64,000 bases of DNA, taken from assembly GCA_015686845.1 (NCBI GenBank), contig JADPRS010000007.1, positions 1 through 64,000 on the forward strand, read 5' to 3'. The translations under genes were made by a program, and so were the position numbers. Shown here in pieces: positions 1-64,000 of the stretch. How positions within the stretch are numbered: position 1 is the first letter of the stretch; each line of letters starts with the position of its first letter. This stretch comes from Lutibacter sp. B2. GTDB taxonomy: Bacteria; Bacillota; Clostridia; Peptostreptococcales; Thermotaleaceae. Below the pieces are notes generated by a model. It was not told the origin of the DNA and ran no database searches. It saw only the letters and a program-made list of their open reading frames with translations.

Positions 1-400
1 TGTCTACAAGATTCATAAGTAACGTCTTAAGAACCTCAACAACCCCTTCTGGAGGCGTTACATTTTCAACTCCAGCTACCAATGTTAATGATACTGGGAA
101 TATAAAACTCGCCATAACTGCAACAAGTGCAGCTAAAAATGTTCCTACAAGGTAAAGTGTAATAATTGTCTTCATATTCGTTTTTTGACCACTACTATGT
201 TGAGAAATGGCAGCCATAACTAAAAAGAATACGAGTATTGGTGCAACAGCTTTTAATCCACCTACAAATAACGAACCCAAAATAACAATTGGTTTTGCAG
301 CATTGGGAATAGTAAGAGCTAAGATGATACCAACGATCAAACCTACGATGATACGCTTAACTAAGCTTATTTGATTCCATTTGTTAATTAAATTTTTCAT
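1..400 (-). CDS. sstT: Serine/threonine:Na+ symporter, 3' end beyond window
   Basis: The minus-strand frame is open from an ATG at 400 to the left edge, giving 133 codons of an N-terminus. An AGGAG lies 10 bases upstream of the start. The translation begins MKNLINKWNQISLVKRI and continues with several hydrophobic helices, including GLIVGIILALTIP, LFVGGLKAVAPILVFFLV and a NMKTIITLYLVGTFLAAL stretch. This is the pattern of the dicarboxylate/amino acid:cation symporter (DAACS) family, closest to SstT, which imports serine and threonine with sodium. It is divergent from deoD. SstT is favoured over GltP because of the short N-terminus and the AAISQHSSGQ segment; the substrate is inferred. Confidence 0.8.
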   Translation of the reverse strand, partial: MKNLINKWNQISLVKRIIVGLIVGIILALTIPNAAKPIVILGSLFVGGLKAVAPILVFFLVMAAISQHSSGQKTNMKTIITLYLVGTFLAALVAVMASFIFPVSLTLVAGVENVTPPEGVVEVLKTLLMNLVD

Positions 401-638
401 TGTCTTTTGCCTCCTATGATTTTAAAATAATTGCATTTCTCTTCTAAAAGTTATTCTAATAATAAATCATTTTTTTAGAAATTACAATACTTTTCCGTAA
501 ATTCGTTTGCACTTTATATACATTCGTTCATTACATAAGGACTTTTTTCCTTTTTATTGTTATATATGTATTATTTTTCACATATATATTGCATACATTT
601 TACATTTTCTTCAAATCACTTCATTTATCATCTTTCGT

Positions 639-685
639 ATAGTATACTATTAACTTTTTTCTATAATTAGTATACTATAGTATAC
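639..685. promoter_or_regulatory. Paired TAGTATACTA-type palindromes upstream of deoD
   Basis: A perfect 12-bp palindrome (atagtatactat, 639-650) and a perfect 16-bp palindrome (gtatactatagtatac, 670-685) lie in the sstT-deoD intergenic region. Their centres are about 33 bp apart, near three helical turns. The half-site TAGTATAC occurs three times. Such spaced dyads are typical operators for a dimeric repressor, and the TATACT/TATAGT elements may overlap a -10 box. The regulator is not known and none is encoded nearby. The rest of 401-735 shows only AT-rich sequence. Confidence 0.5.
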
Positions 686-735
686 ATATTCAAATAATGA
701 TACCAGCTAAATACTATAAATACGGAGGTTTTATT

Positions 736-1434
736 ATGAGTGTACATATTGGTGCAAAAAATGGAGAAATAGCAGAAACAATTTTATTACCAGGAGACCC
801 CTTGAGAGCAAAATTTATTGCAGAAAATTTTTTAGAAAATCCAAAATGCTATAATGAAATAAGAGGTATGTATGGTTTTACAGGAACATACAAAGGAAAA
901 AGAGTATCTGTTCAAGGAACAGGCATGGGCATTCCATCTATTTCAATATATGTAAATGAATTGATTACAAGCTATCATGTAAAAAATTTAATCAGAATTG
1001 GCACTTGTGGTTCATTGCAAGAAGATATTAAAATCCGAGATGTGGTTTTAGCAATGAGTGCTTCTACGGATTCAGCTATTAACAATGTTCGTTTTGGCGG
1101 TAGAAACTATGCTCCTACCGCAGATTTCAACCTATTTAAAAAAGCAGTAGCTATAGCGGAGTTGAAAGGAATCAATATAAAAGCTGGAAATGTTTTGACG
1201 AGTGATACGTTTTATAATGATAACCCTGATTCTTGGAAATATTGGGCGGAATTCGGTGTTTTAGCAGTTGAAATGGAAACTGCTGCACTCTATACACTCG
1301 CTTCTAAATTTGGTGTAAATGCATTATCAATTCTTACAATTAGTGATAGCTTAGTAACAGGAGAAGAAACTACCTCTGAAGAACGTCAAAAAACCTTCTC
1401 TCAAATGATTGAAATGGCATTAGAATTAGCTTAA
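736..1434 (+). CDS. deoD: Purine-nucleoside phosphorylase, hexameric DeoD type
   Basis: This enzyme cleaves purine (deoxy)ribonucleosides with phosphate to the free base and (deoxy)ribose-1-phosphate in the cytoplasm. The protein is 232 residues, normal for the trimeric/hexameric low-mass family. It has the phosphate-binding [11 protein letters not shown] near the N-terminus, GTCGSLQ in the middle, VEMETAALY for ribose binding, and SDSLVTGE with the expected catalytic Asp. The frame is open from 697, but the ATG at 736 has GGAGG (724-728) at good spacing and starts with the conserved [13 protein letters not shown], so 736 is chosen. It is a single-gene unit with palindromic candidate operators upstream and a strong terminator downstream. 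Confidence 0.95.
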
Positions 1435-1440
1435 TACCAA

Positions 1441-1482
1441 AAAGACAGCATCTACTAAAAATTAGTAGATGCTGTCTTTTTT
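1441..1482. terminator. Bidirectional terminator between deoD and the glycosidase gene
   Basis: A perfect 17-bp stem (1441-1457 with 1463-1479) encloses a 5-base loop. It has a T-run on the plus side and an A-run in the arm on the other side. It lies between convergent genes and overlaps the stop of the minus-strand gene. Confidence 0.9.
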
Positions 1483-2527
1483 AAGGCAATATAACAATAT
1501 TATTTACTACAGGTCTTTCTCTTCCATCAGAAGGCTTATTTAATATTTTGCCATCATAATACATCGCACTAGAACCGCCACCATCTAAATTATATGCATC
1601 TTTTACACCTAGTTCCAATAACTTATCTTGTAGTCTCTCTAATGTAATACCAACACTCCAATTTCCTTTTCTTCCATCTATTACAATCATAATCAAGTCA
1701 TCATTCGCATATTTACCAATAATCGTTCTAGGCTGATTTGTCTTTTTCCATTTAGTTGGAATTTTTATTTTCTTACTATCTTTTAATAGCACTGGCAAGA
1801 AACTTACACCTTGATAGGGGTCAAGATTCATAATATCCGCTTCTGTATGTGGTACATTTCCAATCACTTGTCCCTTTTTATTTGTTCCAACAAAAAACAG
1901 ATCCCCTGGATAACCATTAAATGGTTCTATTAATTTCCCATTTATTACTGTATTCCCTATCAACTGAGCATAGGATTTACCATTTCTTTTCTCTGTATAG
2001 AATCCGCCTCCATTAATAGCAAGAATAGCATTTGTTCTTTTGGCTGCTTTTGATGTTATTTCTAATTCTCCAAGCTGATCTTTTCCTAATACTACTTTAA
2101 ATGCAGTCGGATCAAATAGTTTTATTTTTGCAATATACCCTCTATAGCCTAACTCTGCTAACTTAAAAATCTTAATTTCTGTACGATCACTAACATGGGT
2201 TTTTACTGCTGGACCTAGCATTTTTAATATTTTCTGTTCATAAATATCATCAGATAACATTCTTTGTGTATCACTAAGTTTTGACAATTCGTTTATTTGT
2301 TCATCTTGCTCGTTAAAAACTGCTTTTTGATTTTCTATAACCATTCCCATGTTTACAATACAATCTTCTAAGCCATCTACTTCTTCATATAGTTTTTCTA
2401 CTTTTTCTTCAATCCTATTTGTTGAAAATTTTAACCATTGACTATCATGTTTAAAGTCTGAACTAACAAGAAACAAACCGATAAATGGTGCAATCAAAAA
2501 GAATATAAATATATTAATTCTGACCAT
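1481..2527 (-). CDS. Membrane-anchored phosphodiester glycosidase (NAGPA domain)
   Basis: The 348-residue protein has a single N-terminal membrane segment (about residues 4-22), a charged coiled-coil-like stretch (about 30-75) and a C-terminal NAGPA/phosphodiester-glycosidase domain. Family marks are AILAINGGGFY, GNTVINGKLI, PRTIIGKYANDDLIMIVIDGR and the terminal LDGGGSSAMYYDG. Members remove sugars linked through phosphodiesters or act on envelope polymers; the substrate here is unknown. The domain should lie outside the membrane. The start has AAAGGAGG at good spacing and overlaps the upstream gene by 14 bases, so the pair is probably translationally coupled. Confidence 0.8.
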   Translation of the reverse strand: MVRINIFIFFLIAPFIGLFLVSSDFKHDSQWLKFSTNRIEEKVEKLYEEVDGLEDCIVNMGMVIENQKAVFNEQDEQINELSKLSDTQRMLSDDIYEQKILKMLGPAVKTHVSDRTEIKIFKLAELGYRGYIAKIKLFDPTAFKVVLGKDQLGELEITSKAAKRTNAILAINGGGFYTEKRNGKSYAQLIGNTVINGKLIEPFNGYPGDLFFVGTNKKGQVIGNVPHTEADIMNLDPYQGVSFLPVLLKDSKKIKIPTKWKKTNQPRTIIGKYANDDLIMIVIDGRKGNWSVGITLERLQDKLLELGVKDAYNLDGGGSSAMYYDGKILNKPSDGRERPVVNNIVILP

Positions 2528-2930
2528 TTGGTGCCTCCTTTAGTATTTTTAAACTTTTTTCTAATGTTCCCAATTGGTTATCTAAAGCCTTCAATTTTTC
2601 ATCGATTTTTTCTTGGACAATTGTAGAACCAGCAATCGTATCATCTGTATTATCAATACTATTTTTTAAATTTCTTATCTCATTACTAAGCAATTCAATT
2701 TTTCCACTTAATGCTTGAATATTCAATGCATTTTCTTGTTGAACATTTTTTATAGATCTATCAATATAGTTTTTAGAATAGGTGTATCCATAATATACTA
2801 CCGTACTCCAAATCCCTACACTTATACAAAGAATCAACACATTAATCCATATTTTATTTTTTTTCTTCGTTGTTCTTTTTACATGTTCTTCTTCTTGTAT
2901 AATTTCTTCTAATGTACTATTTTTTCCCAT
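2514..2930 (-). CDS. Small single-pass membrane coiled-coil protein
   Basis: No family was recognised. From the ATG at 2930, which is preceded by AAAGGA, the product has 138 residues. It has an acidic/basic cytoplasmic N-terminus (MGKNSTLEEIIQEEEHV, then KRTTKKKNK), one membrane segment (IWINVLILCISVGIWSTVVYY) and a heptad-rich extracellular coiled coil to the C-terminus. It overlaps the start of the NAGPA-domain gene, which also has a coiled coil after its membrane segment. The two proteins may pair through these helices; that is inference. The open frame extends to 2984 but without a ribosome site there. Confidence 0.7.
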   Translation of the reverse strand: MGKNSTLEEIIQEEEHVKRTTKKKNKIWINVLILCISVGIWSTVVYYGYTYSKNYIDRSIKNVQQENALNIQALSGKIELLSNEIRNLKNSIDNTDDTIAGSTIVQEKIDEKLKALDNQLGTLEKSLKILKEAPNGQN

Positions 2931-3010
2931 AATCTCATCCTTTCTGATATTATTCCCATAAAAATATGCTAACTTAAATGTCAAGATTTATCAAGAAGAA
3001 TAAATTAACA

Positions 3011-3050
3011 TAATAATAAACCACCGATTTTCATCGGCGGTTTGTTATTA
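3011..3050 (-). terminator. Terminator of the chemoreceptor gene
   Basis: A long imperfect stem centred on accaccgat/atcggcggt (core 3018-3043, extended pairing 3011-3050) lies just after the chemoreceptor stop at 3048. A T-rich tract follows on the minus strand. Confidence 0.7.
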
Positions 3051-5015
3051 TATATTAAATTTTTGTATAGATTTTTGTAGTTCATTAGAAAGATTTGCAA
3101 GTTGTTCTGATGATGCTGAAATCTCTTCTATGGCAGCTGTTTGCTCTTCTGTAGAAGCGGCTACTTCTTCCGTTCCAGCAGCATTTTCCTGTGTGACACT
3201 GGCAATATTTTCAATATTTTCACCTACTGCTGCTGAATTCTTAATTAAATTTTTACATTCAAATGTAACTTCTTTTATATTGTTAGTAACATTTCCAACG
3301 GATTCTTTTATATGATCAAATACATTTACCGTTTGCTTAACAGCAGATTCTTGCTCACCTAGAATAACATTTGCCCTACCCATTTCTTTAACAGCTTTTT
3401 CTACCCCATTTTGTATTTCAGTTATAAGTTCACTTATATTTTGAGTTGACTTACTTGATTCTTCAGCTAACTTTCTTACTTCGTCAGCAACAACAGCAAA
3501 GCCTCTTCCCTGTTCTCCAGCTCTTGCTGCTTCGATGGCTGCATTCAGTGCAAGTAAATTGGTTTGTTCTGCAATGCTGCTTATTAGCTCTACTATCTGC
3601 CCAATTTGTTGTGATTTTTCTGATAGTGCAAATATTTCATTCCCAACATTCTCAGCTGATTGTTTATTTTCTAATGTCTTCTTCTTTTGATATTCTACTA
3701 TTTGAATTCCTGAATCTACCGTTTCCATTGCATTGATTGTAAGCTTTTCTGCGTTATTAATATTCTCTGATATCTTAGAAACGCCTTCTATTAATTCATT
3801 TACCATAGTGCTTCCATTCTGTGTAGCTTCAGCCTGTTCTGAAGCACCTCTCGCCATCTCTGATATAGTCTCTGCCACTTGTTCTGAAACTCTGCCAGCT
3901 TCCTGCGTTGAAGTTAACATTTGATCTGATGTGGATGCTACTGTCATGCCCATCTCATTCATCTCTGTTAATAATGCTCTCATATTTTCAATCATATGAT
4001 TAAAATTATTAGCAAGAATTCCGATCTCATCATCACTATTTACATCGACTTTAACCTTAAGGTTTCCTGAAGCTACTTCCTTTGTAATATCAGCCATCTT
4101 TAAAATAGGTTTTACAGCTCTATGAACGAGTACATATATGATCATCCCAATTATAATGATCATGATAAATCCAATCATAGCCATCATATTTCTAAAATTT
4201 GACACACCCTGAGATAATTCACTGTAGTTAGTCGTCATTGCTATAGACCATCCAGTAGAATTAACAGGCGCATAGGCTGCTATTTTTTCTTCACCTTCAA
4301 ACTCATAATTCTCTACATCTTTTTCGCCATTGACCATTTTTTTAGTAAGTTCTATTTGAGAATCGTTTCCTTTTTCTAATGCATTATATTTAAAAATCAT
4401 TTCTTCTTTAGGGTGCGCTATCACCAAACCTTCTTTGTCAACCATATAGGCATATCCATTTTCCCCCAGCTTTTCAGCGTTTACAAGTTCGGTTATAGTA
4501 GATAAATTTATGGTTCCTCCAATCAATCCATAAACTTTTCCCTGTTCATCTTTAATCGGTGCTGCAACTACAAAAATAGGCTTTCCTGTAGATTTTGATA
4601 TGACTGATTCTGAAACAACGGTTTGTCCATTCATAACCTTAGGAAAATAGTCTCTATCACTAATATTTCCATTTTTTTCGTTAGTACTTAAATACTGTCC
4701 ATCTATACCACAAATAATTATATCTTCAAACACCTTAAACCCATGTTCATTATTAGAAATAACATTTTTAAGACCTTGAACATCTATATTCTTTACTGCA
4801 TCTACAGAAGCAAGCAAGCACATTTGATCTTTATACTTATCAATCCCACCATCTATATCCTTTACTAATTTTGCAACCTTACTCTGAGTAATCTCTTCTA
4901 CACCCTCAATAATTATTCCTTTGGCCTGAAAATATGCGACCCATGATAATATTATAATTCCGATTGTGGCCAACACTACTACGGGTATTGTTATTTTGTT
5001 TTTTAAGCTTTTCAA
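3048..5015 (-). CDS. Methyl-accepting chemotaxis protein, Cache-HAMP-MCP
   Basis: This 655-residue transmembrane chemoreceptor has TM1 (about 8-30), a large extracellular double-Cache sensor (about 35-270, with [12 protein letters not shown] and [14 protein letters not shown] typical of dCache_1), TM2 (about 276-298), HAMP, and a cytoplasmic signalling domain. The hairpin tip has [20 protein letters not shown] and [16 protein letters not shown], which bind CheA/CheW. The start is TTG (5013-5015) with GGGAGG seven bases upstream. The ligand cannot be read from sequence, although dCache receptors often bind amino acids or organic acids. It is a single-gene unit, and no other che genes are in the window. 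Confidence 0.93.
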
Positions 5016-5151
5016 GATATTTCCTCCCTTATACTATGTTCTTATTCTGCTTTAATGGTAACTTTCGACGTTTTTTATTAATTTCCTTCTTTACTATCCT
5101 TTTTTCTATAAATTTCCACATTATATTCTGTTTTTTTCATTGTTTTATAGT

Positions 5152-5180
5152 CAAAAAAAATGTCGGAATAAATCCGACAT
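5152..5180 (-). terminator. Terminator of the thioesterase gene
   Basis: A 7-8 bp stem (tgtcgga 5161-5167 with tccgaca 5173-5179) is followed on the minus strand by eight Ts (5153-5160). It lies directly after the thioesterase stop at 5188. Confidence 0.88.
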
Positions 5181-5187
5181 GAAGGTA

Positions 5188-5613
5188 TTAAAAGTTCTTA
5201 TTTTTTAATTTCTCTGCTCTCTTATTTGCCCGTTTTAATAATGATTCCTTACTTACTATGATCCTTTCATGGATTCCTTTACCTATAATACCCACTTCAT
5301 CAAATGCAGTCATATCTAGAATCATCTTAGTTCCATCATAACTCCTTATTTCAACTTTTACACTTACCGTTTCTCCTAAAATTGTAGGTTTTTCATGTAC
5401 TATTTTCACCATTTTACCTACTGTTATTAATCCTTCTGGAAGTTTATCATCTATTAATTTTGCTGAAGCTTCAATCATTAAGGCAACTAGACTTGGCGTT
5501 GCAAATAATTTTTTTAATTTACCACTGCCATAATTTAATGCTGTGTCTTCCTCTTCAACCTTCTTCTGAATAGTTAAGTGGCTATTCACTTCAATTTTAG
5601 GAATCTCCAACAT
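5188..5613 (-). CDS. Hotdog-fold thioesterase, FlK-like
   Basis: The 141-residue protein resembles the fluoroacetyl-CoA-thioesterase-like hotdog family, small acyl-CoA thioesterases of the cytoplasm. It shows a substrate-site segment ATPSLVALMIEASAKLI with the helix of the hotdog, then VGKMVKIVHEKPTILGETVSVKVE and FDEVGIIGKGIHERIIV. The C-terminus is lysine-rich. In FlK the catalytic residues are Thr, Glu and His; TPSLV, E in IEAS and H in GIHER fit this order. The substrate is unknown. The gene stands alone with its own terminator and a GGTGG ribosome site. Confidence 0.72.
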   Translation of the reverse strand: MLEIPKIEVNSHLTIQKKVEEEDTALNYGSGKLKKLFATPSLVALMIEASAKLIDDKLPEGLITVGKMVKIVHEKPTILGETVSVKVEIRSYDGTKMILDMTAFDEVGIIGKGIHERIIVSKESLLKRANKRAEKLKNKNF

Positions 5614-5758
5614 ACTACCACCTCTACTTTCATATAATATAATTTTATATTATATATGTACCCCATACTACTCCACTTATTCACAAAAACTATGATGTTT
5701 CCTTTGAAACATTTCCCATTTCTCATAATTAAAAAGGATGATCATAGTTTTGTGCTTC

Positions 5759-7135
5759 TCATTTAGTAGTATTTATAGATATTTTTTTATCCTCATCACA
5801 TACAATCATCTTATCTACATTACCAACAACCGTTTTCAATTTTACGTTTGCCCCCCAAAGTGTTGCAAGATGTTTTAATGTCTCATACGCATAATTTACT
5901 TCTAATTCTCTGCCATCATATTCATGAGATAATAAAATAGTTTGATTTTGGGGCGATACTTCTAAAACTTCAATAACCGGAAGTGACCCCATCCCAATAT
6001 TATTTGCAATGGTATTTCTTATTTCTTTCCAGCCTTGATGATCTGCTACTTCTTCTACTACATAATCTTTTCTCATATTTTTATACGTAAAAAGATTCAT
6101 CTCATTGCACAATTCTTCCGTAAGATATTTTCTAATAAAAGATTCATCTCTTTCTAATTTCCGAACTTCAAAGATCTTATCTATTCCATATCTTTTTTCA
6201 ATATCTTCAAAGATCTTAAATCCCATATAATATGGATTCAGTCCTCCTAAAAATGGTCTTATCACTTGATTATGTCGGCTTAAAAATTCTATATGCATAT
6301 CTTGCGGTAATTCTAATTTATTTAAAATCTTATAGTGCCAATAACTTGCCCAGCCCTCATTCATTACCTTTGTTTCAATCTGGGGAATAAAATATTTAGT
6401 TTCTTCTATTACAATTCTCACTATATCCTTTTCCCATTCTTCTAATTTTCCATAGGTTGCTACAAACTCCATTATATCGTCCGTAGGCTCAAGTGGTATT
6501 TTATTTAAATCAGGAAATAGTCTATCCTTTTTCTCATCTAAACAACTTGTAGGTTTTATCTCAGCATAATATTTTTCAAGGATTCTTTTCTTTTGCTGCT
6601 CATGTGATAGTTTCTTATTTCCAATCACTCTTGATGTCTGAAAACTTAATGCATGTGCTGCATCTAATATTCTCTCTACCCTATCATATCCAATACTAGG
6701 ATCTTGAATATATGCTCTAATCCTATCTGCATGGTTTTTAAACATTTCAACTGTATAATCTGCATTTGTTCCTTCTGCAAATAATCTATTATTCTTAAAA
6801 AAATCATTGTGCCCATATACATGAGCCATAGTAAGAATTTGCAATAGAAAAGTATTATCTCTCATAAGATAACCAATACACGGATTAGAGTTAATAACCA
6901 TTTCATAAGGTAAACCTTCCAAATTATACTTATATAACATTTTTTTCTTTTCATAAGCCTTACCATAACTCCAATGTGGATAGTGAGAAGGCATTCCAAT
7001 GTAAGATTCATAACAAATCATATCTTCATAACAACAAAGTTCAAAGTCCTGGGGATAACAATCAAGCCCCTCCTCTTTTACAATCTCCTCTATTTTATCA
7101 TTCCATTTTTTTAAATCCTTCAAGGTATATTCCAT
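5759..7135 (-). CDS. spoVR: SpoVR family protein
   Basis: The 458-residue protein matches the SpoVR family (stage V sporulation protein R), involved in spore cortex formation in Bacillus and widely co-transcribed with prkA and yhbH. Family marks are YPQDFELCCYEDMICYESYIGMPSHYPHWSYGK split over the N-terminus, MAHVYGHNDFFKNN, MNEGWASYWHYKI and GLNPYYMGFKIFEDIE. The His/Glu pattern (HxxxHxDF, EGWASYWH) suggests a metal site, but its reaction is unknown. It is the last gene of prkA-yhbH-spoVR, starting 12 bases after yhbH with a weak GGAA site. Confidence 0.92.
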   Translation of the reverse strand: MEYTLKDLKKWNDKIEEIVKEEGLDCYPQDFELCCYEDMICYESYIGMPSHYPHWSYGKAYEKKKMLYKYNLEGLPYEMVINSNPCIGYLMRDNTFLLQILTMAHVYGHNDFFKNNRLFAEGTNADYTVEMFKNHADRIRAYIQDPSIGYDRVERILDAAHALSFQTSRVIGNKKLSHEQQKKRILEKYYAEIKPTSCLDEKKDRLFPDLNKIPLEPTDDIMEFVATYGKLEEWEKDIVRIVIEETKYFIPQIETKVMNEGWASYWHYKILNKLELPQDMHIEFLSRHNQVIRPFLGGLNPYYMGFKIFEDIEKRYGIDKIFEVRKLERDESFIRKYLTEELCNEMNLFTYKNMRKDYVVEEVADHQGWKEIRNTIANNIGMGSLPVIEVLEVSPQNQTILLSHEYDGRELEVNYAYETLKHLATLWGANVKLKTVVGNVDKMIVCDEDKKISINTTK

Positions 7136-7147
7136 AATGCAATTTTG

Positions 7148-8335
7148 TCATTCCTTACCCTCATCTTCTTTATCTAATAATTCTTTAAGTGCAGGAACAA
7201 CATCCTCCTTTCTGGATATAGATACTACTGAGAAATTTTTATATTTAACTTTTAAGTCAAATTCTTTTCTAATTGTGCTTTTCCTTAGATAAGAAGAATA
7301 CCTATGTTTTATTTCTCCATATCCAAAAAGATTGCATGTTTCACATAATTTTTTTGCAAGTTCTACCGTTTTTTGATTGTCCTCTGACCAGTTGTCTCCA
7401 TCACTGCAATGAAATGCATAAACATTCCACACTGCTGGATTATAGCTTTTTTCAATAATATCTAAAGCTTTTTGATAACCACTACTAATATAAGTTCCCC
7501 CAGATTCCCCTTTATGAAAAAATTCCATCTCATTCACTTCTTTCGCTACTGTAGAATGAGCTACAAATACGACTTCAACATGAACATACTTTAATCTTAC
7601 AAACTGATACAACAAGAAATAAAAACTTCTAGCAAGGTATTTTTTGGTCATATCCATAGATCCAGAAGTATCCATTATACAAATAACGACCGCATTGCTT
7701 TCTCGTCTTACATCTTCTCTTACACGAAAATACCTTAAATCATCTTCTTTAAAAGGAAATCTTTCTTTCTCTGTTCTGTAATCTTCCCCTTTTTCTACTT
7801 CGCCTCTTTCATGTGCTTTTTCTCTTTTGATCTTCTCTATTACAGATTTCTTTTTTGCAAGCCTTGGTCTAATTCCTTTTCTCTGATAGCCCAATCTTTT
7901 AAAGTTTTTTTCCGTTTCTATCTCATTAAATTTTTTCCTCTCCATAAATGGTAAATTTAAGTCTTCAAATAAATAACTTATTAACTCTTCAATGGTAATC
8001 TCTGTCTCGTAAATATCTTCTCCCTCTTCATTTCCTGCTCCATCCGGTCCTTTCCCTTTCTCTATTTCTTCACTACCTATTTTATCTCCACGCTTTTCAC
8101 TTCCATCTCCTGAACCCGTTCCCGTTTTATTTTTTCCATATATAAACTTATATTCTTTAATTCCCTTTATGGGTATTTTGATTTTTTTATCTTTACTCTG
8201 TCCGATAATACTCTCTTCAGCAATAAGATCACCAATATTTTTTTTTATGGAATCCTCAACCAGTTCTTTATGCCTTCTTCGATCTTCTGCTGCTCTATCT
8301 CTTCCTTTACTATCAAATTCTCTAAATATTGCCAC
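7148..8335 (-). CDS. yhbH: YhbH/DUF444 sporulation protein with VWA-like domain
   Basis: The product is a DUF444 (YeaH/YhbH) protein. Its N-terminus ([21 protein letters not shown]) is typical, followed by a charged, glycine-rich linker. The C-terminal half holds a von Willebrand A-like fold with an intact MIDAS motif ([11 protein letters not shown]). The open frame begins at 8383, but GTG at 8333-8335 has GGAGG seven bases upstream and gives the family N-terminus, so it is chosen (395 residues). It lies between prkA and spoVR. In Bacillus this gene is needed for normal sporulation; it probably works with the PrkA kinase. Confidence 0.92.
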
Positions 8336-8354
8336 AATTACACCTCCGTATATA

Positions 8355-10277
8355 TTAATCTTTCCATAGATTATTGGCAGCATATTTGAGAATCACATTA
8401 CAACAGTGGTCACAATATCCGTTTTTCTTCATCTCTTCTACCATCATGTCATATTTTTCATTTTGATCCTTATCTCTCACTTTAGTACGAGTAATAACTC
8501 TACTTAACTCTTTTACAGAAGTCATTAACTTTTTCTCTATTGCCTCTTTTAATGGTTCATAGCATGAATAATCAATTTTACTTCCTTTTCTCATCAAATA
8601 AAACATATACGCTGTAACATCTTGCCTAAAACCACGAGCTGAGGTTTGGGTAATTCCTAGCTGTTCTTCAATAGATCTTAAGAACTTTTCATCTGGTTCT
8701 AACTCTTCACCCGTACTGCTATCCTTTATTTTGGTTTTATTTACGTAAGCTTCCGCATGATCTAAATAATTATTAAATAAATCTTCTGCTTGTTCTTTAT
8801 ATCCATGTATAAATGCTTTTGTCACTTCTTTCTCTAATATTTTATGATATTCTTTTTTTATAGAATCCATTAAGAAATTTAAATATTTTTTCTTATCTTC
8901 ATCTCTAATGGATAATTCTTTAACTGCTTTTATCAATGTTTCTAATACACTAATAGGATTCATACAATTATGTTCCGAATCTGCCATTGCAGTATCTAGC
9001 ACTTTCATTATAAATCTTGTTGATATACCCGTCATTCCTTCTCTGGATGCTTCTTCTTTAATTTCTGATATATCTACTTTTTTTGTTGCACCTTTTTCTA
9101 CAATATCCTCTCCATTATAAATCTTTAATTTTGTAATAGGATCTACTTTATTAGAAGGCGCTAATCTTGTAAGTATTGCAAACATAGAAGCTATTTCTAT
9201 TGTATGTGGTGCAATATGGGCATTAAATTTACTCTGTTTTAAAATTTTATCATATATTTTAATTTCTTCATTTAATTCTAAGCAATAAGGAACTTCAATC
9301 TTAACAATTCTATCTAGAATTGCCTCATTTGTATGGTCTGACTTAAATTTATTCCATTCGGCCTCATTAGAATGAGCTAAAATAATCCCATCAAAGTAAA
9401 TCATAGAACCTTTACCGGGAGATGGAATATTCTTTTCTTGTGTTGCTGTAATCATTGTATGAAGATATTCCACTTCATTTTTAAATACCTCTATAAATTC
9501 TACGATTCCTCTATTTCCAACATTAAAAGCCCCATTTAATGCCATTACTCTTGGGTCATCTTCTGGATATAAATCTAATTTAGATATATCTACAGAACCT
9601 ATTAATACAGAAGTATCTTGATTATTTGGGTCAACCGGTGGAACTACGCCTATACCTTTTCTTGAACGAATACTAAAATCTACAGTCTCCACAGGCATTT
9701 TCTCAAACTCACCATTATATTCATTTTTTAATCTATATCTACAAATTGGACATAAATCGCCTTCAATTTTCACTCCTAATAACTCTTCAAATTCCCCTCT
9801 AAGGTGCTTCGGTACTAAATGAAGTGGTTCTTCCCTCATTGGACATCCTTTGATTGAATATATAGATGGTCCCATCTCTAAAGCTTCTTTTAATTTTTCC
9901 ATTAAAGATGATTTTCCTGCCCCTACAGGTCCCACAAGATAAATTACCTGACGGGATTCTTCACCCTTCATAGCTGCTGTCTTGAAATATCTTACAATTT
10001 TCATTAACGTTTTATCAATACCAAAAAATTCATTTTTCAAAAAATCATACTTCTTTAGAACGTCATTCCCATAAATCTTTCTTAGTCTAGGGTTTTCCTC
10101 CGTATTGATTACTTCTACCCCTTTATTCATAATTATTTCATACATTCTTTGGTGTGCTAACATGCATAAAGATGGATTTTCTTTCAGTATGTTAAGATAC
10201 TCTAAAAATGTTCCTTCAAAGCCATGTTTCTTTCTCTCTTGTCTATCCTTGTTTATTAATTCTGAAAATTGCATCAT
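8355..10277 (-). CDS. prkA: PrkA serine protein kinase (AAA+)
   Basis: The 640-residue PrkA has an N-terminal AAA+ ATPase with Walker [15 protein letters not shown] near residue 115 and a C-terminal PrkA kinase-like region. A cysteine-bearing insert (KGCPMREEP, later [10 protein letters not shown]) and a C-terminal GYCDHCC may bind metal. PrkA is a serine kinase (also reported as an AAA+ protease in Bacillus) that affects sporulation through the late mother-cell programme. The start MMQFSELI has GGAGG 12 bases upstream. It is the first gene of prkA-yhbH-spoVR, with 19 bases to yhbH, and is divergent from spoVAF. Confidence 0.95.
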
Positions 10278-10490
10278 AATCTTTGAAACCCTCCTTTATT
10301 ATAGAAACACATATTAATTATTTTTTATATAATAGGTTTACACTATATGTATGTTTTAAATTCACAAAAAAGACATGTTTAATTTCCTTTCTAACAGATC
10401 AATAAATCTTCAAGTTTCTATATTGCTAAATTAAATAACAAATAAAAGTACTACCTTTTGGATAAAATAAACTCAAAAGGAGGTTATGCC

Positions 10491-11912
10491 ATGGAATTGT
10501 ATTCCAAATTTGATCAAAATATAAAAATGTTAAAAGAAAGATTAGCAATAGAAAAAAGTTTTGATATCGTTGGTCGGGAATGGACAGTTGCTAACAAAAA
10601 GGCATATTTGGTTTTTATCGATGGATTTGCAAAAGACCAAATTATGCTTTTTATAATGGAAAGATTAGCTGATCTTAAACAAGAAGATATTTCTGTTGAT
10701 GTAATAAAAAATCTTTTGCAAAATCAAATTGCCTATATTGAAGTAGATACTTTTGATACTTTTGAACCCATGGAGACAGCAGTTCTTTCTGGTGGTTTAG
10801 CATTATTTATAGAAGGACAAAGAAAAGGAATCCTTATCGATGTAAGAGAATATCCTGTAAGAGGACCACAAGAACCAGATTTAGAAAAAGTCACAAGAGG
10901 TTCAAGAGATGGGCTTGTAGAAACGATTATTTTTAATACAGCATTAATTAGAAGAAGAATTAGAGATCCAAAATTGATTTTTGAACTTAAAAATGTAGGA
11001 AGTCAATCGAGAACGGATGTGGCTATTGGTTATATTGATAATTTAATAGATCACAAACTATTAGAACAATTAAAAGAAGAGTTAGATAAAATAGATGTGA
11101 ATGCATTGGTAATGGCGGAAAAAACATTAGAAGAACTGTTAATTAAGAAAAAGTGGTATAATCCTTTACCCCAAGTTCGATTTACAGAGCGTCCTGATGT
11201 AGTGGCTGCTCATCTTTTAGAAGGACATATTGCAATCATCGTAGATACATCACCGAGTGTCATGCTTCTACCTGTTACATTATTTCATTTTACACAACAT
11301 GCAGAAGATTATTATCAGAATCCAATGGTTGGTACATATCTTAGATGGGTTCGCTTTTTAGCAATGTTTTCGTCCTTAATCATTACACCATTATGGCTTC
11401 TTTTAATATATAACAAAGGGATTTTACCTTCCTATTTAGCATTTATTGGTCCAAAAGAAACGGGACATATACCTATTTTTATTCAATTTATAATATTAGA
11501 ATTTGGTCTTGATTTTCTTCGTTTATCATCCATACATACACCTAGTACACTTTCTACATCCTTAGGTATTATTGGAGGGTTAATATTAAGTGAATTGGCT
11601 GTAAAGGTAGGCTGGTTTATCCCTGAAACAATTTTATATATGGCAGTTGCAGGAATCGGCACCTTTGCAACTCCTAGTATAGAGTTTGCCATGGCTATAC
11701 GGATTTTCAGACTATTTCTTTTGATTATGACAGGATTGTTTAAAAATATAGGATTTTTCATAGGTTTAGTCATTATTTCAACCATAATTGCTACAACGAA
11801 GGCATTTGGAAATAAATCTTACTTATGGCCCTTGTTTCCATTTGATGGAAAGTCTTTTTCTAATATGTTTTTTAGAAAGCCAATTCCTGAAATTAAAAAG
11901 AACAAAAAATAA
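10491..11912 (+). CDS. spoVAF: Spore germination protein, SpoVAF/GerA-A family
   Basis: The 473-residue protein has a soluble N-terminal GerA-type domain (about 1-270) and a C-terminal membrane domain with about five helices starting near WVRFLAMFSSLIITPLWLLLIY. The segment VVAAHLLEGHIAIIVDTSPSVMLLPVTLFHF and TPSIEFAMAIRIFRLFLLIMTG are typical of SpoVAF rather than nutrient-receptor A subunits. It acts in the inner spore membrane during germination. The open frame begins at 10458, but the ATG at 10491 follows GGAGG at 10479-10483. It is alone, without spoVAA-AE or gerB/gerC neighbours, and is divergent from the sporulation operon. Confidence 0.85.
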   Translation: MELYSKFDQNIKMLKERLAIEKSFDIVGREWTVANKKAYLVFIDGFAKDQIMLFIMERLADLKQEDISVDVIKNLLQNQIAYIEVDTFDTFEPMETAVLSGGLALFIEGQRKGILIDVREYPVRGPQEPDLEKVTRGSRDGLVETIIFNTALIRRRIRDPKLIFELKNVGSQSRTDVAIGYIDNLIDHKLLEQLKEELDKIDVNALVMAEKTLEELLIKKKWYNPLPQVRFTERPDVVAAHLLEGHIAIIVDTSPSVMLLPVTLFHFTQHAEDYYQNPMVGTYLRWVRFLAMFSSLIITPLWLLLIYNKGILPSYLAFIGPKETGHIPIFIQFIILEFGLDFLRLSSIHTPSTLSTSLGIIGGLILSELAVKVGWFIPETILYMAVAGIGTFATPSIEFAMAIRIFRLFLLIMTGLFKNIGFFIGLVIISTIIATTKAFGNKSYLWPLFPFDGKSFSNMFFRKPIPEIKKNKK

Positions 11913-11916
11913 TCTA

Positions 11917-11938
11917 AGGGGACAAATCATTGTCCCCT
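11917..11938. terminator. Hairpin between spoVAF and rlmI-like gene
   Basis: A 9-bp stem (aggggacaa with ttgtcccct) lies between convergent stops. A T-run follows on the minus strand (complement of 11903-11911), so it mainly serves the minus-strand gene; the plus side has no clear T-tract. Confidence 0.7.
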
Positions 11939-11941
11939 CAT

Positions 11942-13132
11942 CTACTTGATCCTTATGAATACAACTTTCAAATAATTTCCCTCTGGAAAAGAATCTATTG
12001 TTGCAAAATCCTTTGGAAGATTATGTTCCTCTAGTATCTCATATTTTTTACCTGTTTCTATGAAAGCTTGCTTTATAAATTCCTTAAATTTTTTCATATC
12101 AAAAGTAGCACAATTTGTAGAGGCTACAATTAAACCTTTTCTTTCAGTGATCTCAATGATTGATTTAAGTAAGTCTTTATAATCTTTCGCTGCACTAAAA
12201 CGATTTTTTTTAGACTGTGCAAAACTTGGAGGATCAAGGACAACAACATCAAATTTCATATTTTTCTTATTTGCATATTTAAAATATCCAAACACATCTT
12301 CAACGACTATATCCTGTGCTTCATAATCTATATTATTTATACTAAAATTCTCAATGGTTTTACTTAAACTCCTATTTGCTAAATCAACACTGGTAGTCTT
12401 AGAAGCTTCGCCTAATGCAGCAAATACTGAAAAAGCGCCTGTATAAGAAAATGTATTTAATACTGTTTTTCCCTTACAATATTGATCTCTAATAGCCTTT
12501 CTTACTTCTCTTTGATCTAAAAATACGCCTACCATTGCGCCTTCATTTAGATATATAGCAAAATTCACTCCATTTTCTTTGACGATAAGAGGCTCGTCAG
12601 CTTCGCTTCCACATATAAAGCTATCTTCCTCTATAACCATACCATTCGTATCAAATCTTCTTTTTTGATATATACCCTTATATTCAACAATGGATTTAAA
12701 TACTTTTATAATGGCTTCTTTAAATTTATAGATTCCTCTACTATACCAATTTATAACATAATATCCATCAAAATTATCGATGGTGAATCCACCTATTCCA
12801 TCCCCTTCACCATTAAATACTCTGAATGCATTTGTGTCTTTAGAATCATAAAAACTTTTTCGTTTTTCTATAGCAATTTTAATTTTTTTAAGAAAAAGAT
12901 TTTCATCTATATTTTCTTTTTCATGTAGTGTTAAAACCCAACCATAGCCTTTATTCTGTTTTCCATAGTATCCTCTTGCTATAAACTTATTCTGATCATC
13001 TACAAGACTTACTATATCTCCTTCTTCTTTAAGATCATTTATATTAAGTATTGCATCTTTAAAGATCAGAGGATATCCACCTTTGAATTTTTTTATAAAG
13101 TTCTTTTTTATTATTAATTTAGTTTCTTTCAT
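11942..13132 (-). CDS. Class I rRNA methyltransferase, RlmI-like (PUA + SAM domain)
   Basis: The 396-residue protein has an N-terminal PUA-like RNA-binding domain (about 1-75, GGYPLIFKDAI and FIARGYYGKQNKGYGW) and a Rossmann SAM-dependent methyltransferase domain. Key motifs are FLDQREVRKAI, GKTVLNTFSYTGAFSVFAAL (SAM site) and VVLDPPSFAQSKK (the DPPxF catalytic loop). This arrangement matches RlmI/YwbD, which methylate 23S rRNA cytosine C5; the precise target here is inferred. Length is normal for the family. It is a single gene converging on spoVAF. Confidence 0.88.
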   Translation of the reverse strand: MKETKLIIKKNFIKKFKGGYPLIFKDAILNINDLKEEGDIVSLVDDQNKFIARGYYGKQNKGYGWVLTLHEKENIDENLFLKKIKIAIEKRKSFYDSKDTNAFRVFNGEGDGIGGFTIDNFDGYYVINWYSRGIYKFKEAIIKVFKSIVEYKGIYQKRRFDTNGMVIEEDSFICGSEADEPLIVKENGVNFAIYLNEGAMVGVFLDQREVRKAIRDQYCKGKTVLNTFSYTGAFSVFAALGEASKTTSVDLANRSLSKTIENFSINNIDYEAQDIVVEDVFGYFKYANKKNMKFDVVVLDPPSFAQSKKNRFSAAKDYKDLLKSIIEITERKGLIVASTNCATFDMKKFKEFIKQAFIETGKKYEILEEHNLPKDFATIDSFPEGNYLKVVFIRIK

Positions 13133-13269
13133 CCCTTACCATCCTATTTATTATTTTATATTTAAGCTTTTATAATACTTATTATAACACATATATATAT
13201 TCTTACTAAAAAACTCTCTTTGATTTAAGTTGTATGAAAAAATAAATAAATTTTATTTTTATAAGACTT

Positions 13270-14181
13270 CTACTCATTTAAAATATACGGAGTTTGTTGA
13301 TATACATAATAATTAAGCCAATTTGAGAATAATAAATTTCCATGTCCTTTCCATCTAACAATAGGTTCTTTTGTAGGATTATCATCTGAAAAATAATTTT
13401 TAGGGATATCAATCTCTAATCCTATATTTGTATCTCTTTCATACTCTTTTTTTAAAGTATCACAATCATACTCACAATGTCCCATTACAAATATTTGCTT
13501 TCCCTTTTCTGCCATAGCAATATATACGCCTGAATCTTTTGATTCAGCTAAGATTTCTATATTACATATTTTTTCAATATCTTCTTTGCTGACTTGTGTA
13601 TACCTAGAATGTGGTGCATAAAATTCATCATCAAAACCTCTCAATAATTTTGAATTCTTAGTATTTATACCATGTGAAAAAACACCAAACATTTTTTTAT
13701 TAAGATCATATTTAGGAATACTATAATGATGATATAATCCTGCCTGTGCTCCCCAACAAATATAAAGTGTTGAAGTGACATTATTAACTGTATATTCCAT
13801 AATTTCTTTTAATTCATCCCAATATTCCACTTCTTCAAAATCAAGCTTTTCAATTGGTGCTCCTGTTATGATCATACCATCAAATTTTTCATTTTTTATT
13901 TCCTTAAAAGTCTTATAAAAACTCAATAAATGTTCTTGTGATATATTCTTAGATTTATGTGTTTCTGTATGTAAAAGTACCAATTCTACCTGAAGAGGGG
14001 TATTTCCAAGTAATCTAAGAAGTTGTGTTTCCGTTTCAATTTTTGTAGGCATTAAATTCAAAATAGCAATCCTTAGAGGTCTAATATCTTGATGTAGTGC
14101 ACGTTTTTTATTCATCACAAAAATATTCTCATTTGTAAGCGTTTTAGTGGCTGGAAGGTCCTTGTGTATTATTATTGGCAT
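13270..14181 (-). CDS. metAA: Homoserine O-acetyltransferase, MetA type
   Basis: This enzyme acylates homoserine as the first committed step of methionine synthesis. The 303-residue sequence aligns without gaps to MetA through the active site: Cys142 in the YICWGAQAG motif and the His/Glu pair in FVMGHCEYD. Residue 111 is Glu (TGAPIEKL). In this family Glu111 marks acetyl-CoA use and Gly111 succinyl-CoA use, so an acetyltransferase is inferred, matching the O-acetylhomoserine sulfhydrylase just upstream. It is the second gene of metY-metA, 25 bases after metY, and shares the SAM-I riboswitch. Confidence 0.93.
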
Positions 14182-14206
14182 AGTATTCTCCCTTTCAAAA
14201 TATTTA

Positions 14207-15487
14207 TTATTTTATGCTAGCTAAGGCTTTATTCATGTCTTCTATAATATCTTCTATATCCTCTATTCCTACAGAAATCCTTATTAAATCAGGAGTGACA
14301 CCTGAAGCTATTTGTTCATCCACAGTTAGTTGTCTATGGGTTGTTGTAGCTGGATGAAGCACAGAAGTTCTAGCATCTCCTAAATGAACAACTAACGCTG
14401 CTAATTTAAGATTTTTTATAAACTGCTTTGCCTCTTCAATTCCTCCTCTTATCCCAAAGGTTAAAATTCCACTTGCTCCATCCTTTAAATATTTTTCAGC
14501 TAAAGAATAGTTTTCTTTGTTAGGAAGTAGCGGGTAGTTTACCCAATTAACTTTTTCATTTTTTTCTAACCATTGTGCGAGCTTTAATGCATTTTCACTA
14601 TGTCTTTTCATTCTTAAATGAAGAGTTTCTAATCCCAAATGATTTAAAAAAGCATTAAAAGGACTCATACAATTCCCTAAATCTCTTAACAATTGAGCAC
14701 GTGTTTTTGCAATATATGCAGCACTACCAAAGGTTTCACAATATCTTATACCATGATAGCTTGCGTCTGGTTCAACAAGCTCTTTAAATTTTCCATTATC
14801 CCAATTAAAGTTTCCTCCGTCTATAACAACTCCACCTACACTTGTAGCATGTCCATCAATATATTTTGTAGTTGAATGTATTATAATATTAGCCCCTAAT
14901 TCAAAAGGATGGCAAAGACACGGTGTTGCTAAAGTATTATCAACAATAAAAGGGATATTTAATTCTTTAGCAATCTTAGAAAACTTATCAAAATTTAATA
15001 TATTTAATCCAGGATTGCCTATTGTTTCAGCAAATATTGCCTTCGTATTTTCTCTACCATATTTTTTTATTTCTTCAACATCTAATTGTGGATCTATTAA
15101 GGTTACATTTATGCCCATCCTCTTTAAAGTTACTTTTAAAAGATTATAGGTTCCACCATAGATTGTTGATGCTGCAATAATATGATCTCCATTTTGACAA
15201 ATATTCAAAAATGCAAGCAATGTAGCTGATTGTCCTGATGCTGTAGCAACTGCGCCAACTCCACCTTCTAATTCATTTATTTTTTCTTCAAAAGCAGCCA
15301 CTGTAGGATTACTTATTCTTGTATACATATGTCCATCTTCTTCTAAATCAAATAATCTAGCTACTTGATCTGGATCTTCATATTTATATGTTGTACTTTG
15401 TACTATAGGAAGCACTCTTGCTTCTCCTGGCTTAGGTTTATATCCTCCTTGTACACATATAGTTCCTCTTTTCCATTGATTTTTCAT
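14207..15487 (-). CDS. metY: O-acetylhomoserine sulfhydrylase
   Basis: This PLP enzyme of the Cys/Met metabolism family converts O-acetylhomoserine and sulfide to homocysteine. From ATG 15487, with GGAG at good spacing, it has 426 residues, the usual MetY length; the open frame runs to 15616 but that part is riboswitch leader. Marks are [15 protein letters not shown] at the N-terminus, the PLP-lysine motif [23 protein letters not shown] and [13 protein letters not shown] near the C-terminus. The insert after the PLP lysine favours MetY over MetB/MetC. It is first in the metY-metA operon, controlled by the S-box leader. Confidence 0.93.
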
Positions 15488-15507
15488 AAGTACATCTCCT
15501 TTTTGTT

Positions 15508-15557
15508 TTTCTAAAAAATAAAAAATCACTTCAAAATTTAAAATTAAGAAGTGATTT
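15508..15557 (-). terminator. Riboswitch-controlled leader terminator
   Basis: A 10-bp stem (aaatcacttc 15523-15532 with gaagtgattt 15548-15557) is followed on the minus strand by a T-rich run (complement of 15510-15525). It lies between the SAM-I aptamer and metY, the usual place for the intrinsic terminator formed when SAM is bound. Confidence 0.85.
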
Positions 15558-15626
15558 CTATTCATTAAATAATCGATATAGATTGATATAATCAAATAAT
15601 CGATGTGAATTAACAAAATATTTCAA

Positions 15627-15733
15627 CTTCTTATCTTTCAGGAATATCCTGCAGGAATTAGCACATTTCTAGTTTTATACTAGCTGTTGCCAGGTTTCAT
15701 CGGGCCAGTCCCTCCACCTATCTTGATAAGAAT
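15627..15733 (-). ncRNA. SAM-I (S-box) riboswitch
   Basis: Read on the minus strand the segment has P1 arms cttatc/gataag (15725-15730 with 15630-15635), the conserved aggtggaggga, ctggcccgatgaaacc and ggcaac core elements, then the variable P3 and P4 helices, and it ends in the P1 3' strand. These are the S-box consensus blocks in order. Binding of S-adenosylmethionine stabilises the aptamer and allows the downstream terminator hairpin, shutting off metY-metA. Confidence 0.95.
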
Positions 15734-16070
15734 AACTATAAATATTCATTTTTGTAAATTTTACAACTTATCACACAACATGTCAAGTAAATTTTTACAA
15801 TGTTTACGAGACCGTTAATAATTTTTCTATCTATCAAAATATATATTTTCATATAAACATCTCCACATTTCTAAACATCACAAATAATCTGCACTCTATC
15901 AATCCAGATTGAATAAACCTATTTAGTTTTTTATTTTATACTACTTGGCTACATATAAAATCATCTATTATTTTATTATATCTACTATTTCCCATCACAA
16001 TTTCTACTGCCATTGAACATAAACTTGATATTCTTGAACTAGTTATATTTCCTATCACTTTACATGATTA

Positions 16071-16127
16071 CAGGAACAATTAAAAGAGCTAACACCTATG
16101 GAATATAGAGTGCTAGCTCTAGTTTAA
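16071..16127 (+). mobile_element. Remnant of IS3/IS150-type transposase, C-terminal end
   Basis: The plus strand encodes QEQLKELTPMEYRVLALV and a stop, the typical C-terminus of IS150-group IS3-family transposases (integrase core tail LxxLTPxEYR). Upstream, a second frame reads YFLSLY, matching the usual Y..FYN just before this tail, so the copy is frameshifted and truncated. The rest of 15740-16240 shows no other recognisable coding. An apparent hairpin here (agagcta.../...tagctct) lies within the remnant. It sits beside the left copy of the island repeat. Confidence 0.65.
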
Positions 16128-16240
16128 TGACATCTTTTTTTACGAGTCTGTTTTAAGAGTATTAACTCAATATGATCTACTATCCTTTTAACTTAAACGC
16201 TATAACAGCAAATTCATTATTCCTTCATCGTTCATTATTT

Positions 16241-16561
16241 TTACACATAATCCTTAGGATTTGGTGCTTTAATAACGAAAATCTCTAAGGTTTCATCATG
16301 TTTATTTCCAACATTCATCTTTACATTATAAGGAATATTTAGTATATCTCCTTTAACATATTCATGTTCATCTTGCTCATCTAATTGAATTGATAATGTG
16401 CCTCTTATTACTGTCATATATACGTTAGAATTTGAAAAATGTTCTGGTAATCCTTCATTTTTATTGAATACCATGTGATTAAAATGAAGATTTTCATCAT
16501 TAATAATTTTTTCTACTACTTTTTCATCACCTATTGAATACTTATAAATTTTTTCTAACAT
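16241..16561 (-). CDS. Small cupin-domain protein
   Basis: The 106-residue single-domain cupin has PEHFSNSNVYMTVIRGTLSIQLDEQ and VKGDILNIPYNVKMNVGN, which are the two cupin motifs with the first His and the glycine-turn pattern. Metal-binding residues are incomplete (H in PEHF only), so a catalytic role is doubtful and a binding or sensor role is possible. The ATG at 16561 has GGAGGG seven bases upstream; the longer open frame to 16645 lacks a site. It lies just left of the truncated ferredoxin-gene copy; no functional link is evident. Confidence 0.75.
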   Translation of the reverse strand: MLEKIYKYSIGDEKVVEKIINDENLHFNHMVFNKNEGLPEHFSNSNVYMTVIRGTLSIQLDEQDEHEYVKGDILNIPYNVKMNVGNKHDETLEIFVIKAPNPKDYV

Positions 16562-16695
16562 AATTGAACCCTCCATTATTGTATTATCTTTAATTACTCT
16601 TATTATAAATGTTATTTCGTTTAAAATCGGTAACATAAGAAACAAATTTCATTTTTTTAAAAAAAATAACAAAATAGGTGGATAAGCAAAATATT

Positions 16696-17357
16696 TTACA
16701 CTATCAAAATTATTAGCTGTGCCTAATTTACAGTCGTGACAATAATTTCATAAGTAATGGCCTATGTATATCAATAGCTTCAACAGGACATAACTCCTGA
16801 CAACAGAAACACCTTATACATTCGTCTAAATTTACGATAGGCTTGTTCTCAACCATTTCTATTACCTGTGGCGGACAACTATTTATACAATCTCTACATC
16901 CTACACATTTTTCATGAATAAATACTGGTTTGGGTTGTAAAAAACCATTTAAAATATCCCTTAGAAATTTAGGGATTTTTCCATCTAATAAATCTAAGCT
17001 TCTTATTTCAGGGATAACAAAATCATTCAATATAAACTTTTCTATCTTATCTCCTTTTAGATCTATATCATCAAAATTCCCCTTACATAATCCTCTTTCT
17101 ACACATCTTTGAACAGTTGGTACTTTCGTAGGTTCTAATCCAATAATAGAAGTTGCTACTACATCTAAATGATATGGACTTGTAGAAGCAATAACCACCC
17201 CTACTTCTCTTGGATCTCCTGCACTAGGACCTGCTCCTTCCATACCAACGATACCATCCATAAAAGATAAAACAGGTTTAGAAGCTACACATATATCTAC
17301 TAATGCATTTGAGAAGTCTTTATTATTTGGCATTCTCACATGATATTCTGTTTTTTT
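16696..17357 (-). repeat. Left copy of ~660-bp direct repeat bounding the island
   Basis: This segment repeats 27990-28656 in the same orientation at an offset of about 11.3 kb. Hand alignment of 16728-17350 gives about 34 mismatches in 623 bases and no indel. Bases 16900-17174 are identical for 275 bp, with the differences in the two flanks. Homology fades just after 17357 and just before 16696. It covers the 3' half of a DUF362/ferredoxin gene. Confidence 0.92.
16728..17357 (-). pseudogene. 5'-truncated copy of DUF362/ferredoxin protein
   Basis: It encodes the C-terminal ~200 residues of the intact protein at 28027, including the end of DUF362 and the full double [4Fe-4S] region (CVGCRDCINSCP and CIRCFCCQELCP). 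The matching frame enters from unrelated sequence near 17357 and hits a stop at 17379-17381. The only start is an internal GTG at 17339 without a ribosome site. Substitutions relative to the intact copy are few (Ile/Val and a VEN/IDY block), so truncation is recent or the copy is maintained by gene conversion. It is probably not expressed, but a ferredoxin fragment cannot be excluded. Confidence 0.85.
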
Positions 17358-17585
17358 TAAAAGAGTGAATTTGACATATTAAGATTTTTGATTTTTTCAA
17401 AGGAAATCAAACGTATTTTTGGTGTAATTATTTTCTTAAGTTAACAATATGTTGTATGTAACATAATCTTGTGATATAGATAATTTAGTTCTTCAAAACT
17501 TCATCTCTATATGTTTTTCTTTATTTAGATTTTCTACCTATAAACCTACAATACAAAATAATTGATGTCTTATGCGGTATTATAC

Positions 17586-20500
17586 TTATTTGCCTAAAAT
17601 TTCATTCTTTTGTACAGTTCCAACAGATAAAAATTCAATAAATTTAGAATTATAATAATCACTAGATATCTTATTCTTCAATAGGCTAAATAAAGTTTCA
17701 TCATGAGTAGACATAACAATTTGCCACTCACCTTTACTTATAATACTTCTCAACAAATCTACAAAAGCTAGCGCATTTATGTCATCAAAATGACCTATCG
17801 GATCATCTATAAAAATAGTTTTTATTTTAGAATCAATCGTAGATAATGCCCCTCCTAAAAAACTACTTAATGCCACCGTATTTAGTTGTGCAGAGCTATA
17901 AAATAGTTCTGGCATAACTTCTTGTGTATGTGACAAATTTGTTCCTTTAATATATAATTCTGGCTCATCTTTATCGTTAAAATTTACTTCGTATTTTAAT
18001 TTTTGGAATGTTTTGTGTGGCTCTATTTTTCTATATATAGCATTCATTATTTTATTACTAAATACTTTTTCAAAATTTTTTCCTATTTCGCTCTTAATCC
18101 CGTTAAACAATGTATTGATTTTTTTTCTTCCATAGGTATATTTTTTAAATTGCTCTTCGAGTATTTTTTTATTCTTAATTATCTTTGCATATTTATCATT
18201 ATAATCTGTTATAGATACTTGACTGGCAATGTAATTTAATATATCAATTTTAATTTTCACACGATTGGATACATCTAACATTTTTTGTTGTTTTTTGCAT
18301 ATTGTATTAATATTTATTTCTAAACTTCTAAATATCTGTCTACAATAATTTTCATACTTTTCGATTACTTCACATTTATCTTCTTGTAAATATAAACTAC
18401 TTAACTTGCTAATATACTTTTCCTTTTTTTTAATTTTTATATTACTAAGTTTATTTATGTTATTATCAATAACTGTAATTATATTATTTATATTTATTAT
18501 CTTTTCTCTTAAACTATTATGCTTGTCAACTATATCATTCCAGATTTTTAACTCATTAAATTTTTCAAATATATCTATCAATTGTTTATTGTTGTCATTA
18601 TCAATAAATTCTTCATACTTTTTAACTGATTCTTCAAATATTTTTTCTAATTTTATAATTTCCTCATTTACATATTTTTCTGATTTTAAAATATTGTTAA
18701 TTTTTTCATTGTAATTAATCATTTTTTTTTCATGTTTCATACAAATTTCTGCTATCCACTTTTGAGTATTTTCCATATTTATATCATTATTATAGTTCAA
18801 ATCTTTAAACCATAACGTAATATTATTTATAATTTCTTTTATTTTTAATATGTTTTCGTTAATTTTATAATTTTCTTTTTTCATGTTGTTAAAATTTTCA
18901 GTGTTATCCTCAATTTCTATGAGTTTTTTCTTTATCATATCTTCACATTCATTATTCCATTTTATAATTGCTTTTTCCTTTTCTTTATTCCATTGATTTA
19001 ATTGTTTTTTTAAGTCAATATAATTTCTATATAAGTAATCTATATTTTTTTGTTGACTAACTCGATTTATTCTAGCTAATAACCTTTCTGTTTTATGATA
19101 TTCTTCATTGCATACTGGACACTTTGATAATTTTTCAGTTTCAATATGTTTCTTTACTTCTACCAAAATTTTTTCTAAATTGTCAAATGTTTCTTGAGCT
19201 TCTTTATACATTTTTTCTTGATTATTTAAATCTATTTCTATTTTTTTTATACAATTATCAATATCTTCAAATTCATTCATCCATTTATCTCTCATATTAA
19301 TCAAATTTTCATTAGACCCAATCATTATCTTCAATTTATTTATCAAGCTTTTATTATAACCATTATCAGGAAATTTAGCTTCAATTATTTGTTTTATTTC
19401 CGTCTGTATCAATTTATTTGAATAGGCTGTTCTTGAAATATTCTCTTGAAGTTTGAATTTTCTTTTGTTCTGTTCTTCTTTACCCTGTAATAGATTCAAA
19501 ACTTTCTTTGAGTTGCCTATAAGAGAGTCTCTATTACTTTCTATTTTAAATAATTCTTGTTTAACACTTTGAAGTAATTTTTCTATATTCTCTCGATTCT
19601 TATTTTCTCTAATAAGTTGTTCTTTTTTTAATTGTATTTGATTATTTACTTTCTTCATTTTATCTATACACTCTTGAAATTGCAGATATTCCTCAAACCA
19701 TTTTTTACCTGCATAATACAATTTTAGAATATTTTCCATTTCTCTTTGTACAACTTCTTTATGTCTAAATTCCAGATCCTTCTTAATAGAATATCTCTCT
19801 TTTTCTTCACACAAAGCAACAATCCTTTGCCATCTCTTCTTTAATCTTTTAATCATAAGTAATTCTTGTTTGAATTCATTATAATAATTATTATTATCTA
19901 CTAAAAATTCCAGTTTAGGTAATATGCTTACCATTTTATCTTTAACTGATGTCAGTTTTAGTTTTTGCTCACTAATTATTTCAACTTTAGGTATTACCGT
20001 TGGTTTATTTTCGGTTTTTCTTATTAATTCAATGGTATTTTCTTTATAAGGTAGTGTACAATTATATTGGTTGATTTTTTCATTCATACACTCAATTATT
20101 TCATTATTTATTGACAAATCATTCAGTTCATTATTTAAAGATTCTATTTTTGATTTTATGGTTTCTACTTTTTTTTCACATTGTTTATTTAATTCATAAA
20201 TTAAATTAAACAACTTCCGTTGACTTCCATCTAAATCCCAAAACTCACCCCACTCTTTATATTTGTCCCTCGGTTTAGTAGCATATACAAAACTATCAAT
20301 TTTATTGTGTGGTAGTATTTGCTTATTACTCATTATTTCTTTGTACTTGTCATCATTTAATTTGCCTATTTTATAGTCATTTTTAGCATTTTTTCGTGGC
20401 TTAATTTTACGCTTAATACTCTCTTCATTATCCAATGTAACACTAACTTCTGCATAATCCTCTTTACTGTATATATTTCGCAAAACACGACCTTCATAAT

Positions 20501-20711
20501 TTTCTATACCATTTTTGACATCATTTTTAAATCTATCTATTTCCCCTGTAAAAAGCCATTCAACTCCATCAAAAAATGAACTTTTTCCCATTCCATTCTG
20601 ACCATAAATACATATAAAATCAGCTACTCTCCCTTCCTTCATAAAATTAAAGGGTTCTTTACCCTTAAATACTCTAAAATTATTAAAACAAACACTTTTT
20701 ATTTTATTCAA
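17586..20711 (-). CDS. SMC/Rad50-like ABC ATPase of an ABC-3C-type system
   Basis: The 1041-residue protein has Walker A at 37-46 (YGQNGMGKSS), a long Lys/Asn/Glu-rich coiled coil, a zinc-hook-like CPVC near residue 530, and a C-terminal head. The head has a degenerate signature region (SSAQLNTVALSSFLG), Walker B TIFIDDPIGHFDD and H-loop MSTHDE. This is a RecF/SMC/Rad50-type ATPase. In ABC-3C conflict systems such an ATPase works with a middle component and an effector whose tail is conserved; both neighbours upstream fit. It is the last gene of the four-gene operon. It has no DNA-loader partners of Wadjet or nuclease partner of Mre11. Confidence 0.82.
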   Translation of the reverse strand: MNKIKSVCFNNFRVFKGKEPFNFMKEGRVADFICIYGQNGMGKSSFFDGVEWLFTGEIDRFKNDVKNGIENYEGRVLRNIYSKEDYAEVSVTLDNEESIKRKIKPRKNAKNDYKIGKLNDDKYKEIMSNKQILPHNKIDSFVYATKPRDKYKEWGEFWDLDGSQRKLFNLIYELNKQCEKKVETIKSKIESLNNELNDLSINNEIIECMNEKINQYNCTLPYKENTIELIRKTENKPTVIPKVEIISEQKLKLTSVKDKMVSILPKLEFLVDNNNYYNEFKQELLMIKRLKKRWQRIVALCEEKERYSIKKDLEFRHKEVVQREMENILKLYYAGKKWFEEYLQFQECIDKMKKVNNQIQLKKEQLIRENKNRENIEKLLQSVKQELFKIESNRDSLIGNSKKVLNLLQGKEEQNKRKFKLQENISRTAYSNKLIQTEIKQIIEAKFPDNGYNKSLINKLKIMIGSNENLINMRDKWMNEFEDIDNCIKKIEIDLNNQEKMYKEAQETFDNLEKILVEVKKHIETEKLSKCPVCNEEYHKTERLLARINRVSQQKNIDYLYRNYIDLKKQLNQWNKEKEKAIIKWNNECEDMIKKKLIEIEDNTENFNNMKKENYKINENILKIKEIINNITLWFKDLNYNNDINMENTQKWIAEICMKHEKKMINYNEKINNILKSEKYVNEEIIKLEKIFEESVKKYEEFIDNDNNKQLIDIFEKFNELKIWNDIVDKHNSLREKIININNIITVIDNNINKLSNIKIKKKEKYISKLSSLYLQEDKCEVIEKYENYCRQIFRSLEININTICKKQQKMLDVSNRVKIKIDILNYIASQVSITDYNDKYAKIIKNKKILEEQFKKYTYGRKKINTLFNGIKSEIGKNFEKVFSNKIMNAIYRKIEPHKTFQKLKYEVNFNDKDEPELYIKGTNLSHTQEVMPELFYSSAQLNTVALSSFLGGALSTIDSKIKTIFIDDPIGHFDDINALAFVDLLRSIISKGEWQIVMSTHDETLFSLLKNKISSDYYNSKFIEFLSVGTVQKNEILGK

Positions 20712-20749
20712 AATTTCACCTTCTTCACTTAATCTACAAATTTAATCCA

Positions 20750-21262
20750 CTATTTGAGAATATTCATTACATCCTCTAACTCTACTGTATTATCTTGTGC
20801 TCCTTTTACGAAATCATAGATTTCTTCATTATAATTTTTTAACCAATCCTCTAACTTTAAATTTTCTTCAGAAATTTCTATTCTAAATTCAAATATTATT
20901 TCATTAACCATTTTTTTTAATTCCTCTTCTTCCTCAGGCATTTCCCTTTGCACAATTATCTTTCTAGATGAATATTTATCTTGTTCTATTTTATACATTA
21001 CCTCATGGTCTATCTCTTTTGCAAAAAATAATATGTATATATTATATAATTCTATAATTTTACTTAACTTTGCTTGAATATAAAATGACACATTTTTCAT
21101 TATTTCTTGCCAATTTTTCCTTAAATCTTCTTGGTTTTTGAATTCACAGCAAACGATATTTGATTTATAATTATTTAACTCTTTTTCAAAATGAAAAACT
21201 TTCAAATATTCACATGTAACATCTTCTTTAATTAATTCTATTGTGTCCTTAATAGCTTCCAT
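20750..21262 (-). CDS. Probable middle component of ABC-3C-type system
   Basis: The 170-residue acidic, mostly helical protein has no signal peptide or membrane segment. The core reads YIQAKLSKIIELYNIYILFF then YKIEQDKYSSRKIIVQ, a pattern I associate with the small middle component of ABC-three-component systems (helix, IYI strand, then K-IE-D-SSRK). The position, between the effector gene and the ATPase gene with gaps of 15 and 38 bases, also fits. In those systems it is thought to link the ATPase to the effector. The family match is from memory and should be checked by profile search. Confidence 0.62.
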   Translation of the reverse strand: MEAIKDTIELIKEDVTCEYLKVFHFEKELNNYKSNIVCCEFKNQEDLRKNWQEIMKNVSFYIQAKLSKIIELYNIYILFFAKEIDHEVMYKIEQDKYSSRKIIVQREMPEEEEELKKMVNEIIFEFRIEISEENLKLEDWLKNYNEEIYDFVKGAQDNTVELEDVMNILK

Positions 21263-21277
21263 AAAGACCTCCCAATG

Positions 21278-22642
21278 TTATATCACTTTTAAGATTGATT
21301 CTTTTACCGATTCTAAGTTGTCATTTGATTCAATATATTTTTTTATCTGATTTACATGTATAATCGAAAGATCATTAGATTGTGAAGGACCACTTTTAAT
21401 ATTAAATCCATCCATTTTCCTAATATCCTTCTTTATATCAGGTACTATATTTTTAAATTCTTCTCTACTACATTCCAATTGTCTTCCTTTTGTATTAATA
21501 TCTGAATACCAAATTATCAAGCTTTTATCTTTTACAATGTTTTTCTTCAAATAATCGATTTTTAAAGATAAAATAAAGTCTTTCATAGTTACTCTTACAG
21601 CATTTATACCTTCAACATTTATGCCTCCACTACATATGAATTTAACCGGGTAATTTTGTCCTTCTTTTTCTATTTCTGGTGTCTTAAAGCATACATTATC
21701 ATTTAACAATCTAAGTATGCATAAACAAAAGAGAAGATGTACATTAAATGGATTACATCGATGTGGTGCTTCTCTATTTTTGCAGTTTGCTGATATACCA
21801 CAGAACCCATGTCTTATACTTTCAAGAACATCTTCTTCTGATATATCATCCATAATGTCACCAAATTCATCATTTTCTATATCCACTGCTAAATATTTAA
21901 TATATTCACTTAAATTCACTTGTATGTCTAATATATATTGTGGAATATCCCATCCTTCATTTGTACATATGTCAATAATAAGTTCTGATCCCATCCCTAC
22001 CACTGTATTAAATGGGCTGTCATCACCAACTCCATAAGAATGAATACCTATTAATGTTATCTTTTGTTCATCTTTTAAAAATACTCCCATTCCTGACAAA
22101 CCAACTAGTTCTTCATTTCTCTCTGCTAAATTTACATTTTCACTATTAGAAATATTGTATTGAAACTGTCTCATTCTCTTCTCAGGTTGAGAATATCTAG
22201 CACACACATCCTTACCTGAGAATCTGAAGTTTTTTGAATTATGCATCATTTTAGGAAAACCTCTAGCTATAATGTTAGGCTTTCCTTCTATCTGGTCAAC
22301 TTTCTTCATTAAAAAATTCTGATACTTAGTATTTATTTTCTTTATCCTTATAATAGCAACATCATAAATGTATGGTCTAACATCATCATCGTATTGACAA
22401 TGAATTGATATGCTATCACTTTGTTCTGTTTTCTCTTCTCCTTCTTTATCAAAATATCTTATTATTAATTTCGAGTCCTTATTTTTATAAATAACGTGTG
22501 CTGCTGTAAATACATAATTATATTTCGAAGTAGCATCATCTGGTCCCCACAACACACCACTTCCTAAAATTTTATTTTTCGAACCTTCTAATTCTACCTC
22601 TATTCTTACAGCTATATCTCCAATGATTTTATCTATTGTCAT
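21278..22642 (-). CDS. Trypsin-like protease with ABC-3C-like C-terminal domain
   Basis: The N-terminal ~230 residues form a trypsin-like serine protease with His in VFTAAHVIY, Asp in IYDVAIIRI and Ser in GLSGMGVFL, so the triad is intact. There is no signal peptide, so it acts inside the cell. The C-terminal ~200 residues include a Cys/His cluster (CGISANCKNREAPHRC) and NPFNVHLLFCLCILRLL, resembling the conserved tail of ABC-3C effector components. ATG 22642 with AAGGTG is preferred over TTG 22648. It is second in the operon. Likely role: a protease effector released or directed by the ATPase complex; this is inference. Confidence 0.75.
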   Translation of the reverse strand: MTIDKIIGDIAVRIEVELEGSKNKILGSGVLWGPDDATSKYNYVFTAAHVIYKNKDSKLIIRYFDKEGEEKTEQSDSISIHCQYDDDVRPYIYDVAIIRIKKINTKYQNFLMKKVDQIEGKPNIIARGFPKMMHNSKNFRFSGKDVCARYSQPEKRMRQFQYNISNSENVNLAERNEELVGLSGMGVFLKDEQKITLIGIHSYGVGDDSPFNTVVGMGSELIIDICTNEGWDIPQYILDIQVNLSEYIKYLAVDIENDEFGDIMDDISEEDVLESIRHGFCGISANCKNREAPHRCNPFNVHLLFCLCILRLLNDNVCFKTPEIEKEGQNYPVKFICSGGINVEGINAVRVTMKDFILSLKIDYLKKNIVKDKSLIIWYSDINTKGRQLECSREEFKNIVPDIKKDIRKMDGFNIKSGPSQSNDLSIIHVNQIKKYIESNDNLESVKESILKVI

Positions 22643-22671
22643 ATGCAAATCACCTTCTTTTTATAACTATC

Positions 22672-23679
22672 TTACTTCGTAGCTTCTTTGATTTTAAATT
22701 TACTAGTATCTATGACTATCTTATCCTTAATTTCTTTGATTTTTAATTTACCAGTATCTATATATTTCTCCACATCATTTTTAGTAAAATATCCAGTTTG
22801 AGACCACCAATTATAATTGCAGTTAATTATAGGATTATCAACATTTTCTACTATTCTAGCAATAGTTCTTTTACTAATTGCTCCTTTTTTTGATATTATG
22901 AATTCACTAGCCTTCATACATTGTAATAATTCTTTATTAGTATTATATTCACTTCCATGATGAGCCACTTTTATAACATGTATTTCTTTGTTTTTGAAAT
23001 ACTTATTCTTACCATATATAACATCTTCTGCATGCACATCTCCTAAAAAAGCTATATTTACACCATCATATGAAAAAACAAATGAAATAGATGCTCTATT
23101 TGTAATACTTTTATCTTTTTTATATTCATCATCTTTGATAACAATATCAATATCTTTTTCTATATGCAGTTCTTTAGGTGAGTGTGGCGTACATTTATCA
23201 ATTTCTTTATCAATCTCCTTAGAAACCCTTTGTATAGATTCTAATGTAGGAGTTATGACTTTAATTTTGGCATCATTAATACTATCTTCATATCCCATAT
23301 GAACTGGAGTTGTAACTTTCAACCCTTTTCCCTTCATATAATCAGTTAATTTCATTGCACTTTCAGGAGAGTGGGGTTGGTTTTCTAAATAAATTTTACT
23401 TCCTTCTCCATTAAACCACACTTTTTTTATGTGATCGCAATTTTTGTTTAATATAAATTTACTGAATCCTTTAATATGATCATTATCAATATGCGTTAAT
23501 ACTAGTAAATCTATTAATTCCCCAGAATTAACTATCTTGTCCATTAATTTTTTAAATCCCTTTGCAAATACTGCTGGTCCTGAATCAATTATAATATTTG
23601 AAATATTATCTTCAGTTCCATATCTAAGCCATATGCAATCGCCATTATATGCTTTTTCTACCTTAACTTCTAAAATCAT
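22672..23679 (-). CDS. ComEC/Rec2-like MBL-fold hydrolase of the island operon
   Basis: The 335-residue metallo-beta-lactamase-fold protein has the metal motif LTHIDNDHIKG (HxxxDH), FLGDVHAED and VAHHGSEYNT, as in the stand-alone ComEC-type MBL proteins often found in bacterial conflict loci. It begins a four-gene operon, 29 bases upstream of the protease gene; a TATAAT lies at 23715-23720 on the minus strand about 35 bases before the ATG. Its substrate could be nucleic acid, a nucleotide or a lipid. The C-terminus carries two similar short repeats (LKIKEIKDKIVIDTSKF/FKIKEATK). Confidence 0.8.
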   Translation of the reverse strand: MILEVKVEKAYNGDCIWLRYGTEDNISNIIIDSGPAVFAKGFKKLMDKIVNSGELIDLLVLTHIDNDHIKGFSKFILNKNCDHIKKVWFNGEGSKIYLENQPHSPESAMKLTDYMKGKGLKVTTPVHMGYEDSINDAKIKVITPTLESIQRVSKEIDKEIDKCTPHSPKELHIEKDIDIVIKDDEYKKDKSITNRASISFVFSYDGVNIAFLGDVHAEDVIYGKNKYFKNKEIHVIKVAHHGSEYNTNKELLQCMKASEFIISKKGAISKRTIARIVENVDNPIINCNYNWWSQTGYFTKNDVEKYIDTGKLKIKEIKDKIVIDTSKFKIKEATK

Positions 23680-23960
23680 AATTTCACCACTTTCATATAG
23701 TAAAACGTTACTTCATTATACATGATTTCACAACAAAATAGAGATTCATACAAATTTCTCCTATTCCCTTCGCTTCTCTCTTTTTTGTTAACTCATTTAG
23801 ATATAAAATCAATATTTCTACTTATTAGTATAATAGAAAATACTATCCTAAATATAAATCCTATAAACAATACTGTGTAGTTATATTATGGTGTTAGTAT
23901 AAATACCTTTAAAAATTTATAATTCAGCAATTTCATATTGCAATCCCAAATTAAAAATAT

Positions 23961-25652
23961 TTACATTTCATCTTGATTTAACACTATACTCTGCCAATAC
24001 CAAGGAATCATAGGCATTCTATAATGCTTACTAGCTATTATAGGCAATAGCTTATAGCCATGTTTTACTGAAGATAATTCATTTATATCTATTGTATTCT
24101 TTTGAACACGTCTAACCGTTTCAAGCATATCATCAATTGACTCTTTGAGAATCATAGGAGCGTCCATAGCACCTGTTTTATATGCAGCATTGATAGTATA
24201 CATATATTCATCTGTTGATCTGTCAGGATACCATATCTGCAATGAGCAGTCCTTAAAAAACTTCACAACTGATTCTCTAATCAAGTGATACGTTTCATAT
24301 AATCCTAATGCAATACACCACTGTGCTAATGTAGGGATTAATGTAGATAATTCAAATAGCTTTTCTTTTTCCAATCTATTTGAATTATTCAATGCCACTA
24401 AATCATCAAATGAATCTGATTGTATTGGAAAATACTTACCTAAATTAACATATGCAAATTTCATATGCTCAACTATTTGTACTATCCACCAATTAATTAG
24501 TTCTTTCTCACCATAAGCTTGCAATAAATATATAGCCTGTGAAATCTCAGTTATATGTCCATCATAACAAGGTGCACATATAGCCAAATGATTGTTTATA
24601 AAATTCTTCAAGCTGTCCACAATTTTTTTTACTCTATCAAATTCTTGTGTATCGCCTTTTTTACATCTATAATGAAGTCCTAATCCAAATAAACTAATAT
24701 TGCCTAAAACTTCAAATACATTTAAACAATTAAGTATATAATATCTTTCATTTGCCGATAAACTTTCCTCTTGATAGCAAAATTGATCTATTTTATCAAA
24801 ATACTCATTATATATATTCAAAAAACTTTCATATATCTTATCAAATATTAATCGGACATTATTATTTTCTAATAAATTATTAGTTCTCATAAACTCCCAT
24901 ATATTAAGCACAGTTCTTTCTGCAGCAAGCATTGCAGGTTTGATATTATTTTCACTTCGTGCCCAAAACCATATTATATTTAAACATAAATGAACTGTCA
25001 TCAATTTCTTTTTTATCTTTTTCTTTGTTGCTTGTCTATTAATATTTTCATATTTTACATCTACTAAAAATTCTTTTATAATATTATAGAAATCATTCAA
25101 ATCATGGTCAGAATCCCCTAATAAAGCTAATGTCTTTCTCATTTTCGATTTAAATTCTTTAGGTATTATTTGTTCATTAAACATGTATTTTTCAATAAGT
25201 ATTGCTAGCTTATCTCCACCCCAAAATTCATATTCCTGTATATCCTCAATTCTATTTCTTTTAACATACCCTCTCCAATTTTGTTGTATTTCTTGCCTTA
25301 ATGCGCCTCCTGTGCACAGTACTATTTTTTTAGGTAAATCTTTATATTCTAGTGGAATATGACTTTCTATATAGACATCTAATATCTCATCTAATGATGG
25401 TCTTACTGATTGATTATTTCCATCCCAATCTGCTCGTCCGATATCCCCTTGCTTTATAGTAAATAAGTATAATAACACTATTCCAAATTCATCTTTTCCA
25501 ACTGCAGCAACATCTACTCCATATTGTCTCACTCCAATTTGAGGATAACTAATAGGTTCAATTCCCATAGCTAATAGTAAATCGGGCAACACACGATCAA
25601 GTTCTTTTGACTCCTTCAAAAGAGAAAGATATTCTCTAATAATTAACTTCAT
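23961..25652 (-). CDS. Unrecognised protein with restriction-endonuclease-like N-terminus
   Basis: The 563-residue cytosolic protein is not a family I can name. Residues ~30-75 (PQIGVRQYGVDVAAVG, a hydrophobic strand LLYLFTIKQGD) look like a PD-(D/E)xK nuclease core: Asp after GV, then a beta strand ending in xxK-Q-G, with Thr or Gln in place of the usual Glu. A second block (KKIVLCTGG, NWRGY, EFWGGDKLAILIEKY) resembles the end of Mrr-like domains. Residues ~190-563 are all-helical and tryptophan/tyrosine-rich. The ATG overlaps the stop of the upstream gene as TAATG, so the two are coupled. A defence role is inferred from the nuclease-like core and island context. Confidence 0.6.
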   Translation of the reverse strand: MKLIIREYLSLLKESKELDRVLPDLLLAMGIEPISYPQIGVRQYGVDVAAVGKDEFGIVLLYLFTIKQGDIGRADWDGNNQSVRPSLDEILDVYIESHIPLEYKDLPKKIVLCTGGALRQEIQQNWRGYVKRNRIEDIQEYEFWGGDKLAILIEKYMFNEQIIPKEFKSKMRKTLALLGDSDHDLNDFYNIIKEFLVDVKYENINRQATKKKIKKKLMTVHLCLNIIWFWARSENNIKPAMLAAERTVLNIWEFMRTNNLLENNNVRLIFDKIYESFLNIYNEYFDKIDQFCYQEESLSANERYYILNCLNVFEVLGNISLFGLGLHYRCKKGDTQEFDRVKKIVDSLKNFINNHLAICAPCYDGHITEISQAIYLLQAYGEKELINWWIVQIVEHMKFAYVNLGKYFPIQSDSFDDLVALNNSNRLEKEKLFELSTLIPTLAQWCIALGLYETYHLIRESVVKFFKDCSLQIWYPDRSTDEYMYTINAAYKTGAMDAPMILKESIDDMLETVRRVQKNTIDINELSSVKHGYKLLPIIASKHYRMPMIPWYWQSIVLNQDEM

Positions 25653-27376
25653 TATGTATCCCTCCTTTTAGCCATGCGAAATTGAACTCGTTGAAGTTCA
25701 TCACTAACTCTATAGCTTATTTGTGATTTTGGCATTTCCACACTCTGTGAAATTTTAGCCAACTCGCTAATCTCTCCAAAATCATTGTTATGATACTGAA
25801 ACCATCCTTTTCCATATTTCAAAGTTACTTTACTAACAAGGTTAATAAGAGTAGATTCTTCTCCTGTTTGTTCCATAGCTTTGTTGAATTCTCTATTTTT
25901 TTCTAGCATTATGTTATTTCTATATCTTGATGGTTGTTTTACTTCTTTTAAATTTTGAATGTCATTATCTTTTTCTAAAGATTTTATTATATTGGTTAAT
26001 ATTGTATTTAGAGCACTTAGTTTTTGTGTATTATCTACCTTTGTTTTTAAAAACTCACACGTACTATATGGATAATTTTTTCCTATAAATTCATAAAAAA
26101 GTTCCCCAACTTCCTCTGCGATCCTATCATCTTTAAAATGTATTTTCAAAATTGAATACATCAGTGAACATAACGTATTTACATCAAAAACATAACCTAA
26201 CACTTTGGTAGATAAATATACAACTTCATCATATTCCATGTTTTTTATTATTTCACTATGAAATTCTATTTCTGATACCCCACATAACTTTGCATATCCA
26301 ATTAATTCAAATGTAATTTTATGAAATTGATAGTTGTTTTCACTAAAATATATCGTAATTAGTTCACTAAAAAGTTCCGAATCCATGATAATTTGCCTTA
26401 TAGTCGAATTAAACAAGTTTTTTATATCCATTTTCTGCGTGAAATAATCACTATCTAGTGCCCATCTATGTAAAAATTGTTTAGCCAACTCTTTATTACT
26501 GTTTTTAATCAATTTAGCCAAAATAAAGTCAATATTATCTATTATACCTGTATATTTACAGTTTACATTAGACATTGTCAGCAAAAGTTCTTCAAACCAA
26601 TCATTTTCATATATCTTATGTAATTCATGGAATAAGAAGTTTGACACCTGATAGCTAACACTATCCTCTTTTATCTTGCACAGCCTCAGCACCAATCTTA
26701 TACTTCTATTGTCCAGATCGTAAAATTTACAAAGAACATTTGTAATACAGTAATATAACTCTTTGGATTCTGATCTAAGCAAATCTTCAAAAATGTTAAT
26801 TACATCTTGTGCTTTTTTCTGATCCGCCTTATTACATATTAAATCTCCCAAAGCAAATATTGAAGCTTGTACTACATGAATTTGTTTACTATAAACTATT
26901 TCAATTAGCTCATCATAAACACCCTCAAAATCTATAATTGATAATCCTTGAAATATCGTAGCCATACACCCTACACAAAACGGCTTATTAATTAGAACCA
27001 TTTCATCTAACAATTCTCTTGCAATCTTCGGTTGTTTTTCTACAAGTTGTAAAATAGGTTTATATTGAATACTTTGTGCAAGATCGCCTTCCATAGACAC
27101 ATACATAGTCTCTAAATATCTTAAAAAGCTTTCAATGTTGCATTGAAAAACAGGTATAGAATCTTCGAGTACATGGTGTACATCAAAGCAACTGTATCCT
27201 TGTTCTATTGCACTTACAGCAATTTCATAAATATCAATATTATGTTCTCTATTTAGATTAACTAAAATATTTTTAACAGATATTTTTTCAGTAGGCTCTT
27301 TTCTCCTAAGTTCATCTAACTTTGAAAAGAACTTAAGAGAATTGTTTTTTTCATTTAATAGATCCTTTTCAAACAA
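25652..27376 (-). CDS. Unrecognised helical-repeat (HEAT-like) protein
   Basis: The 574-residue protein is built of successive amphipathic helices with HEAT/ARM-like spacing (for example VGCMATIFQGLS, VVQASIFALGDLI, YYCITNVLCKFY, VYLSTKVLGYVF). The basic C-terminal tail contains conserved-looking GKGWFQYHNNDFGEI and ends in RVQFRMAKRRDT. No catalytic motif, signal peptide or membrane segment was seen. It is the first gene of a two-gene unit, overlapping the nuclease-like gene by one base. A scaffold or sensor role for its partner is inference. The start has GGAGGG shortly upstream. Confidence 0.6.
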   Translation of the reverse strand: MFEKDLLNEKNNSLKFFSKLDELRRKEPTEKISVKNILVNLNREHNIDIYEIAVSAIEQGYSCFDVHHVLEDSIPVFQCNIESFLRYLETMYVSMEGDLAQSIQYKPILQLVEKQPKIARELLDEMVLINKPFCVGCMATIFQGLSIIDFEGVYDELIEIVYSKQIHVVQASIFALGDLICNKADQKKAQDVINIFEDLLRSESKELYYCITNVLCKFYDLDNRSIRLVLRLCKIKEDSVSYQVSNFLFHELHKIYENDWFEELLLTMSNVNCKYTGIIDNIDFILAKLIKNSNKELAKQFLHRWALDSDYFTQKMDIKNLFNSTIRQIIMDSELFSELITIYFSENNYQFHKITFELIGYAKLCGVSEIEFHSEIIKNMEYDEVVYLSTKVLGYVFDVNTLCSLMYSILKIHFKDDRIAEEVGELFYEFIGKNYPYSTCEFLKTKVDNTQKLSALNTILTNIIKSLEKDNDIQNLKEVKQPSRYRNNIMLEKNREFNKAMEQTGEESTLINLVSKVTLKYGKGWFQYHNNDFGEISELAKISQSVEMPKSQISYRVSDELQRVQFRMAKRRDT

Positions 27377-27554
27377 TCAATATTCCCTCCTTCTTACATC
27401 GAACATTATTTATATAATAAAATTTTACATTATAATCAAATATTTTACAAATATAATAACTATATTTTTCCATTTAGCATCCCACTCATTTTGTCATATG
27501 CAAATTTGAGTTATCATCATATCTCCAGAAGAACCATATTATACTTTTTTCACA

Positions 27555-27593
27555 ACAAAAAACTGATGATGGCATCCAAACCCTATCATCAGT
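27555..27593 (-). terminator. Terminator of the decayed gene at the island edge
   Basis: A 9-bp stem (actgatgat 27562-27570 with atcatcagt 27585-27593) is followed on the minus strand by a T-run (complement of 27556-27562). It lies downstream of the remnant gene at 27616. Confidence 0.75.
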
Positions 27594-27615
27594 CTTGCTT
27601 TAACTATTTCATATT

Positions 27616-27985
27616 TTATTCAATTATTTTCTGTTTTAAATTATTTACTATTCCCTTTAATTCAACTACTGGTATTGTCTTTTGCGTTCCATATTTTAAA
27701 ATCCATTCTCCATTTTCCTTTATCAAGGACAACATATTACCATCTCTTAATCTTTTCTTTTCATTAATATCTGAGCATAATCAAATGTTTCGTAAGGATT
27801 ATGTTTTACTAAATATTTCTGTAAATATATGATAGCTTGTGACTCATCATCTAATTTTTTTACAATTAACAATCCCTTTACAAACAAATTATCTATTTTA
27901 TCAAAACATTTAAATCTTAAAATTTATGAGGATGGTCAATGATTCTTATCATTTCATCTAAAAAAATCTTTTTTTCCTTAATAAA
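27616..27985 (-). pseudogene. Decayed small gene, two frameshifts, 5' end lost at repeat
   Basis: Three consecutive minus-strand pieces in different frames read as one protein. The first includes FFIKEKKIFLDEMIRIIDH. The second includes LDDESQAIIYLQKYLVKH and ends FDYAQILMKRKD. The third includes MLSLIKENGEWILKYGTQ and ends NNLKQKIIE before a stop at 27616. Together they give about 115 residues. The first piece runs open to the edge of the right direct repeat without a start codon. The family is not recognised. It suggests an older gene broken when the island formed. Apart from this gene and its terminator, 27377-28026 holds only AT-rich sequence. Confidence 0.55.
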
Positions 27986-27989
27986 AAAT

Positions 27990-28656
27990 CTTACATTATA
28001 AAAATTATTAACCGTCCCTACCTAATTTACAATCGGGACAATAATTTCATAAGAAGTGGCCTATGTATATCAATGGCTTCAACGGGGCATAGCTCCTGAC
28101 AACAGAAACACCTTATACATTCGTCTAAATTTACTATGGGTTTATAGTCTATCATCTCTATTACCTGTGGCGGACAACTATTTACACAATCTCTGCACCC
28201 TACACATTTTTCATGAATAAATACTGGTTTGGGTTGTAAAAAACCATTTAAAATATCCCTTAGAAATTTAGGGATTTTTCCATCTAATAAATCTAAGCTT
28301 CTTATTTCAGGGATAACAAAATCATTCAATATAAACTTTTCTATCTTATCTCCTTTTAGATCTATATCATCAAAATTCCCCTTACATAATCCTCTTTCTA
28401 CACATCTTTGAACAGTTGGTACTTTCGTAGGTTCTAATCCAATAATAGAAGTTGCTACTACATCTAAATGATAGGGACTTGTAGAAGCAATAACTACCCC
28501 TACCTCTCTTGGATCTCCTGCACTAGGACCTGCTCCTTCCATACCCACTATCCCATCCATAAAGGATAACACTGGTTTAGAAGCTACACATATATCTACT
28601 AATGCATTTGAGAAATCTTTATTGTTTGGCATTCGCACATGATATTCTGCTTTTTC
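27990..28656 (-). repeat. Right copy of ~660-bp direct repeat bounding the island
   Basis: This is the partner of 16696-17357, same orientation, about 94-95% identical by hand alignment, with a 275-bp identical core at 28199-28473. This copy is embedded in the intact DUF362/ferredoxin gene, so it is likely the original chromosomal end or the regenerated target. Confidence 0.92.
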
Positions 28657-29208
28657 TAATCCTGCAACCACGCCGAACATGTTTTTTACTGCTCCAGTAA
28701 ACATCATCATTCCATGGGTCTTTAATTTAGATACAGATATAACCTTGTCCACTTCTTTTAAAACTTCAATCGCTGTTATTCTTTTTAAGATTAAACCACC
28801 TTCATTTTTAATTTCTACAGAATTCGTGTTATAATTTAATTTAGCGCCTACATCATCTGCTATTTTCTCAATTCCACAAGCTTTATAAACACCCTTTAAT
28901 AAAGAGGTGTTAAAGGGTCCTCCTGGACTATCTGCAATGATTACTTCGGCTCCATATTCTATTAGAACTTGGGCTAATGCTTTTGCAAATATTGGGTGGG
29001 TTGTTGTGGCATCTTCTGGTTTTTTCTTCATTAAGAGGTTTAGCTTTAATAAAACCTTATCCCTTTTTTTTATAAATTTACCAATTCCGCCCAAATCTTC
29101 AAAAGACTTTTCTACTGATTCTTTAACCAAATTATAATCATATTTTCTACATTCAATTAATGATACTATTTCTTTTTTCAGTTTACTCACAACCTTCCTT
29201 AAAGACAT
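28027..29208 (-). CDS. DUF362 protein with C-terminal double [4Fe-4S] ferredoxin
   Basis: The 393-residue protein has a DUF362 domain (about 15-320; CRKYDYNLVKESV, KLNLLMKKKPEDATTTHP, SKLKTHGMMMFTGAVKNMFG) followed by two [4Fe-4S] motifs (CVGCRDCVNSCP and CIRCFCCQELCP). Such proteins are common in anaerobes and are thought to serve in electron transfer or iron-sulfur chemistry; the exact role is unknown. A GTG at 29190 has AAGGAAGG just upstream, whereas the ATG at 29208 lacks a ribosome site, so the true start may be 29190. It is divergent from plsY. Its 3' half is duplicated at the other end of the island. Confidence 0.88.
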   Translation of the reverse strand: MSLRKVVSKLKKEIVSLIECRKYDYNLVKESVEKSFEDLGGIGKFIKKRDKVLLKLNLLMKKKPEDATTTHPIFAKALAQVLIEYGAEVIIADSPGGPFNTSLLKGVYKACGIEKIADDVGAKLNYNTNSVEIKNEGGLILKRITAIEVLKEVDKVISVSKLKTHGMMMFTGAVKNMFGVVAGLEKAEYHVRMPNNKDFSNALVDICVASKPVLSFMDGIVGMEGAGPSAGDPREVGVVIASTSPYHLDVVATSIIGLEPTKVPTVQRCVERGLCKGNFDDIDLKGDKIEKFILNDFVIPEIRSLDLLDGKIPKFLRDILNGFLQPKPVFIHEKCVGCRDCVNSCPPQVIEMIDYKPIVNLDECIRCFCCQELCPVEAIDIHRPLLMKLLSRL

Positions 29209-29282
29209 TATAAAATAAATAAAAAATTTTTGTACTTATATTTCATAAATAATGATAAAATAAATAAAAAGGAGGATTGTTA

Positions 29283-29870
29283 ATGTTGTTAAAATATCTT
29301 TTACTAATCATTCTAGGCTATCTAATTGGAAGTGTTCCTTTTTCATTCATTATAGCAAAATTAATGGGTAAAATTGACATAAGGAATCATGGAAGTGGTA
29401 ATTCAGGTGCTACAAATGTACTTAGAACATTAGGTACAAAAGCAGGATTAGTTGCATTTTTTTTAGATTTTCTAAAAGGTTTTATTCTTGCTTTACTGTC
29501 TAAAAAATTATTAGGAATGGAAGGAGCCGTTCTCGCTTCTACTTTTGCTGTCATTGGACATTGTTATCCATTTACATTGGGCTTTAAAGGAGGAAAAGGG
29601 GTTGCTACTTGTGGTGGAACCATATTTGCCCTTTACCCGATCATAGGACTCATACTAATCATTATCCAATTCTTAATTATTTTTACTACACGCATCGTTT
29701 CTTTAGCTTCAATTATAACTGCAATTTCATTTCCAATTGTTTCTTTTATTTTAAAAACACCTGCATCCTTTAACTTATATGCATTGTTATTAGGTGCTTT
29801 TATAGTATACAAACACAAAGCAAATATAAAGAGATTATTATCTGGAACTGAATCGAAATTTAAAAAATAG
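29283..29870 (+). CDS. plsY: Glycerol-3-phosphate acyltransferase PlsY
   Basis: The 195-residue integral membrane enzyme transfers acyl groups from acyl-phosphate to glycerol-3-phosphate, starting phospholipid synthesis. The family motifs are all present: GYLIGSVPFSFIIAKLMG, IRNHGSGNSGATNVLRTLG and GFKGGKGVATCGG, with five or so membrane helices. ATG 29283 has GGAGG seven bases upstream; a TTG at 29277 is in frame but too close to it. Single gene with a strong terminator. Confidence 0.95.
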   Translation: MLLKYLLLIILGYLIGSVPFSFIIAKLMGKIDIRNHGSGNSGATNVLRTLGTKAGLVAFFLDFLKGFILALLSKKLLGMEGAVLASTFAVIGHCYPFTLGFKGGKGVATCGGTIFALYPIIGLILIIIQFLIIFTTRIVSLASIITAISFPIVSFILKTPASFNLYALLLGAFIVYKHKANIKRLLSGTESKFKK

Positions 29871-29908
29871 CTAAAAAATCCTTTTATAAAAGGATTTTTT
29901 AGCTATTT
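29865..29908. terminator. Bidirectional terminator between plsY and the sigma-54 activator
   Basis: A ~20-bp stem pairs aaatagctaaaaaatccttt with its complement across a short loop (centre near 29887), with A/T runs on both sides. It overlaps the stop of the minus-strand activator gene. Confidence 0.88.
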
Positions 29909-31287
29909 TCATCTATAATATGATACTTTCTTGCTTTAGATGCTACGGTTTTGTGTGTAACCCCTAATGCTTTTCCTGCTGCATTAAAACTTCCAAATCT
30001 TTGTAATGCAACTTTAATTATTTCTTTTTCATATTCTTCCAATCTAGCTAATGCTCCTCTTTTATTCAAGTTAATCAAACTTGTCGTTTCTCGGTCTACA
30101 TTATTCACTTCATATACCTTAGATATATTACTTGGAATATCATAATAATCTATTCTATTTTTTTCTGATAACACGATTAATCTCTCAATAATATTTTGAA
30201 GTTCTCTAACATTTCCCGGCCAATAATAATCACCTAAACATCTTTTTGCTTCATCTGTAATGATAATATCCTCCATTCTCATATCCTTAGAAATCTTCTC
30301 TAAAAAATATTCAATCAATATAGGAATATCTTTTTTTCTTTCTCTTAATGGAGGTACATTTATAGGAATCACATTCAATCTATAATATAAATCTTCCCTA
30401 AATTTTCCATCTATAATCATTTTTTCTAAGTTTTTATTTGTAGCAGCAATAATCCTTGTATCTATCTTTATCGTATGATTTCCGCCAATTCTTTCTACTT
30501 CTTTTTCTTGTAATACTCTGAGTAATTTTACTTGCATTTCCATTGGTAGATCTCCTACCTCATCTAAAAAAAGAGTTCCTTTATTTGCATATTCAAACTT
30601 TCCAATTTTCTCTTTTATTGCGCCCGTAAATGCGCCTTGTTCATGTCCAAATAATTCGGATTCCAATAATTCAGATGGAATTGCAGCACAGTTTAATGCT
30701 ACAAATGGACGATCCCTTCTTTTGCTATTTTCATGAATGACTCTAGCTACTAGTTCTTTTCCAGTACCACTCTCTCCTGTAATAATGATCGTTGACGAAG
30801 TCTTTGATGCCTTTTGTGCCCTTAATAAGGTCTTTTTTATTGAATTACTATTGCCAATGATTTTATCAAAGGGCTTATCTAATTTATAATTGTACTCCTT
30901 AAAAGTAGTAGGCAACGCTAAAATACTTTTATCTTTTTGTTCTACTTTCCTATATATAGCTATAATTCCTTTAAATTCATGGTCCTCAAATAAGAGAGAA
31001 GTTGATCCTTCTATTTTATTTGCCCCTATACTATGCTTAATAATTCCTTTTATATTTTTCTTTTCTCTATAAGAAGTGATCATTATATCATCATTCTTTG
31101 TGGCAAATATACTCTTCCCTTCGTCAGAAAATGCACTTACACGAAATATATTTTCATAAGCCCTATTTATATACTCAATATATCCCAGCTCGTTAATAAT
31201 GCACACACCATCTATAAAAGAATCGAATAAATGAAAATAACTTATGTTCTTTTTATTATTAATAGAAGTTACGTTTCCCCTTCTCAT
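29899..31287 (-). CDS. PAS-containing sigma-54-dependent transcriptional activator
   Basis: The 462-residue enhancer-binding protein has an N-terminal PAS sensor (about 15-125), a sigma-54 AAA+ domain with Walker A GESGTGKELVARVIHE, the GAFTGA loop that contacts sigma-54 (EQGAFTGA) and arginine-finger region, and a C-terminal Fis/TyrR-type helix-turn-helix (SFNAAGKALGVTHKTVASKARKY). It is the last gene of the glycerol series, with its ATG overlapping the DUF1667 stop (TAATG). A near-consensus -24/-12 promoter precedes glpF, so it probably activates this operon in response to a signal read by PAS. The ligand is unknown. Confidence 0.92.
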   Translation of the reverse strand: MRRGNVTSINNKKNISYFHLFDSFIDGVCIINELGYIEYINRAYENIFRVSAFSDEGKSIFATKNDDIMITSYREKKNIKGIIKHSIGANKIEGSTSLLFEDHEFKGIIAIYRKVEQKDKSILALPTTFKEYNYKLDKPFDKIIGNSNSIKKTLLRAQKASKTSSTIIITGESGTGKELVARVIHENSKRRDRPFVALNCAAIPSELLESELFGHEQGAFTGAIKEKIGKFEYANKGTLFLDEVGDLPMEMQVKLLRVLQEKEVERIGGNHTIKIDTRIIAATNKNLEKMIIDGKFREDLYYRLNVIPINVPPLRERKKDIPILIEYFLEKISKDMRMEDIIITDEAKRCLGDYYWPGNVRELQNIIERLIVLSEKNRIDYYDIPSNISKVYEVNNVDRETTSLINLNKRGALARLEEYEKEIIKVALQRFGSFNAAGKALGVTHKTVASKARKYHIIDENS

Positions 31288-31667
31288 TATATTTTCTCCA
31301 TGGTTTTTGTTGCTACTACATCTATTCCTGTTCCCAATATATTTTCAATTATTATATCTCCTAATCTTACGGGTGCCTCAACTTCAACTTTATTAATAAT
31401 ATTCATACATTCAAAAATCAATCCTTTAGGTACGGGTGCATTGGTCTTTACTGGAAGTCTATTTAATTGTGCGTTTTTAATTTTTACTGTAGTAGGAATT
31501 ACTCTGGTAGGATTGGTCATTTCTTTTACTGCATATGCTTCCCCTCTATTACAAGTATTTCCTGTCACCTTGTATCCTAATGAAACATAATCATCTTTTA
31601 CAACGGTCATACGACATCCTATAGGACAAATGATACAAACCAATTCTCTTGTATCCAATTTATTCAC
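31287..31667 (-). CDS. DUF1667 protein of the anaerobic glycerol-3-phosphate oxidation set
   Basis: The 126-residue DUF1667 protein has four conserved cysteines (VCIICPIGC and GNTCNRGEAYAVKE), likely an iron-sulfur or redox-metal site. In many anaerobic Firmicutes and Thermotogae it follows a GlpA-like dehydrogenase and an FAD/NAD oxidoreductase, as here, and probably passes electrons from glycerol-3-phosphate. The start is GTG 31667 inside the end of the upstream gene (AGGA just before), and the stop overlaps the activator start, so coupling is tight on both sides. Confidence 0.88.
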   Translation of the reverse strand: MNKLDTRELVCIICPIGCRMTVVKDDYVSLGYKVTGNTCNRGEAYAVKEMTNPTRVIPTTVKIKNAQLNRLPVKTNAPVPKGLIFECMNIINKVEVEAPVRLGDIIIENILGTGIDVVATKTMEKI

Positions 31668-32925
31668 CGTCCTTTATAACCACTACAGATATTTCTGATA
31701 TTTGTTTTTCCTTAAATAGACTAGAAGGTATTTTAAGTTGTTCCATTTCACCTGGTGCCATATAATTTTTTTTAATTTCCTTTATGATTTCTTCATCTGC
31801 TTTTACTACTAATTTAGCATTTTTATATACATTTTTTACTCTCATAAATAAATCTACTGTTTCTTCTAAATTCACACTTCTAATTATATGGGGTACAATA
31901 TAGGATATACCCTCTCCTGGAATGGTTTTTACTATTTCTTTAGAAGGTTTAATTTCTTTTTTTATAAATCTCGCTGCATTTTTTCCTGCCTTTTTACTCT
32001 CCTCTGTAACCCAATCTACAAGATCATGGACATGTACTACATTTCCACAAGCAAAAATACCTTCTACAGTCGTTTCCATAGATTCATTTACAATGGGTCC
32101 ACCCGTTACCTGTGCTAGTTTTATTCCTGCACTTTTGGATAGCTCATTTTCTGGAATTAATCCAACAGATAATAATAATGTATCACATTCATATTCTATT
32201 TCCGTCCCAGGAATTGGTTTTCTATTTTCATCAACTTTAGAAATTACTACAGATTCTACTCTTTCTTTCCCTTTAATATCTATCACCGTATGACTTAATA
32301 ATAAGGGGATATTATAATCTTCTAAACATTGAACGATATTCCTTGTAAGTCCACTTGAAAATGGCATCAGTTCTGCTACTGCCATTACCTTTGCCCCTTC
32401 TAATGTAAGTCTCCTTGCCATAATGAGTCCTATATCTCCTGAACCTAAAATAACCACCTTTTTTCCTACCATATACCCTTCCATATTTATAAATCTTTGT
32501 GCAGTGCCAGCAGTCATTACCCCTACAGGTCTAGAACCTGGTATTGCAATTGCGCCTCTCGTTCTTTCTCTACATCCCATCGCTAAAATAATTGCTTTTG
32601 CTTGAATCTTTAAAAATCCATCTACTGTATTAATAACACTTAACTGCTTATCTTTATTAATATGAAGTACCATAGTATCCAATTTATACTCTATATTCAT
32701 TTCTTTTAACTCATCAATAAAACGTTCAGCATATTCAGGTCCAGTTAATTCCTCTTTAAAAATATGAAGCCCAAATCCATTATGAATACATTGCTGTAAA
32801 ATTCCTCCTAATTCATACTCTCTATCTATGACTACTATATGATCAGCTCCATTTTTCTTGGCTTCAATAGCTGCTGCAAGACCTGCTGGACCTCCTCCCA
32901 CAACGACAATATCATAATTTAGCAT
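31660..32925 (-). CDS. NAD(P)/FAD-dependent oxidoreductase, GlpB-like partner
   Basis: The product (421 residues from ATG 32925, with AGGAG eight bases upstream) is a pyridine-nucleotide-disulfide-type flavoprotein. FAD motif YDIVVVGGGPAGLAAAIEAKK, NAD motif KKVVILGSGDIGLIMARRL and C-terminal FAD-binding EGIFACGNVVHVHDLVDWV are all intact. In the glp context it probably takes electrons from the GlpA-like subunit and passes them to NAD or a carrier. The open frame extends to 32952, but that start lacks a site. It lies 16 bases after the dehydrogenase gene. Confidence 0.88.
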   Translation of the reverse strand: MLNYDIVVVGGGPAGLAAAIEAKKNGADHIVVIDREYELGGILQQCIHNGFGLHIFKEELTGPEYAERFIDELKEMNIEYKLDTMVLHINKDKQLSVINTVDGFLKIQAKAIILAMGCRERTRGAIAIPGSRPVGVMTAGTAQRFINMEGYMVGKKVVILGSGDIGLIMARRLTLEGAKVMAVAELMPFSSGLTRNIVQCLEDYNIPLLLSHTVIDIKGKERVESVVISKVDENRKPIPGTEIEYECDTLLLSVGLIPENELSKSAGIKLAQVTGGPIVNESMETTVEGIFACGNVVHVHDLVDWVTEESKKAGKNAARFIKKEIKPSKEIVKTIPGEGISYIVPHIIRSVNLEETVDLFMRVKNVYKNAKLVVKADEEIIKEIKKNYMAPGEMEQLKIPSSLFKEKQISEISVVVIKDGE

Positions 32926-32941
32926 ATAATCATCTCCTACT

Positions 32942-34426
32942 CTATTTGTCAATGGCTGGTGCCACTAAATCCTTCACTTTCTCAAATTCAGTTTCTTCTT
33001 TCGTATAACCTGTAAGGATATAGGAATCTTTATGATCTTTTACAATATCTTTCATATCTCTCCCTAATTCTCTTGCTAAAATCTCCATAACCCTCGGCCC
33101 ACAAAATCCCCCCTGACATCTGCCAGTTCCAGGTCTTACTCGTTTCTTTACTCCATCTACCGTTGTAGCTCCTGCATTTCTATTTATTGCATCTACAATC
33201 TCACCTTCACTGATGGTTTCACACCTACAAATAATTCTTCCATATCTAGAATCTTTTTTTATTATTTCTGTTTTTTCTTGATCACTAAGATCTGCAAATC
33301 TTATTTTTTTCCTAATTTTAGGATTAAAATCTTTCTTTTCTTCTAATCCTCCATTTATATCTTTTACTATCTCAACTACATAATCTGCAATAGCCGGTGA
33401 AGAAGATAACCCAGGTGATTTTATACCAGCTACATTAATAAATCCTTTGGCTTTCTTTGACTCCTCAATAATAAAATCTCCTGTACTAGGTTCTGCTCTA
33501 AGGCCTGCGAATGTAGTTATATTTTTATTAAAAGGAATATCTTCATAAATTTTCTGTGCAGACTCTTTAACAAATCCCAATCCATCTTCAGTCGTTTCGA
33601 TGGCTTCTTTATCTTTCAAATTTTCAGCATTCGGACCTATGATAACGTTTTCATGAACAGTAGGACTAACCAATACGCCCTTTCCTAATTTTGTAGGACA
33701 TTGAAAAATCACTTTATTTACAATTTCACCTGCACTTTTATCTAATACATAATATTGACCTCTTCTTGGAATAATTTTAAAATCTGGTGTATCTACCATT
33801 GCATATATATCATCTGCATATACACCGGCACAATTAATTACAAATCTACTATCTATTACATTTTCATTTGTATGAATTTTATATCCCTTATAGACCTTGT
33901 CTATACAATCAACTTTGTTATTTAATAATAATTCTGCACCATTGTCTATTGCATTTTCTGCCAATGATATTGCAAGCTCATAGGGTGAAATAATACCTGC
34001 CGTAGGTGCATATAGAGCACCTACTATAGCAGCATTTAATGTAGGCTCCATTTCTTTTACTTTTGTAGAATCAATAACTTCCATGTTTGGTACACCTAAC
34101 TTTAATCCATTTTCATATAATGAATGAATTGTTTTCATCTCTTCCTCATCAAATGCAATTACCAATGATCCAATCCTCTTAAAGGGTACATCTAACGCCT
34201 CACATACTTGATCAAACATGGTATTTCCTACAACATTAAATTTCCCTTTATTTGTACCTACTTTTGCATCATATCCTGCATGTATAATAGCACTATTTGC
34301 TTTTGTCGTTCCATTTGATACATCATTATCCTTTTCAATAATAACCATCTTTAATTTATATCTAGATAATTCTCTTGCTATGAAAGTACCAATTACGCCA
34401 GCACCTATTATTGCTACATCATACAT
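32942..34426 (-). CDS. glpA: Anaerobic glycerol-3-phosphate dehydrogenase, GlpA-like
   Basis: The 494-residue FAD protein oxidises glycerol-3-phosphate to dihydroxyacetone phosphate. It has the FAD motif VAIIGAGVIGTFIARELSRY, the DAO-fold segments ANSAIIHAGYDAK and ADYVVEIVKDI, and a C-terminal BFD-like [2Fe-2S] domain (IICRCETISEGEIVDAI, then RPGTGRCQGGFCGPRVM). That architecture matches GlpA and the clostridial GlpO-like group. The start has GGAGG seven bases upstream. It follows glpK and precedes its redox partners. Confidence 0.9.
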   Translation of the reverse strand: MYDVAIIGAGVIGTFIARELSRYKLKMVIIEKDNDVSNGTTKANSAIIHAGYDAKVGTNKGKFNVVGNTMFDQVCEALDVPFKRIGSLVIAFDEEEMKTIHSLYENGLKLGVPNMEVIDSTKVKEMEPTLNAAIVGALYAPTAGIISPYELAISLAENAIDNGAELLLNNKVDCIDKVYKGYKIHTNENVIDSRFVINCAGVYADDIYAMVDTPDFKIIPRRGQYYVLDKSAGEIVNKVIFQCPTKLGKGVLVSPTVHENVIIGPNAENLKDKEAIETTEDGLGFVKESAQKIYEDIPFNKNITTFAGLRAEPSTGDFIIEESKKAKGFINVAGIKSPGLSSSPAIADYVVEIVKDINGGLEEKKDFNPKIRKKIRFADLSDQEKTEIIKKDSRYGRIICRCETISEGEIVDAINRNAGATTVDGVKKRVRPGTGRCQGGFCGPRVMEILARELGRDMKDIVKDHKDSYILTGYTKEETEFEKVKDLVAPAIDK

Positions 34427-34577
34427 CAGTATTCCTCCTTTTTCATATAGAAAAACCGCACTAAGCTAACCTATGTTCCCATAGGCTAACCTGTACGGCT
34501 CTCCAATTCTCCAGCCTTTACTATTTAACTACTATAATCAATCTTACTATATATTTATGTATTACAATAAATATATA

Positions 34578-36098
<1,521 letters not shown>

Positions 36099-36809
36099 TT
36101 AAGCACCAAAAAATGTTACAAAGAAAAATGCACCTAATATGCCACCAATAATAGGGCCTACTACTGGAATCCAAGAATATTCCCAATTTGAATCACCTTT
36201 TCCTGCTATAGGAAGTAAAAAATGAGCAATACGAGGTCCTAAATCACGAGCAGGATTGATTGCATATCCAGTAGTTCCTCCTAGCGAAATACCAATAGCA
36301 ACAATTAAAGCACCCACAATAAATGGATTTAATCCTTTTGCAAATTCATTATTTCCAATTGCTAAAATACCTAACACCAACATAAATGTACCAATAATTT
36401 CACTGATTACGTTTGCAAATGTATTTTTTATAGCTGGTCCTGTTGCGAATACGCCCAGTTTTGATCCTTTATCCTCTGTTTCAGCCCAATGTGGCAAATA
36501 ATGAATCCATACAAGTGTTGCACCTATAACTGCTCCTATCATTTGAGCTACAATATATCCTGGAACATCGCTCCATGGGAATTTCCCAACAGATGCCAAA
36601 CCAATGGTCACTGCTGGATTTAAATGTGCACCACTTATATTTCCAACAGCATAAACACCCATTGCAACCCCAAGACCCCATCCTATAGTAATTACAATCC
36701 AACCAGAAGCTTTTGAATAAGATTTATTTAGTGTAACTCCTGCATTCACACCACAACCAAGAAGAATTAAAATCATCGTTCCTATCAGTTCACCCATAAA
36801 AGCTGACAT
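36099..36809 (-). CDS. glpF: Glycerol uptake facilitator (aquaglyceroporin)
   Basis: The 236-residue MIP-family channel has six membrane helices and two half-helices with NPA motifs (GAHLNPAVTIG and YAINPARDLGPR). The Asp-Arg after the second NPA (NPARD) is typical of glycerol channels rather than water-only aquaporins. It is first of the operon behind a sigma-54 promoter and a 12-codon leader ORF. GGAGGG precedes the ATG at good spacing. Confidence 0.96.
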   Translation of the reverse strand: MSAFMGELIGTMILILLGCGVNAGVTLNKSYSKASGWIVITIGWGLGVAMGVYAVGNISGAHLNPAVTIGLASVGKFPWSDVPGYIVAQMIGAVIGATLVWIHYLPHWAETEDKGSKLGVFATGPAIKNTFANVISEIIGTFMLVLGILAIGNNEFAKGLNPFIVGALIVAIGISLGGTTGYAINPARDLGPRIAHFLLPIAGKGDSNWEYSWIPVVGPIIGGILGAFFFVTFFGA

Positions 36810-36826
36810 ACGATCCCTCCTATAAT

Positions 36827-36865
36827 TTATTCTTTTTCTTTACACAAACTACTTACATATGCCAT
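36827..36865 (-). CDS. Possible 12-residue leader peptide before glpF
   Basis: A short ORF reads MAYVSSLCKEKE and stops 17 bases before the glpF ATG. AAGGA lies about six bases upstream of its start, and the glpF ribosome site follows its stop. It lies about 57 nucleotides downstream of the predicted sigma-54 start site. It could couple translation to glpF or serve attenuation, or it may be chance. Confidence 0.4.
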   Translation of the reverse strand: MAYVSSLCKEKE

Positions 36866-36933
36866 AGTTTCTTCCTTTCACCTCCCATCAAAATTATGAT
36901 TATACTAAATTTAATTACTTATTATATTATTAA

Positions 36934-36948
36934 GCAAGTTTTATGCCA
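36934..36948 (-). promoter_or_regulatory. Predicted sigma-54 (-24/-12) promoter of the glpF operon
   Basis: The minus strand reads TGGCATAAAACTTGC, matching the sigma-54 consensus TGGCAC-N5-TTGC with exact spacing and followed by T. It lies about 125 bp upstream of the glpF start. An imperfect dyad upstream (gtattg...cagtata at 36955-36975 against tatact...caatac near 36990-37016) could be the activator site. A PAS-type sigma-54 activator is encoded at the end of the same gene series. Confidence 0.8.
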
Positions 36949-37062
36949 GCTTAAGTATTGTGAATTTTCAGTATATTAAAATCATGGTTTCTATACTACT
37001 GATATTTTTTCCCAATACACTTATTTTAAAAGAGTTGCTCTTGGTAAAAAGTATCACCCCCT

Positions 37063-37629
37063 CTACATATACCATATTTCTTCTTTCGTTGTAGAAATAC
37101 CCATAGCTCCAGCTTTAAGACTTGCAATTACATCTTCTTTATCTTTTATTAATCCGCCAGTAATAATAGGTATATTCGTACTTTTACTAATAATTTTTGT
37201 AATCTTAGGCATAACGCCTGGCAAAATTTCTATTGCATCAGGCCTAGTATGCTTAATTGATTTTATTCCAGTATCTAGTGACAATGAATCTAATAAAAAC
37301 AGTCTTTGTATTACAAACAAATCTAACTCCTTTGCACTTTTTATCAAATTGCTTTTGGTGGTTATAATTCCATTTGGATTAATATTTTCCTTTATATATT
37401 TAAGGACAATTCCTTCTCTTGAAAAACCTTCTACAAGATCTAAATGTACATAGATCTCCATTTCAGCTTCATGTACTCTATCCACTATTTGCTTTAAATT
37501 AAAGATATTTCCCCCTAGTAAAAAAATCATCTCACATGGTGAATTAATTGCTGCCTCAAGCTTATTTAAATCACTTACAGCCGCAATAATAGGATTATTG
37601 CTTATTTTATTATAAAAATGACTTTCCAA
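37063..37629 (-). CDS. glpP: Glycerol-3-phosphate-responsive antiterminator GlpP
   Basis: The product (188 residues from TTG 37629, with AGGAGGTG in front) matches GlpP, a TIM-barrel-like RNA-binding antiterminator that responds to glycerol-3-phosphate. Marks are PIIAAVSDLNKLEAAI, CEMIFLLGGNIFNL, VHLDLVEGFSRE, IITTKSNLI and PIITGGLIKDKEDVIASLKAGAMGISTT. GTG at 37638 is in frame but overlaps the ribosome site. It precedes glpF; a small hairpin with a T-run (near 37028-37040) probably ends its transcript. No clear target terminator was found in the glpF leader, so its site of action is uncertain. Confidence 0.93.
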   Translation of the reverse strand: MESHFYNKISNNPIIAAVSDLNKLEAAINSPCEMIFLLGGNIFNLKQIVDRVHEAEMEIYVHLDLVEGFSREGIVLKYIKENINPNGIITTKSNLIKSAKELDLFVIQRLFLLDSLSLDTGIKSIKHTRPDAIEILPGVMPKITKIISKSTNIPIITGGLIKDKEDVIASLKAGAMGISTTKEEIWYM

Positions 37630-37784
37630 CAGCTCCACCTCCTATATTTGCCCATATTAAAATATATGTCCAATAATTTATAATACTACATTAATGATCT
37701 ATTTTCCTTCTTACTATTTTAATTTATATTTTTGGAAATAACTCCATACCAATAAATGCTACCGCAGGAACAATTACAATCCCC

Positions 37785-39098
37785 CTAAGCAGTTTTATCT
37801 AATTTAGACCTAACTAAATCCTGAATTTCTGGAGAAAGTTTTGGGATAATATTTATTATAGTATCTTCAAGATATTTTCCAGCTTTCATTAGGCTATCGT
37901 CTGTTGGAATCTCTATACCATGTACAACTTGATTTCTTAACTTTCTAATGTAATTAATCTCATCAATTATGCTACTATCAAATACTTCCAATGAACCTAG
38001 CATTTTGGGCGTATATAATATATTTGAACTCCCCATATTAGGATATTTTTTATTCATAACATCTCTAATAACAGACTCAAGAATAATCCATTTAGAAATA
38101 AAATATCCTAAAGCATTCTGCTCCGTTAACAAAGTTCGCTTATCTGATTTGGAACTATATGGATTTCTAACGCCTACTTCTTCTCTTGCAACAATATATA
38201 AATCATATAATTGGGCATCCCCTGTAACAATTCTATCCACTAATTGATCTACAATTGGTCTCTTTTCTGTATCCAAATCTAGATCATTTATGTACTCACT
38301 TATAGCTTCTGGTTTATCTAATTTAGCAAATTGCAAAAATCTAAATAGAATATCTGCTCTACCCATTACAGGTTCTATATTTTCTTTTTCAAAATATGGT
38401 TTACTTAAATCATATAAATAAGAAGATAGTTCATAATGGTTGTTAAATGGTTTGCCATATGCACTTATACGCACCTTGGATGCTTTTTGCAGTCTCTCTA
38501 AAGCAATTTCTCCTGATAAAACCAATCCATTTAATTCATCTAGTATAGCATACTCTTCTTCTGATAACTTTCCACTTAATGGCTTATACACTAAGTCATG
38601 TTCAACTTCAGCCCATGCACGCATTAGAACGGAAGCTACCTGTATTTCAATCATTGCTTGCCCATATCTTTTATGTTCATCTGATAATTTTTCATTTTTT
38701 AAATATGTACGGTAATGATTCGCCCAATATCCAGAAAATCTTTTTTCATAAGATGGTTTTGCGTCTGTTGGAAACTCTTTCTTTTTCTTAATTATAAAAT
38801 TTGATTCAATAAACTTATTCACTTCTTCACGATCACCGGGAAAATATAAAGCAATTCTTACACCTGCTAAATCAACGATATCTTTATAAATATCATTAAC
38901 ACTTGTATAATCCTTTTCTTCATTTCTTTTTTCAAGTTTATCTTTTAATCTATCTGGTCTTTTTGCTCTATATGTAACGATTGCCCGAATACCATTACTT
39001 TCAAGTCCTGCTTCACATTGCTTTGCACATAAGTGAGCAACTTTTTGATAGAAATCATATTCTTTACCATATCTCTCTAAAAAATTTTCTATTATCAT
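37785..39098 (-). CDS. RelA/SpoT-domain protein with C-terminal HEPN-like region
   Basis: Residues ~1-200 form a RelA/SpoT synthetase-type nucleotidyltransferase: TYRAKRPDRLKDKL, DIVDLAGVRIALYFPGD, GYWANHYRTYL and EIQVASVLMRAWAEVEHDL, with the Asp, Tyr and Glu-x-Gln marks of (p)ppGpp-type pyrophosphokinases. There is no HD hydrolase or TGS/ACT. The C-terminal ~130 residues are helical and end in YIRKLRNQVVHGIEI, which contains the Rx4H HEPN signature. It is likely a stand-alone alarmone- or tRNA-modifying toxin/defence protein rather than a stringent-response enzyme. It sits alone between glpP and dhaM. Confidence 0.78.
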   Translation of the reverse strand: MIIENFLERYGKEYDFYQKVAHLCAKQCEAGLESNGIRAIVTYRAKRPDRLKDKLEKRNEEKDYTSVNDIYKDIVDLAGVRIALYFPGDREEVNKFIESNFIIKKKKEFPTDAKPSYEKRFSGYWANHYRTYLKNEKLSDEHKRYGQAMIEIQVASVLMRAWAEVEHDLVYKPLSGKLSEEEYAILDELNGLVLSGEIALERLQKASKVRISAYGKPFNNHYELSSYLYDLSKPYFEKENIEPVMGRADILFRFLQFAKLDKPEAISEYINDLDLDTEKRPIVDQLVDRIVTGDAQLYDLYIVAREEVGVRNPYSSKSDKRTLLTEQNALGYFISKWIILESVIRDVMNKKYPNMGSSNILYTPKMLGSLEVFDSSIIDEINYIRKLRNQVVHGIEIPTDDSLMKAGKYLEDTIINIIPKLSPEIQDLVRSKLDKTA

Positions 39099-39261
39099 AA
39101 AAATTCATCCCTTCCTATATGAGAAATTATTTCATATTTTTCTTCATTGTAAAGTACACTATAATTTAATTTATCTATTAGAGTTTTGATACTATTTTGC
39201 TAAAATATATTTATACAAAATCTTACTATTATAATTATAGTTTATCATATTTTTCAATTTA

Positions 39262-39300
39262 ATATAAAACAAAACATCTGTCTAAGTGACAGATGTTTTG
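39262..39300 (-). terminator. Terminator of the dha operon
   Basis: A 13-bp stem (caaaacatctgtc with gacagatgttttg) encloses a tetra/penta loop and is followed on the minus strand by a T-rich stretch. It lies just after dhaM. Confidence 0.88.
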
Positions 39301-39305
39301 TTTAT

Positions 39306-39698
39306 TTATTTTTTCGAATACTCTTTTGCTCTTTCAGCTGATTTTTTTACTTCCTCTAAACTAGAACCTATTGAAGCTTGACTAATTGCTGATATAGCCC
39401 CTTCTACGATTGGCGCATCCGCAATAAAAACTCTTTTTTGTAAATCCTCATCTAAAAATTCTATTGCCATATTTGCACTCATAATTGAACTTCCCAAATC
39501 AACAAGTACAACTACACCACTTCCATCATCTGCTTTTTGTATTGCATTCATTATAATCGTTGCATCCGTTCCAAATCTTTCATCTGATGTTCCTCCAGCA
39601 TTGATAACCCTTATATCCATTTGAGCCATTTCCATACTAAACTCAATAATTTCTTGTGCTAATTTTCTACTATGCGATACAACTACAATTCCTACCAT
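39306..39698 (-). CDS. dhaM: PTS-dependent dihydroxyacetone kinase phosphotransferase subunit DhaM
   Basis: The 130-residue EIIA-mannose-type domain passes phosphate from HPr to DhaL-bound ADP. Its phosphorylated residue is His9 in VVVSHSRKLAQE. Later motifs are GTDATIIMNAI and VVVLVDLGSSIMSANMAIEFL. It lacks the HPr and EI domains seen in Proteobacteria, as usual in Firmicutes. It is last of dhaK-dhaL-dhaM, 21 bases after dhaL. Confidence 0.95.
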   Translation of the reverse strand: MVGIVVVSHSRKLAQEIIEFSMEMAQMDIRVINAGGTSDERFGTDATIIMNAIQKADDGSGVVVLVDLGSSIMSANMAIEFLDEDLQKRVFIADAPIVEGAISAISQASIGSSLEEVKKSAERAKEYSKK

Positions 39699-39719
39699 AA
39701 CGATTCCTCCTTATATTTG

Positions 39720-40349
39720 CTACTCATTAAGAACACTAGCAATAGACTTTAATATAATATAACTTGAAGTTGCACCAGGATCTGCATGACCTATACTTCT
39801 TTCTCCTAAGAAGCTTGCTCTACCCTTTATCGCTATAATGGTTTTTGTATATTCTACCCCTTCTGCTGCTGCCTTTTGTGCTTCATCTGATGCCTTTTTC
39901 AAATCTCCACCATTTTCTACGCATGCTTTAAATGCTTCATAGGCAGGAATAATTGCATCTAACATGGTTTTTTGCCCTTTATCAGATTTTCCTCTGTACT
40001 TAATGCCATCTATCACTGCTTCATACACAGCTATAATATCTTTTTCATCTAATTCTTCTTTACCTACTACTGCTCCTGAAGCCTTTAAGAAGGAAGTTCC
40101 ATACAATGGACCGGATGCTCCACCTACTGTAGAAATTAACGCCATTGCTATGGTTTTTAATATAGTTGAAAAATCGGATTCTTTAACATTTTCCAATTTT
40201 TTCTTTACTTCAGTAAATCCTCTTACCATATTAGAACCATGATCCGAATCTCCAATAGGTCTATCTAATTCATTTAATAATTCTTTATTCTCAATAATGC
40301 TATCGGATAAATTATTTATTATTCTTAGAAAAATATTTTTATCTATCAT
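39720..40349 (-). CDS. dhaL: Dihydroxyacetone kinase ADP-binding subunit DhaL
   Basis: The 209-residue helical-barrel subunit holds ADP and magnesium and phosphorylates dihydroxyacetone bound to DhaK. The metal site is visible in LDRPIGDSDHGSNMVRG and the nucleotide loop in ALISTVGGASGPLYGTSFLKA; GRASFLGERSIGHADPGATSS ends the domain, giving the usual family length. It is second of dhaK-dhaL-dhaM, 17 bases after dhaK. Confidence 0.95.
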   Translation of the reverse strand: MIDKNIFLRIINNLSDSIIENKELLNELDRPIGDSDHGSNMVRGFTEVKKKLENVKESDFSTILKTIAMALISTVGGASGPLYGTSFLKASGAVVGKEELDEKDIIAVYEAVIDGIKYRGKSDKGQKTMLDAIIPAYEAFKACVENGGDLKKASDEAQKAAAEGVEYTKTIIAIKGRASFLGERSIGHADPGATSSYIILKSIASVLNE

Positions 40350-40366
40350 TTAAGAGAACTCCTTTT

Positions 40367-41365
40367 TTATAATTGTTTGAAAGCTGGCGTATCCGCAACT
40401 GCATTTAATAATCTCTTTAATTCTTCATCTAACTTCAGTACAGTTATTGAGAATCCTGGCATTTCAATTGATGTCATATAGTTTCCTACAAAAGTCTTTG
40501 CTACTTTAACTTCTTTTTCGTTTAGTAGTTCATTTAATTTTCTATTTACAATATAAAGTTCCATCAGAGGAGTACCACCTAGTCCATTTACCATAACAGC
40601 TACTTCTTCATTCGGTTTTACTGGCATATCTTCTAATATCTTATCGATCATATAATTTGTTACTTCATCTGCACTAGAAATTTTTGTTCTATGTGTTCCA
40701 GGCTCTCCATGAATTCCAAGACCCATCTCTATTTCGTCTTCCTCAAGTTCAAAGCTTGGCTTTCCAGCATCTGGAACAATACAAGGACCTAATGACATGC
40801 CCATGGTTCTTGTATGATCTATGACCTTTTGTGCAATTCTTTTTACTTCTTCTAAATCTCTTCCTTCTTCTGCCGCCGCTCCTGCAATTTTGTGCACAAA
40901 TACCGTTCCTGCAACGCCCCTTCTACCTGTAGTATATGTACTATTTTCAACTGCTACATCATCATTTACTATTACCTTCTCTACTTTAATGCCTTCCATA
41001 TCAGCCATTTCATCTGCCATTTCAAAATTCATTACATCTCCTGAATAATTTTTTATTACTAATAAAACTCCATTTCCACCATCAACAGCTTTTATTGCTT
41101 CAAATACTTGATCTGGCGTTGGTGATGTAAATACTTCTCCTGCTACTGCACCATCAAGCATACCTTTACCTACATACCCTCCATGTGACGGTTCATGACC
41201 ACTTCCGCCGCCACTAACTAATGCTACTTTTCCCTTAACTGGCGAATTTTCTCTTATTAATACATTAAAACCTTTCACTCTCTTTAAATACTCTGGATGT
41301 GCCATTACAATTCCTTTTAACATTTCATCAACGATGCCCTCAGAATTATTAATCATTTTTTTCAT
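40367..41365 (-). CDS. dhaK: Dihydroxyacetone kinase substrate-binding subunit DhaK
   Basis: The 332-residue DhaK binds dihydroxyacetone through a histidine (GLGIHGEPGTHR). Other marks are KVALVSGGGSGHEPSHGGYVG, AGEVFTSPTPDQ and VVVEN-type segments (NDDVAVENSTYTTGRRGVAG). It is the first gene of dhaK-dhaL-dhaM. With the glp genes it allows glycerol to enter glycolysis through both glycerol-3-phosphate and dihydroxyacetone. No glycerol dehydrogenase gene is in the window. Confidence 0.95.
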   Translation of the reverse strand: MKKMINNSEGIVDEMLKGIVMAHPEYLKRVKGFNVLIRENSPVKGKVALVSGGGSGHEPSHGGYVGKGMLDGAVAGEVFTSPTPDQVFEAIKAVDGGNGVLLVIKNYSGDVMNFEMADEMADMEGIKVEKVIVNDDVAVENSTYTTGRRGVAGTVFVHKIAGAAAEEGRDLEEVKRIAQKVIDHTRTMGMSLGPCIVPDAGKPSFELEEDEIEMGLGIHGEPGTHRTKISSADEVTNYMIDKILEDMPVKPNEEVAVMVNGLGGTPLMELYIVNRKLNELLNEKEVKVAKTFVGNYMTSIEMPGFSITVLKLDEELKRLLNAVADTPAFKQL

Positions 41366-41404
41366 TGTAATTTCTCCTTTTTAGATATATTTAAATTTCC
41401 AAGT

Positions 41405-41461
41405 CTATTTAAGTACTTTTACTATTTCTTTTACAATCATTTCTACATTGTTTTTTAATTT
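41405..41461 (-). other. Short open stretch resembling a microcompartment-targeting helix
   Basis: Between dhaK and the rhodanese gene the minus strand reads KLKNNVEMIVKEIVKVLK and a stop, after a GGAGG at 41463-41467 but without a start codon in frame at the right place. Amphipathic helices of this type (xxVExIVKEVVKxL) lie at the N-terminus of enzymes packed in metabolosomes. It may be a leftover of such a gene or chance. Confidence 0.25.
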
Positions 41462-41564
41462 TCCTCCTTTAAATATTGGTATGTTTCTTACATATAAAGG
41501 ATATTATATTTTTATGTTGAATGTGTAATATTAATACATATAACTTAATAAAGGAGGATTTCAA

Positions 41565-41951
41565 ATGACCAAATTGAACGCTGAATTAACAAAATATTTT
41601 GATGATCTAAAAAATGATCACACAAATCTAATTTCTTCTGAAATTTTATCAGAAAAGATTGAAGCAAAAGAGGACATGTTTCTTCTTGACATTCGTAGGA
41701 AAGAAGATTATGACAAAGAACATATTGAGGGGGCATTTCATGCTGAATGGAATGAAGTTGGAGAATTTATTGAAGATGATGTCTTTACAAAAGATGAACC
41801 TGTTGTTGTAATTTGCTATACAGGTCAAACTGCAGGACAAATCGTAGGTGTACTAAAATCTACAGGATATAATGCTTGCTCCTTAAAAGGCGGCATGCTA
41901 AACGGTTGGCTCAAGGATGCTATGCCTGTCAAAGCTTCATGCGACACCTGA
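41565..41951 (+). CDS. Rhodanese-like sulfurtransferase
   Basis: The 128-residue single-domain rhodanese has an intact active-site loop CYTGQTAG with the catalytic cysteine, the preceding VVVICYTG strand and FLLDIRRKEDYDKEHIEGAFHAEW (the CH2A/B marks), with LKGGMLNGW at the end. It can carry persulfide sulfur; the donor and acceptor are not known. The start has AAGGAGG at good spacing. Single gene. Confidence 0.9.
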   Translation: MTKLNAELTKYFDDLKNDHTNLISSEILSEKIEAKEDMFLLDIRRKEDYDKEHIEGAFHAEWNEVGEFIEDDVFTKDEPVVVICYTGQTAGQIVGVLKSTGYNACSLKGGMLNGWLKDAMPVKASCDT

Positions 41952-41989
41952 GATTAAAAATTTTTCTCTTGGTAAGAGAAATAAATTCT

Positions 41990-42024
41990 ATAAGGGCATA
42001 CTGCGTTTCTCGGTCTGCCCTTAT
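41990..42024. terminator. Hairpin after the rhodanese gene
   Basis: A 9-bp stem (ataagggca with tgcccttat) encloses a 16-base loop between convergent genes. A smaller hairpin (ttctctt/aagagaa, about 41962-41979) precedes it. Neither has a clean T-run, so termination is likely but not certain. Confidence 0.45.
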
Positions 42025-42036
42025 CATTGTATTGAT

Positions 42037-42399
42037 CTATATTAAATCTTTATTTGATAATTCTAATTGCATTACCTTGTCTAAATAATCGTTTACTTTT
42101 ATTTTTGGAGATTCGTATAAAACATGACGCATTTTATATTTTTCATCTATACTTGTATTGATCATTTCTTTTTTTACGATACCTTCTATTAAACACTCCT
42201 TTATAGCCCATCCAGAAACTTTATTATTTTTAGATTTTGGATTTTTATAGTCGTGTATTTTAAAATTCCCTATATCTTTAATATCTTTTTTTCCTTGTTC
42301 TTTTCTAAATACAATCACTCTAATTCCCATATATTCATTCGTATCCATTATATATTGATGAATAAAATGAACATGAGAACGCCGTTTATTAGAATACAT
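42037..42399 (-). CDS. Hypothetical protein, 120 residues
   Basis: I do not recognise the family. The product is basic and soluble, with MGIRVIVFRKEQGKKDIKDI, a KNPKSKNNKVSGWAIKECL segment and a C-terminal LDKVMQLELSNKDLI. No signal peptide or membrane segment is present. The start has GGAGGG at good spacing, which supports a real gene. It lies between the rhodanese gene and pckA, with pckA reading into it past a terminator. Confidence 0.6.
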   Translation of the reverse strand: MYSNKRRSHVHFIHQYIMDTNEYMGIRVIVFRKEQGKKDIKDIGNFKIHDYKNPKSKNNKVSGWAIKECLIEGIVKKEMINTSIDEKYKMRHVLYESPKIKVNDYLDKVMQLELSNKDLI

Positions 42400-42421
42400 A
42401 CCTTCATTCCCTCCTAATAAT

Positions 42422-42450
42422 ATAAAAAAGAGAAGAAAATCTCCTCTTTT
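42422..42450 (-). terminator. Terminator of pckA
   Basis: A stem pairs aaaagaggag with its near-complement (gaagaaaatctcctctttt region) directly after the pckA stop, followed on the minus strand by a T-run. Confidence 0.8.
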
Positions 42451-44099
42451 TAAGCAACATCAAAAATAATATTATATTTTTTTATTTCTTTTGCCATTTT
42501 TTTCAATGCCTCTGTTGCTTCTTCTGGTAACCTATCTCTTCCTTCTTTTTCAACGTTTCTTGATTCAATAAATTCTATTCTATCTTCCATTCTTTCAAGA
42601 AGTTCCTGCATATATTTTTTATTGTTCATTTCAGGCACAAATCCGTCAATTTCTAGGATTTCTATATCTGAAAAATCTCCCCATTTTGTAAACTCTGCAT
42701 TTCCTTCAACGATTTTTTCTATAGACCCGATTGTAACTTCTTTAGGGATTTTCTGATCCATAAAGAATCCAGTATTAAAAATATAACATTCTACATTTTT
42801 TTGGGTAAATAATTCTTTATATTTGTTATAATCATCCCCTAAAGGATAGGTTCTAAATGGATTTGCATAGGGTTCAATCACTAATGCATCCAGGTCTACT
42901 CCTTTTGCCAATCTTTCAGCAGTTGTTCTCTTCGTAGCTAATGTTGCGCCCATTACTGTAGCAAGCTCTGCATTATTAATTTTTAATACAGGCGGTAATG
43001 TTGGGTCCTTCATTAACCAAATGATTGCATTTACAGGTTCCTCAAATTTATTCACTCTGTTTGGCGCCCATAATTTTGATTTGATAGCACGTCCATTCCC
43101 ATTTCGAATATCTTCTGTAACTAACACACATTGACCCTTTTCGTCTATCATGGCACCACAATTTTGTGCTGTTAATAAATATTTATTGTCCGGTGAACCT
43201 GCAGGATAATCTTGTGTCTTATCAAAATAAGATGGTTCTAAGGCTACAGAGGAAGCATTTTCTGTAGATATTATAAATGCATCATCATGCAATACAGTAA
43301 TATCATATTTTCCATCGTGTTTTTCATGTGTTATAGTTGATTTTCCTGAACCTGATAATCCAAATACGCCAAGAACAAAACTTTCTCCATCAAGTAATGT
43401 ATATTTTTTCTGTCCTCCGTGGCATGCCGCATATCCATTTCTATTTGCAGTTCCCCATGCAAGGGTTAATGTTCCCTTTTTAAACTCTCCAAAATATCTC
43501 ATTCCAAGTAATGCTGCACAATTATTCTCTGGATCAAATAATGTTAATCCTAATGGATGCTCTTCATCTTTCCAATCTGGATCACCCAATATATATATAT
43601 CCCCTTCATTAGAAATTGATTTTGAGTCCTTATACATTTTCATATACTCATCTGTAATCGTTTGAAAATTTAACATCCAATTATATACTATATTTTCATG
43701 ACCTTCTGGCACTAAAAGATGTGCCTTTACCATAAAATCCTTATCTAAACCAATATAAACTTCAGCATCATACATCTTTTTATATCTTGTATTGTATACG
43801 GCTTCTCTCACCATTGCTGCATACTTTTCTTTGTCTATTCCTGCTTCTCCTATGATTCTTCTTGCAGCCGCACATCTTCCTGTTACTACTCCATCATTGA
43901 ATAATAATATTTTTGCTTCAGAATCTAATTCTGATTCTTCAGGTTTATATACAGGCATATCCGTTACGATCGTTCCTGGTGAATTTTTAGCTAGCTCATA
44001 TGCTTCTTTTAGTGACTTTATTTTTACCACATTATTCCCATAAAATGCTGTTTGTATCGTACTTCTAATCCTTGAAAAATTAGTATTATTACTTGTCAT
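42450..44099 (-). CDS. pckA: Phosphoenolpyruvate carboxykinase (ATP)
   Basis: The 549-residue enzyme interconverts oxaloacetate + ATP and PEP + CO2 + ADP. It carries the P-loop FGLSGSGKSTITHE, kinase-2-like VLHDDAFI, the substrate segment MRYFGEFKKGTLTLAWG and VMGATLATKRTTAE. It is the divergent ATP-type form common in clostridia, where it may run in the ATP-forming direction during amino acid fermentation; direction is inference. Start ATG has GGGGAG at good spacing. Confidence 0.9.
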   Translation of the reverse strand: MTSNNTNFSRIRSTIQTAFYGNNVVKIKSLKEAYELAKNSPGTIVTDMPVYKPEESELDSEAKILLFNDGVVTGRCAAARRIIGEAGIDKEKYAAMVREAVYNTRYKKMYDAEVYIGLDKDFMVKAHLLVPEGHENIVYNWMLNFQTITDEYMKMYKDSKSISNEGDIYILGDPDWKDEEHPLGLTLFDPENNCAALLGMRYFGEFKKGTLTLAWGTANRNGYAACHGGQKKYTLLDGESFVLGVFGLSGSGKSTITHEKHDGKYDITVLHDDAFIISTENASSVALEPSYFDKTQDYPAGSPDNKYLLTAQNCGAMIDEKGQCVLVTEDIRNGNGRAIKSKLWAPNRVNKFEEPVNAIIWLMKDPTLPPVLKINNAELATVMGATLATKRTTAERLAKGVDLDALVIEPYANPFRTYPLGDDYNKYKELFTQKNVECYIFNTGFFMDQKIPKEVTIGSIEKIVEGNAEFTKWGDFSDIEILEIDGFVPEMNNKKYMQELLERMEDRIEFIESRNVEKEGRDRLPEEATEALKKMAKEIKKYNIIFDVA

Positions 44100-44289
44100 G
44101 AAAATATCTCCCCTTTATTTTTTCATTATATTCCAATCATCCCATATTTAATATGATACTCTATTCTTTATATCTATGATAAATTAAAACATTTTTCTGT
44201 TTTTCCCTCACCTATTTTAACAAAAAAACATTATAATTGAAAGTACTTTTTCTCATAATTATTTAATGTGTTATACTATTTATTTTTTT

Positions 44290-44336
44290 AAAAAAGTAAA
44301 AAGGACACGCTGAATTTCTTCAACCTGTCCTTTTCT
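44290..44336 (-). terminator. Terminator of the ridA operon
   Basis: A stem of aaaaggaca with tgtcctttt, extended by partial pairing of the inner bases, lies immediately after the ridA stop, with a T-rich tract on the minus strand. The rest of 44100-44339 shows only AT-rich pckA upstream sequence. Confidence 0.85.
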
Positions 44337-44339
44337 TGT

Positions 44340-44804
44340 CTATATTTCCTTAATTTTAGCTATCATTTCAATTTCTACTGCAGCATTACCAGGTAATACA
44401 TTTGTGCCTACCGCTACCCTAGCGTGCTTTCCTTTATCTTCAAATATTTCTTCTATTAATTCAGAAGCTCCATTTATTACCGATGACTGTTCATAAAAAT
44501 CATCACTACTATTTACATATCCAGTTAATTTAACAATACTTTCAATATTGTCTAAATTTCCTACAATAGATTTCAATGCACTTATACAACGAAGTACACA
44601 TACTCTTGAAGCATCATATCCCTCTTCTACCGTTAAATCTCTCCCAAGTTTTCCTTTATAAAGCAAAGTACTTCCATCCTTAGGGGTCTGTCCTGATACA
44701 AATATGAATTGATCTGATAATACCACCGGTACATAGATTGCAGCAGGTTTTGGACATTCTGGTAACTTTATATTTAATTCCTTTAATCTTTTTTCGATTT
44801 TCAT
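44340..44804 (-). CDS. RidA family enamine/imine deaminase
   Basis: The 154-residue RidA/YjgF protein hydrolyses reactive enamines such as 2-aminoacrylate made by PLP dehydratases. It has VLSDQFIFVSGQTPKDGS, GYDASRVCVLRCISALKSI and the C-terminal ARVAVGTNVLPGNAAVEIEMIAKI with the substrate-binding Arg and Glu. The group is the YjgH-like longer form. ATG 44804 has AGGAG seven bases upstream and is preferred over 44810. It is last of a three-gene unit with a threonine-synthase-like PLP enzyme, which fits a protective role. Confidence 0.88.
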   Translation of the reverse strand: MKIEKRLKELNIKLPECPKPAAIYVPVVLSDQFIFVSGQTPKDGSTLLYKGKLGRDLTVEEGYDASRVCVLRCISALKSIVGNLDNIESIVKLTGYVNSSDDFYEQSSVINGASELIEEIFEDKGKHARVAVGTNVLPGNAAVEIEMIAKIKEI

Positions 44805-44822
44805 ATTCATTCTCCTAAAATA

Positions 44823-46031
44823 TTAATAATTTTTAGTAATAAAAGTGCTTAACTCTTCTAATTTACAATCTGTAGATTTTAAATCATGTTTTTCAAATGC
44901 AGCCGTATATTTAAGCCCACTTCCAGTTAATACACAAGCAATTTTTTCATTTCCTTTTAGCTTCTTTTCTTCTCTTAATTTTTTAACAGCTGCTAGGGGA
45001 ACTGCTGAAGCAGGTTGTACTAATAGTCCTTCTTTCGCAAGCATAGCTTGTGCTTTTACGATTTCTTCATCTGTAACAGATACAAATAATCCACCTTTTT
45101 GTCTTAATTTTCTTAATACTTGATTTCCACTTGGAGGAAAAGCATTTTCAATAGCATGGGCAATGGTATGAGGATTTTCAAATCTAGTTATATTTTCTTC
45201 CTCATCATGATATGCCTTATCAATTGGTGAACAACCACTTGCCTGTGCACAAATCATAGTAGGGACTTGATCTATATAACCTGCATTTTTAAATTCTTCA
45301 AATCCTTTTTCAATTCCTCTTATGTTTCCGCCTGCACTCGTTGGCACTACAACATAATCTGGAATTTCAAAATTTAATTGCTCACAAATTTCATAAGCCA
45401 ATGTTTTATATCCTTCAACTCTAAATGGAACATCTGAGTTTATAAAATAGATATCATTTTCTTTTCCGATTTCTAAACTTTTATAATAAAGATTTCCATA
45501 ATCTCCTTCTACTTTTATAAGGTGAGGATCATAAATAGCGATTGGGTTTAATTTTTCAGCAGCCATACTTTTATTTACAAATACAAAAGTCTCTAAGTTA
45601 GCTTTGCTTCCATATGCTGCTACAGATACTGCCATATTCCCTGTAGACACGGTTCCTATTTTTTTATATCCTAACTTGATTGCATGTAAAACGCCTGTTA
45701 GTGTCCCTCTATCTTTAAAAGACCATGTAGGGTTTTGCGTTTCATTTTTAAAATATAATTTATCTAGCCCTAATTCTTTTGCAATCTTCTTTGATTCTAC
45801 TAAAGCAGTAAATCCTTCTCCAAGAGAAGTTTCATGGTCTATAGGTAACCATGGAAAAAACGCTTTATATCTTTCCATAATACTTTGCTCAAGTACATTT
45901 CCCTCACAAATTTTTCCTTGCTTCACTGTCTCAACCTCTAGTGCTTCATTACATACATCACAAATAATATGAACCTGATTTGCTGAAAATTCCTTATTAC
46001 ATTTTGTACAAAAAAGTTTTACATCTATCAT
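44823..46031 (-). CDS. Threonine synthase-like PLP-dependent enzyme
   Basis: The 402-residue fold-type II PLP enzyme has an N-terminal zinc-ribbon (CTKCNKEF and CDVCNEAL), the PLP-lysine motif NPTWSFKDRGTL, the glycine-rich phosphate loop TSAGGNIRG and C-terminal CVLTGSGLKY. This is the archaeal/plant-like threonine synthase group. It is not beside homoserine genes but in a unit with a YheO-type regulator and RidA, so an ammonia-lyase acting on an amino acid (such as threonine, serine or diaminopropionate) is possible. Start has GGAGG. Confidence 0.8.
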   Translation of the reverse strand: MIDVKLFCTKCNKEFSANQVHIICDVCNEALEVETVKQGKICEGNVLEQSIMERYKAFFPWLPIDHETSLGEGFTALVESKKIAKELGLDKLYFKNETQNPTWSFKDRGTLTGVLHAIKLGYKKIGTVSTGNMAVSVAAYGSKANLETFVFVNKSMAAEKLNPIAIYDPHLIKVEGDYGNLYYKSLEIGKENDIYFINSDVPFRVEGYKTLAYEICEQLNFEIPDYVVVPTSAGGNIRGIEKGFEEFKNAGYIDQVPTMICAQASGCSPIDKAYHDEEENITRFENPHTIAHAIENAFPPSGNQVLRKLRQKGGLFVSVTDEEIVKAQAMLAKEGLLVQPASAVPLAAVKKLREEKKLKGNEKIACVLTGSGLKYTAAFEKHDLKSTDCKLEELSTFITKNY

Positions 46032-46043
46032 TATATATTCCTC

Positions 46044-46682
46044 CTAGTCATATTTTTTTCTTATTTCATCTAAATAGCTATATACAGTTACCTTTGAAAT
46101 ATTCAATTTTTCAGCTACTTTTTCAACACCTCCTTTGATCAAAAAAATCCCTTTCTTCTCCATAAATTCAATTAATTCTATCTTTTCTTTTCTCTTTAAA
46201 GTATTTATATTCACATCCTCAATCATTTTATTAATGATGTCATCTGCAATATCCATTACGCTACTAATTGGTTCTACTTCTTCTTCTATCTCTTCTTCTT
46301 TTACCTGCATAAATTCATCTAAAAAATCTTTCATATCTTTCATTTTTTCCAAATCATAATTTATACATATAGCACCCACAACCTCACCTTTAGCACTTCT
46401 TATAAAAGCAGTTGAAGATTTCATTTCTCTTCCATCTTCTGTAATCGTCTTATAGTTTGCAGTAACATCTTTATCAAAGTTTTTGGATAATAATACCTGC
46501 TTAATTAAAATATTAAAGGTTTGTCCTACTACTTTACCTGTTACATGATTATTAACTACATACACTACTGAATTTTTAGGATGGGTCAAATCATGTATTA
46601 CTACTTCACAATTTTTTCCAAAAGTTTTAGCAATCAAATCAGCTATTGGAAAATATCTTTTTAATTCCTTATTGACCTTCAC
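46044..46682 (-). CDS. YheO/DauR-type PAS-HTH transcriptional regulator
   Basis: The 212-residue regulator has an N-terminal YheO-like PAS domain (about 10-115; FGKNCEVVIHDLTHPKNSVVYV, FIRSAKGEVVGAICINYD) and a C-terminal helix-turn-helix (about 160-212; KLNISKVTVYSYLDEIRKKY). A charged linker of Glu-rich residues joins them. DauR-type members sense amino acids or their products and control catabolic genes. It begins the three-gene unit and probably regulates it. The start is GTG without a strong ribosome site. Confidence 0.85.
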   Translation of the reverse strand: MKVNKELKRYFPIADLIAKTFGKNCEVVIHDLTHPKNSVVYVVNNHVTGKVVGQTFNILIKQVLLSKNFDKDVTANYKTITEDGREMKSSTAFIRSAKGEVVGAICINYDLEKMKDMKDFLDEFMQVKEEEIEEEVEPISSVMDIADDIINKMIEDVNINTLKRKEKIELIEFMEKKGIFLIKGGVEKVAEKLNISKVTVYSYLDEIRKKYD

Positions 46683-46780
46683 AACAAAAACAACTCCATT
46701 TTGTATAATTTTTTATATATTTTCTTTATATTTCAGATTATATATATTTTTTTATATATAATCAAGGGTTTTACAAAAAA

Positions 46781-46825
46781 TAAAGTCTGAACTTTAATTT
46801 ATACAAAATTAAAGTTCAGACTTTA
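46781..46825. terminator. Strong hairpin after the GmrSD-type gene
   Basis: A perfect 20-bp stem (46781-46800 with 46806-46825) encloses five bases. It lies just after the stop of the DUF262 gene at 46833. Confidence 0.9.
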
Positions 46826-46832
46826 TAAATTA

Positions 46833-48545
46833 CTAACAATCATTTTCTTTTCCAAAATATATATCCATTAATGTATTTACTTTTTCCATTTGTCTTTTTT
46901 CAATAACCATTTTATCCCACTTATCATAGTTCATAATCTCTTTTGTCAATGCAAAATCAGTTATTCCCTTCACATAGTATTTTGTAATTTTTTCCTTAAA
47001 ATCTTTATTATTAGCGGATGAATTCTTCTTTCTACTCAATAACACTAAATTTCCTAAAGAATGAGTCGCTTTTTCTCTCTCCATTTCATTGAATAATGAT
47101 TTCCACTGACTATGATCCTTTGGCTTTTGCGGTAGTATATGTTCTACACTTATTACACCCTTATAAGATTTTTCAATATTACTATTTTCACTTAAACTTA
47201 AATCTAATCTTAATAATATATATTTAGAATATTTCATTTTATAGAATAAACTTCCGTTCAGCTTTGAATGAACTTCTTCTTCAAACTCCTCTAAATTAAA
47301 CACTTCATTATTAAAAACATCATCCTTCGTTTCACTTTTTTCAATTACTTGAAGTATTTTTGTCGTATCTATTACTCTTTTACTTGATGTAACCCCTATA
47401 ACCCAATTGATCGTATATACTTTTTCCAATAAACTCAAAAATTCATATATATCTTTTTGAGCATCATATTTCAACGCAAAACTTATAAAAACAGGCATCC
47501 AATCTGAAAATGGTATAAAATCTCTCATTATTGACATTAGATTATAAAATAAAACACTATACTCTGAATCATAATCTAAATTTGCATTTAATATTCTTTC
47601 TTCATATATGTAGGATACTTGTTTCAAATATTGTATAAATTTTTCTCCTGGTTGTATTATATTATGGTTAAATATAATTTCATTATATTCATCAACAATT
47701 GTTTTTCTAAGTTTTCCTTTAATCAAGATCGTTCTAATAAATCCTAACAATTTATCTAGTTCATCTCTACCTAAATCTTCTTCAATTTGCTCCCATAAAA
47801 CTTGATATTGCTTCCTTATATTTTCATTAATTGCACCTAAGTTTGTACTCTTTAACAAATCACTTGTAGTAAGTGGCATACCTCTATCATTAAGTATTGA
47901 AAACAACCTAAAAGCAGATGTAAAATTACCCGTCTTAACATAAACTAATATACATTTATTTAGTATATATTTGATCATATTATTTAATAATTCTTCATTT
48001 AATATACCCTCTTCCTCAAATTTGCTTGTAAATGTCTCAATAGCGATCACTATTCTTTTTTGAGGTTCTGTTAAATTACTTTTACTAGGGGTATTTTTTG
48101 TAGCACCTTTTTCAAATACATATTTCCTAAAAAATTCTTTATCTTTATCTCTAACTAAAAGTCTTACTTCTTCTTTTGTTCCTTCAAATTCATTTTCTTC
48201 TTGATAGATTTTATCTTGCAATGTCTCTTTTGCTTTACTACTATTGGATAAATCTCTCATAACTGCTAATAATATAGTTAGTGTTGTAAGTCTTTGCTGT
48301 CCGTCTACAACATCATAACTTCCACTTCCATCAGAGTTTAACTCTCGTACTTGAAGTATGATACTTCCTAAAAAATAATTTTCATCTTCCATCATAAATG
48401 ATTCTTTAATATCTTGAAACAATTGTTCAAAATTTTCTTTTTCCCATGAAAACTGTCTTTGATATTCTGGAATACGAAATAAAAACTTAGAATCAAATAA
48501 ATCTTTAACAAAGGTTTCTTTTGCTTCTATCCTATTATCTAACAT
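46833..48545 (-). CDS. GmrSD-type (DUF262 + DUF1524) restriction-like protein
   Basis: The product is 570 residues from ATG 48545 (AAAAGGTG eight bases upstream); an open frame extends to 48602. The N-terminal DUF262 domain shows IPEYQRQFSWEKENFEQLFQDI, YFLGSIIL and DVVDGQQRLTTLTIL. The C-terminal DUF1524 domain has an HNH-like nuclease pattern (VEHILPQKP, LGNLVLLSRKKNSSANNKDF). Fused GmrS-GmrD proteins act as type IV restriction enzymes against modified phage DNA in characterised cases. It stands alone between two strong hairpins. Function is inferred from the domains. Confidence 0.88.
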   Translation of the reverse strand: MLDNRIEAKETFVKDLFDSKFLFRIPEYQRQFSWEKENFEQLFQDIKESFMMEDENYFLGSIILQVRELNSDGSGSYDVVDGQQRLTTLTILLAVMRDLSNSSKAKETLQDKIYQEENEFEGTKEEVRLLVRDKDKEFFRKYVFEKGATKNTPSKSNLTEPQKRIVIAIETFTSKFEEEGILNEELLNNMIKYILNKCILVYVKTGNFTSAFRLFSILNDRGMPLTTSDLLKSTNLGAINENIRKQYQVLWEQIEEDLGRDELDKLLGFIRTILIKGKLRKTIVDEYNEIIFNHNIIQPGEKFIQYLKQVSYIYEERILNANLDYDSEYSVLFYNLMSIMRDFIPFSDWMPVFISFALKYDAQKDIYEFLSLLEKVYTINWVIGVTSSKRVIDTTKILQVIEKSETKDDVFNNEVFNLEEFEEEVHSKLNGSLFYKMKYSKYILLRLDLSLSENSNIEKSYKGVISVEHILPQKPKDHSQWKSLFNEMEREKATHSLGNLVLLSRKKNSSANNKDFKEKITKYYVKGITDFALTKEIMNYDKWDKMVIEKRQMEKVNTLMDIYFGKENDC

Positions 48546-48666
48546 TCTATTTTTCACCTTTTCCATCATGCTATTTCGAGTATATTGCTTTAAAAAATAC
48601 AAATTCCAACATTTATTATGATATACAATATATACATTATTGTCTATATGCTTATTTGATAAATAA

Positions 48667-48706
48667 CAAAAAAAGTTCTACTTAATGAACTTTAAGTAGA
48701 ACTTTT
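48667..48706. terminator. Strong hairpin after the ABC-F gene
   Basis: A perfect 16-bp stem (48667-48682 with 48691-48706) encloses eight bases, with A- and T-runs on its arms. It lies just after the ABC-F stop and before the GmrSD-type gene. Confidence 0.9.
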
Positions 48707-48712
48707 TTGTAA

Positions 48713-50326
48713 TTATGCGTACATTTCTTTTAATTTATTTTGTATTTCATTACTTTCTAAATACTCATCAAACGGCATTTTTCTATCCATAACTCCTTTT
48801 GGAGTAATTTCAATAATTCTGTTTGCAATAGTTTGAATAATCTCGTGGTCATGAGAAGTAAACATAATATTTTCTTTAAAGTTAATTAATCCCTTATTAA
48901 CGGCTGTAATAGATTCTAAGTCTAAATGGTTTGTAGGCTCATCTAATAATAATACATTAGCAGTAGATAACATCATCTTAGAAAGCATACATCTAACCTT
49001 TTCTCCTCCAGATAAAACACTTGCTTTTTTAAGTGCCTCTTCTCCTGAGAATAACATTCTTCCTAAGAAACCTCTAACAAAAGTCTCTGTCTTATCCTTA
49101 GAATATTGTTTAAGCCAATCAACTAAACTTATCTCTATTCCTTCGAAATACTGATTATTATCCTTTGGAAGATACCCTCTAGATGTGGTAATTCCCCATT
49201 TAATATCTCCTGAATCAGGTTCCATCTCACCCATTAATATTTCAAATAGAGTCGTCTTTGCAATCTCATCGCCTAAAACGATGACCTTATCATTTTTTTC
49301 TAATCTGAAACTAACATTATCTAATACTTTTTTTCCATCAATCGTCTTAGTTAATCCTTCTACAGCTAATACTTCCTTTCCAACTTCTCTCTCTGGTGTA
49401 AATCCAACAAAAGGATATCTTCTTGTAGAAGGTTTAATATCGTCTAATGTCAATTTATCTAATTGTTTTTTTCTAGACGTTGCCTGTTTTGCTTTTGAAG
49501 CATTTGAACTAAAACGTGCGATAAAGGCTTGTAAGTCTTTCATCTTTTCTTCCGTTTTCTTATTTTGATCTTTTGATAGTTGTAACGCTAATTGACTAGA
49601 TTCATACCAAAAATCATAATTTCCCACATACATTTGAATTTTTCCAAAGTCAACATCTGTCATATGTGTACATACTTTATTTAAAAAGTGTCTATCATGA
49701 GATACAACAATTACTGTTGATTCTACATCTAATAAAAAGTTTTCTAGCCAATTTATTGATTTAAAATCCAAGTGGTTTGTAGGCTCATCTAGTAATAATA
49801 TATCTGGATTTCCAAATAAAGCTTGAGATAAAAGTACTTTTACCTTTTCTGATCCAGATAATTCTCTCATTTTTTTATAATGTGTGTCTTTCATAATTCC
49901 AAGACCCATAAGAAGTTTTTCTGCTTCCGTTTCAGCTTCCCATCCATTTAATTCTGCAAATTCTGCTTCTAACTCTCCTGCTTTTACGCCATCTTCATCC
50001 GTAAAATTTTCTTTAGCATACAATGCATCTTTTTCTTTTATTATTTCATATAATCTTTTATGCCCTATAATTACAGTGTCTAACACAGTCTCATCATCAA
50101 ATTGAAAATGATCCTGCTTTAATACTGTTAGTCTCTCTCCAGGAGTAATCGCGATACTTCCTTCATTTGCTTCAATTTCACCAGATAAAATTTTTAAAAA
50201 TGTAGATTTACCCGCTCCATTTGCACCTATTACTCCATAACAATTTCCTTTAGTAAATTTTACATTAACATCCTTAAATAATTGTTGGTCGCCATAACGC
50301 AACCCAATTCCGTTTGCACTTATCAT
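48713..50326 (-). CDS. ABC-F ribosome-associated ATPase, YkpA/YbiT-like
   Basis: The 537-residue protein has two ABC domains without membrane segments. First Walker A VIGANGAGKSTFLKIL with signature ELSGSEKVKVLLSQAL and Walker B ILLLDEPTNHLDF; second Walker A-like region VIVLGDEIAKTTLFEIL, signature VLSGGEKVRCMLSKMM and VLLLDEPTNHLDL. The second P-loop is degenerate (GDEIAKT rather than GxxGxGKT), a known trait of the YkpA/YbiT branch. It acts on ribosomes in translation, not in transport. Single gene. Confidence 0.92.
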   Translation of the reverse strand: MISANGIGLRYGDQQLFKDVNVKFTKGNCYGVIGANGAGKSTFLKILSGEIEANEGSIAITPGERLTVLKQDHFQFDDETVLDTVIIGHKRLYEIIKEKDALYAKENFTDEDGVKAGELEAEFAELNGWEAETEAEKLLMGLGIMKDTHYKKMRELSGSEKVKVLLSQALFGNPDILLLDEPTNHLDFKSINWLENFLLDVESTVIVVSHDRHFLNKVCTHMTDVDFGKIQMYVGNYDFWYESSQLALQLSKDQNKKTEEKMKDLQAFIARFSSNASKAKQATSRKKQLDKLTLDDIKPSTRRYPFVGFTPEREVGKEVLAVEGLTKTIDGKKVLDNVSFRLEKNDKVIVLGDEIAKTTLFEILMGEMEPDSGDIKWGITTSRGYLPKDNNQYFEGIEISLVDWLKQYSKDKTETFVRGFLGRMLFSGEEALKKASVLSGGEKVRCMLSKMMLSTANVLLLDEPTNHLDLESITAVNKGLINFKENIMFTSHDHEIIQTIANRIIEITPKGVMDRKMPFDEYLESNEIQNKLKEMYA

Positions 50327-50452
50327 TTAATCATATTCCTCCATTGTTTATTATTTTATACCCTTATAATATTCCATACTTTTTCAATTATATATTTTAA
50401 AATTTGTACAGTCAACTTTAGATATGTGTCCCTTAGCAATAATCCATACAAT

Positions 50453-51406
50453 CTATTTTTTTATTTTAATTTTCTCAAACAATTCATTTTTCTTTTCTAT
50501 TAATCCATGTACCTCGTTTATTAAAAGACTATCTTTCTTATGCTCCTTTTCTACAAAGTACATTGAAACAGCACCTAAACCAACATGTGTTCCAACGGCA
50601 ACACCCATTTGCATAATAAAAATTTCTCCTAAAAAATCTGTTTCTTTCATAATTTTATTTTTTAAATTTTCAGCTCTTGTTCTATCTGATGTATATCCAA
50701 TAATAATAAAATCGGTTATCTCCTTATCGATTCTATCAACAAAATTGTCAACATAGTGTTTAAATACTTTTTTTATGCCTCTTTCCTTCGCTACAATTGC
50801 ACCTTTTCCTTGTTTCATCGTCATAATGGGCTTAATTTTCAAGATTTTACCTATAAACGCACTGGTATTTGAAAGTCTACCACTCTTTGTTAAATGATCC
50901 AAATCATCTACGGAAAGAAAATGTTTTACATTTGTTTTATAGGTTTCATTAAACCTTATAATTTCTTCAAAAGTAGACCCTTGCTCTCTTAATCTTGCAC
51001 TTTTTAATAATAGCCATCCACTGCCATGACTCATACACTTTGAATCTACAACATGGATATTAACGGATGATTCGGGATTTTCATCAAAGAAATAATCTTT
51101 AGCAATAACTGCCGATTGATAGGCACCACTTGTACCAGAAGACATACAAATACATAATATCTCATTGTAGCCATCTTGCGTAGCTTTTTTTATAACATTT
51201 AAATATTCAGTAGGACTTGGCATTGCAGTGGTTGGTTCTTTATCTAATTCCTCCATCATATTGTAAAAATCATTTGGCTTAATATCGATTCTATCTCTAT
51301 ATAGTTTTCCTTCTATATTGATCGTCAGAGGAGCTATACTAATATGATATTTTTCAATAATCTCTTGAGATAGATCACACGTTGAGTCCGCAATTATTTT
51401 TATCAT
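50453..51406 (-). CDS. DegV family fatty-acid-binding protein
   Basis: The 317-residue protein begins IKIIADSTCDLSQEIIEKY and has CMSSGTSGAYQSA and DVDDLDHLTKSGRLS-like segments (SVDDLDHLTKSGRLSNTSAFIG), with GTHVGLGAVSMYF at the end. DegV proteins (FakB family) bind fatty acids and present them to FakA kinase. It is a single gene with no fakA nearby. The fit to FakB function is inferred. Confidence 0.92.
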   Translation of the reverse strand: MIKIIADSTCDLSQEIIEKYHISIAPLTINIEGKLYRDRIDIKPNDFYNMMEELDKEPTTAMPSPTEYLNVIKKATQDGYNEILCICMSSGTSGAYQSAVIAKDYFFDENPESSVNIHVVDSKCMSHGSGWLLLKSARLREQGSTFEEIIRFNETYKTNVKHFLSVDDLDHLTKSGRLSNTSAFIGKILKIKPIMTMKQGKGAIVAKERGIKKVFKHYVDNFVDRIDKEITDFIIIGYTSDRTRAENLKNKIMKETDFLGEIFIMQMGVAVGTHVGLGAVSMYFVEKEHKKDSLLINEVHGLIEKKNELFEKIKIKK

Positions 51407-51472
51407 TCAAAACCTCCAGATCTTCCTAAATAGATGTATATTATTATTACTATAATAGTTTCCCCTATACTC

Positions 51473-51503
51473 AAAAAAATCCATCCTTCATTAAGGATGG
51501 ATT
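51473..51503 (-). terminator. Terminator of the AAA_28-type gene
   Basis: An 11-bp stem (aatccatcctt with aaggatggatt) is followed on the minus strand by a run of seven Ts. It sits just after the stop at 51511. Confidence 0.88.
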
Positions 51504-51510
51504 AAACAAA

Positions 51511-52077
51511 TTATTTTTCTTGTTTTTTTAATCCTAACTCTTTTAGTAAAAATTCTGTTCTCTCTTTTGTGCTGCCCGTAACTTGAATAAACGAGATATT
51601 CTCAGATTTCAAGAATGTAAGAATAGCTTCATCTATTTGTTTTGCTATTTCTTCATCCTGCCATCTTACGCCATCTTTTTCATACCCAAATTCTCTAGGT
51701 ACAAATATAATATGGTCATACTTTGGAATATCCTCTAATGCCAAAATATATAAATCCTTTAATATTTCAATTTCCTTTTTTGTTCTCCTTTTATCCCCAA
51801 GCATAAATCTTCCATATATATAAGGCACAAAAGTAGCATAGTCTGTTAATGCATACTCAAATTCTTCTAATGAATCTTCTACTCTTTTTTGACCTAAATA
51901 AATACCATACTGTTCAGATATAGATTCAATCATGCCCTTTTCTTTTAAATAATCCGTTGAATATTCAAAAGCATACCCTACATTAAGTCCCATAATTTTC
52001 ATATCAACATATAATTGTTGTATTAAAGTTGTTTTACCACATCGTGGTCCGCCTAAAACTGCTATTCTCTTTGTCAT
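51511..52077 (-). CDS. P-loop ATP/GTP-binding protein, AAA_28 type
   Basis: The 188-residue P-loop protein starts with TKRIAVLGGPRCGKTTLIQQL (Walker A, GGPRCGKTT) as in AAA_28/NadR-like kinase folds. Later segments include YGIYLGQKRVEDSLEEF and DHIIFVPREFGYEKDGVRWQDEE. Its role is unknown; related proteins may phosphorylate small molecules. ATG 52077 is preferred over 52083 because the GGAG then has normal spacing. Single gene with its own terminator. Confidence 0.72.
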   Translation of the reverse strand: MTKRIAVLGGPRCGKTTLIQQLYVDMKIMGLNVGYAFEYSTDYLKEKGMIESISEQYGIYLGQKRVEDSLEEFEYALTDYATFVPYIYGRFMLGDKRRTKKEIEILKDLYILALEDIPKYDHIIFVPREFGYEKDGVRWQDEEIAKQIDEAILTFLKSENISFIQVTGSTKERTEFLLKELGLKKQEK

Positions 52078-52184
52078 ATACATAACTCCATCTCATTATA
52101 GTATCACTTAATTAGTATACTATTTATACAATGTTTATTCAATGTTTATATCTTATCTTTATTTCTTACCCCTTAAAAATCTTA

Positions 52185-52826
52185 TTATTCTGGTTTTTTT
52201 CCTTCGCATCTAAATATTTTTAGTCCTTGTGACAAGAATTTTTCTTCATATTCAGTAGTAACATTTCCTTCAAAGTCACTAGAAGATAAATCTAAATATA
52301 TATTTCGTAATTTTAAATCACATTTACTAAATTCATTTAAAGCAAATTCAAACAGTTTTTCATTGTCTGTTTTAAAGTGCACTTCTCCAAAATTTACAAG
52401 TATCCTTTTATACATTTCTATAAATCTTTCATGTGTAAGTCTTCTCTTTGCCCATCTTTCCTTAGGCCAAGGATCACAGAAATTTATAAATACTTTATTA
52501 ATTTCTCCTTCTTTAAAATACTCTTCTATTTTATTAACATCTGCCCATAAAAACAAAATGTTTTTTAATTCCTTTTCATTTGCTTTTTCAACTGCTTTTA
52601 ATAATACTTCTTCTTTCGTTTCAATTCCTATAAAATTAATTTCAGGATTATTTTGAGCTAATGTAGTAAAAAACTTTCCTCTTCCCATTCCCAACTCTAA
52701 ATAAATTGGTCTATTATTTTCAAATTTTTCATGCCATTTTCCTTTGAAATTCTCAGGATTTACTACTACATATTCTTTATAACTTAATAGCTTTTCATCT
52801 GCTCCTTTTTTCTTTCTTCTTCGCAT
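52185..52826 (-). CDS. trmB: tRNA (guanine-N7-)-methyltransferase
   Basis: The 213-residue SAM enzyme methylates G46 in tRNA. Family marks are PIYLELGMGRGKFFTTLA (SAM site), NFIGIETKEEVLLKAVEKA, FINFCDPWPKERWAKRRLTH (the catalytic NFxDPWPKxRHxKRR motif) and FKTDNEKLFEFALNE. Start ATG has GGAG at good spacing. Single gene. Confidence 0.96.
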   Translation of the reverse strand: MRRRKKKGADEKLLSYKEYVVVNPENFKGKWHEKFENNRPIYLELGMGRGKFFTTLAQNNPEINFIGIETKEEVLLKAVEKANEKELKNILFLWADVNKIEEYFKEGEINKVFINFCDPWPKERWAKRRLTHERFIEMYKRILVNFGEVHFKTDNEKLFEFALNEFSKCDLKLRNIYLDLSSSDFEGNVTTEYEEKFLSQGLKIFRCEGKKPE

Positions 52827-52871
52827 ATTTGTCTCCTTTAGTCTGTCTTTTTCAATATAAATATTATATCA

Positions 52872-52900
52872 TAAAAACAGACCAGCGTTACCACTGGTCT
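52872..52900 (-). terminator. Terminator of the DUF2284 gene
   Basis: A 7-bp stem (agaccag with ctggtct, extendable inside) is followed by a T-run on the minus strand. The DUF2284 stop codon lies in its loop. Confidence 0.75.
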
Positions 52901-53493
52901 ATAAACGTGGAATAGTAAGAATCATCTATCGCTTTATTACTAAAAATTGCACTCACAAGTATCATATATTCAGGCAATTTTCCGCTACTCCATAACATCT
53001 TATATTCTAATATTTCTTCACTTATTAAGGACACATCAAATCCTATTGACTCAAGAGAATAACGTAACTGATCTGGATAAATACACGGCTTGTTATTACC
53101 TTTAGCACAAATATCACACATCATACATCTTCCTGCAAATAAAACTTTAGAATCACTTTCTTTATTTTCTATATTCATTAGTTCTTGATCCAAAACTGCT
53201 CTAGCACTTTTATATATTTCATTTACAACAAATTCTACATGATCATTATTTAGTAATTCTTTGAGTTTCCCATTTAGTTTATTTAAATAGATCTTGCTCC
53301 CTATAATATATGCATACTTATATGGGTCAATTAAATCTACTGTTTCAAAATCATATGGCGGACATGCCCATATTTTATTATAGTATTTACAGTCCTTACA
53401 AAATCCAATAAATATCTTTGGTTTATAATATTTTTTTAGTTTATTAATAGGAATTTCCTTTATTTTATGTTCAAAAGGAATACATTGATTCAT
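52888..53493 (-). CDS. DUF2284 predicted metal-binding protein
   Basis: The product (201 residues from ATG 53493) is a DUF2284 protein, with cysteine groups at FCKDCKYYNKIWACPPYDF and GRCMMCDICAKGNNKPCIYP, suggesting a metal or iron-sulfur site. Role unknown; these proteins are common in anaerobes. Its ATG overlaps the upstream stop (TAATG), with GGAGG shortly before, so expression is coupled to the STAS-like gene. Confidence 0.85.
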   Translation of the reverse strand: MNQCIPFEHKIKEIPINKLKKYYKPKIFIGFCKDCKYYNKIWACPPYDFETVDLIDPYKYAYIIGSKIYLNKLNGKLKELLNNDHVEFVVNEIYKSARAVLDQELMNIENKESDSKVLFAGRCMMCDICAKGNNKPCIYPDQLRYSLESIGFDVSLISEEILEYKMLWSSGKLPEYMILVSAIFSNKAIDDSYYSTFIDQW

Positions 53494-53912
53494 TAGGATT
53501 CCTCCACTAAATCTTTTTGTTTTTTTAACCATTCATCAGCTTCATCCGTATTTGTGAATACTTCCATCAACATCATTGTTCCCTTCATTGATTTTTCTAT
53601 TTGTAATTTTACAACAGAACTATAAACATCTACTTCATCTAAAATAATTATAACCTTTGAAAATCCGCTGTTCCCGGCCCATTGAACATGCTTTTGCATA
53701 TCTTCTGTAATCATTGAAGTTTTATACTTTCTTAAATCACAATATTTAACCCATGACTTATCGTTTAGAAGAGGTGAGATTTTAGAAACATAGTCCCTAT
53801 GATATCTTTTATAATCCTCTGCTGTCCAATATCCAAATATTACTTCATATACTATATTGTTTTTCATATCTACTTTTAATTCATATTTTCTTTTCAAATC
53901 TCTAATTTCCAT
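53493..53912 (-). CDS. SpoIIAA-like STAS-fold protein
   Basis: The 139-residue soluble protein has the pattern of the SpoIIAA-like group: an antiparallel start (YELKVDMKNNIVYEVIFGYW), TAEDYKRYHRDYVSKI, WVKYCDLRKYK, and VIIILDEVDVYSSVVKLQIEKSM. It probably binds a partner protein or lipid; the role is unknown. It precedes the DUF2284 gene with a one-base overlap. Start has AGGTG. Confidence 0.65.
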   Translation of the reverse strand: MEIRDLKRKYELKVDMKNNIVYEVIFGYWTAEDYKRYHRDYVSKISPLLNDKSWVKYCDLRKYKTSMITEDMQKHVQWAGNSGFSKVIIILDEVDVYSSVVKLQIEKSMKGTMMLMEVFTNTDEADEWLKKQKDLVEES

Positions 53913-54103
53913 TTTATGACACCTTCCTAACTTGTTTTCTATGATTTTACATTTTTCCCTTTTTATCTATCATATATTATTATGCAACCTTTATTCAATA
54001 CCTTTTTTATTCTAAATAATAATGTCACATGAATCCAATCCTATGCATAATTTGTATTAAGATAACCAAAAATCTATTTTCGTTTATAAGGAGGTGCTCA
54101 TAA

Positions 54104-54283
54104 ATGGCTAATAAGCAATATGGTGGCTTTGAATGTGATGACAGTTTATTATTTTTCTTTTTATTATTAGTAGTTCTATTCCAAGGTCCTTTTAGAGGAT
54201 TATTTGGCAGTCAAGACAGCTTACTATTCTTCTTCTTGCTACTAGTAGTGTTATTCTGTCAGCCTTATATGATGGGTATATAA
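54104..54283 (+). CDS. Small hydrophobic protein with internal tandem repeat
   Basis: A 59-residue ORF starts at ATG 54104 with GGAGG at 54090-54094. It consists of a short polar head (MANKQYGGFEC) and two nearly identical hydrophobic blocks DDSLLFFFLLLVVLF and QDSLLFFFLLLVVLF separated by QGPFRGLFGS. The two hydrophobic blocks may form a membrane hairpin. Clostridial genomes often have such small proteins near spore-coat genes, which suggests a spore-envelope role, but this is not shown here. It is followed by another small gene on the same strand. Confidence 0.65.
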   Translation: MANKQYGGFECDDSLLFFFLLLVVLFQGPFRGLFGSQDSLLFFFLLLVVLFCQPYMMGI

Positions 54284-54293
54284 AATAAAGAAT

Positions 54294-54314
54294 GTTGGGA
54301 ACAGTTCCCCCAAC
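54294..54314 (+). terminator. Weak hairpin between the two small genes
   Basis: gttggg (54294-54299) pairs with cccaac (54309-54314), with inner aac/gtt pairing. It has only a short T-rich tail, so termination is partial at most. Confidence 0.4.
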
Positions 54315-54378
54315 TTCTTACATATACATAACCCACAAATCTATATTGATAAGGGTTTATGAAAGGAGTGTTTTTGTA

Positions 54379-54687
54379 ATGTTTATGCGTCCACCTATGC
54401 ATCCATTGGGTCCTCCAATGAAACCATCATTTAGTAAAGATGGTCCACCATCTACACCTCCACCACTCATGTATACACCTACCACATCTCCTCGTAGCGT
54501 TGATCCTGGATCAATAAGAAGATGTAAGCATAAATATGTATATGTATGGCTTACAAATGGGCAAGAATTCTGGTTTTATCCAACATATGTAGGTAAAAAA
54601 TCTATCTCTGGCTATAGATGGATTGGATTTATGTGGATTTATTATGGCACTGATTTAGATAAGATTAGTTCCTTTGTATGTTTTTAA
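54379..54687 (+). CDS. Small proline-rich protein with aromatic C-terminus
   Basis: The product (102 residues from ATG 54379, with AAAGGAG upstream) has a Pro/Met-rich N-terminus (MFMRPPMHPLGPPMKP) followed by a basic, aromatic domain (CKHKYVYVWLTNGQEFWFY, then WIGFMWIYYG). No family was recognised by eye; the shape suits a spore-coat or surface protein. The open frame begins at 54292 but that start lacks a ribosome site. A strong terminator follows. Confidence 0.65.
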   Translation: MFMRPPMHPLGPPMKPSFSKDGPPSTPPPLMYTPTTSPRSVDPGSIRRCKHKYVYVWLTNGQEFWFYPTYVGKKSISGYRWIGFMWIYYGTDLDKISSFVCF

Positions 54688-54700
54688 TATTTAAAATACA

Positions 54701-54749
54701 AAATGAAAGAGAATCCTTTTTTGAAAAAAGGATTCTCTTTCATTTTTTT
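54701..54749 (+). terminator. Strong terminator after the small-protein genes
   Basis: A ~22-bp stem (aaatgaaagagaatcctttt region with its complement, 54701-54722 and 54724-54745) is followed by a T-run. Confidence 0.9.
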
Positions 54750-54800
54750 GGAGATTTCTAATTGTACATTTAAATTCCTTATTTTTCATCAGATACTTGT

Positions 54801-54837
54801 ATTGCTAAAATAATAGCACTATAATTATACTAGCAAT
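54801..54837. promoter_or_regulatory. Inverted repeat upstream of hutG
   Basis: attgcta (54801-54807) and tagcaat (54831-54837) form a perfect 7-bp inverted repeat around an AT-rich centre containing tataat-like sequence (54820-54829). It may be an operator or overlap the hutG promoter. Support is limited to the symmetry. Confidence 0.35.
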
Positions 54838-54925
54838 ATTCAAATATTTTTGTTATATTATAATGATGAAATTGTAACTAAAATAGTACTACTATTAAAT
54901 TACACAGTTATTTAGGAGGATCCAT

Positions 54926-55939
54926 ATGTTTAATCAAAACTATAAATCTACAGACAAAACGGTTTGGCAAGGACGAATCGATAGTGAAAGTAATTTTGAC
55001 GCCTTTAGATGGCATCAATGGGTTGAAACGATTGATTTAAGAAAAGATGATTTAGTTCCCTATACTGGTAAATTAGGTTTGGCCTTTATTGGTTTTTGCT
55101 GTGATGAAGGTGTTAAACGTAACAAAGGTAGAGCAGGAGCTGCAAAAGGACCCAGCAGTATTAGGAAAGAATTAGCGAACCTACCTTGTCGTTTTACAAA
55201 AGATGTTCATCTTTTTGATGCGGGAGATATTTTTTGCGAAAATATTAGTTTAGAAGAAAGTCAAAGCTTACTTTCAAAAGCAGTATCAAAAATCCTAAGC
55301 TTAAACCTATTTCCAATCGTTTTAGGTGGTGGTCATGAAGTTGCTTTTGGACATTATAATGGTATATTAGATTATTTAAAACAAACGAACGACAAACCAA
55401 GCATTGGTATCATCAATTTTGATGCTCATTTTGATCTTAGACCTTATCCAAATGGTGGTAGCTCTGGAACAATGTTTAGACAAATAGCAGATATATGTAA
55501 AGAACAAGAATTACAATATTCTTATTTATGTGCTGGGGTTCAAAAACATAGAAATACTGTTGATTTGTTTAAAACAGCAGATAGCCTTGGTGCTACTTAC
55601 ATTCTAGCAAGAGAGTTTGTAAATAGCGACAATTGGCATATATTAGAAGCCTTAGATGATTTCATTAAACGTCAAGATCATATTTATGTAACCATATGTT
55701 CAGATGTATTTTCATCCGCTTTTGCTCCTGGTGTAAGTGCAACACAACCACTAGGCATCGATCCAACAAAAGCAGTAAAATTTCTTAACTATATTCTAAA
55801 ATCTAATAAAGTAATAAGTTTTGATATAGCTGAAGTTTCACCAAGATTTGACCAAGACAATACGACTGCAAACTTAGCTTCAGCATTAATTTTCTCAATG
55901 ATTAATGCACTAGCTCAAATCCAAAACTTATCTCTTTAA
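54926..55939 (+). CDS. hutG: Formimidoylglutamase (arginase family)
   Basis: The 337-residue enzyme of the arginase/ureohydrolase fold hydrolyses N-formimino-glutamate to glutamate and formamide, the last step of histidine breakdown. The metal motifs are VLGGGHEVAFG, IINFDAHFDLRPY and ICSDVFSSAFAPGVSATQPLG. It starts with GGAGG at good spacing. No other hut genes are in the window, so the assignment of substrate rests on the family shape (NKGRAGAAKGPSSIR) and third motif. Confidence 0.85.
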   Translation: MFNQNYKSTDKTVWQGRIDSESNFDAFRWHQWVETIDLRKDDLVPYTGKLGLAFIGFCCDEGVKRNKGRAGAAKGPSSIRKELANLPCRFTKDVHLFDAGDIFCENISLEESQSLLSKAVSKILSLNLFPIVLGGGHEVAFGHYNGILDYLKQTNDKPSIGIINFDAHFDLRPYPNGGSSGTMFRQIADICKEQELQYSYLCAGVQKHRNTVDLFKTADSLGATYILAREFVNSDNWHILEALDDFIKRQDHIYVTICSDVFSSAFAPGVSATQPLGIDPTKAVKFLNYILKSNKVISFDIAEVSPRFDQDNTTANLASALIFSMINALAQIQNLSL

Positions 55940-55952
55940 GAATTTTTACTCA

Positions 55953-55989
55953 TAAAAAAATACCGATTTATTCAATCGGTATTTTTTTA
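55953..55989. terminator. Bidirectional terminator between hutG and the cyclophilin gene
   Basis: A 14-bp stem (aaaaaaataccgat with atcggtattttttt) with A/T runs lies between convergent genes. Confidence 0.9.
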
Positions 55990-55993
55990 TATT

Positions 55994-56620
55994 CTACTCT
56001 AATACAGTTACTTTTTTTATTATTACATCCACTTCTGGAACAGACTCGTCTCCTGAATAAGGATCTTTTTTCACAGATGTATCTGCTATTTTATCTAACG
56101 TATCTTCTCCCTCTATTAACTTTCCAAATGCTGCATATTGACCATCTAGAAAACTTCCATCTCCATCCATTATGAAAAACTGGCTACTTGCTGAATCAGG
56201 AGATGCACTACGAGCCATAGAAATGGTCCCTTTAACATGCTTTAGTGTATTCTGTGAAAATCCATTTCCCTCAAATTCACCTTTAATGTTATTATCAGAC
56301 CCTCCAGTACCATCTCCTTTAGGATCTCCACCTTGAACCATAAAATCTTTCATTATTCTATGGAATTTTAAACCATCATAAAAACCAGATTTAGAAAGAT
56401 CAACAAAGTTTTTTACAGTTTCAGGTGCAAATTCAGGATATAGTTCAAACACCATCTTCCCTCCATCTTGAATTTCAATCTGCACTTTTGCATGTTCTGC
56501 TGTCTCATTTGTTTGAGCATCCTCTTTTTCATTTTTACCACTACATCCTGTAACAATCACCATCATTCCCAATATAATCATAGAAACCATAATAATTTTT
56601 TTAACATATGTATTTTTCAT
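55994..56620 (-). CDS. Cyclophilin-type peptidyl-prolyl isomerase lipoprotein
   Basis: The product (208 residues from ATG 56620) has a lipoprotein signal peptide with lipobox VTGC and an acidic linker, then a cyclophilin domain: VQIEIQDGGKMVFELYPE, KFHRIMKDFMVQGGDPKGDGTGG, GTISMARSASPDSASSQFFIM and FGKLIEGEDTLDKI. It helps fold proteins outside the membrane. AGGAG lies 8 bases upstream; GTG at 56629 is a less likely start. Its start is close behind the protease gene stop. Confidence 0.92.
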   Translation of the reverse strand: MKNTYVKKIIMVSMIILGMMVIVTGCSGKNEKEDAQTNETAEHAKVQIEIQDGGKMVFELYPEFAPETVKNFVDLSKSGFYDGLKFHRIMKDFMVQGGDPKGDGTGGSDNNIKGEFEGNGFSQNTLKHVKGTISMARSASPDSASSQFFIMDGDGSFLDGQYAAFGKLIEGEDTLDKIADTSVKKDPYSGDESVPEVDVIIKKVTVLE

Positions 56621-56642
56621 CACGTTCACTCCTCATCTTAAT

Positions 56643-57998
56643 TTATATAACTTTCAATATATTTCTGCTAAATTGTTTTATATGCTGTGCAGTCACAGAC
56701 ATATTTAAATTTTGCCCGCTTAGCCCTGATGTTGTTATTCCTACCAATTTTCCACTCAGATCAATCAATGCGCCTCCTGAACTTCCTGGAGAAATAGGTG
56801 CCGTTATTTGAACCATTTTCGTATTATTAAATTCTCTAAATCCTGATACCATACCGTCTGAAATCGTATTAAACAACCCTAAAGGGCTACCTATTGCTAT
56901 AATTTTCTGCCCTCTAACCAAATCCTTTTCATTCAATATAATAGGTTTTGTTATTCGATCTACTTTGATTAACGCCAAATCATAATCTGTATGATATTTA
57001 ACAATATTGGATACCTTATATTCCTTATGATCATTTTCAAAAACAACACCAAATAATGCCCCTTTATATACTACATGAAAATTCGTTATAATAAATCCTT
57101 CATCGCTTATTACAACACCTGAACCTGTACCAATACATTCTTCCTTTTCATCATATACATTGATCATCACTACTGATTCAGCCAATTTAGCAAGTTCTTC
57201 GTAACTCTTTTCTGTATTTTCATGACTTTCTTCTTCTCTTCTAATAATTTGCTCTTTTGGTGCATGTTTTATTTCCTCTTTAATAAAACTTTCTGAAAAT
57301 GGTATGATTTTACTATGCATTTTCCCACATCTGATAACATTTGAATACTGTTTTACGCCAAAGACTGCATAGTCTATATCTTCTTTAGGATTTATATAAA
57401 GTATATCACACCCCAACTTAGATAATAGTATTAAAAAATACAGTTCGTGTTCTTTTATATCTCCGTAAAATACAATTTTGTGAATTTCATTCATACTACA
57501 CTTATTTTCAAACAGCTGTTTTAGATATTTATTCATCCATACTAACAATTTTACACCAAAATTTTTTCTTATGGTTTTCTTTTGATCTATCGTATTCACA
57601 TCATATAATTCTAAAACTTCTTTAAATGCCAATTTCTTAGTCCACTCTAAGCATTCATTTTTTATTTCGTATCCCATATTCAAATTTGATAATTCATAGG
57701 GACTGATCTGTTTTTGATTTCCCAATTCCATATAATTGTCCATAATGATCTTCATTTTCTCTATTTCATCCATATCTAGATTTCTTTCCAAACCCTTTGT
57801 GAATTTAATATAGTTCACTTTATTGGATTGCAAATGCTTATCCAATTCTTTTAATTTTTCAATATATTCATGCTCATCACTGTCCATACCTATATATCTA
57901 CAAAAAAGAACTTGTTTTCTTTCATTATTAGTAATATCTTCAAATGGCATTTTGGTTTGCAGTATAGTAGGTTTTAAACTCTTTACTTTTACAATCAT
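56643..57998 (-). CDS. YceG-like domain fused to an HtrA-type serine protease
   Basis: Residues ~1-255 resemble the YceG-type 'biosynthetic module' domain linked to tellurite-resistance (Ter) loci (HKIVFYGDIKEHELYFLILL then SKLGCDILYINP). Residues ~285-451 form a trypsin-like S1C protease with His in IITNFHVVY, Asp in TDYDLALIKV and Ser in ISPGSSGGALI, like HtrA but without PDZ. There is no signal peptide or membrane segment, so it should be cytoplasmic. Start has GGGTG. The N-terminal assignment is from memory and weaker than the protease call. Confidence 0.72.
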   Translation of the reverse strand: MIVKVKSLKPTILQTKMPFEDITNNERKQVLFCRYIGMDSDEHEYIEKLKELDKHLQSNKVNYIKFTKGLERNLDMDEIEKMKIIMDNYMELGNQKQISPYELSNLNMGYEIKNECLEWTKKLAFKEVLELYDVNTIDQKKTIRKNFGVKLLVWMNKYLKQLFENKCSMNEIHKIVFYGDIKEHELYFLILLSKLGCDILYINPKEDIDYAVFGVKQYSNVIRCGKMHSKIIPFSESFIKEEIKHAPKEQIIRREEESHENTEKSYEELAKLAESVVMINVYDEKEECIGTGSGVVISDEGFIITNFHVVYKGALFGVVFENDHKEYKVSNIVKYHTDYDLALIKVDRITKPIILNEKDLVRGQKIIAIGSPLGLFNTISDGMVSGFREFNNTKMVQITAPISPGSSGGALIDLSGKLVGITTSGLSGQNLNMSVTAQHIKQFSRNILKVI

Positions 57999-58142
57999 TT
58001 TATTTCACCCCAAAACTTCTTAATTATTTTTTGATAACTATTCAACATTACCATAATATCCCTTCGTGGTGTGTTTTTCAACAATAATTACTATTTAAAT
58101 TTACTTATTTATTAAATGATTCTCTCTGTTACTGCTTCAACT

Positions 58143-58736
58143 TTATCTTTTTAAAAGTCCATATACCCGTCCTATATCTACCCCTACTATAAATATTCCA
58201 ATTAAAATTGTCATGATTCCATCACGTAAAAAACTTTCTCCATCTGAAAATAGAGGTAGTCTTAATTTAATCTCACCAATTATCTCATCATATAACTCAG
58301 TACCTTTTACATCTGTTAAATCCAAAAAAACTTCAGTTTCCCCTGTGATTTTGATTTCCTTGTTATATACCTTCACTATTTCACTCTTACAAAACCCCGT
58401 AACTACTTTCGTATCATTATACAATTCTAATAATATTATTTGACCATCATCCTCTTCATAACGAATTCCATGATTATATAAAATTTGATAAGTTAATTTT
58501 ATTATTTCAGATCTTTTAACATTAAAGATAATATGTTTTCCTCTCACCTTCCATGCAAGAAATAAACTCCAAATGATAGGAAAAATTTGAAAGCTTATAT
58601 ATTCCCAGTCCCATACACTTCCCAAAAACCATAGTATTAAAAATGTCTGATGCACCATACCATGTAACACAAATTTTTTTCCTGAATAAATAACAATTCC
58701 AAATATTATAAATGCCGCCCCAACACTAACAACCAT
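58143..58736 (-). CDS. Hypothetical membrane protein, 197 residues
   Basis: The family is not recognised. Two or three membrane segments lie near the N-terminus (VGAAFIIFGIVIYS; TFLILWFLGSVW; FQIFPIIWSLFLAW), followed by a soluble beta-rich domain (EIIKLTYQILYNHGIRYEEDD to the LFSDGESF region) and a C-terminal membrane segment (IMTILIGIFIVGVDIG). Start has AGGTG at good spacing. It stands between the protease gene and the ABC importer, with no clear functional link. Confidence 0.65.
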   Translation of the reverse strand: MVVSVGAAFIIFGIVIYSGKKFVLHGMVHQTFLILWFLGSVWDWEYISFQIFPIIWSLFLAWKVRGKHIIFNVKRSEIIKLTYQILYNHGIRYEEDDGQIILLELYNDTKVVTGFCKSEIVKVYNKEIKITGETEVFLDLTDVKGTELYDEIIGEIKLRLPLFSDGESFLRDGIMTILIGIFIVGVDIGRVYGLLKR

Positions 58737-58933
58737 AGATCTTCACCTACTCCTTATACTAAATCTAAATACAATCACAAATATATTTTAGCATATTTTT
58801 CCATAATTTAAAATCGCATCATAAGTGTTTTTCTTTCCCCTAAGTAATAGCCTTTAATTTGTTGTACCTCATAGTAACAAAGACTTTCTTATTGAATATT
58901 ATGAATTATATTAGCCTTTAAGGAGGTTTTCCG

Positions 58934-59713
58934 ATGTGTAAAGAAAAAATCGTAGAAGTAAAAAACATATCCATGAACTATCATACACTCAATGGAGAAA
59001 CTACAGCCCTTAAAGATTTATCCTTTGAAGTATGTAAAGGAGAAATTATTTCTATAGTAGGTCCTAGTGGTTGTGGAAAATCAACCGCTTTATCTATTAT
59101 ATCAGGGCTTATTAAACCTTCTTCTGGACACGTCATGATCAATGATCAATCCGTAGAAGGTACCCATAAAAATATTGGATATATGTTTCAAAAGGATCAT
59201 TTATTTGAATGGAGAAATATACTAGACAATGTCTTCATTGGACTGGAGATACAAAAGAAATTAAATAAAGATACAAAGCTTCTAGCAGAAAAACTTTTAG
59301 ATATGTATGGATTAGCAGAATTTAAAAATCACTATCCAACTCAACTTTCAGGAGGTATGCGTCAAAGAGTTGCGCTCATTAGAACCCTTGCTATTGAACC
59401 AGAGCTTTTATTGTTAGATGAACCATTTTCTGCTCTAGATTATCAGACTAGGCTTGCTGTGGCAGATGATATTGGTAGTATACTAAAAAAAGAAAAAAAG
59501 ACTGCCATAATGGTAACACATGATATAGCAGAAGCTATATCTATGTCAGATAGAGTCATCGTACTATCTGCAAGACCTGCAGTGGTAAAGAGCATTCATA
59601 CAATAAACTTAACCCTTGATTGTGAAAGAACTCCACTTACATCTAGAGAAGCTCCTGAATTCAGACACTATTTTAATACCATATGGAAGGAGCTTGATGT
59701 TCATGTCTCATAA
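58934..59713 (+). CDS. ABC importer ATPase, SsuB/TauB/ThiZ type
   Basis: The 259-residue ATP-binding protein has Walker A VGPSGCGKSTALS, signature LSGGMRQRVALIRTLA, Walker B LLLDEPFSALDY and H-loop VTHDIAEAI. It is most like the ATPases of nitrate/sulfonate/taurine or thiamine-precursor importers. The stop overlaps the start of the permease gene. Start has GGAGG. The substrate is unknown because no binding protein is encoded nearby. Confidence 0.9.
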   Translation: MCKEKIVEVKNISMNYHTLNGETTALKDLSFEVCKGEIISIVGPSGCGKSTALSIISGLIKPSSGHVMINDQSVEGTHKNIGYMFQKDHLFEWRNILDNVFIGLEIQKKLNKDTKLLAEKLLDMYGLAEFKNHYPTQLSGGMRQRVALIRTLAIEPELLLLDEPFSALDYQTRLAVADDIGSILKKEKKTAIMVTHDIAEAISMSDRVIVLSARPAVVKSIHTINLTLDCERTPLTSREAPEFRHYFNTIWKELDVHVS

Positions 59714-60524
59714 AAATACAATTACTAATACTAGTTTTTCTAAAGAACACATTAATTTTATAAAAAACCACAAAAAAAGAAAAAAAGAAATTAGAATAAC
59801 GCAAATTTCTTTACTTGTAGTATTTTTTGCCCTATGGGAAATTGCAGCAAAAGCGAATTTAATAGACACATTCCTTACAAGTTCGCCTTCTCAGATGTGG
59901 TATTTATTTATTAAACTCGCAAAAGATGGTTCTATCTTTAACCATATTGCCATCAGTTCTTTTGAGACAGTTGTAGGTTTTATTACAGGAACATTATTAG
60001 GCACTTTAATTGCTATATTGTTATGGTGGTCTGATTTCATTTCAAAGGTACTTGATCCATATATGGTCGTTTTAAATGCACTTCCTAAAACAGCTCTTGC
60101 ACCTATCATTATTTTATGGGCAGGTGCAGGAATCACGGGTATAATCGTCACTGCAATGACCGTATCCCTTGTTGTTACTATACTAGGCGTATATGGTGGT
60201 TTTAAAGAAGTGGATGAAGACAAAATAAAAATGCTTAAAACCTTTGGTGCAACTAAGCTTCAAATTCTAGATAAAGTAATTATTCCTGCAAGTATACCTA
60301 CAATTATAAATGCATTAAAAATAAATGTAGGTCTTTCATGGGTAGGGGTAATCGTCGGTGAATTTTTAGTATCTCAAGCTGGAATAGGATACTTGATCGT
60401 ATATGGTGGTCAAGTATTTAAGTTAGATTTAGTTATGACTAGTGTACTCATTTTAGCAGTACTTGCTGCTTTAATGTATCAGGGAGTTGCTTATTTAGAA
60501 AAGAAACTTATAAAATATAAATAA
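59697..60524 (+). CDS. ABC importer permease, SsuC/TauC/ThiX type
   Basis: The product (about 275 residues) has six membrane segments and the EAA-loop typical of this family (FKEVDEDKIKMLKTFGATKLQILDKVIIPASIP). The start is taken as ATG 59697, four bases after AAGGAG and 17 bases inside the ATPase gene; ATG 59703 is the alternative. A hydrophobic membrane-domain segment ITGIIVTAMTVSLVVTILGVYGG is clear. It forms a two-gene unit with the ATPase, ending in a hairpin. Confidence 0.88.
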   Translation: MFMSHKNTITNTSFSKEHINFIKNHKKRKKEIRITQISLLVVFFALWEIAAKANLIDTFLTSSPSQMWYLFIKLAKDGSIFNHIAISSFETVVGFITGTLLGTLIAILLWWSDFISKVLDPYMVVLNALPKTALAPIIILWAGAGITGIIVTAMTVSLVVTILGVYGGFKEVDEDKIKMLKTFGATKLQILDKVIIPASIPTIINALKINVGLSWVGVIVGEFLVSQAGIGYLIVYGGQVFKLDLVMTSVLILAVLAALMYQGVAYLEKKLIKYK

Positions 60525-60571
60525 ACGATTAAAGAGAGTCTCTAAATGGAGATTCTTTTTAATCGTTTATT
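60522..60571. terminator. Hairpin between the importer and the exporter operon
   Basis: A long imperfect stem pairs ataaacgattaaa with tttaatcgtttat around an inner gagagtctc/gagattctt hairpin. It separates convergent genes; the plus side has a T-rich tail. Confidence 0.75.
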
Positions 60572-60610
60572 TTAAATATTCATATTGGACCCATACTAAA
60601 TTTTCACATA

Positions 60611-61462
60611 TTACAGATCTCTTTTTTCAAATTTCCGAACAGCTAAAACAATCATGACAATAGAGTATATAACAATATATCCCATCATCAATGGACTTGG
60701 CTGAATAGATGCGCCCAACATACTCTCCAAACTAACATTTAACCCTGAAGAGGTTGTAAATAAAAGTGAAGATGCTTTTCTATAAATAATATCTGATGGG
60801 ATTACAAGACTCGTTATTATTCCAATATTTGTCAAGGCTACTTTTGTAGCTTCCAGTGTTATAAAATGTCCTATCTGTTCTAAAATTCCTCCTACCATAC
60901 CACAAAAATATAAAATCACCATGACAACACCTGATCCCATGGTTGATATGGAACAACTAAAAAATATTCCTATTGAAATTAATAAGATAGGTAAAAGATA
61001 AAAAGTAGCTAAGGATTTGATGATTGCTATCATAGAGAAATTAACAACAACACCCTTTCCAAAGAAAATATTTAATCCTATAATGCTCAAGAATAAAATT
61101 GTTACATAAGGAATAATTACTGATAGAATACCTATAAATCGTCCTAAAACAATTTCATATCTAGCAATTGGCTTTGATAAAATAGCATCGTAGGTACCAT
61201 TTTCAATTTCTGAAGAAATAGCTCCTGCACTTGAAAAAATAGACAAAAAAGCTGTTATAAATCCAACAGCATAAACCCCCATAGATAAAAGTTGACCTGA
61301 AACCGTAAGTCTAATAAGGGTATCTTCATGATTCAAAGATTTATAAGCGAATCTAAGTGCCGTTCCATAAAGCGTCAAAAAAACAGCTGTTAATAGAAGG
61401 GTGAGATATAAAATTTTCTTTTTCCTCATTTCAAGAAATGTAAGTCTTATAATTGTACTCAA
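60611..61462 (-). CDS. ABC exporter permease, multi-pass
   Basis: The 283-residue ABC-2-type permease has about six membrane segments (for example LYLTLLLTAVFLTLYGTAL and FYLLPILLISIGIFF) and the loop SSEIENGTYDAILSKPIARYEIVLGRFIG typical of ABC-2 permeases. It is last of the sigma/anti-sigma/ATPase/permease operon, two bases after the ATPase stop. It probably exports an antibiotic-like or envelope compound. Confidence 0.88.
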   Translation of the reverse strand: MSTIIRLTFLEMRKKKILYLTLLLTAVFLTLYGTALRFAYKSLNHEDTLIRLTVSGQLLSMGVYAVGFITAFLSIFSSAGAISSEIENGTYDAILSKPIARYEIVLGRFIGILSVIIPYVTILFLSIIGLNIFFGKGVVVNFSMIAIIKSLATFYLLPILLISIGIFFSCSISTMGSGVVMVILYFCGMVGGILEQIGHFITLEATKVALTNIGIITSLVIPSDIIYRKASSLLFTTSSGLNVSLESMLGASIQPSPLMMGYIVIYSIVMIVLAVRKFEKRDL

Positions 61463-61464
61463 TT

Positions 61465-62361
61465 TTACTCCTCCTCCCCTACTGTTTTAATAAATAGTTC
61501 CTCAAGTACATTTTCTTTTTTCTTCATCATATATAATTGCCCATCATTTTTTACGATACATTCTGCGATCTTAGGAAGAAGTTCATCATCATATACAGAC
61601 ATTTCTATTTGATTTCCAGCTTTTTTTATATTTTGATCGACTTTTTTAAGTTCATTGATTATTTTTTCATTTATATTTCCTATTGAAAGAAGTACGGGTG
61701 AATGAAGAAGTTCCTGAATCGTTCCAATTTTTTTCATTCTTCCTTTATCCAAAATAGCCACTCGATCTGATACAAGTTCTACTTCACTTAAAAGATGGGT
61801 ATTTAGAAATATTGTTTTTCCTTGATCTTTTAATTTTAAAATGATATCACGTACATCTTTTCTTCCAATAGGATCTAGTGCACTCGTAGGTTCATCTAAG
61901 AATAAAATCTTAGGATTTGAAAGAATTGCACTTGCTAAACCAATCCTTTGTTTCATTCCCTTGCTGTACTCTTTTATTTTTTTATATTCATGTCCTTTAA
62001 GTCCTACGATTTCAATCACTTCTTCAATTCTATCTTTAATCTCTTTTTTATCCATTTTATAAAGTAGTCCATGATTAAATAAAAGTTCATAACCAGTAAG
62101 CCAATTATGATATTGAAAAAGTTCAGGTAAATATCCTATTTTTTTTCTAGTTTGAATATGCCCTATGGATTGTCCCAGAATTTCACCCCTTCCTGAATCT
62201 GGATGAAGGATTCCAAGAAGTGTTCTTATAAATGTACTTTTTCCCGCACCATTTTTGCCTAGAAGGCTAAATACCTCCCCCTCTTTAACAGAGAGAGAAA
62301 TATTCACAAATCCACCTTTACCTTTAAACTGTTTTGTCAAATTGTCCGTTTGAATAACCAT
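61465..62361 (-). CDS. ABC exporter ATPase
   Basis: The 298-residue ATP-binding protein has Walker A LLGKNGAGKSTFIRTLLG, signature YSKGMKQRIGLASAIL, Walker B ILFLDEPTSALDPIGRK and H-loop NTHLLSE. It is of the CcmA/DrrA-like group pairing with ABC-2 permeases. It directly follows the anti-sigma gene, with its own ATG next to the stop. With the permease it likely removes a stressor sensed through the ECF sigma factor. Confidence 0.92.
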   Translation of the reverse strand: MVIQTDNLTKQFKGKGGFVNISLSVKEGEVFSLLGKNGAGKSTFIRTLLGILHPDSGRGEILGQSIGHIQTRKKIGYLPELFQYHNWLTGYELLFNHGLLYKMDKKEIKDRIEEVIEIVGLKGHEYKKIKEYSKGMKQRIGLASAILSNPKILFLDEPTSALDPIGRKDVRDIILKLKDQGKTIFLNTHLLSEVELVSDRVAILDKGRMKKIGTIQELLHSPVLLSIGNINEKIINELKKVDQNIKKAGNQIEMSVYDDELLPKIAECIVKNDGQLYMMKKKENVLEELFIKTVGEEE

Positions 62362-63474
62362 CTACTTCATCTCCTCAATGAAAGGTAGTATTTCATCAAT
62401 ATTACAATTACTACTTATAGAGTATAGCTTATCTCCTTCCTTAAAGAAAAGATTTAAATAATCATACTCTGAATCTTTTTCTTTCACAACAATGGCTTTT
62501 TTTCCTCTAATAGTGATTTCTTCTTTTATTTGTGTATCTGAATTATAAGGTATTGGTATAGTTGATGTTATATGATCTATACTCATAAATTGTTTCTTTA
62601 AATTATTTGGTAAGAAATCCATAGAAAACAATAATTTTATCAATTCCTTTTCATCTATATCACTTTGCATTTCTATACTAGGTACCTTCATCTGGGTTAC
62701 ATTAATATATTTTCTTATTTCGTCTTTATTCGCACTTTTCTTTTCTATACTATAATTTATTACATCCTCAGAATGAATGGTAAAAGGTTTATTATTTAAC
62801 GCTTGAGGTATCTTTGTATCTTCACCTAAATAATTTAAAAACGCATTGGCTTTGTTTACATCTAACTTTAAAGTAATATCTTGTTTTGGATAAATACTAG
62901 CATAACCATACTTAAAATCATCCTTTACTTTTATTACTTTCGCACTAGGCATTTTTTCTTTTATTTCATTACCACTCTCTAAACCAGCTATATTTATTTC
63001 CTTCCCCTGTGATGACACATCAATCTTAACAAAATTTTCAATTTCTTTAGATCCATTTCCTTTACGGAATACTTCATCAATTTCTCTAATATCTGACTCG
63101 CTAATAGATACGGTCGTCATTTCGTTCATACGAAATATTTTTAATAAATCCTGTGCCTTTGCTATAACAGGGTCCACAAATAATAATCCTGTACCTATGG
63201 CAACTACAGCAGCCGCTGCAGTCCATCTTCTAGCTAATTTATTCATTTTAAAATTCCTCCCTTTATTGGTATTATTAATTGAATGTATCGGACTACGAGT
63301 AGGTATTACAATGCCTGCTTTAAGCGCATTTTCTACCAACATCTCTTGGTTCTTTAATTTTTCAAATGCATCTCTACAGATAGAACAAGTATTTATATGT
63401 GACATTACCTCATCTACATCTCCTGTATAGGTATGATCAATAACTTGCTGAAGTATCTCAATTTTATAACACAT
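62362..63474 (-). CDS. Zinc-finger membrane anti-sigma factor
   Basis: The product (370 residues from ATG 63474, with AAGGTG at good spacing) has an N-terminal ZAS-type zinc finger (MSHINTCSICRDAF: His-x3-Cys-x2-Cys), one membrane segment (WTAAAAVVAIGTGLLFV) and an extracellular domain. It overlaps the sigma gene by 11 bases. It should hold the ECF sigma factor at the membrane and release it on a signal. The open frame begins at 63495, but that start lacks a site. Confidence 0.88.
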   Translation of the reverse strand: MCYKIEILQQVIDHTYTGDVDEVMSHINTCSICRDAFEKLKNQEMLVENALKAGIVIPTRSPIHSINNTNKGRNFKMNKLARRWTAAAAVVAIGTGLLFVDPVIAKAQDLLKIFRMNEMTTVSISESDIREIDEVFRKGNGSKEIENFVKIDVSSQGKEINIAGLESGNEIKEKMPSAKVIKVKDDFKYGYASIYPKQDITLKLDVNKANAFLNYLGEDTKIPQALNNKPFTIHSEDVINYSIEKKSANKDEIRKYINVTQMKVPSIEMQSDIDEKELIKLLFSMDFLPNNLKKQFMSIDHITSTIPIPYNSDTQIKEEITIRGKKAIVVKEKDSEYDYLNLFFKEGDKLYSISSNCNIDEILPFIEEMK

Positions 63475-64000
63475 TGAAATCACCTTCCTTTTCATATAAT
63501 TTCAAGAATTTCTGTTTTCCCCGTACAATCAGCTGTCCTATATTATTTTTAGGAATATCTGTTGCAATATGAATTTCTTCATATGAATATCCTGAAAATT
63601 TTAAAATAAGTGAGATTCTTTGATTTTCTGTTAGATTTGATAACACCTTTCTAACTCTTTTAATTTCTTCATTTCTAAATATTTCATCTTCTGTGGAAAA
63701 TATACTATCTACTTCTTCTAGAATACTTTCTTCTCTTTTGATTCTTCTTTTTTCTCCTCTTAAGTGATTAAAAGCAGTATTTGTTGCAACCTTTGAAAGC
63801 CATGCACCTAAAAACTCAAATTTTTCTTTTGAATGATAATATTTTATAAACACTTCTTGCGTTAAATCTTCCGCTAATTCATTATTTCCAACTAAGTAGT
63901 ATAGCTGTTTATATACTATGCTATAATATTTTTCATAGTTTATTTGAAAAATTTCTTCTCTTTTTTTCCTTGGTCTTGGGATCCCAAAAATATTAACCAC
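63464..64000 (-). CDS. ECF sigma factor, 5' end possibly beyond window
   Basis: The sequence (178 residues to the right edge) is an ECF-type sigma-70: region 2 INYEKYYSIVYKQLYYLVGN..AEDLTQEVFIKYY and FLGAWLSKVATNTAFNHLRGEKRR, region 4 LTENQRISLILKFSGYSYEEIHIAT..IPKNNIGQLIVRGKQKF. The first codon seen is GTG at 64000, with no ribosome site in view; the gene may start there or further right. It begins the operon with its anti-sigma factor and an ABC exporter, suggesting autoregulation. Confidence 0.88.
   Translation of the reverse strand: MVNIFGIPRPRKKREEIFQINYEKYYSIVYKQLYYLVGNNELAEDLTQEVFIKYYHSKEKFEFLGAWLSKVATNTAFNHLRGEKRRIKREESILEEVDSIFSTEDEIFRNEEIKRVRKVLSNLTENQRISLILKFSGYSYEEIHIATDIPKNNIGQLIVRGKQKFLKLYEKEGDFNVL

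Follow-up and report, generated by a model that had tools for sequence, protein, structure and literature searches.

A gene pair of Lutibacter sp. B2 assigned to the Olokun anti-phage system, with a predicted Mrr/FokI-type fold and an atypical candidate active site in OloB

Introduction

Does the overlapping gene pair at positions 23,961 to 27,376 of a Lutibacter sp. B2 contig represent a new defence module, or does it belong to a system that already has a name? The window, i.e., the whole stretch of DNA that we analysed, comprises 64,000 nucleotides (contig JADPRS010000007.1, positions 1 to 64,000, assembly GCA_015686845.1). A preliminary description of this DNA, made by reading the sequence, had proposed a HEAT-like protein coupled to a restriction-endonuclease-like protein, matching no named defence system and possibly forming a new nuclease-based module. 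Here, we focus on the identity of the pair, on its distribution and surroundings, and on the predicted folds of its two proteins.

Results and Discussion

The gene pair matches the Olokun system

Both open reading frames (ORFs) were found where they had been described, on the minus strand:

25652..27376 (-): oloA, 574 amino acids, TTG start codon with AGGAGG nearby
23961..25652 (-): oloB, 563 amino acids, ATG start codon

The gene oloA lies upstream of oloB and the two ORFs overlap by one base in the sequence TAATG. Judged by profile matches, the pair belongs to Olokun, an anti-phage system that has been described before and that consists of OloA and OloB. The PADLOC model of OloA (PDLC03925) matched the protein encoded at 25652-27376 with 229 bits (residues 33-572 versus 43-595/596), and that of OloB (PDLC03926) matched the protein encoded at 23961-25652 with 513 bits (residues 1-556 versus 1-553/556). 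Scans with Pfam, NCBIfam and PHROGs yielded only weak or irrelevant matches and no model that covers OloA or OloB, which may be why the pair had looked unrecognised. This missing coverage is also what would speak for a new system with no relation to those already named, but the PADLOC matches to both proteins are almost full length and OloA adjoins OloB in relatives, which makes such a system extremely improbable; it was rejected on the PADLOC matches. Of the module proposed beforehand, the nuclease-type fold and the defence island setting thus stand, whereas the novelty and the lack of a named match do not.

Olokun is a two-gene defence system that was reportedly described by Millman et al. 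in 2022. It is listed among defence systems (PMC10121019) and filed under nucleic-acid degradation in a survey table (PMC10855318), and according to a 2025 paper it is still not thoroughly characterised (PMC12592470). Our literature search found no mechanistic paper on Olokun.

The order of oloA followed by oloB is shared by the window and its relatives. An ORF ended near or overlapped the OloB start in all 84 intact OloB loci, drawn from many phyla, and the overlap was four bases long in 68 of these. This count reflects ORF position; when the upstream genes were searched with the PADLOC profile, 60 out of 60 tested relatives proved to encode OloA (61 members with the window protein). The coupling of oloA and oloB is well beyond chance. 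As OloA is found upstream of OloB across loci, the coupled pair is the unit of inheritance. A promoter and terminator scan of the locus performed no better on the real sequence than on shuffles.

Distribution of OloB relatives

The genome that contains the window carries one copy of OloB, as detected with the OloB model, and only two of 297 related genomes carry OloB, the window genome included; none of 14 control genomes matched. The sole other OloB among the 297 (loci L002/L003, contig 106 of genome G163, 6214-7796) was matched as two separate pieces and is apparently a broken or frameshifted copy.

Beyond these relatives, 34 homologues of OloB were present in plasmid records, from hosts that include Klebsiella, Rhizobium, Agrobacterium and Tolypothrix. 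When one genome per species was scanned with an alignment-based method, 205 OloB relatives were recovered, 80 of which were kept for analysis, and the same type of scan detected eight OloB loci in viral contigs. No match was obtained by a DNA-level plasmid search, by tblastn of phage records or by a single-sequence scan of viral contigs.

Some plasmid loci depart from the usual organisation. Two Klebsiella loci (L012/L014, 3096-3998) encode an OloA of 300 amino acids, about half the usual length, next to an otherwise normal OloB, and possibly represent a minimal subtype. On a Burkholderia ubonensis plasmid (L015, 3576-6211), an IS3 transposase truncates OloB, and the gene upstream of oloB is down to 141 amino acids; this locus is a decaying system.

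The island and its Lamassu neighbour

The Olokun pair shares an island with a second defence system, and the island is bounded by a gene and a partial copy of it:

17586-23679 (-): Lamassu/ABC-3C system, downstream of oloB, assigned with PADLOC and Pfam
28027-29208: complete DUF362/4Fe-4S gene, one island flank
16728-17339: copy of the 3' half of the DUF362/4Fe-4S gene, other island flank

The 3' half that the two flanks share forms a direct repeat (16688-17360 and 27983-28659), which encloses both the Olokun and the Lamassu systems. Its copies share 93% identity over 677 bp, and a middle part of about 250 bp is identical. Such an arrangement suggests that the island integrated through homologous recombination, or that its target was duplicated. 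Between the repeats we saw no integrase-like gene, and in an empty-site comparison the relatives examined did not preserve the gene order around DUF362. Upstream of oloA, at 27620-27960 on the minus strand, there are short ORFs (e.g., VKKLDDESQAIIYLQKYL... and MLSLIKENGEWILKYGTQK...) that look like decayed gene fragments.

The preliminary description had placed the pair next to a conflict operon, which PADLOC identifies as Lamassu (ABC-3C). By its profile matches it is a complete system with an MBL-nuclease/trypsin module: both the MBL-fold hydrolase (212 bits) and the trypsin-like protein (104 bits) matched LmuA models, and the further matches were LmuC (90 bits; Pfam MComp1, PF20289) and the SMC-like ATPase LmuB (438 bits). 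The combination of MBL and trypsin-like proteins has been described as a gated nuclease-protease module (PMC12799240). Lying on the same strand and only 281 bp from the Lamassu operon, the Olokun genes could be taken for extra components of it. However, we found no Lamassu proteins in the other Olokun loci that were retrieved, and in plasmid loci OloAB stands alone or beside unrelated genes, so Olokun and Lamassu are neighbours and not one system. Membership of the Lamassu system is very improbable and was rejected.

OloA is predicted to be a HEAT-repeat solenoid

The predicted structure of OloA is all-helical (pLDDT 92.5), and a sequence search of the PDB with its family profile retrieved HEAT/ARM proteins (alphaRep, AP-2 beta and importins). 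This agrees with the HEAT-like character that had been noted for the first protein, and the model indicates that OloA is a HEAT-repeat solenoid of stacked helical pairs. Its best structural match was the HEAT scaffold of the PP2A A-subunit, with a Z-score of 12.8 over 334 residues, a value close to what shape alone yields for helical repeats. Conservation in OloA is highest in columns towards its C-terminal tail (S508, G522 and P549).

OloB combines a predicted nuclease-type domain with a helical solenoid

The structure of OloB was predicted with AlphaFold2 on an alignment of 65 sequences (pLDDT 92.5). The model divides into two parts:

25167..25652 (-): OloB residues 1-162, Mrr/FokI-type PD-(D/E)xK nuclease fold, assigned by VIA-align and a profile-profile match
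23961..25166 (-): OloB residues 163-563, alpha-helical solenoid, assigned by predicted secondary structure

The second part corresponds to the large helical C-terminus that had been read from the sequence, and showed weak matches of the symplekin/VPS35/STAG1 type (Z 8-9). The N-terminal domain starts with a helix (14-28), three strands (32-35, 48-53 and 59-67), a helix (83-97) and a strand (108-114), followed by a helix (120-133), a strand (139-144) and a last helix. In the model, this order of elements is that of PD-(D/E)xK enzymes, with the alpha-beta-beta-beta-alpha-beta core present.

When whole OloB was searched with Foldseek, helical repeats dominated and no match reached E<=0.001; a second look with VIA-align revealed nucleases. 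The top match of residues 1-162 was the FokI cleavage domain (Z 10.6, 3.6 A over 144 residues), next came AF1548 (Z 9.2), and MspJI (Z 8.9) followed after one helical-repeat protein. Residues 2-173 of Avs4, NucS/EndoMS and the Lamassu effector LmuA scored Z 7-8, values that can be background. Among viral proteins, the best structural match came from a phage and bears the name restriction endonuclease (Foldseek probability 1.00, E 0.011). When the PDB was searched with a sequence profile of OloB, nothing matched. As Foldseek lacked matches at E<=0.001 and Z-scores of 7-8 may be background, we place the weight of the fold assignment on the top nuclease matches, on their mutual agreement and on a profile-profile test.

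In that test, 32 OloB N-domains were compared with 11 Mrr_cat domains collected from relatives. The global alignment ran end to end, covering OloB columns 11-154, and scored 32.2, against a maximum of 15.1 among 60 column-shuffled controls (0/60 as good); in local mode the score was 32.9 against a shuffle maximum of 17.1. The alignment paired OloB D19 with the Glu of Mrr_cat helix 1, D47 with the Asp of beta2 and K67 with the Lys of beta3. The structural check of the N-terminus that the preliminary description had called for thus returned a nuclease-type fold.

The candidate active site of OloB is atypical

The residues that may form an active site are encoded as follows:

25596..25613 (-): codons of OloB E14-D19 (ESKELD), acids of helix alpha1; E14, E17 and D19 invariant in 85/85
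25512..25514 (-): codon of OloB D47 (GVD motif), acid of beta2, invariant in 85/85 and aligned with the beta2 Asp of Mrr
25452..25454 (-): codon of OloB K67 (TIKQG motif), end of beta3, invariant in 85/85

In the model, D47 starts strand beta2 and K67 ends strand beta3 of a core of the PD-(D/E)xK type. This places the GVD Asp and the TIKQG strand, which had been proposed to belong to a variant of this core, at positions that fit that proposal, although the variant is more unusual than a plain PD-(D/E)xK site. Seven residues (E14, E17, D19, D47, K67, R73 and W76) were invariant among 85 diverse OloB sequences. As the patterns used to recruit these sequences included ELD and GVD, the corresponding columns are partly biased. 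The first six of the seven were likewise invariant among 14 sequences, namely the query and 13 plasmid homologues from full-length tblastn.

Residue 65, two positions before the Lys, was Ser in 46, Val in 25 and Thr in 14 of the 85 sequences, and never acidic or Gln. The equivalent residue is Gln in Mrr, and Glu or Asp in most such enzymes. As position 65 is Ser/Thr/Val in all 85 sequences, the OloB core appears to be an atypical Mrr-like nuclease fold. Such a site could be weak, could use other acids or could bind DNA without cutting it. Cfr10I offers a comparison, as it carries a Ser (S188) in the corresponding position and relies instead on a Glu (E204) of a neighbouring helix; our literature search for precedents of acid migration of the Cfr10I S188/E204 kind returned nothing relevant. 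By analogy, E14/E17/D19, E89 or D92 could play the role of the Cfr10I helix Glu in OloB.

The absence of the second catalytic acid from all 85 relatives would also fit a catalytically dead PD-(D/E)xK fold that binds DNA or senses DNA ends, with the solenoids blocking phage replication or recruiting something else. However, E14, E17, D19, D47, K67 and R73 are strictly invariant, which is beyond the needs of a dead binding domain, and PD-(D/E)xK enzymes with Ser at this place, such as Cfr10I, can use a helix acid. We consider a dead fold unlikely. We give about even odds to a reading in which OloB is a DNase that is active through a rearranged site, where Ser/Thr/Val replaces the second acid and E14/E17/D19 or E89/D92 substitute for it, and in which the HEAT-repeat sensor OloA licenses the enzyme. 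If true, this would provide a mechanism for Olokun and add a variant active site to the Mrr class.

Proposed mechanism

With a probability of roughly 0.8, the pair is an Olokun system in which OloA is a HEAT-repeat scaffold, probably acting as sensor or regulator, and OloB joins an Mrr/FokI-type domain to an alpha-solenoid, probably acting as DNase effector. The overlap between start and stop codons suggests coupled translation and an OloA-OloB complex. We infer that OloA, or the solenoid of OloB, would recognise a phage component, and that this recognition would activate or cluster the OloB nuclease domains. DNA, of either the phage or the host, would then be cut by means of the helix 1 acids (E14/E17/D19), D47 and K67. 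The reading as nuclease-based defence is supported at the level of the predicted fold. Together, the hypothesis on D47, K67 and E14/E17/D19 and the assignment of OloA as a HEAT scaffold make the mechanism of Olokun directly testable. The locus also adds an Olokun member from a low-GC genome, beside a Lamassu system.

Comparison with known systems

The window pair resembles Olokun in that the PADLOC models match both genes almost from end to end and in that gene order and start-stop overlap are the same as in relatives. It differs in its host, which has a low-GC genome and belongs to an order where Olokun seldom occurs (2/297 relatives, window genome included), and in sequence: the nearest OloB found, from a gammaproteobacterial MAG, is 49-50% identical, and among the relatives fetched, the one closest to the window OloA shares only 31% identity with it. 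The Lamassu/ABC-3C system with its MBL-trypsin module shares island and strand with the Olokun pair, but has other genes and another architecture (MBL nuclease, trypsin-like protein, LmuC and the SMC-like ATPase LmuB). The FokI cleavage domain is the best structural match of OloB residues 1-162, although the two are only 8% identical; FokI has a DxK motif, and the position of its Asp is Ser/Thr/Val in OloB. Among Mrr-like nucleases, a group that includes the N-domain of Avs4, the OloB profile aligns end to end with Mrr_cat (PF04471), with D19, D47 and K67 matching the acid of helix 1, the Asp of beta2 and the Lys of beta3. However, OloB does not reach the Pfam Mrr_cat model directly, and the Gln/Glu of the (Q/E)xK motif is Ser/Thr/Val in OloB.
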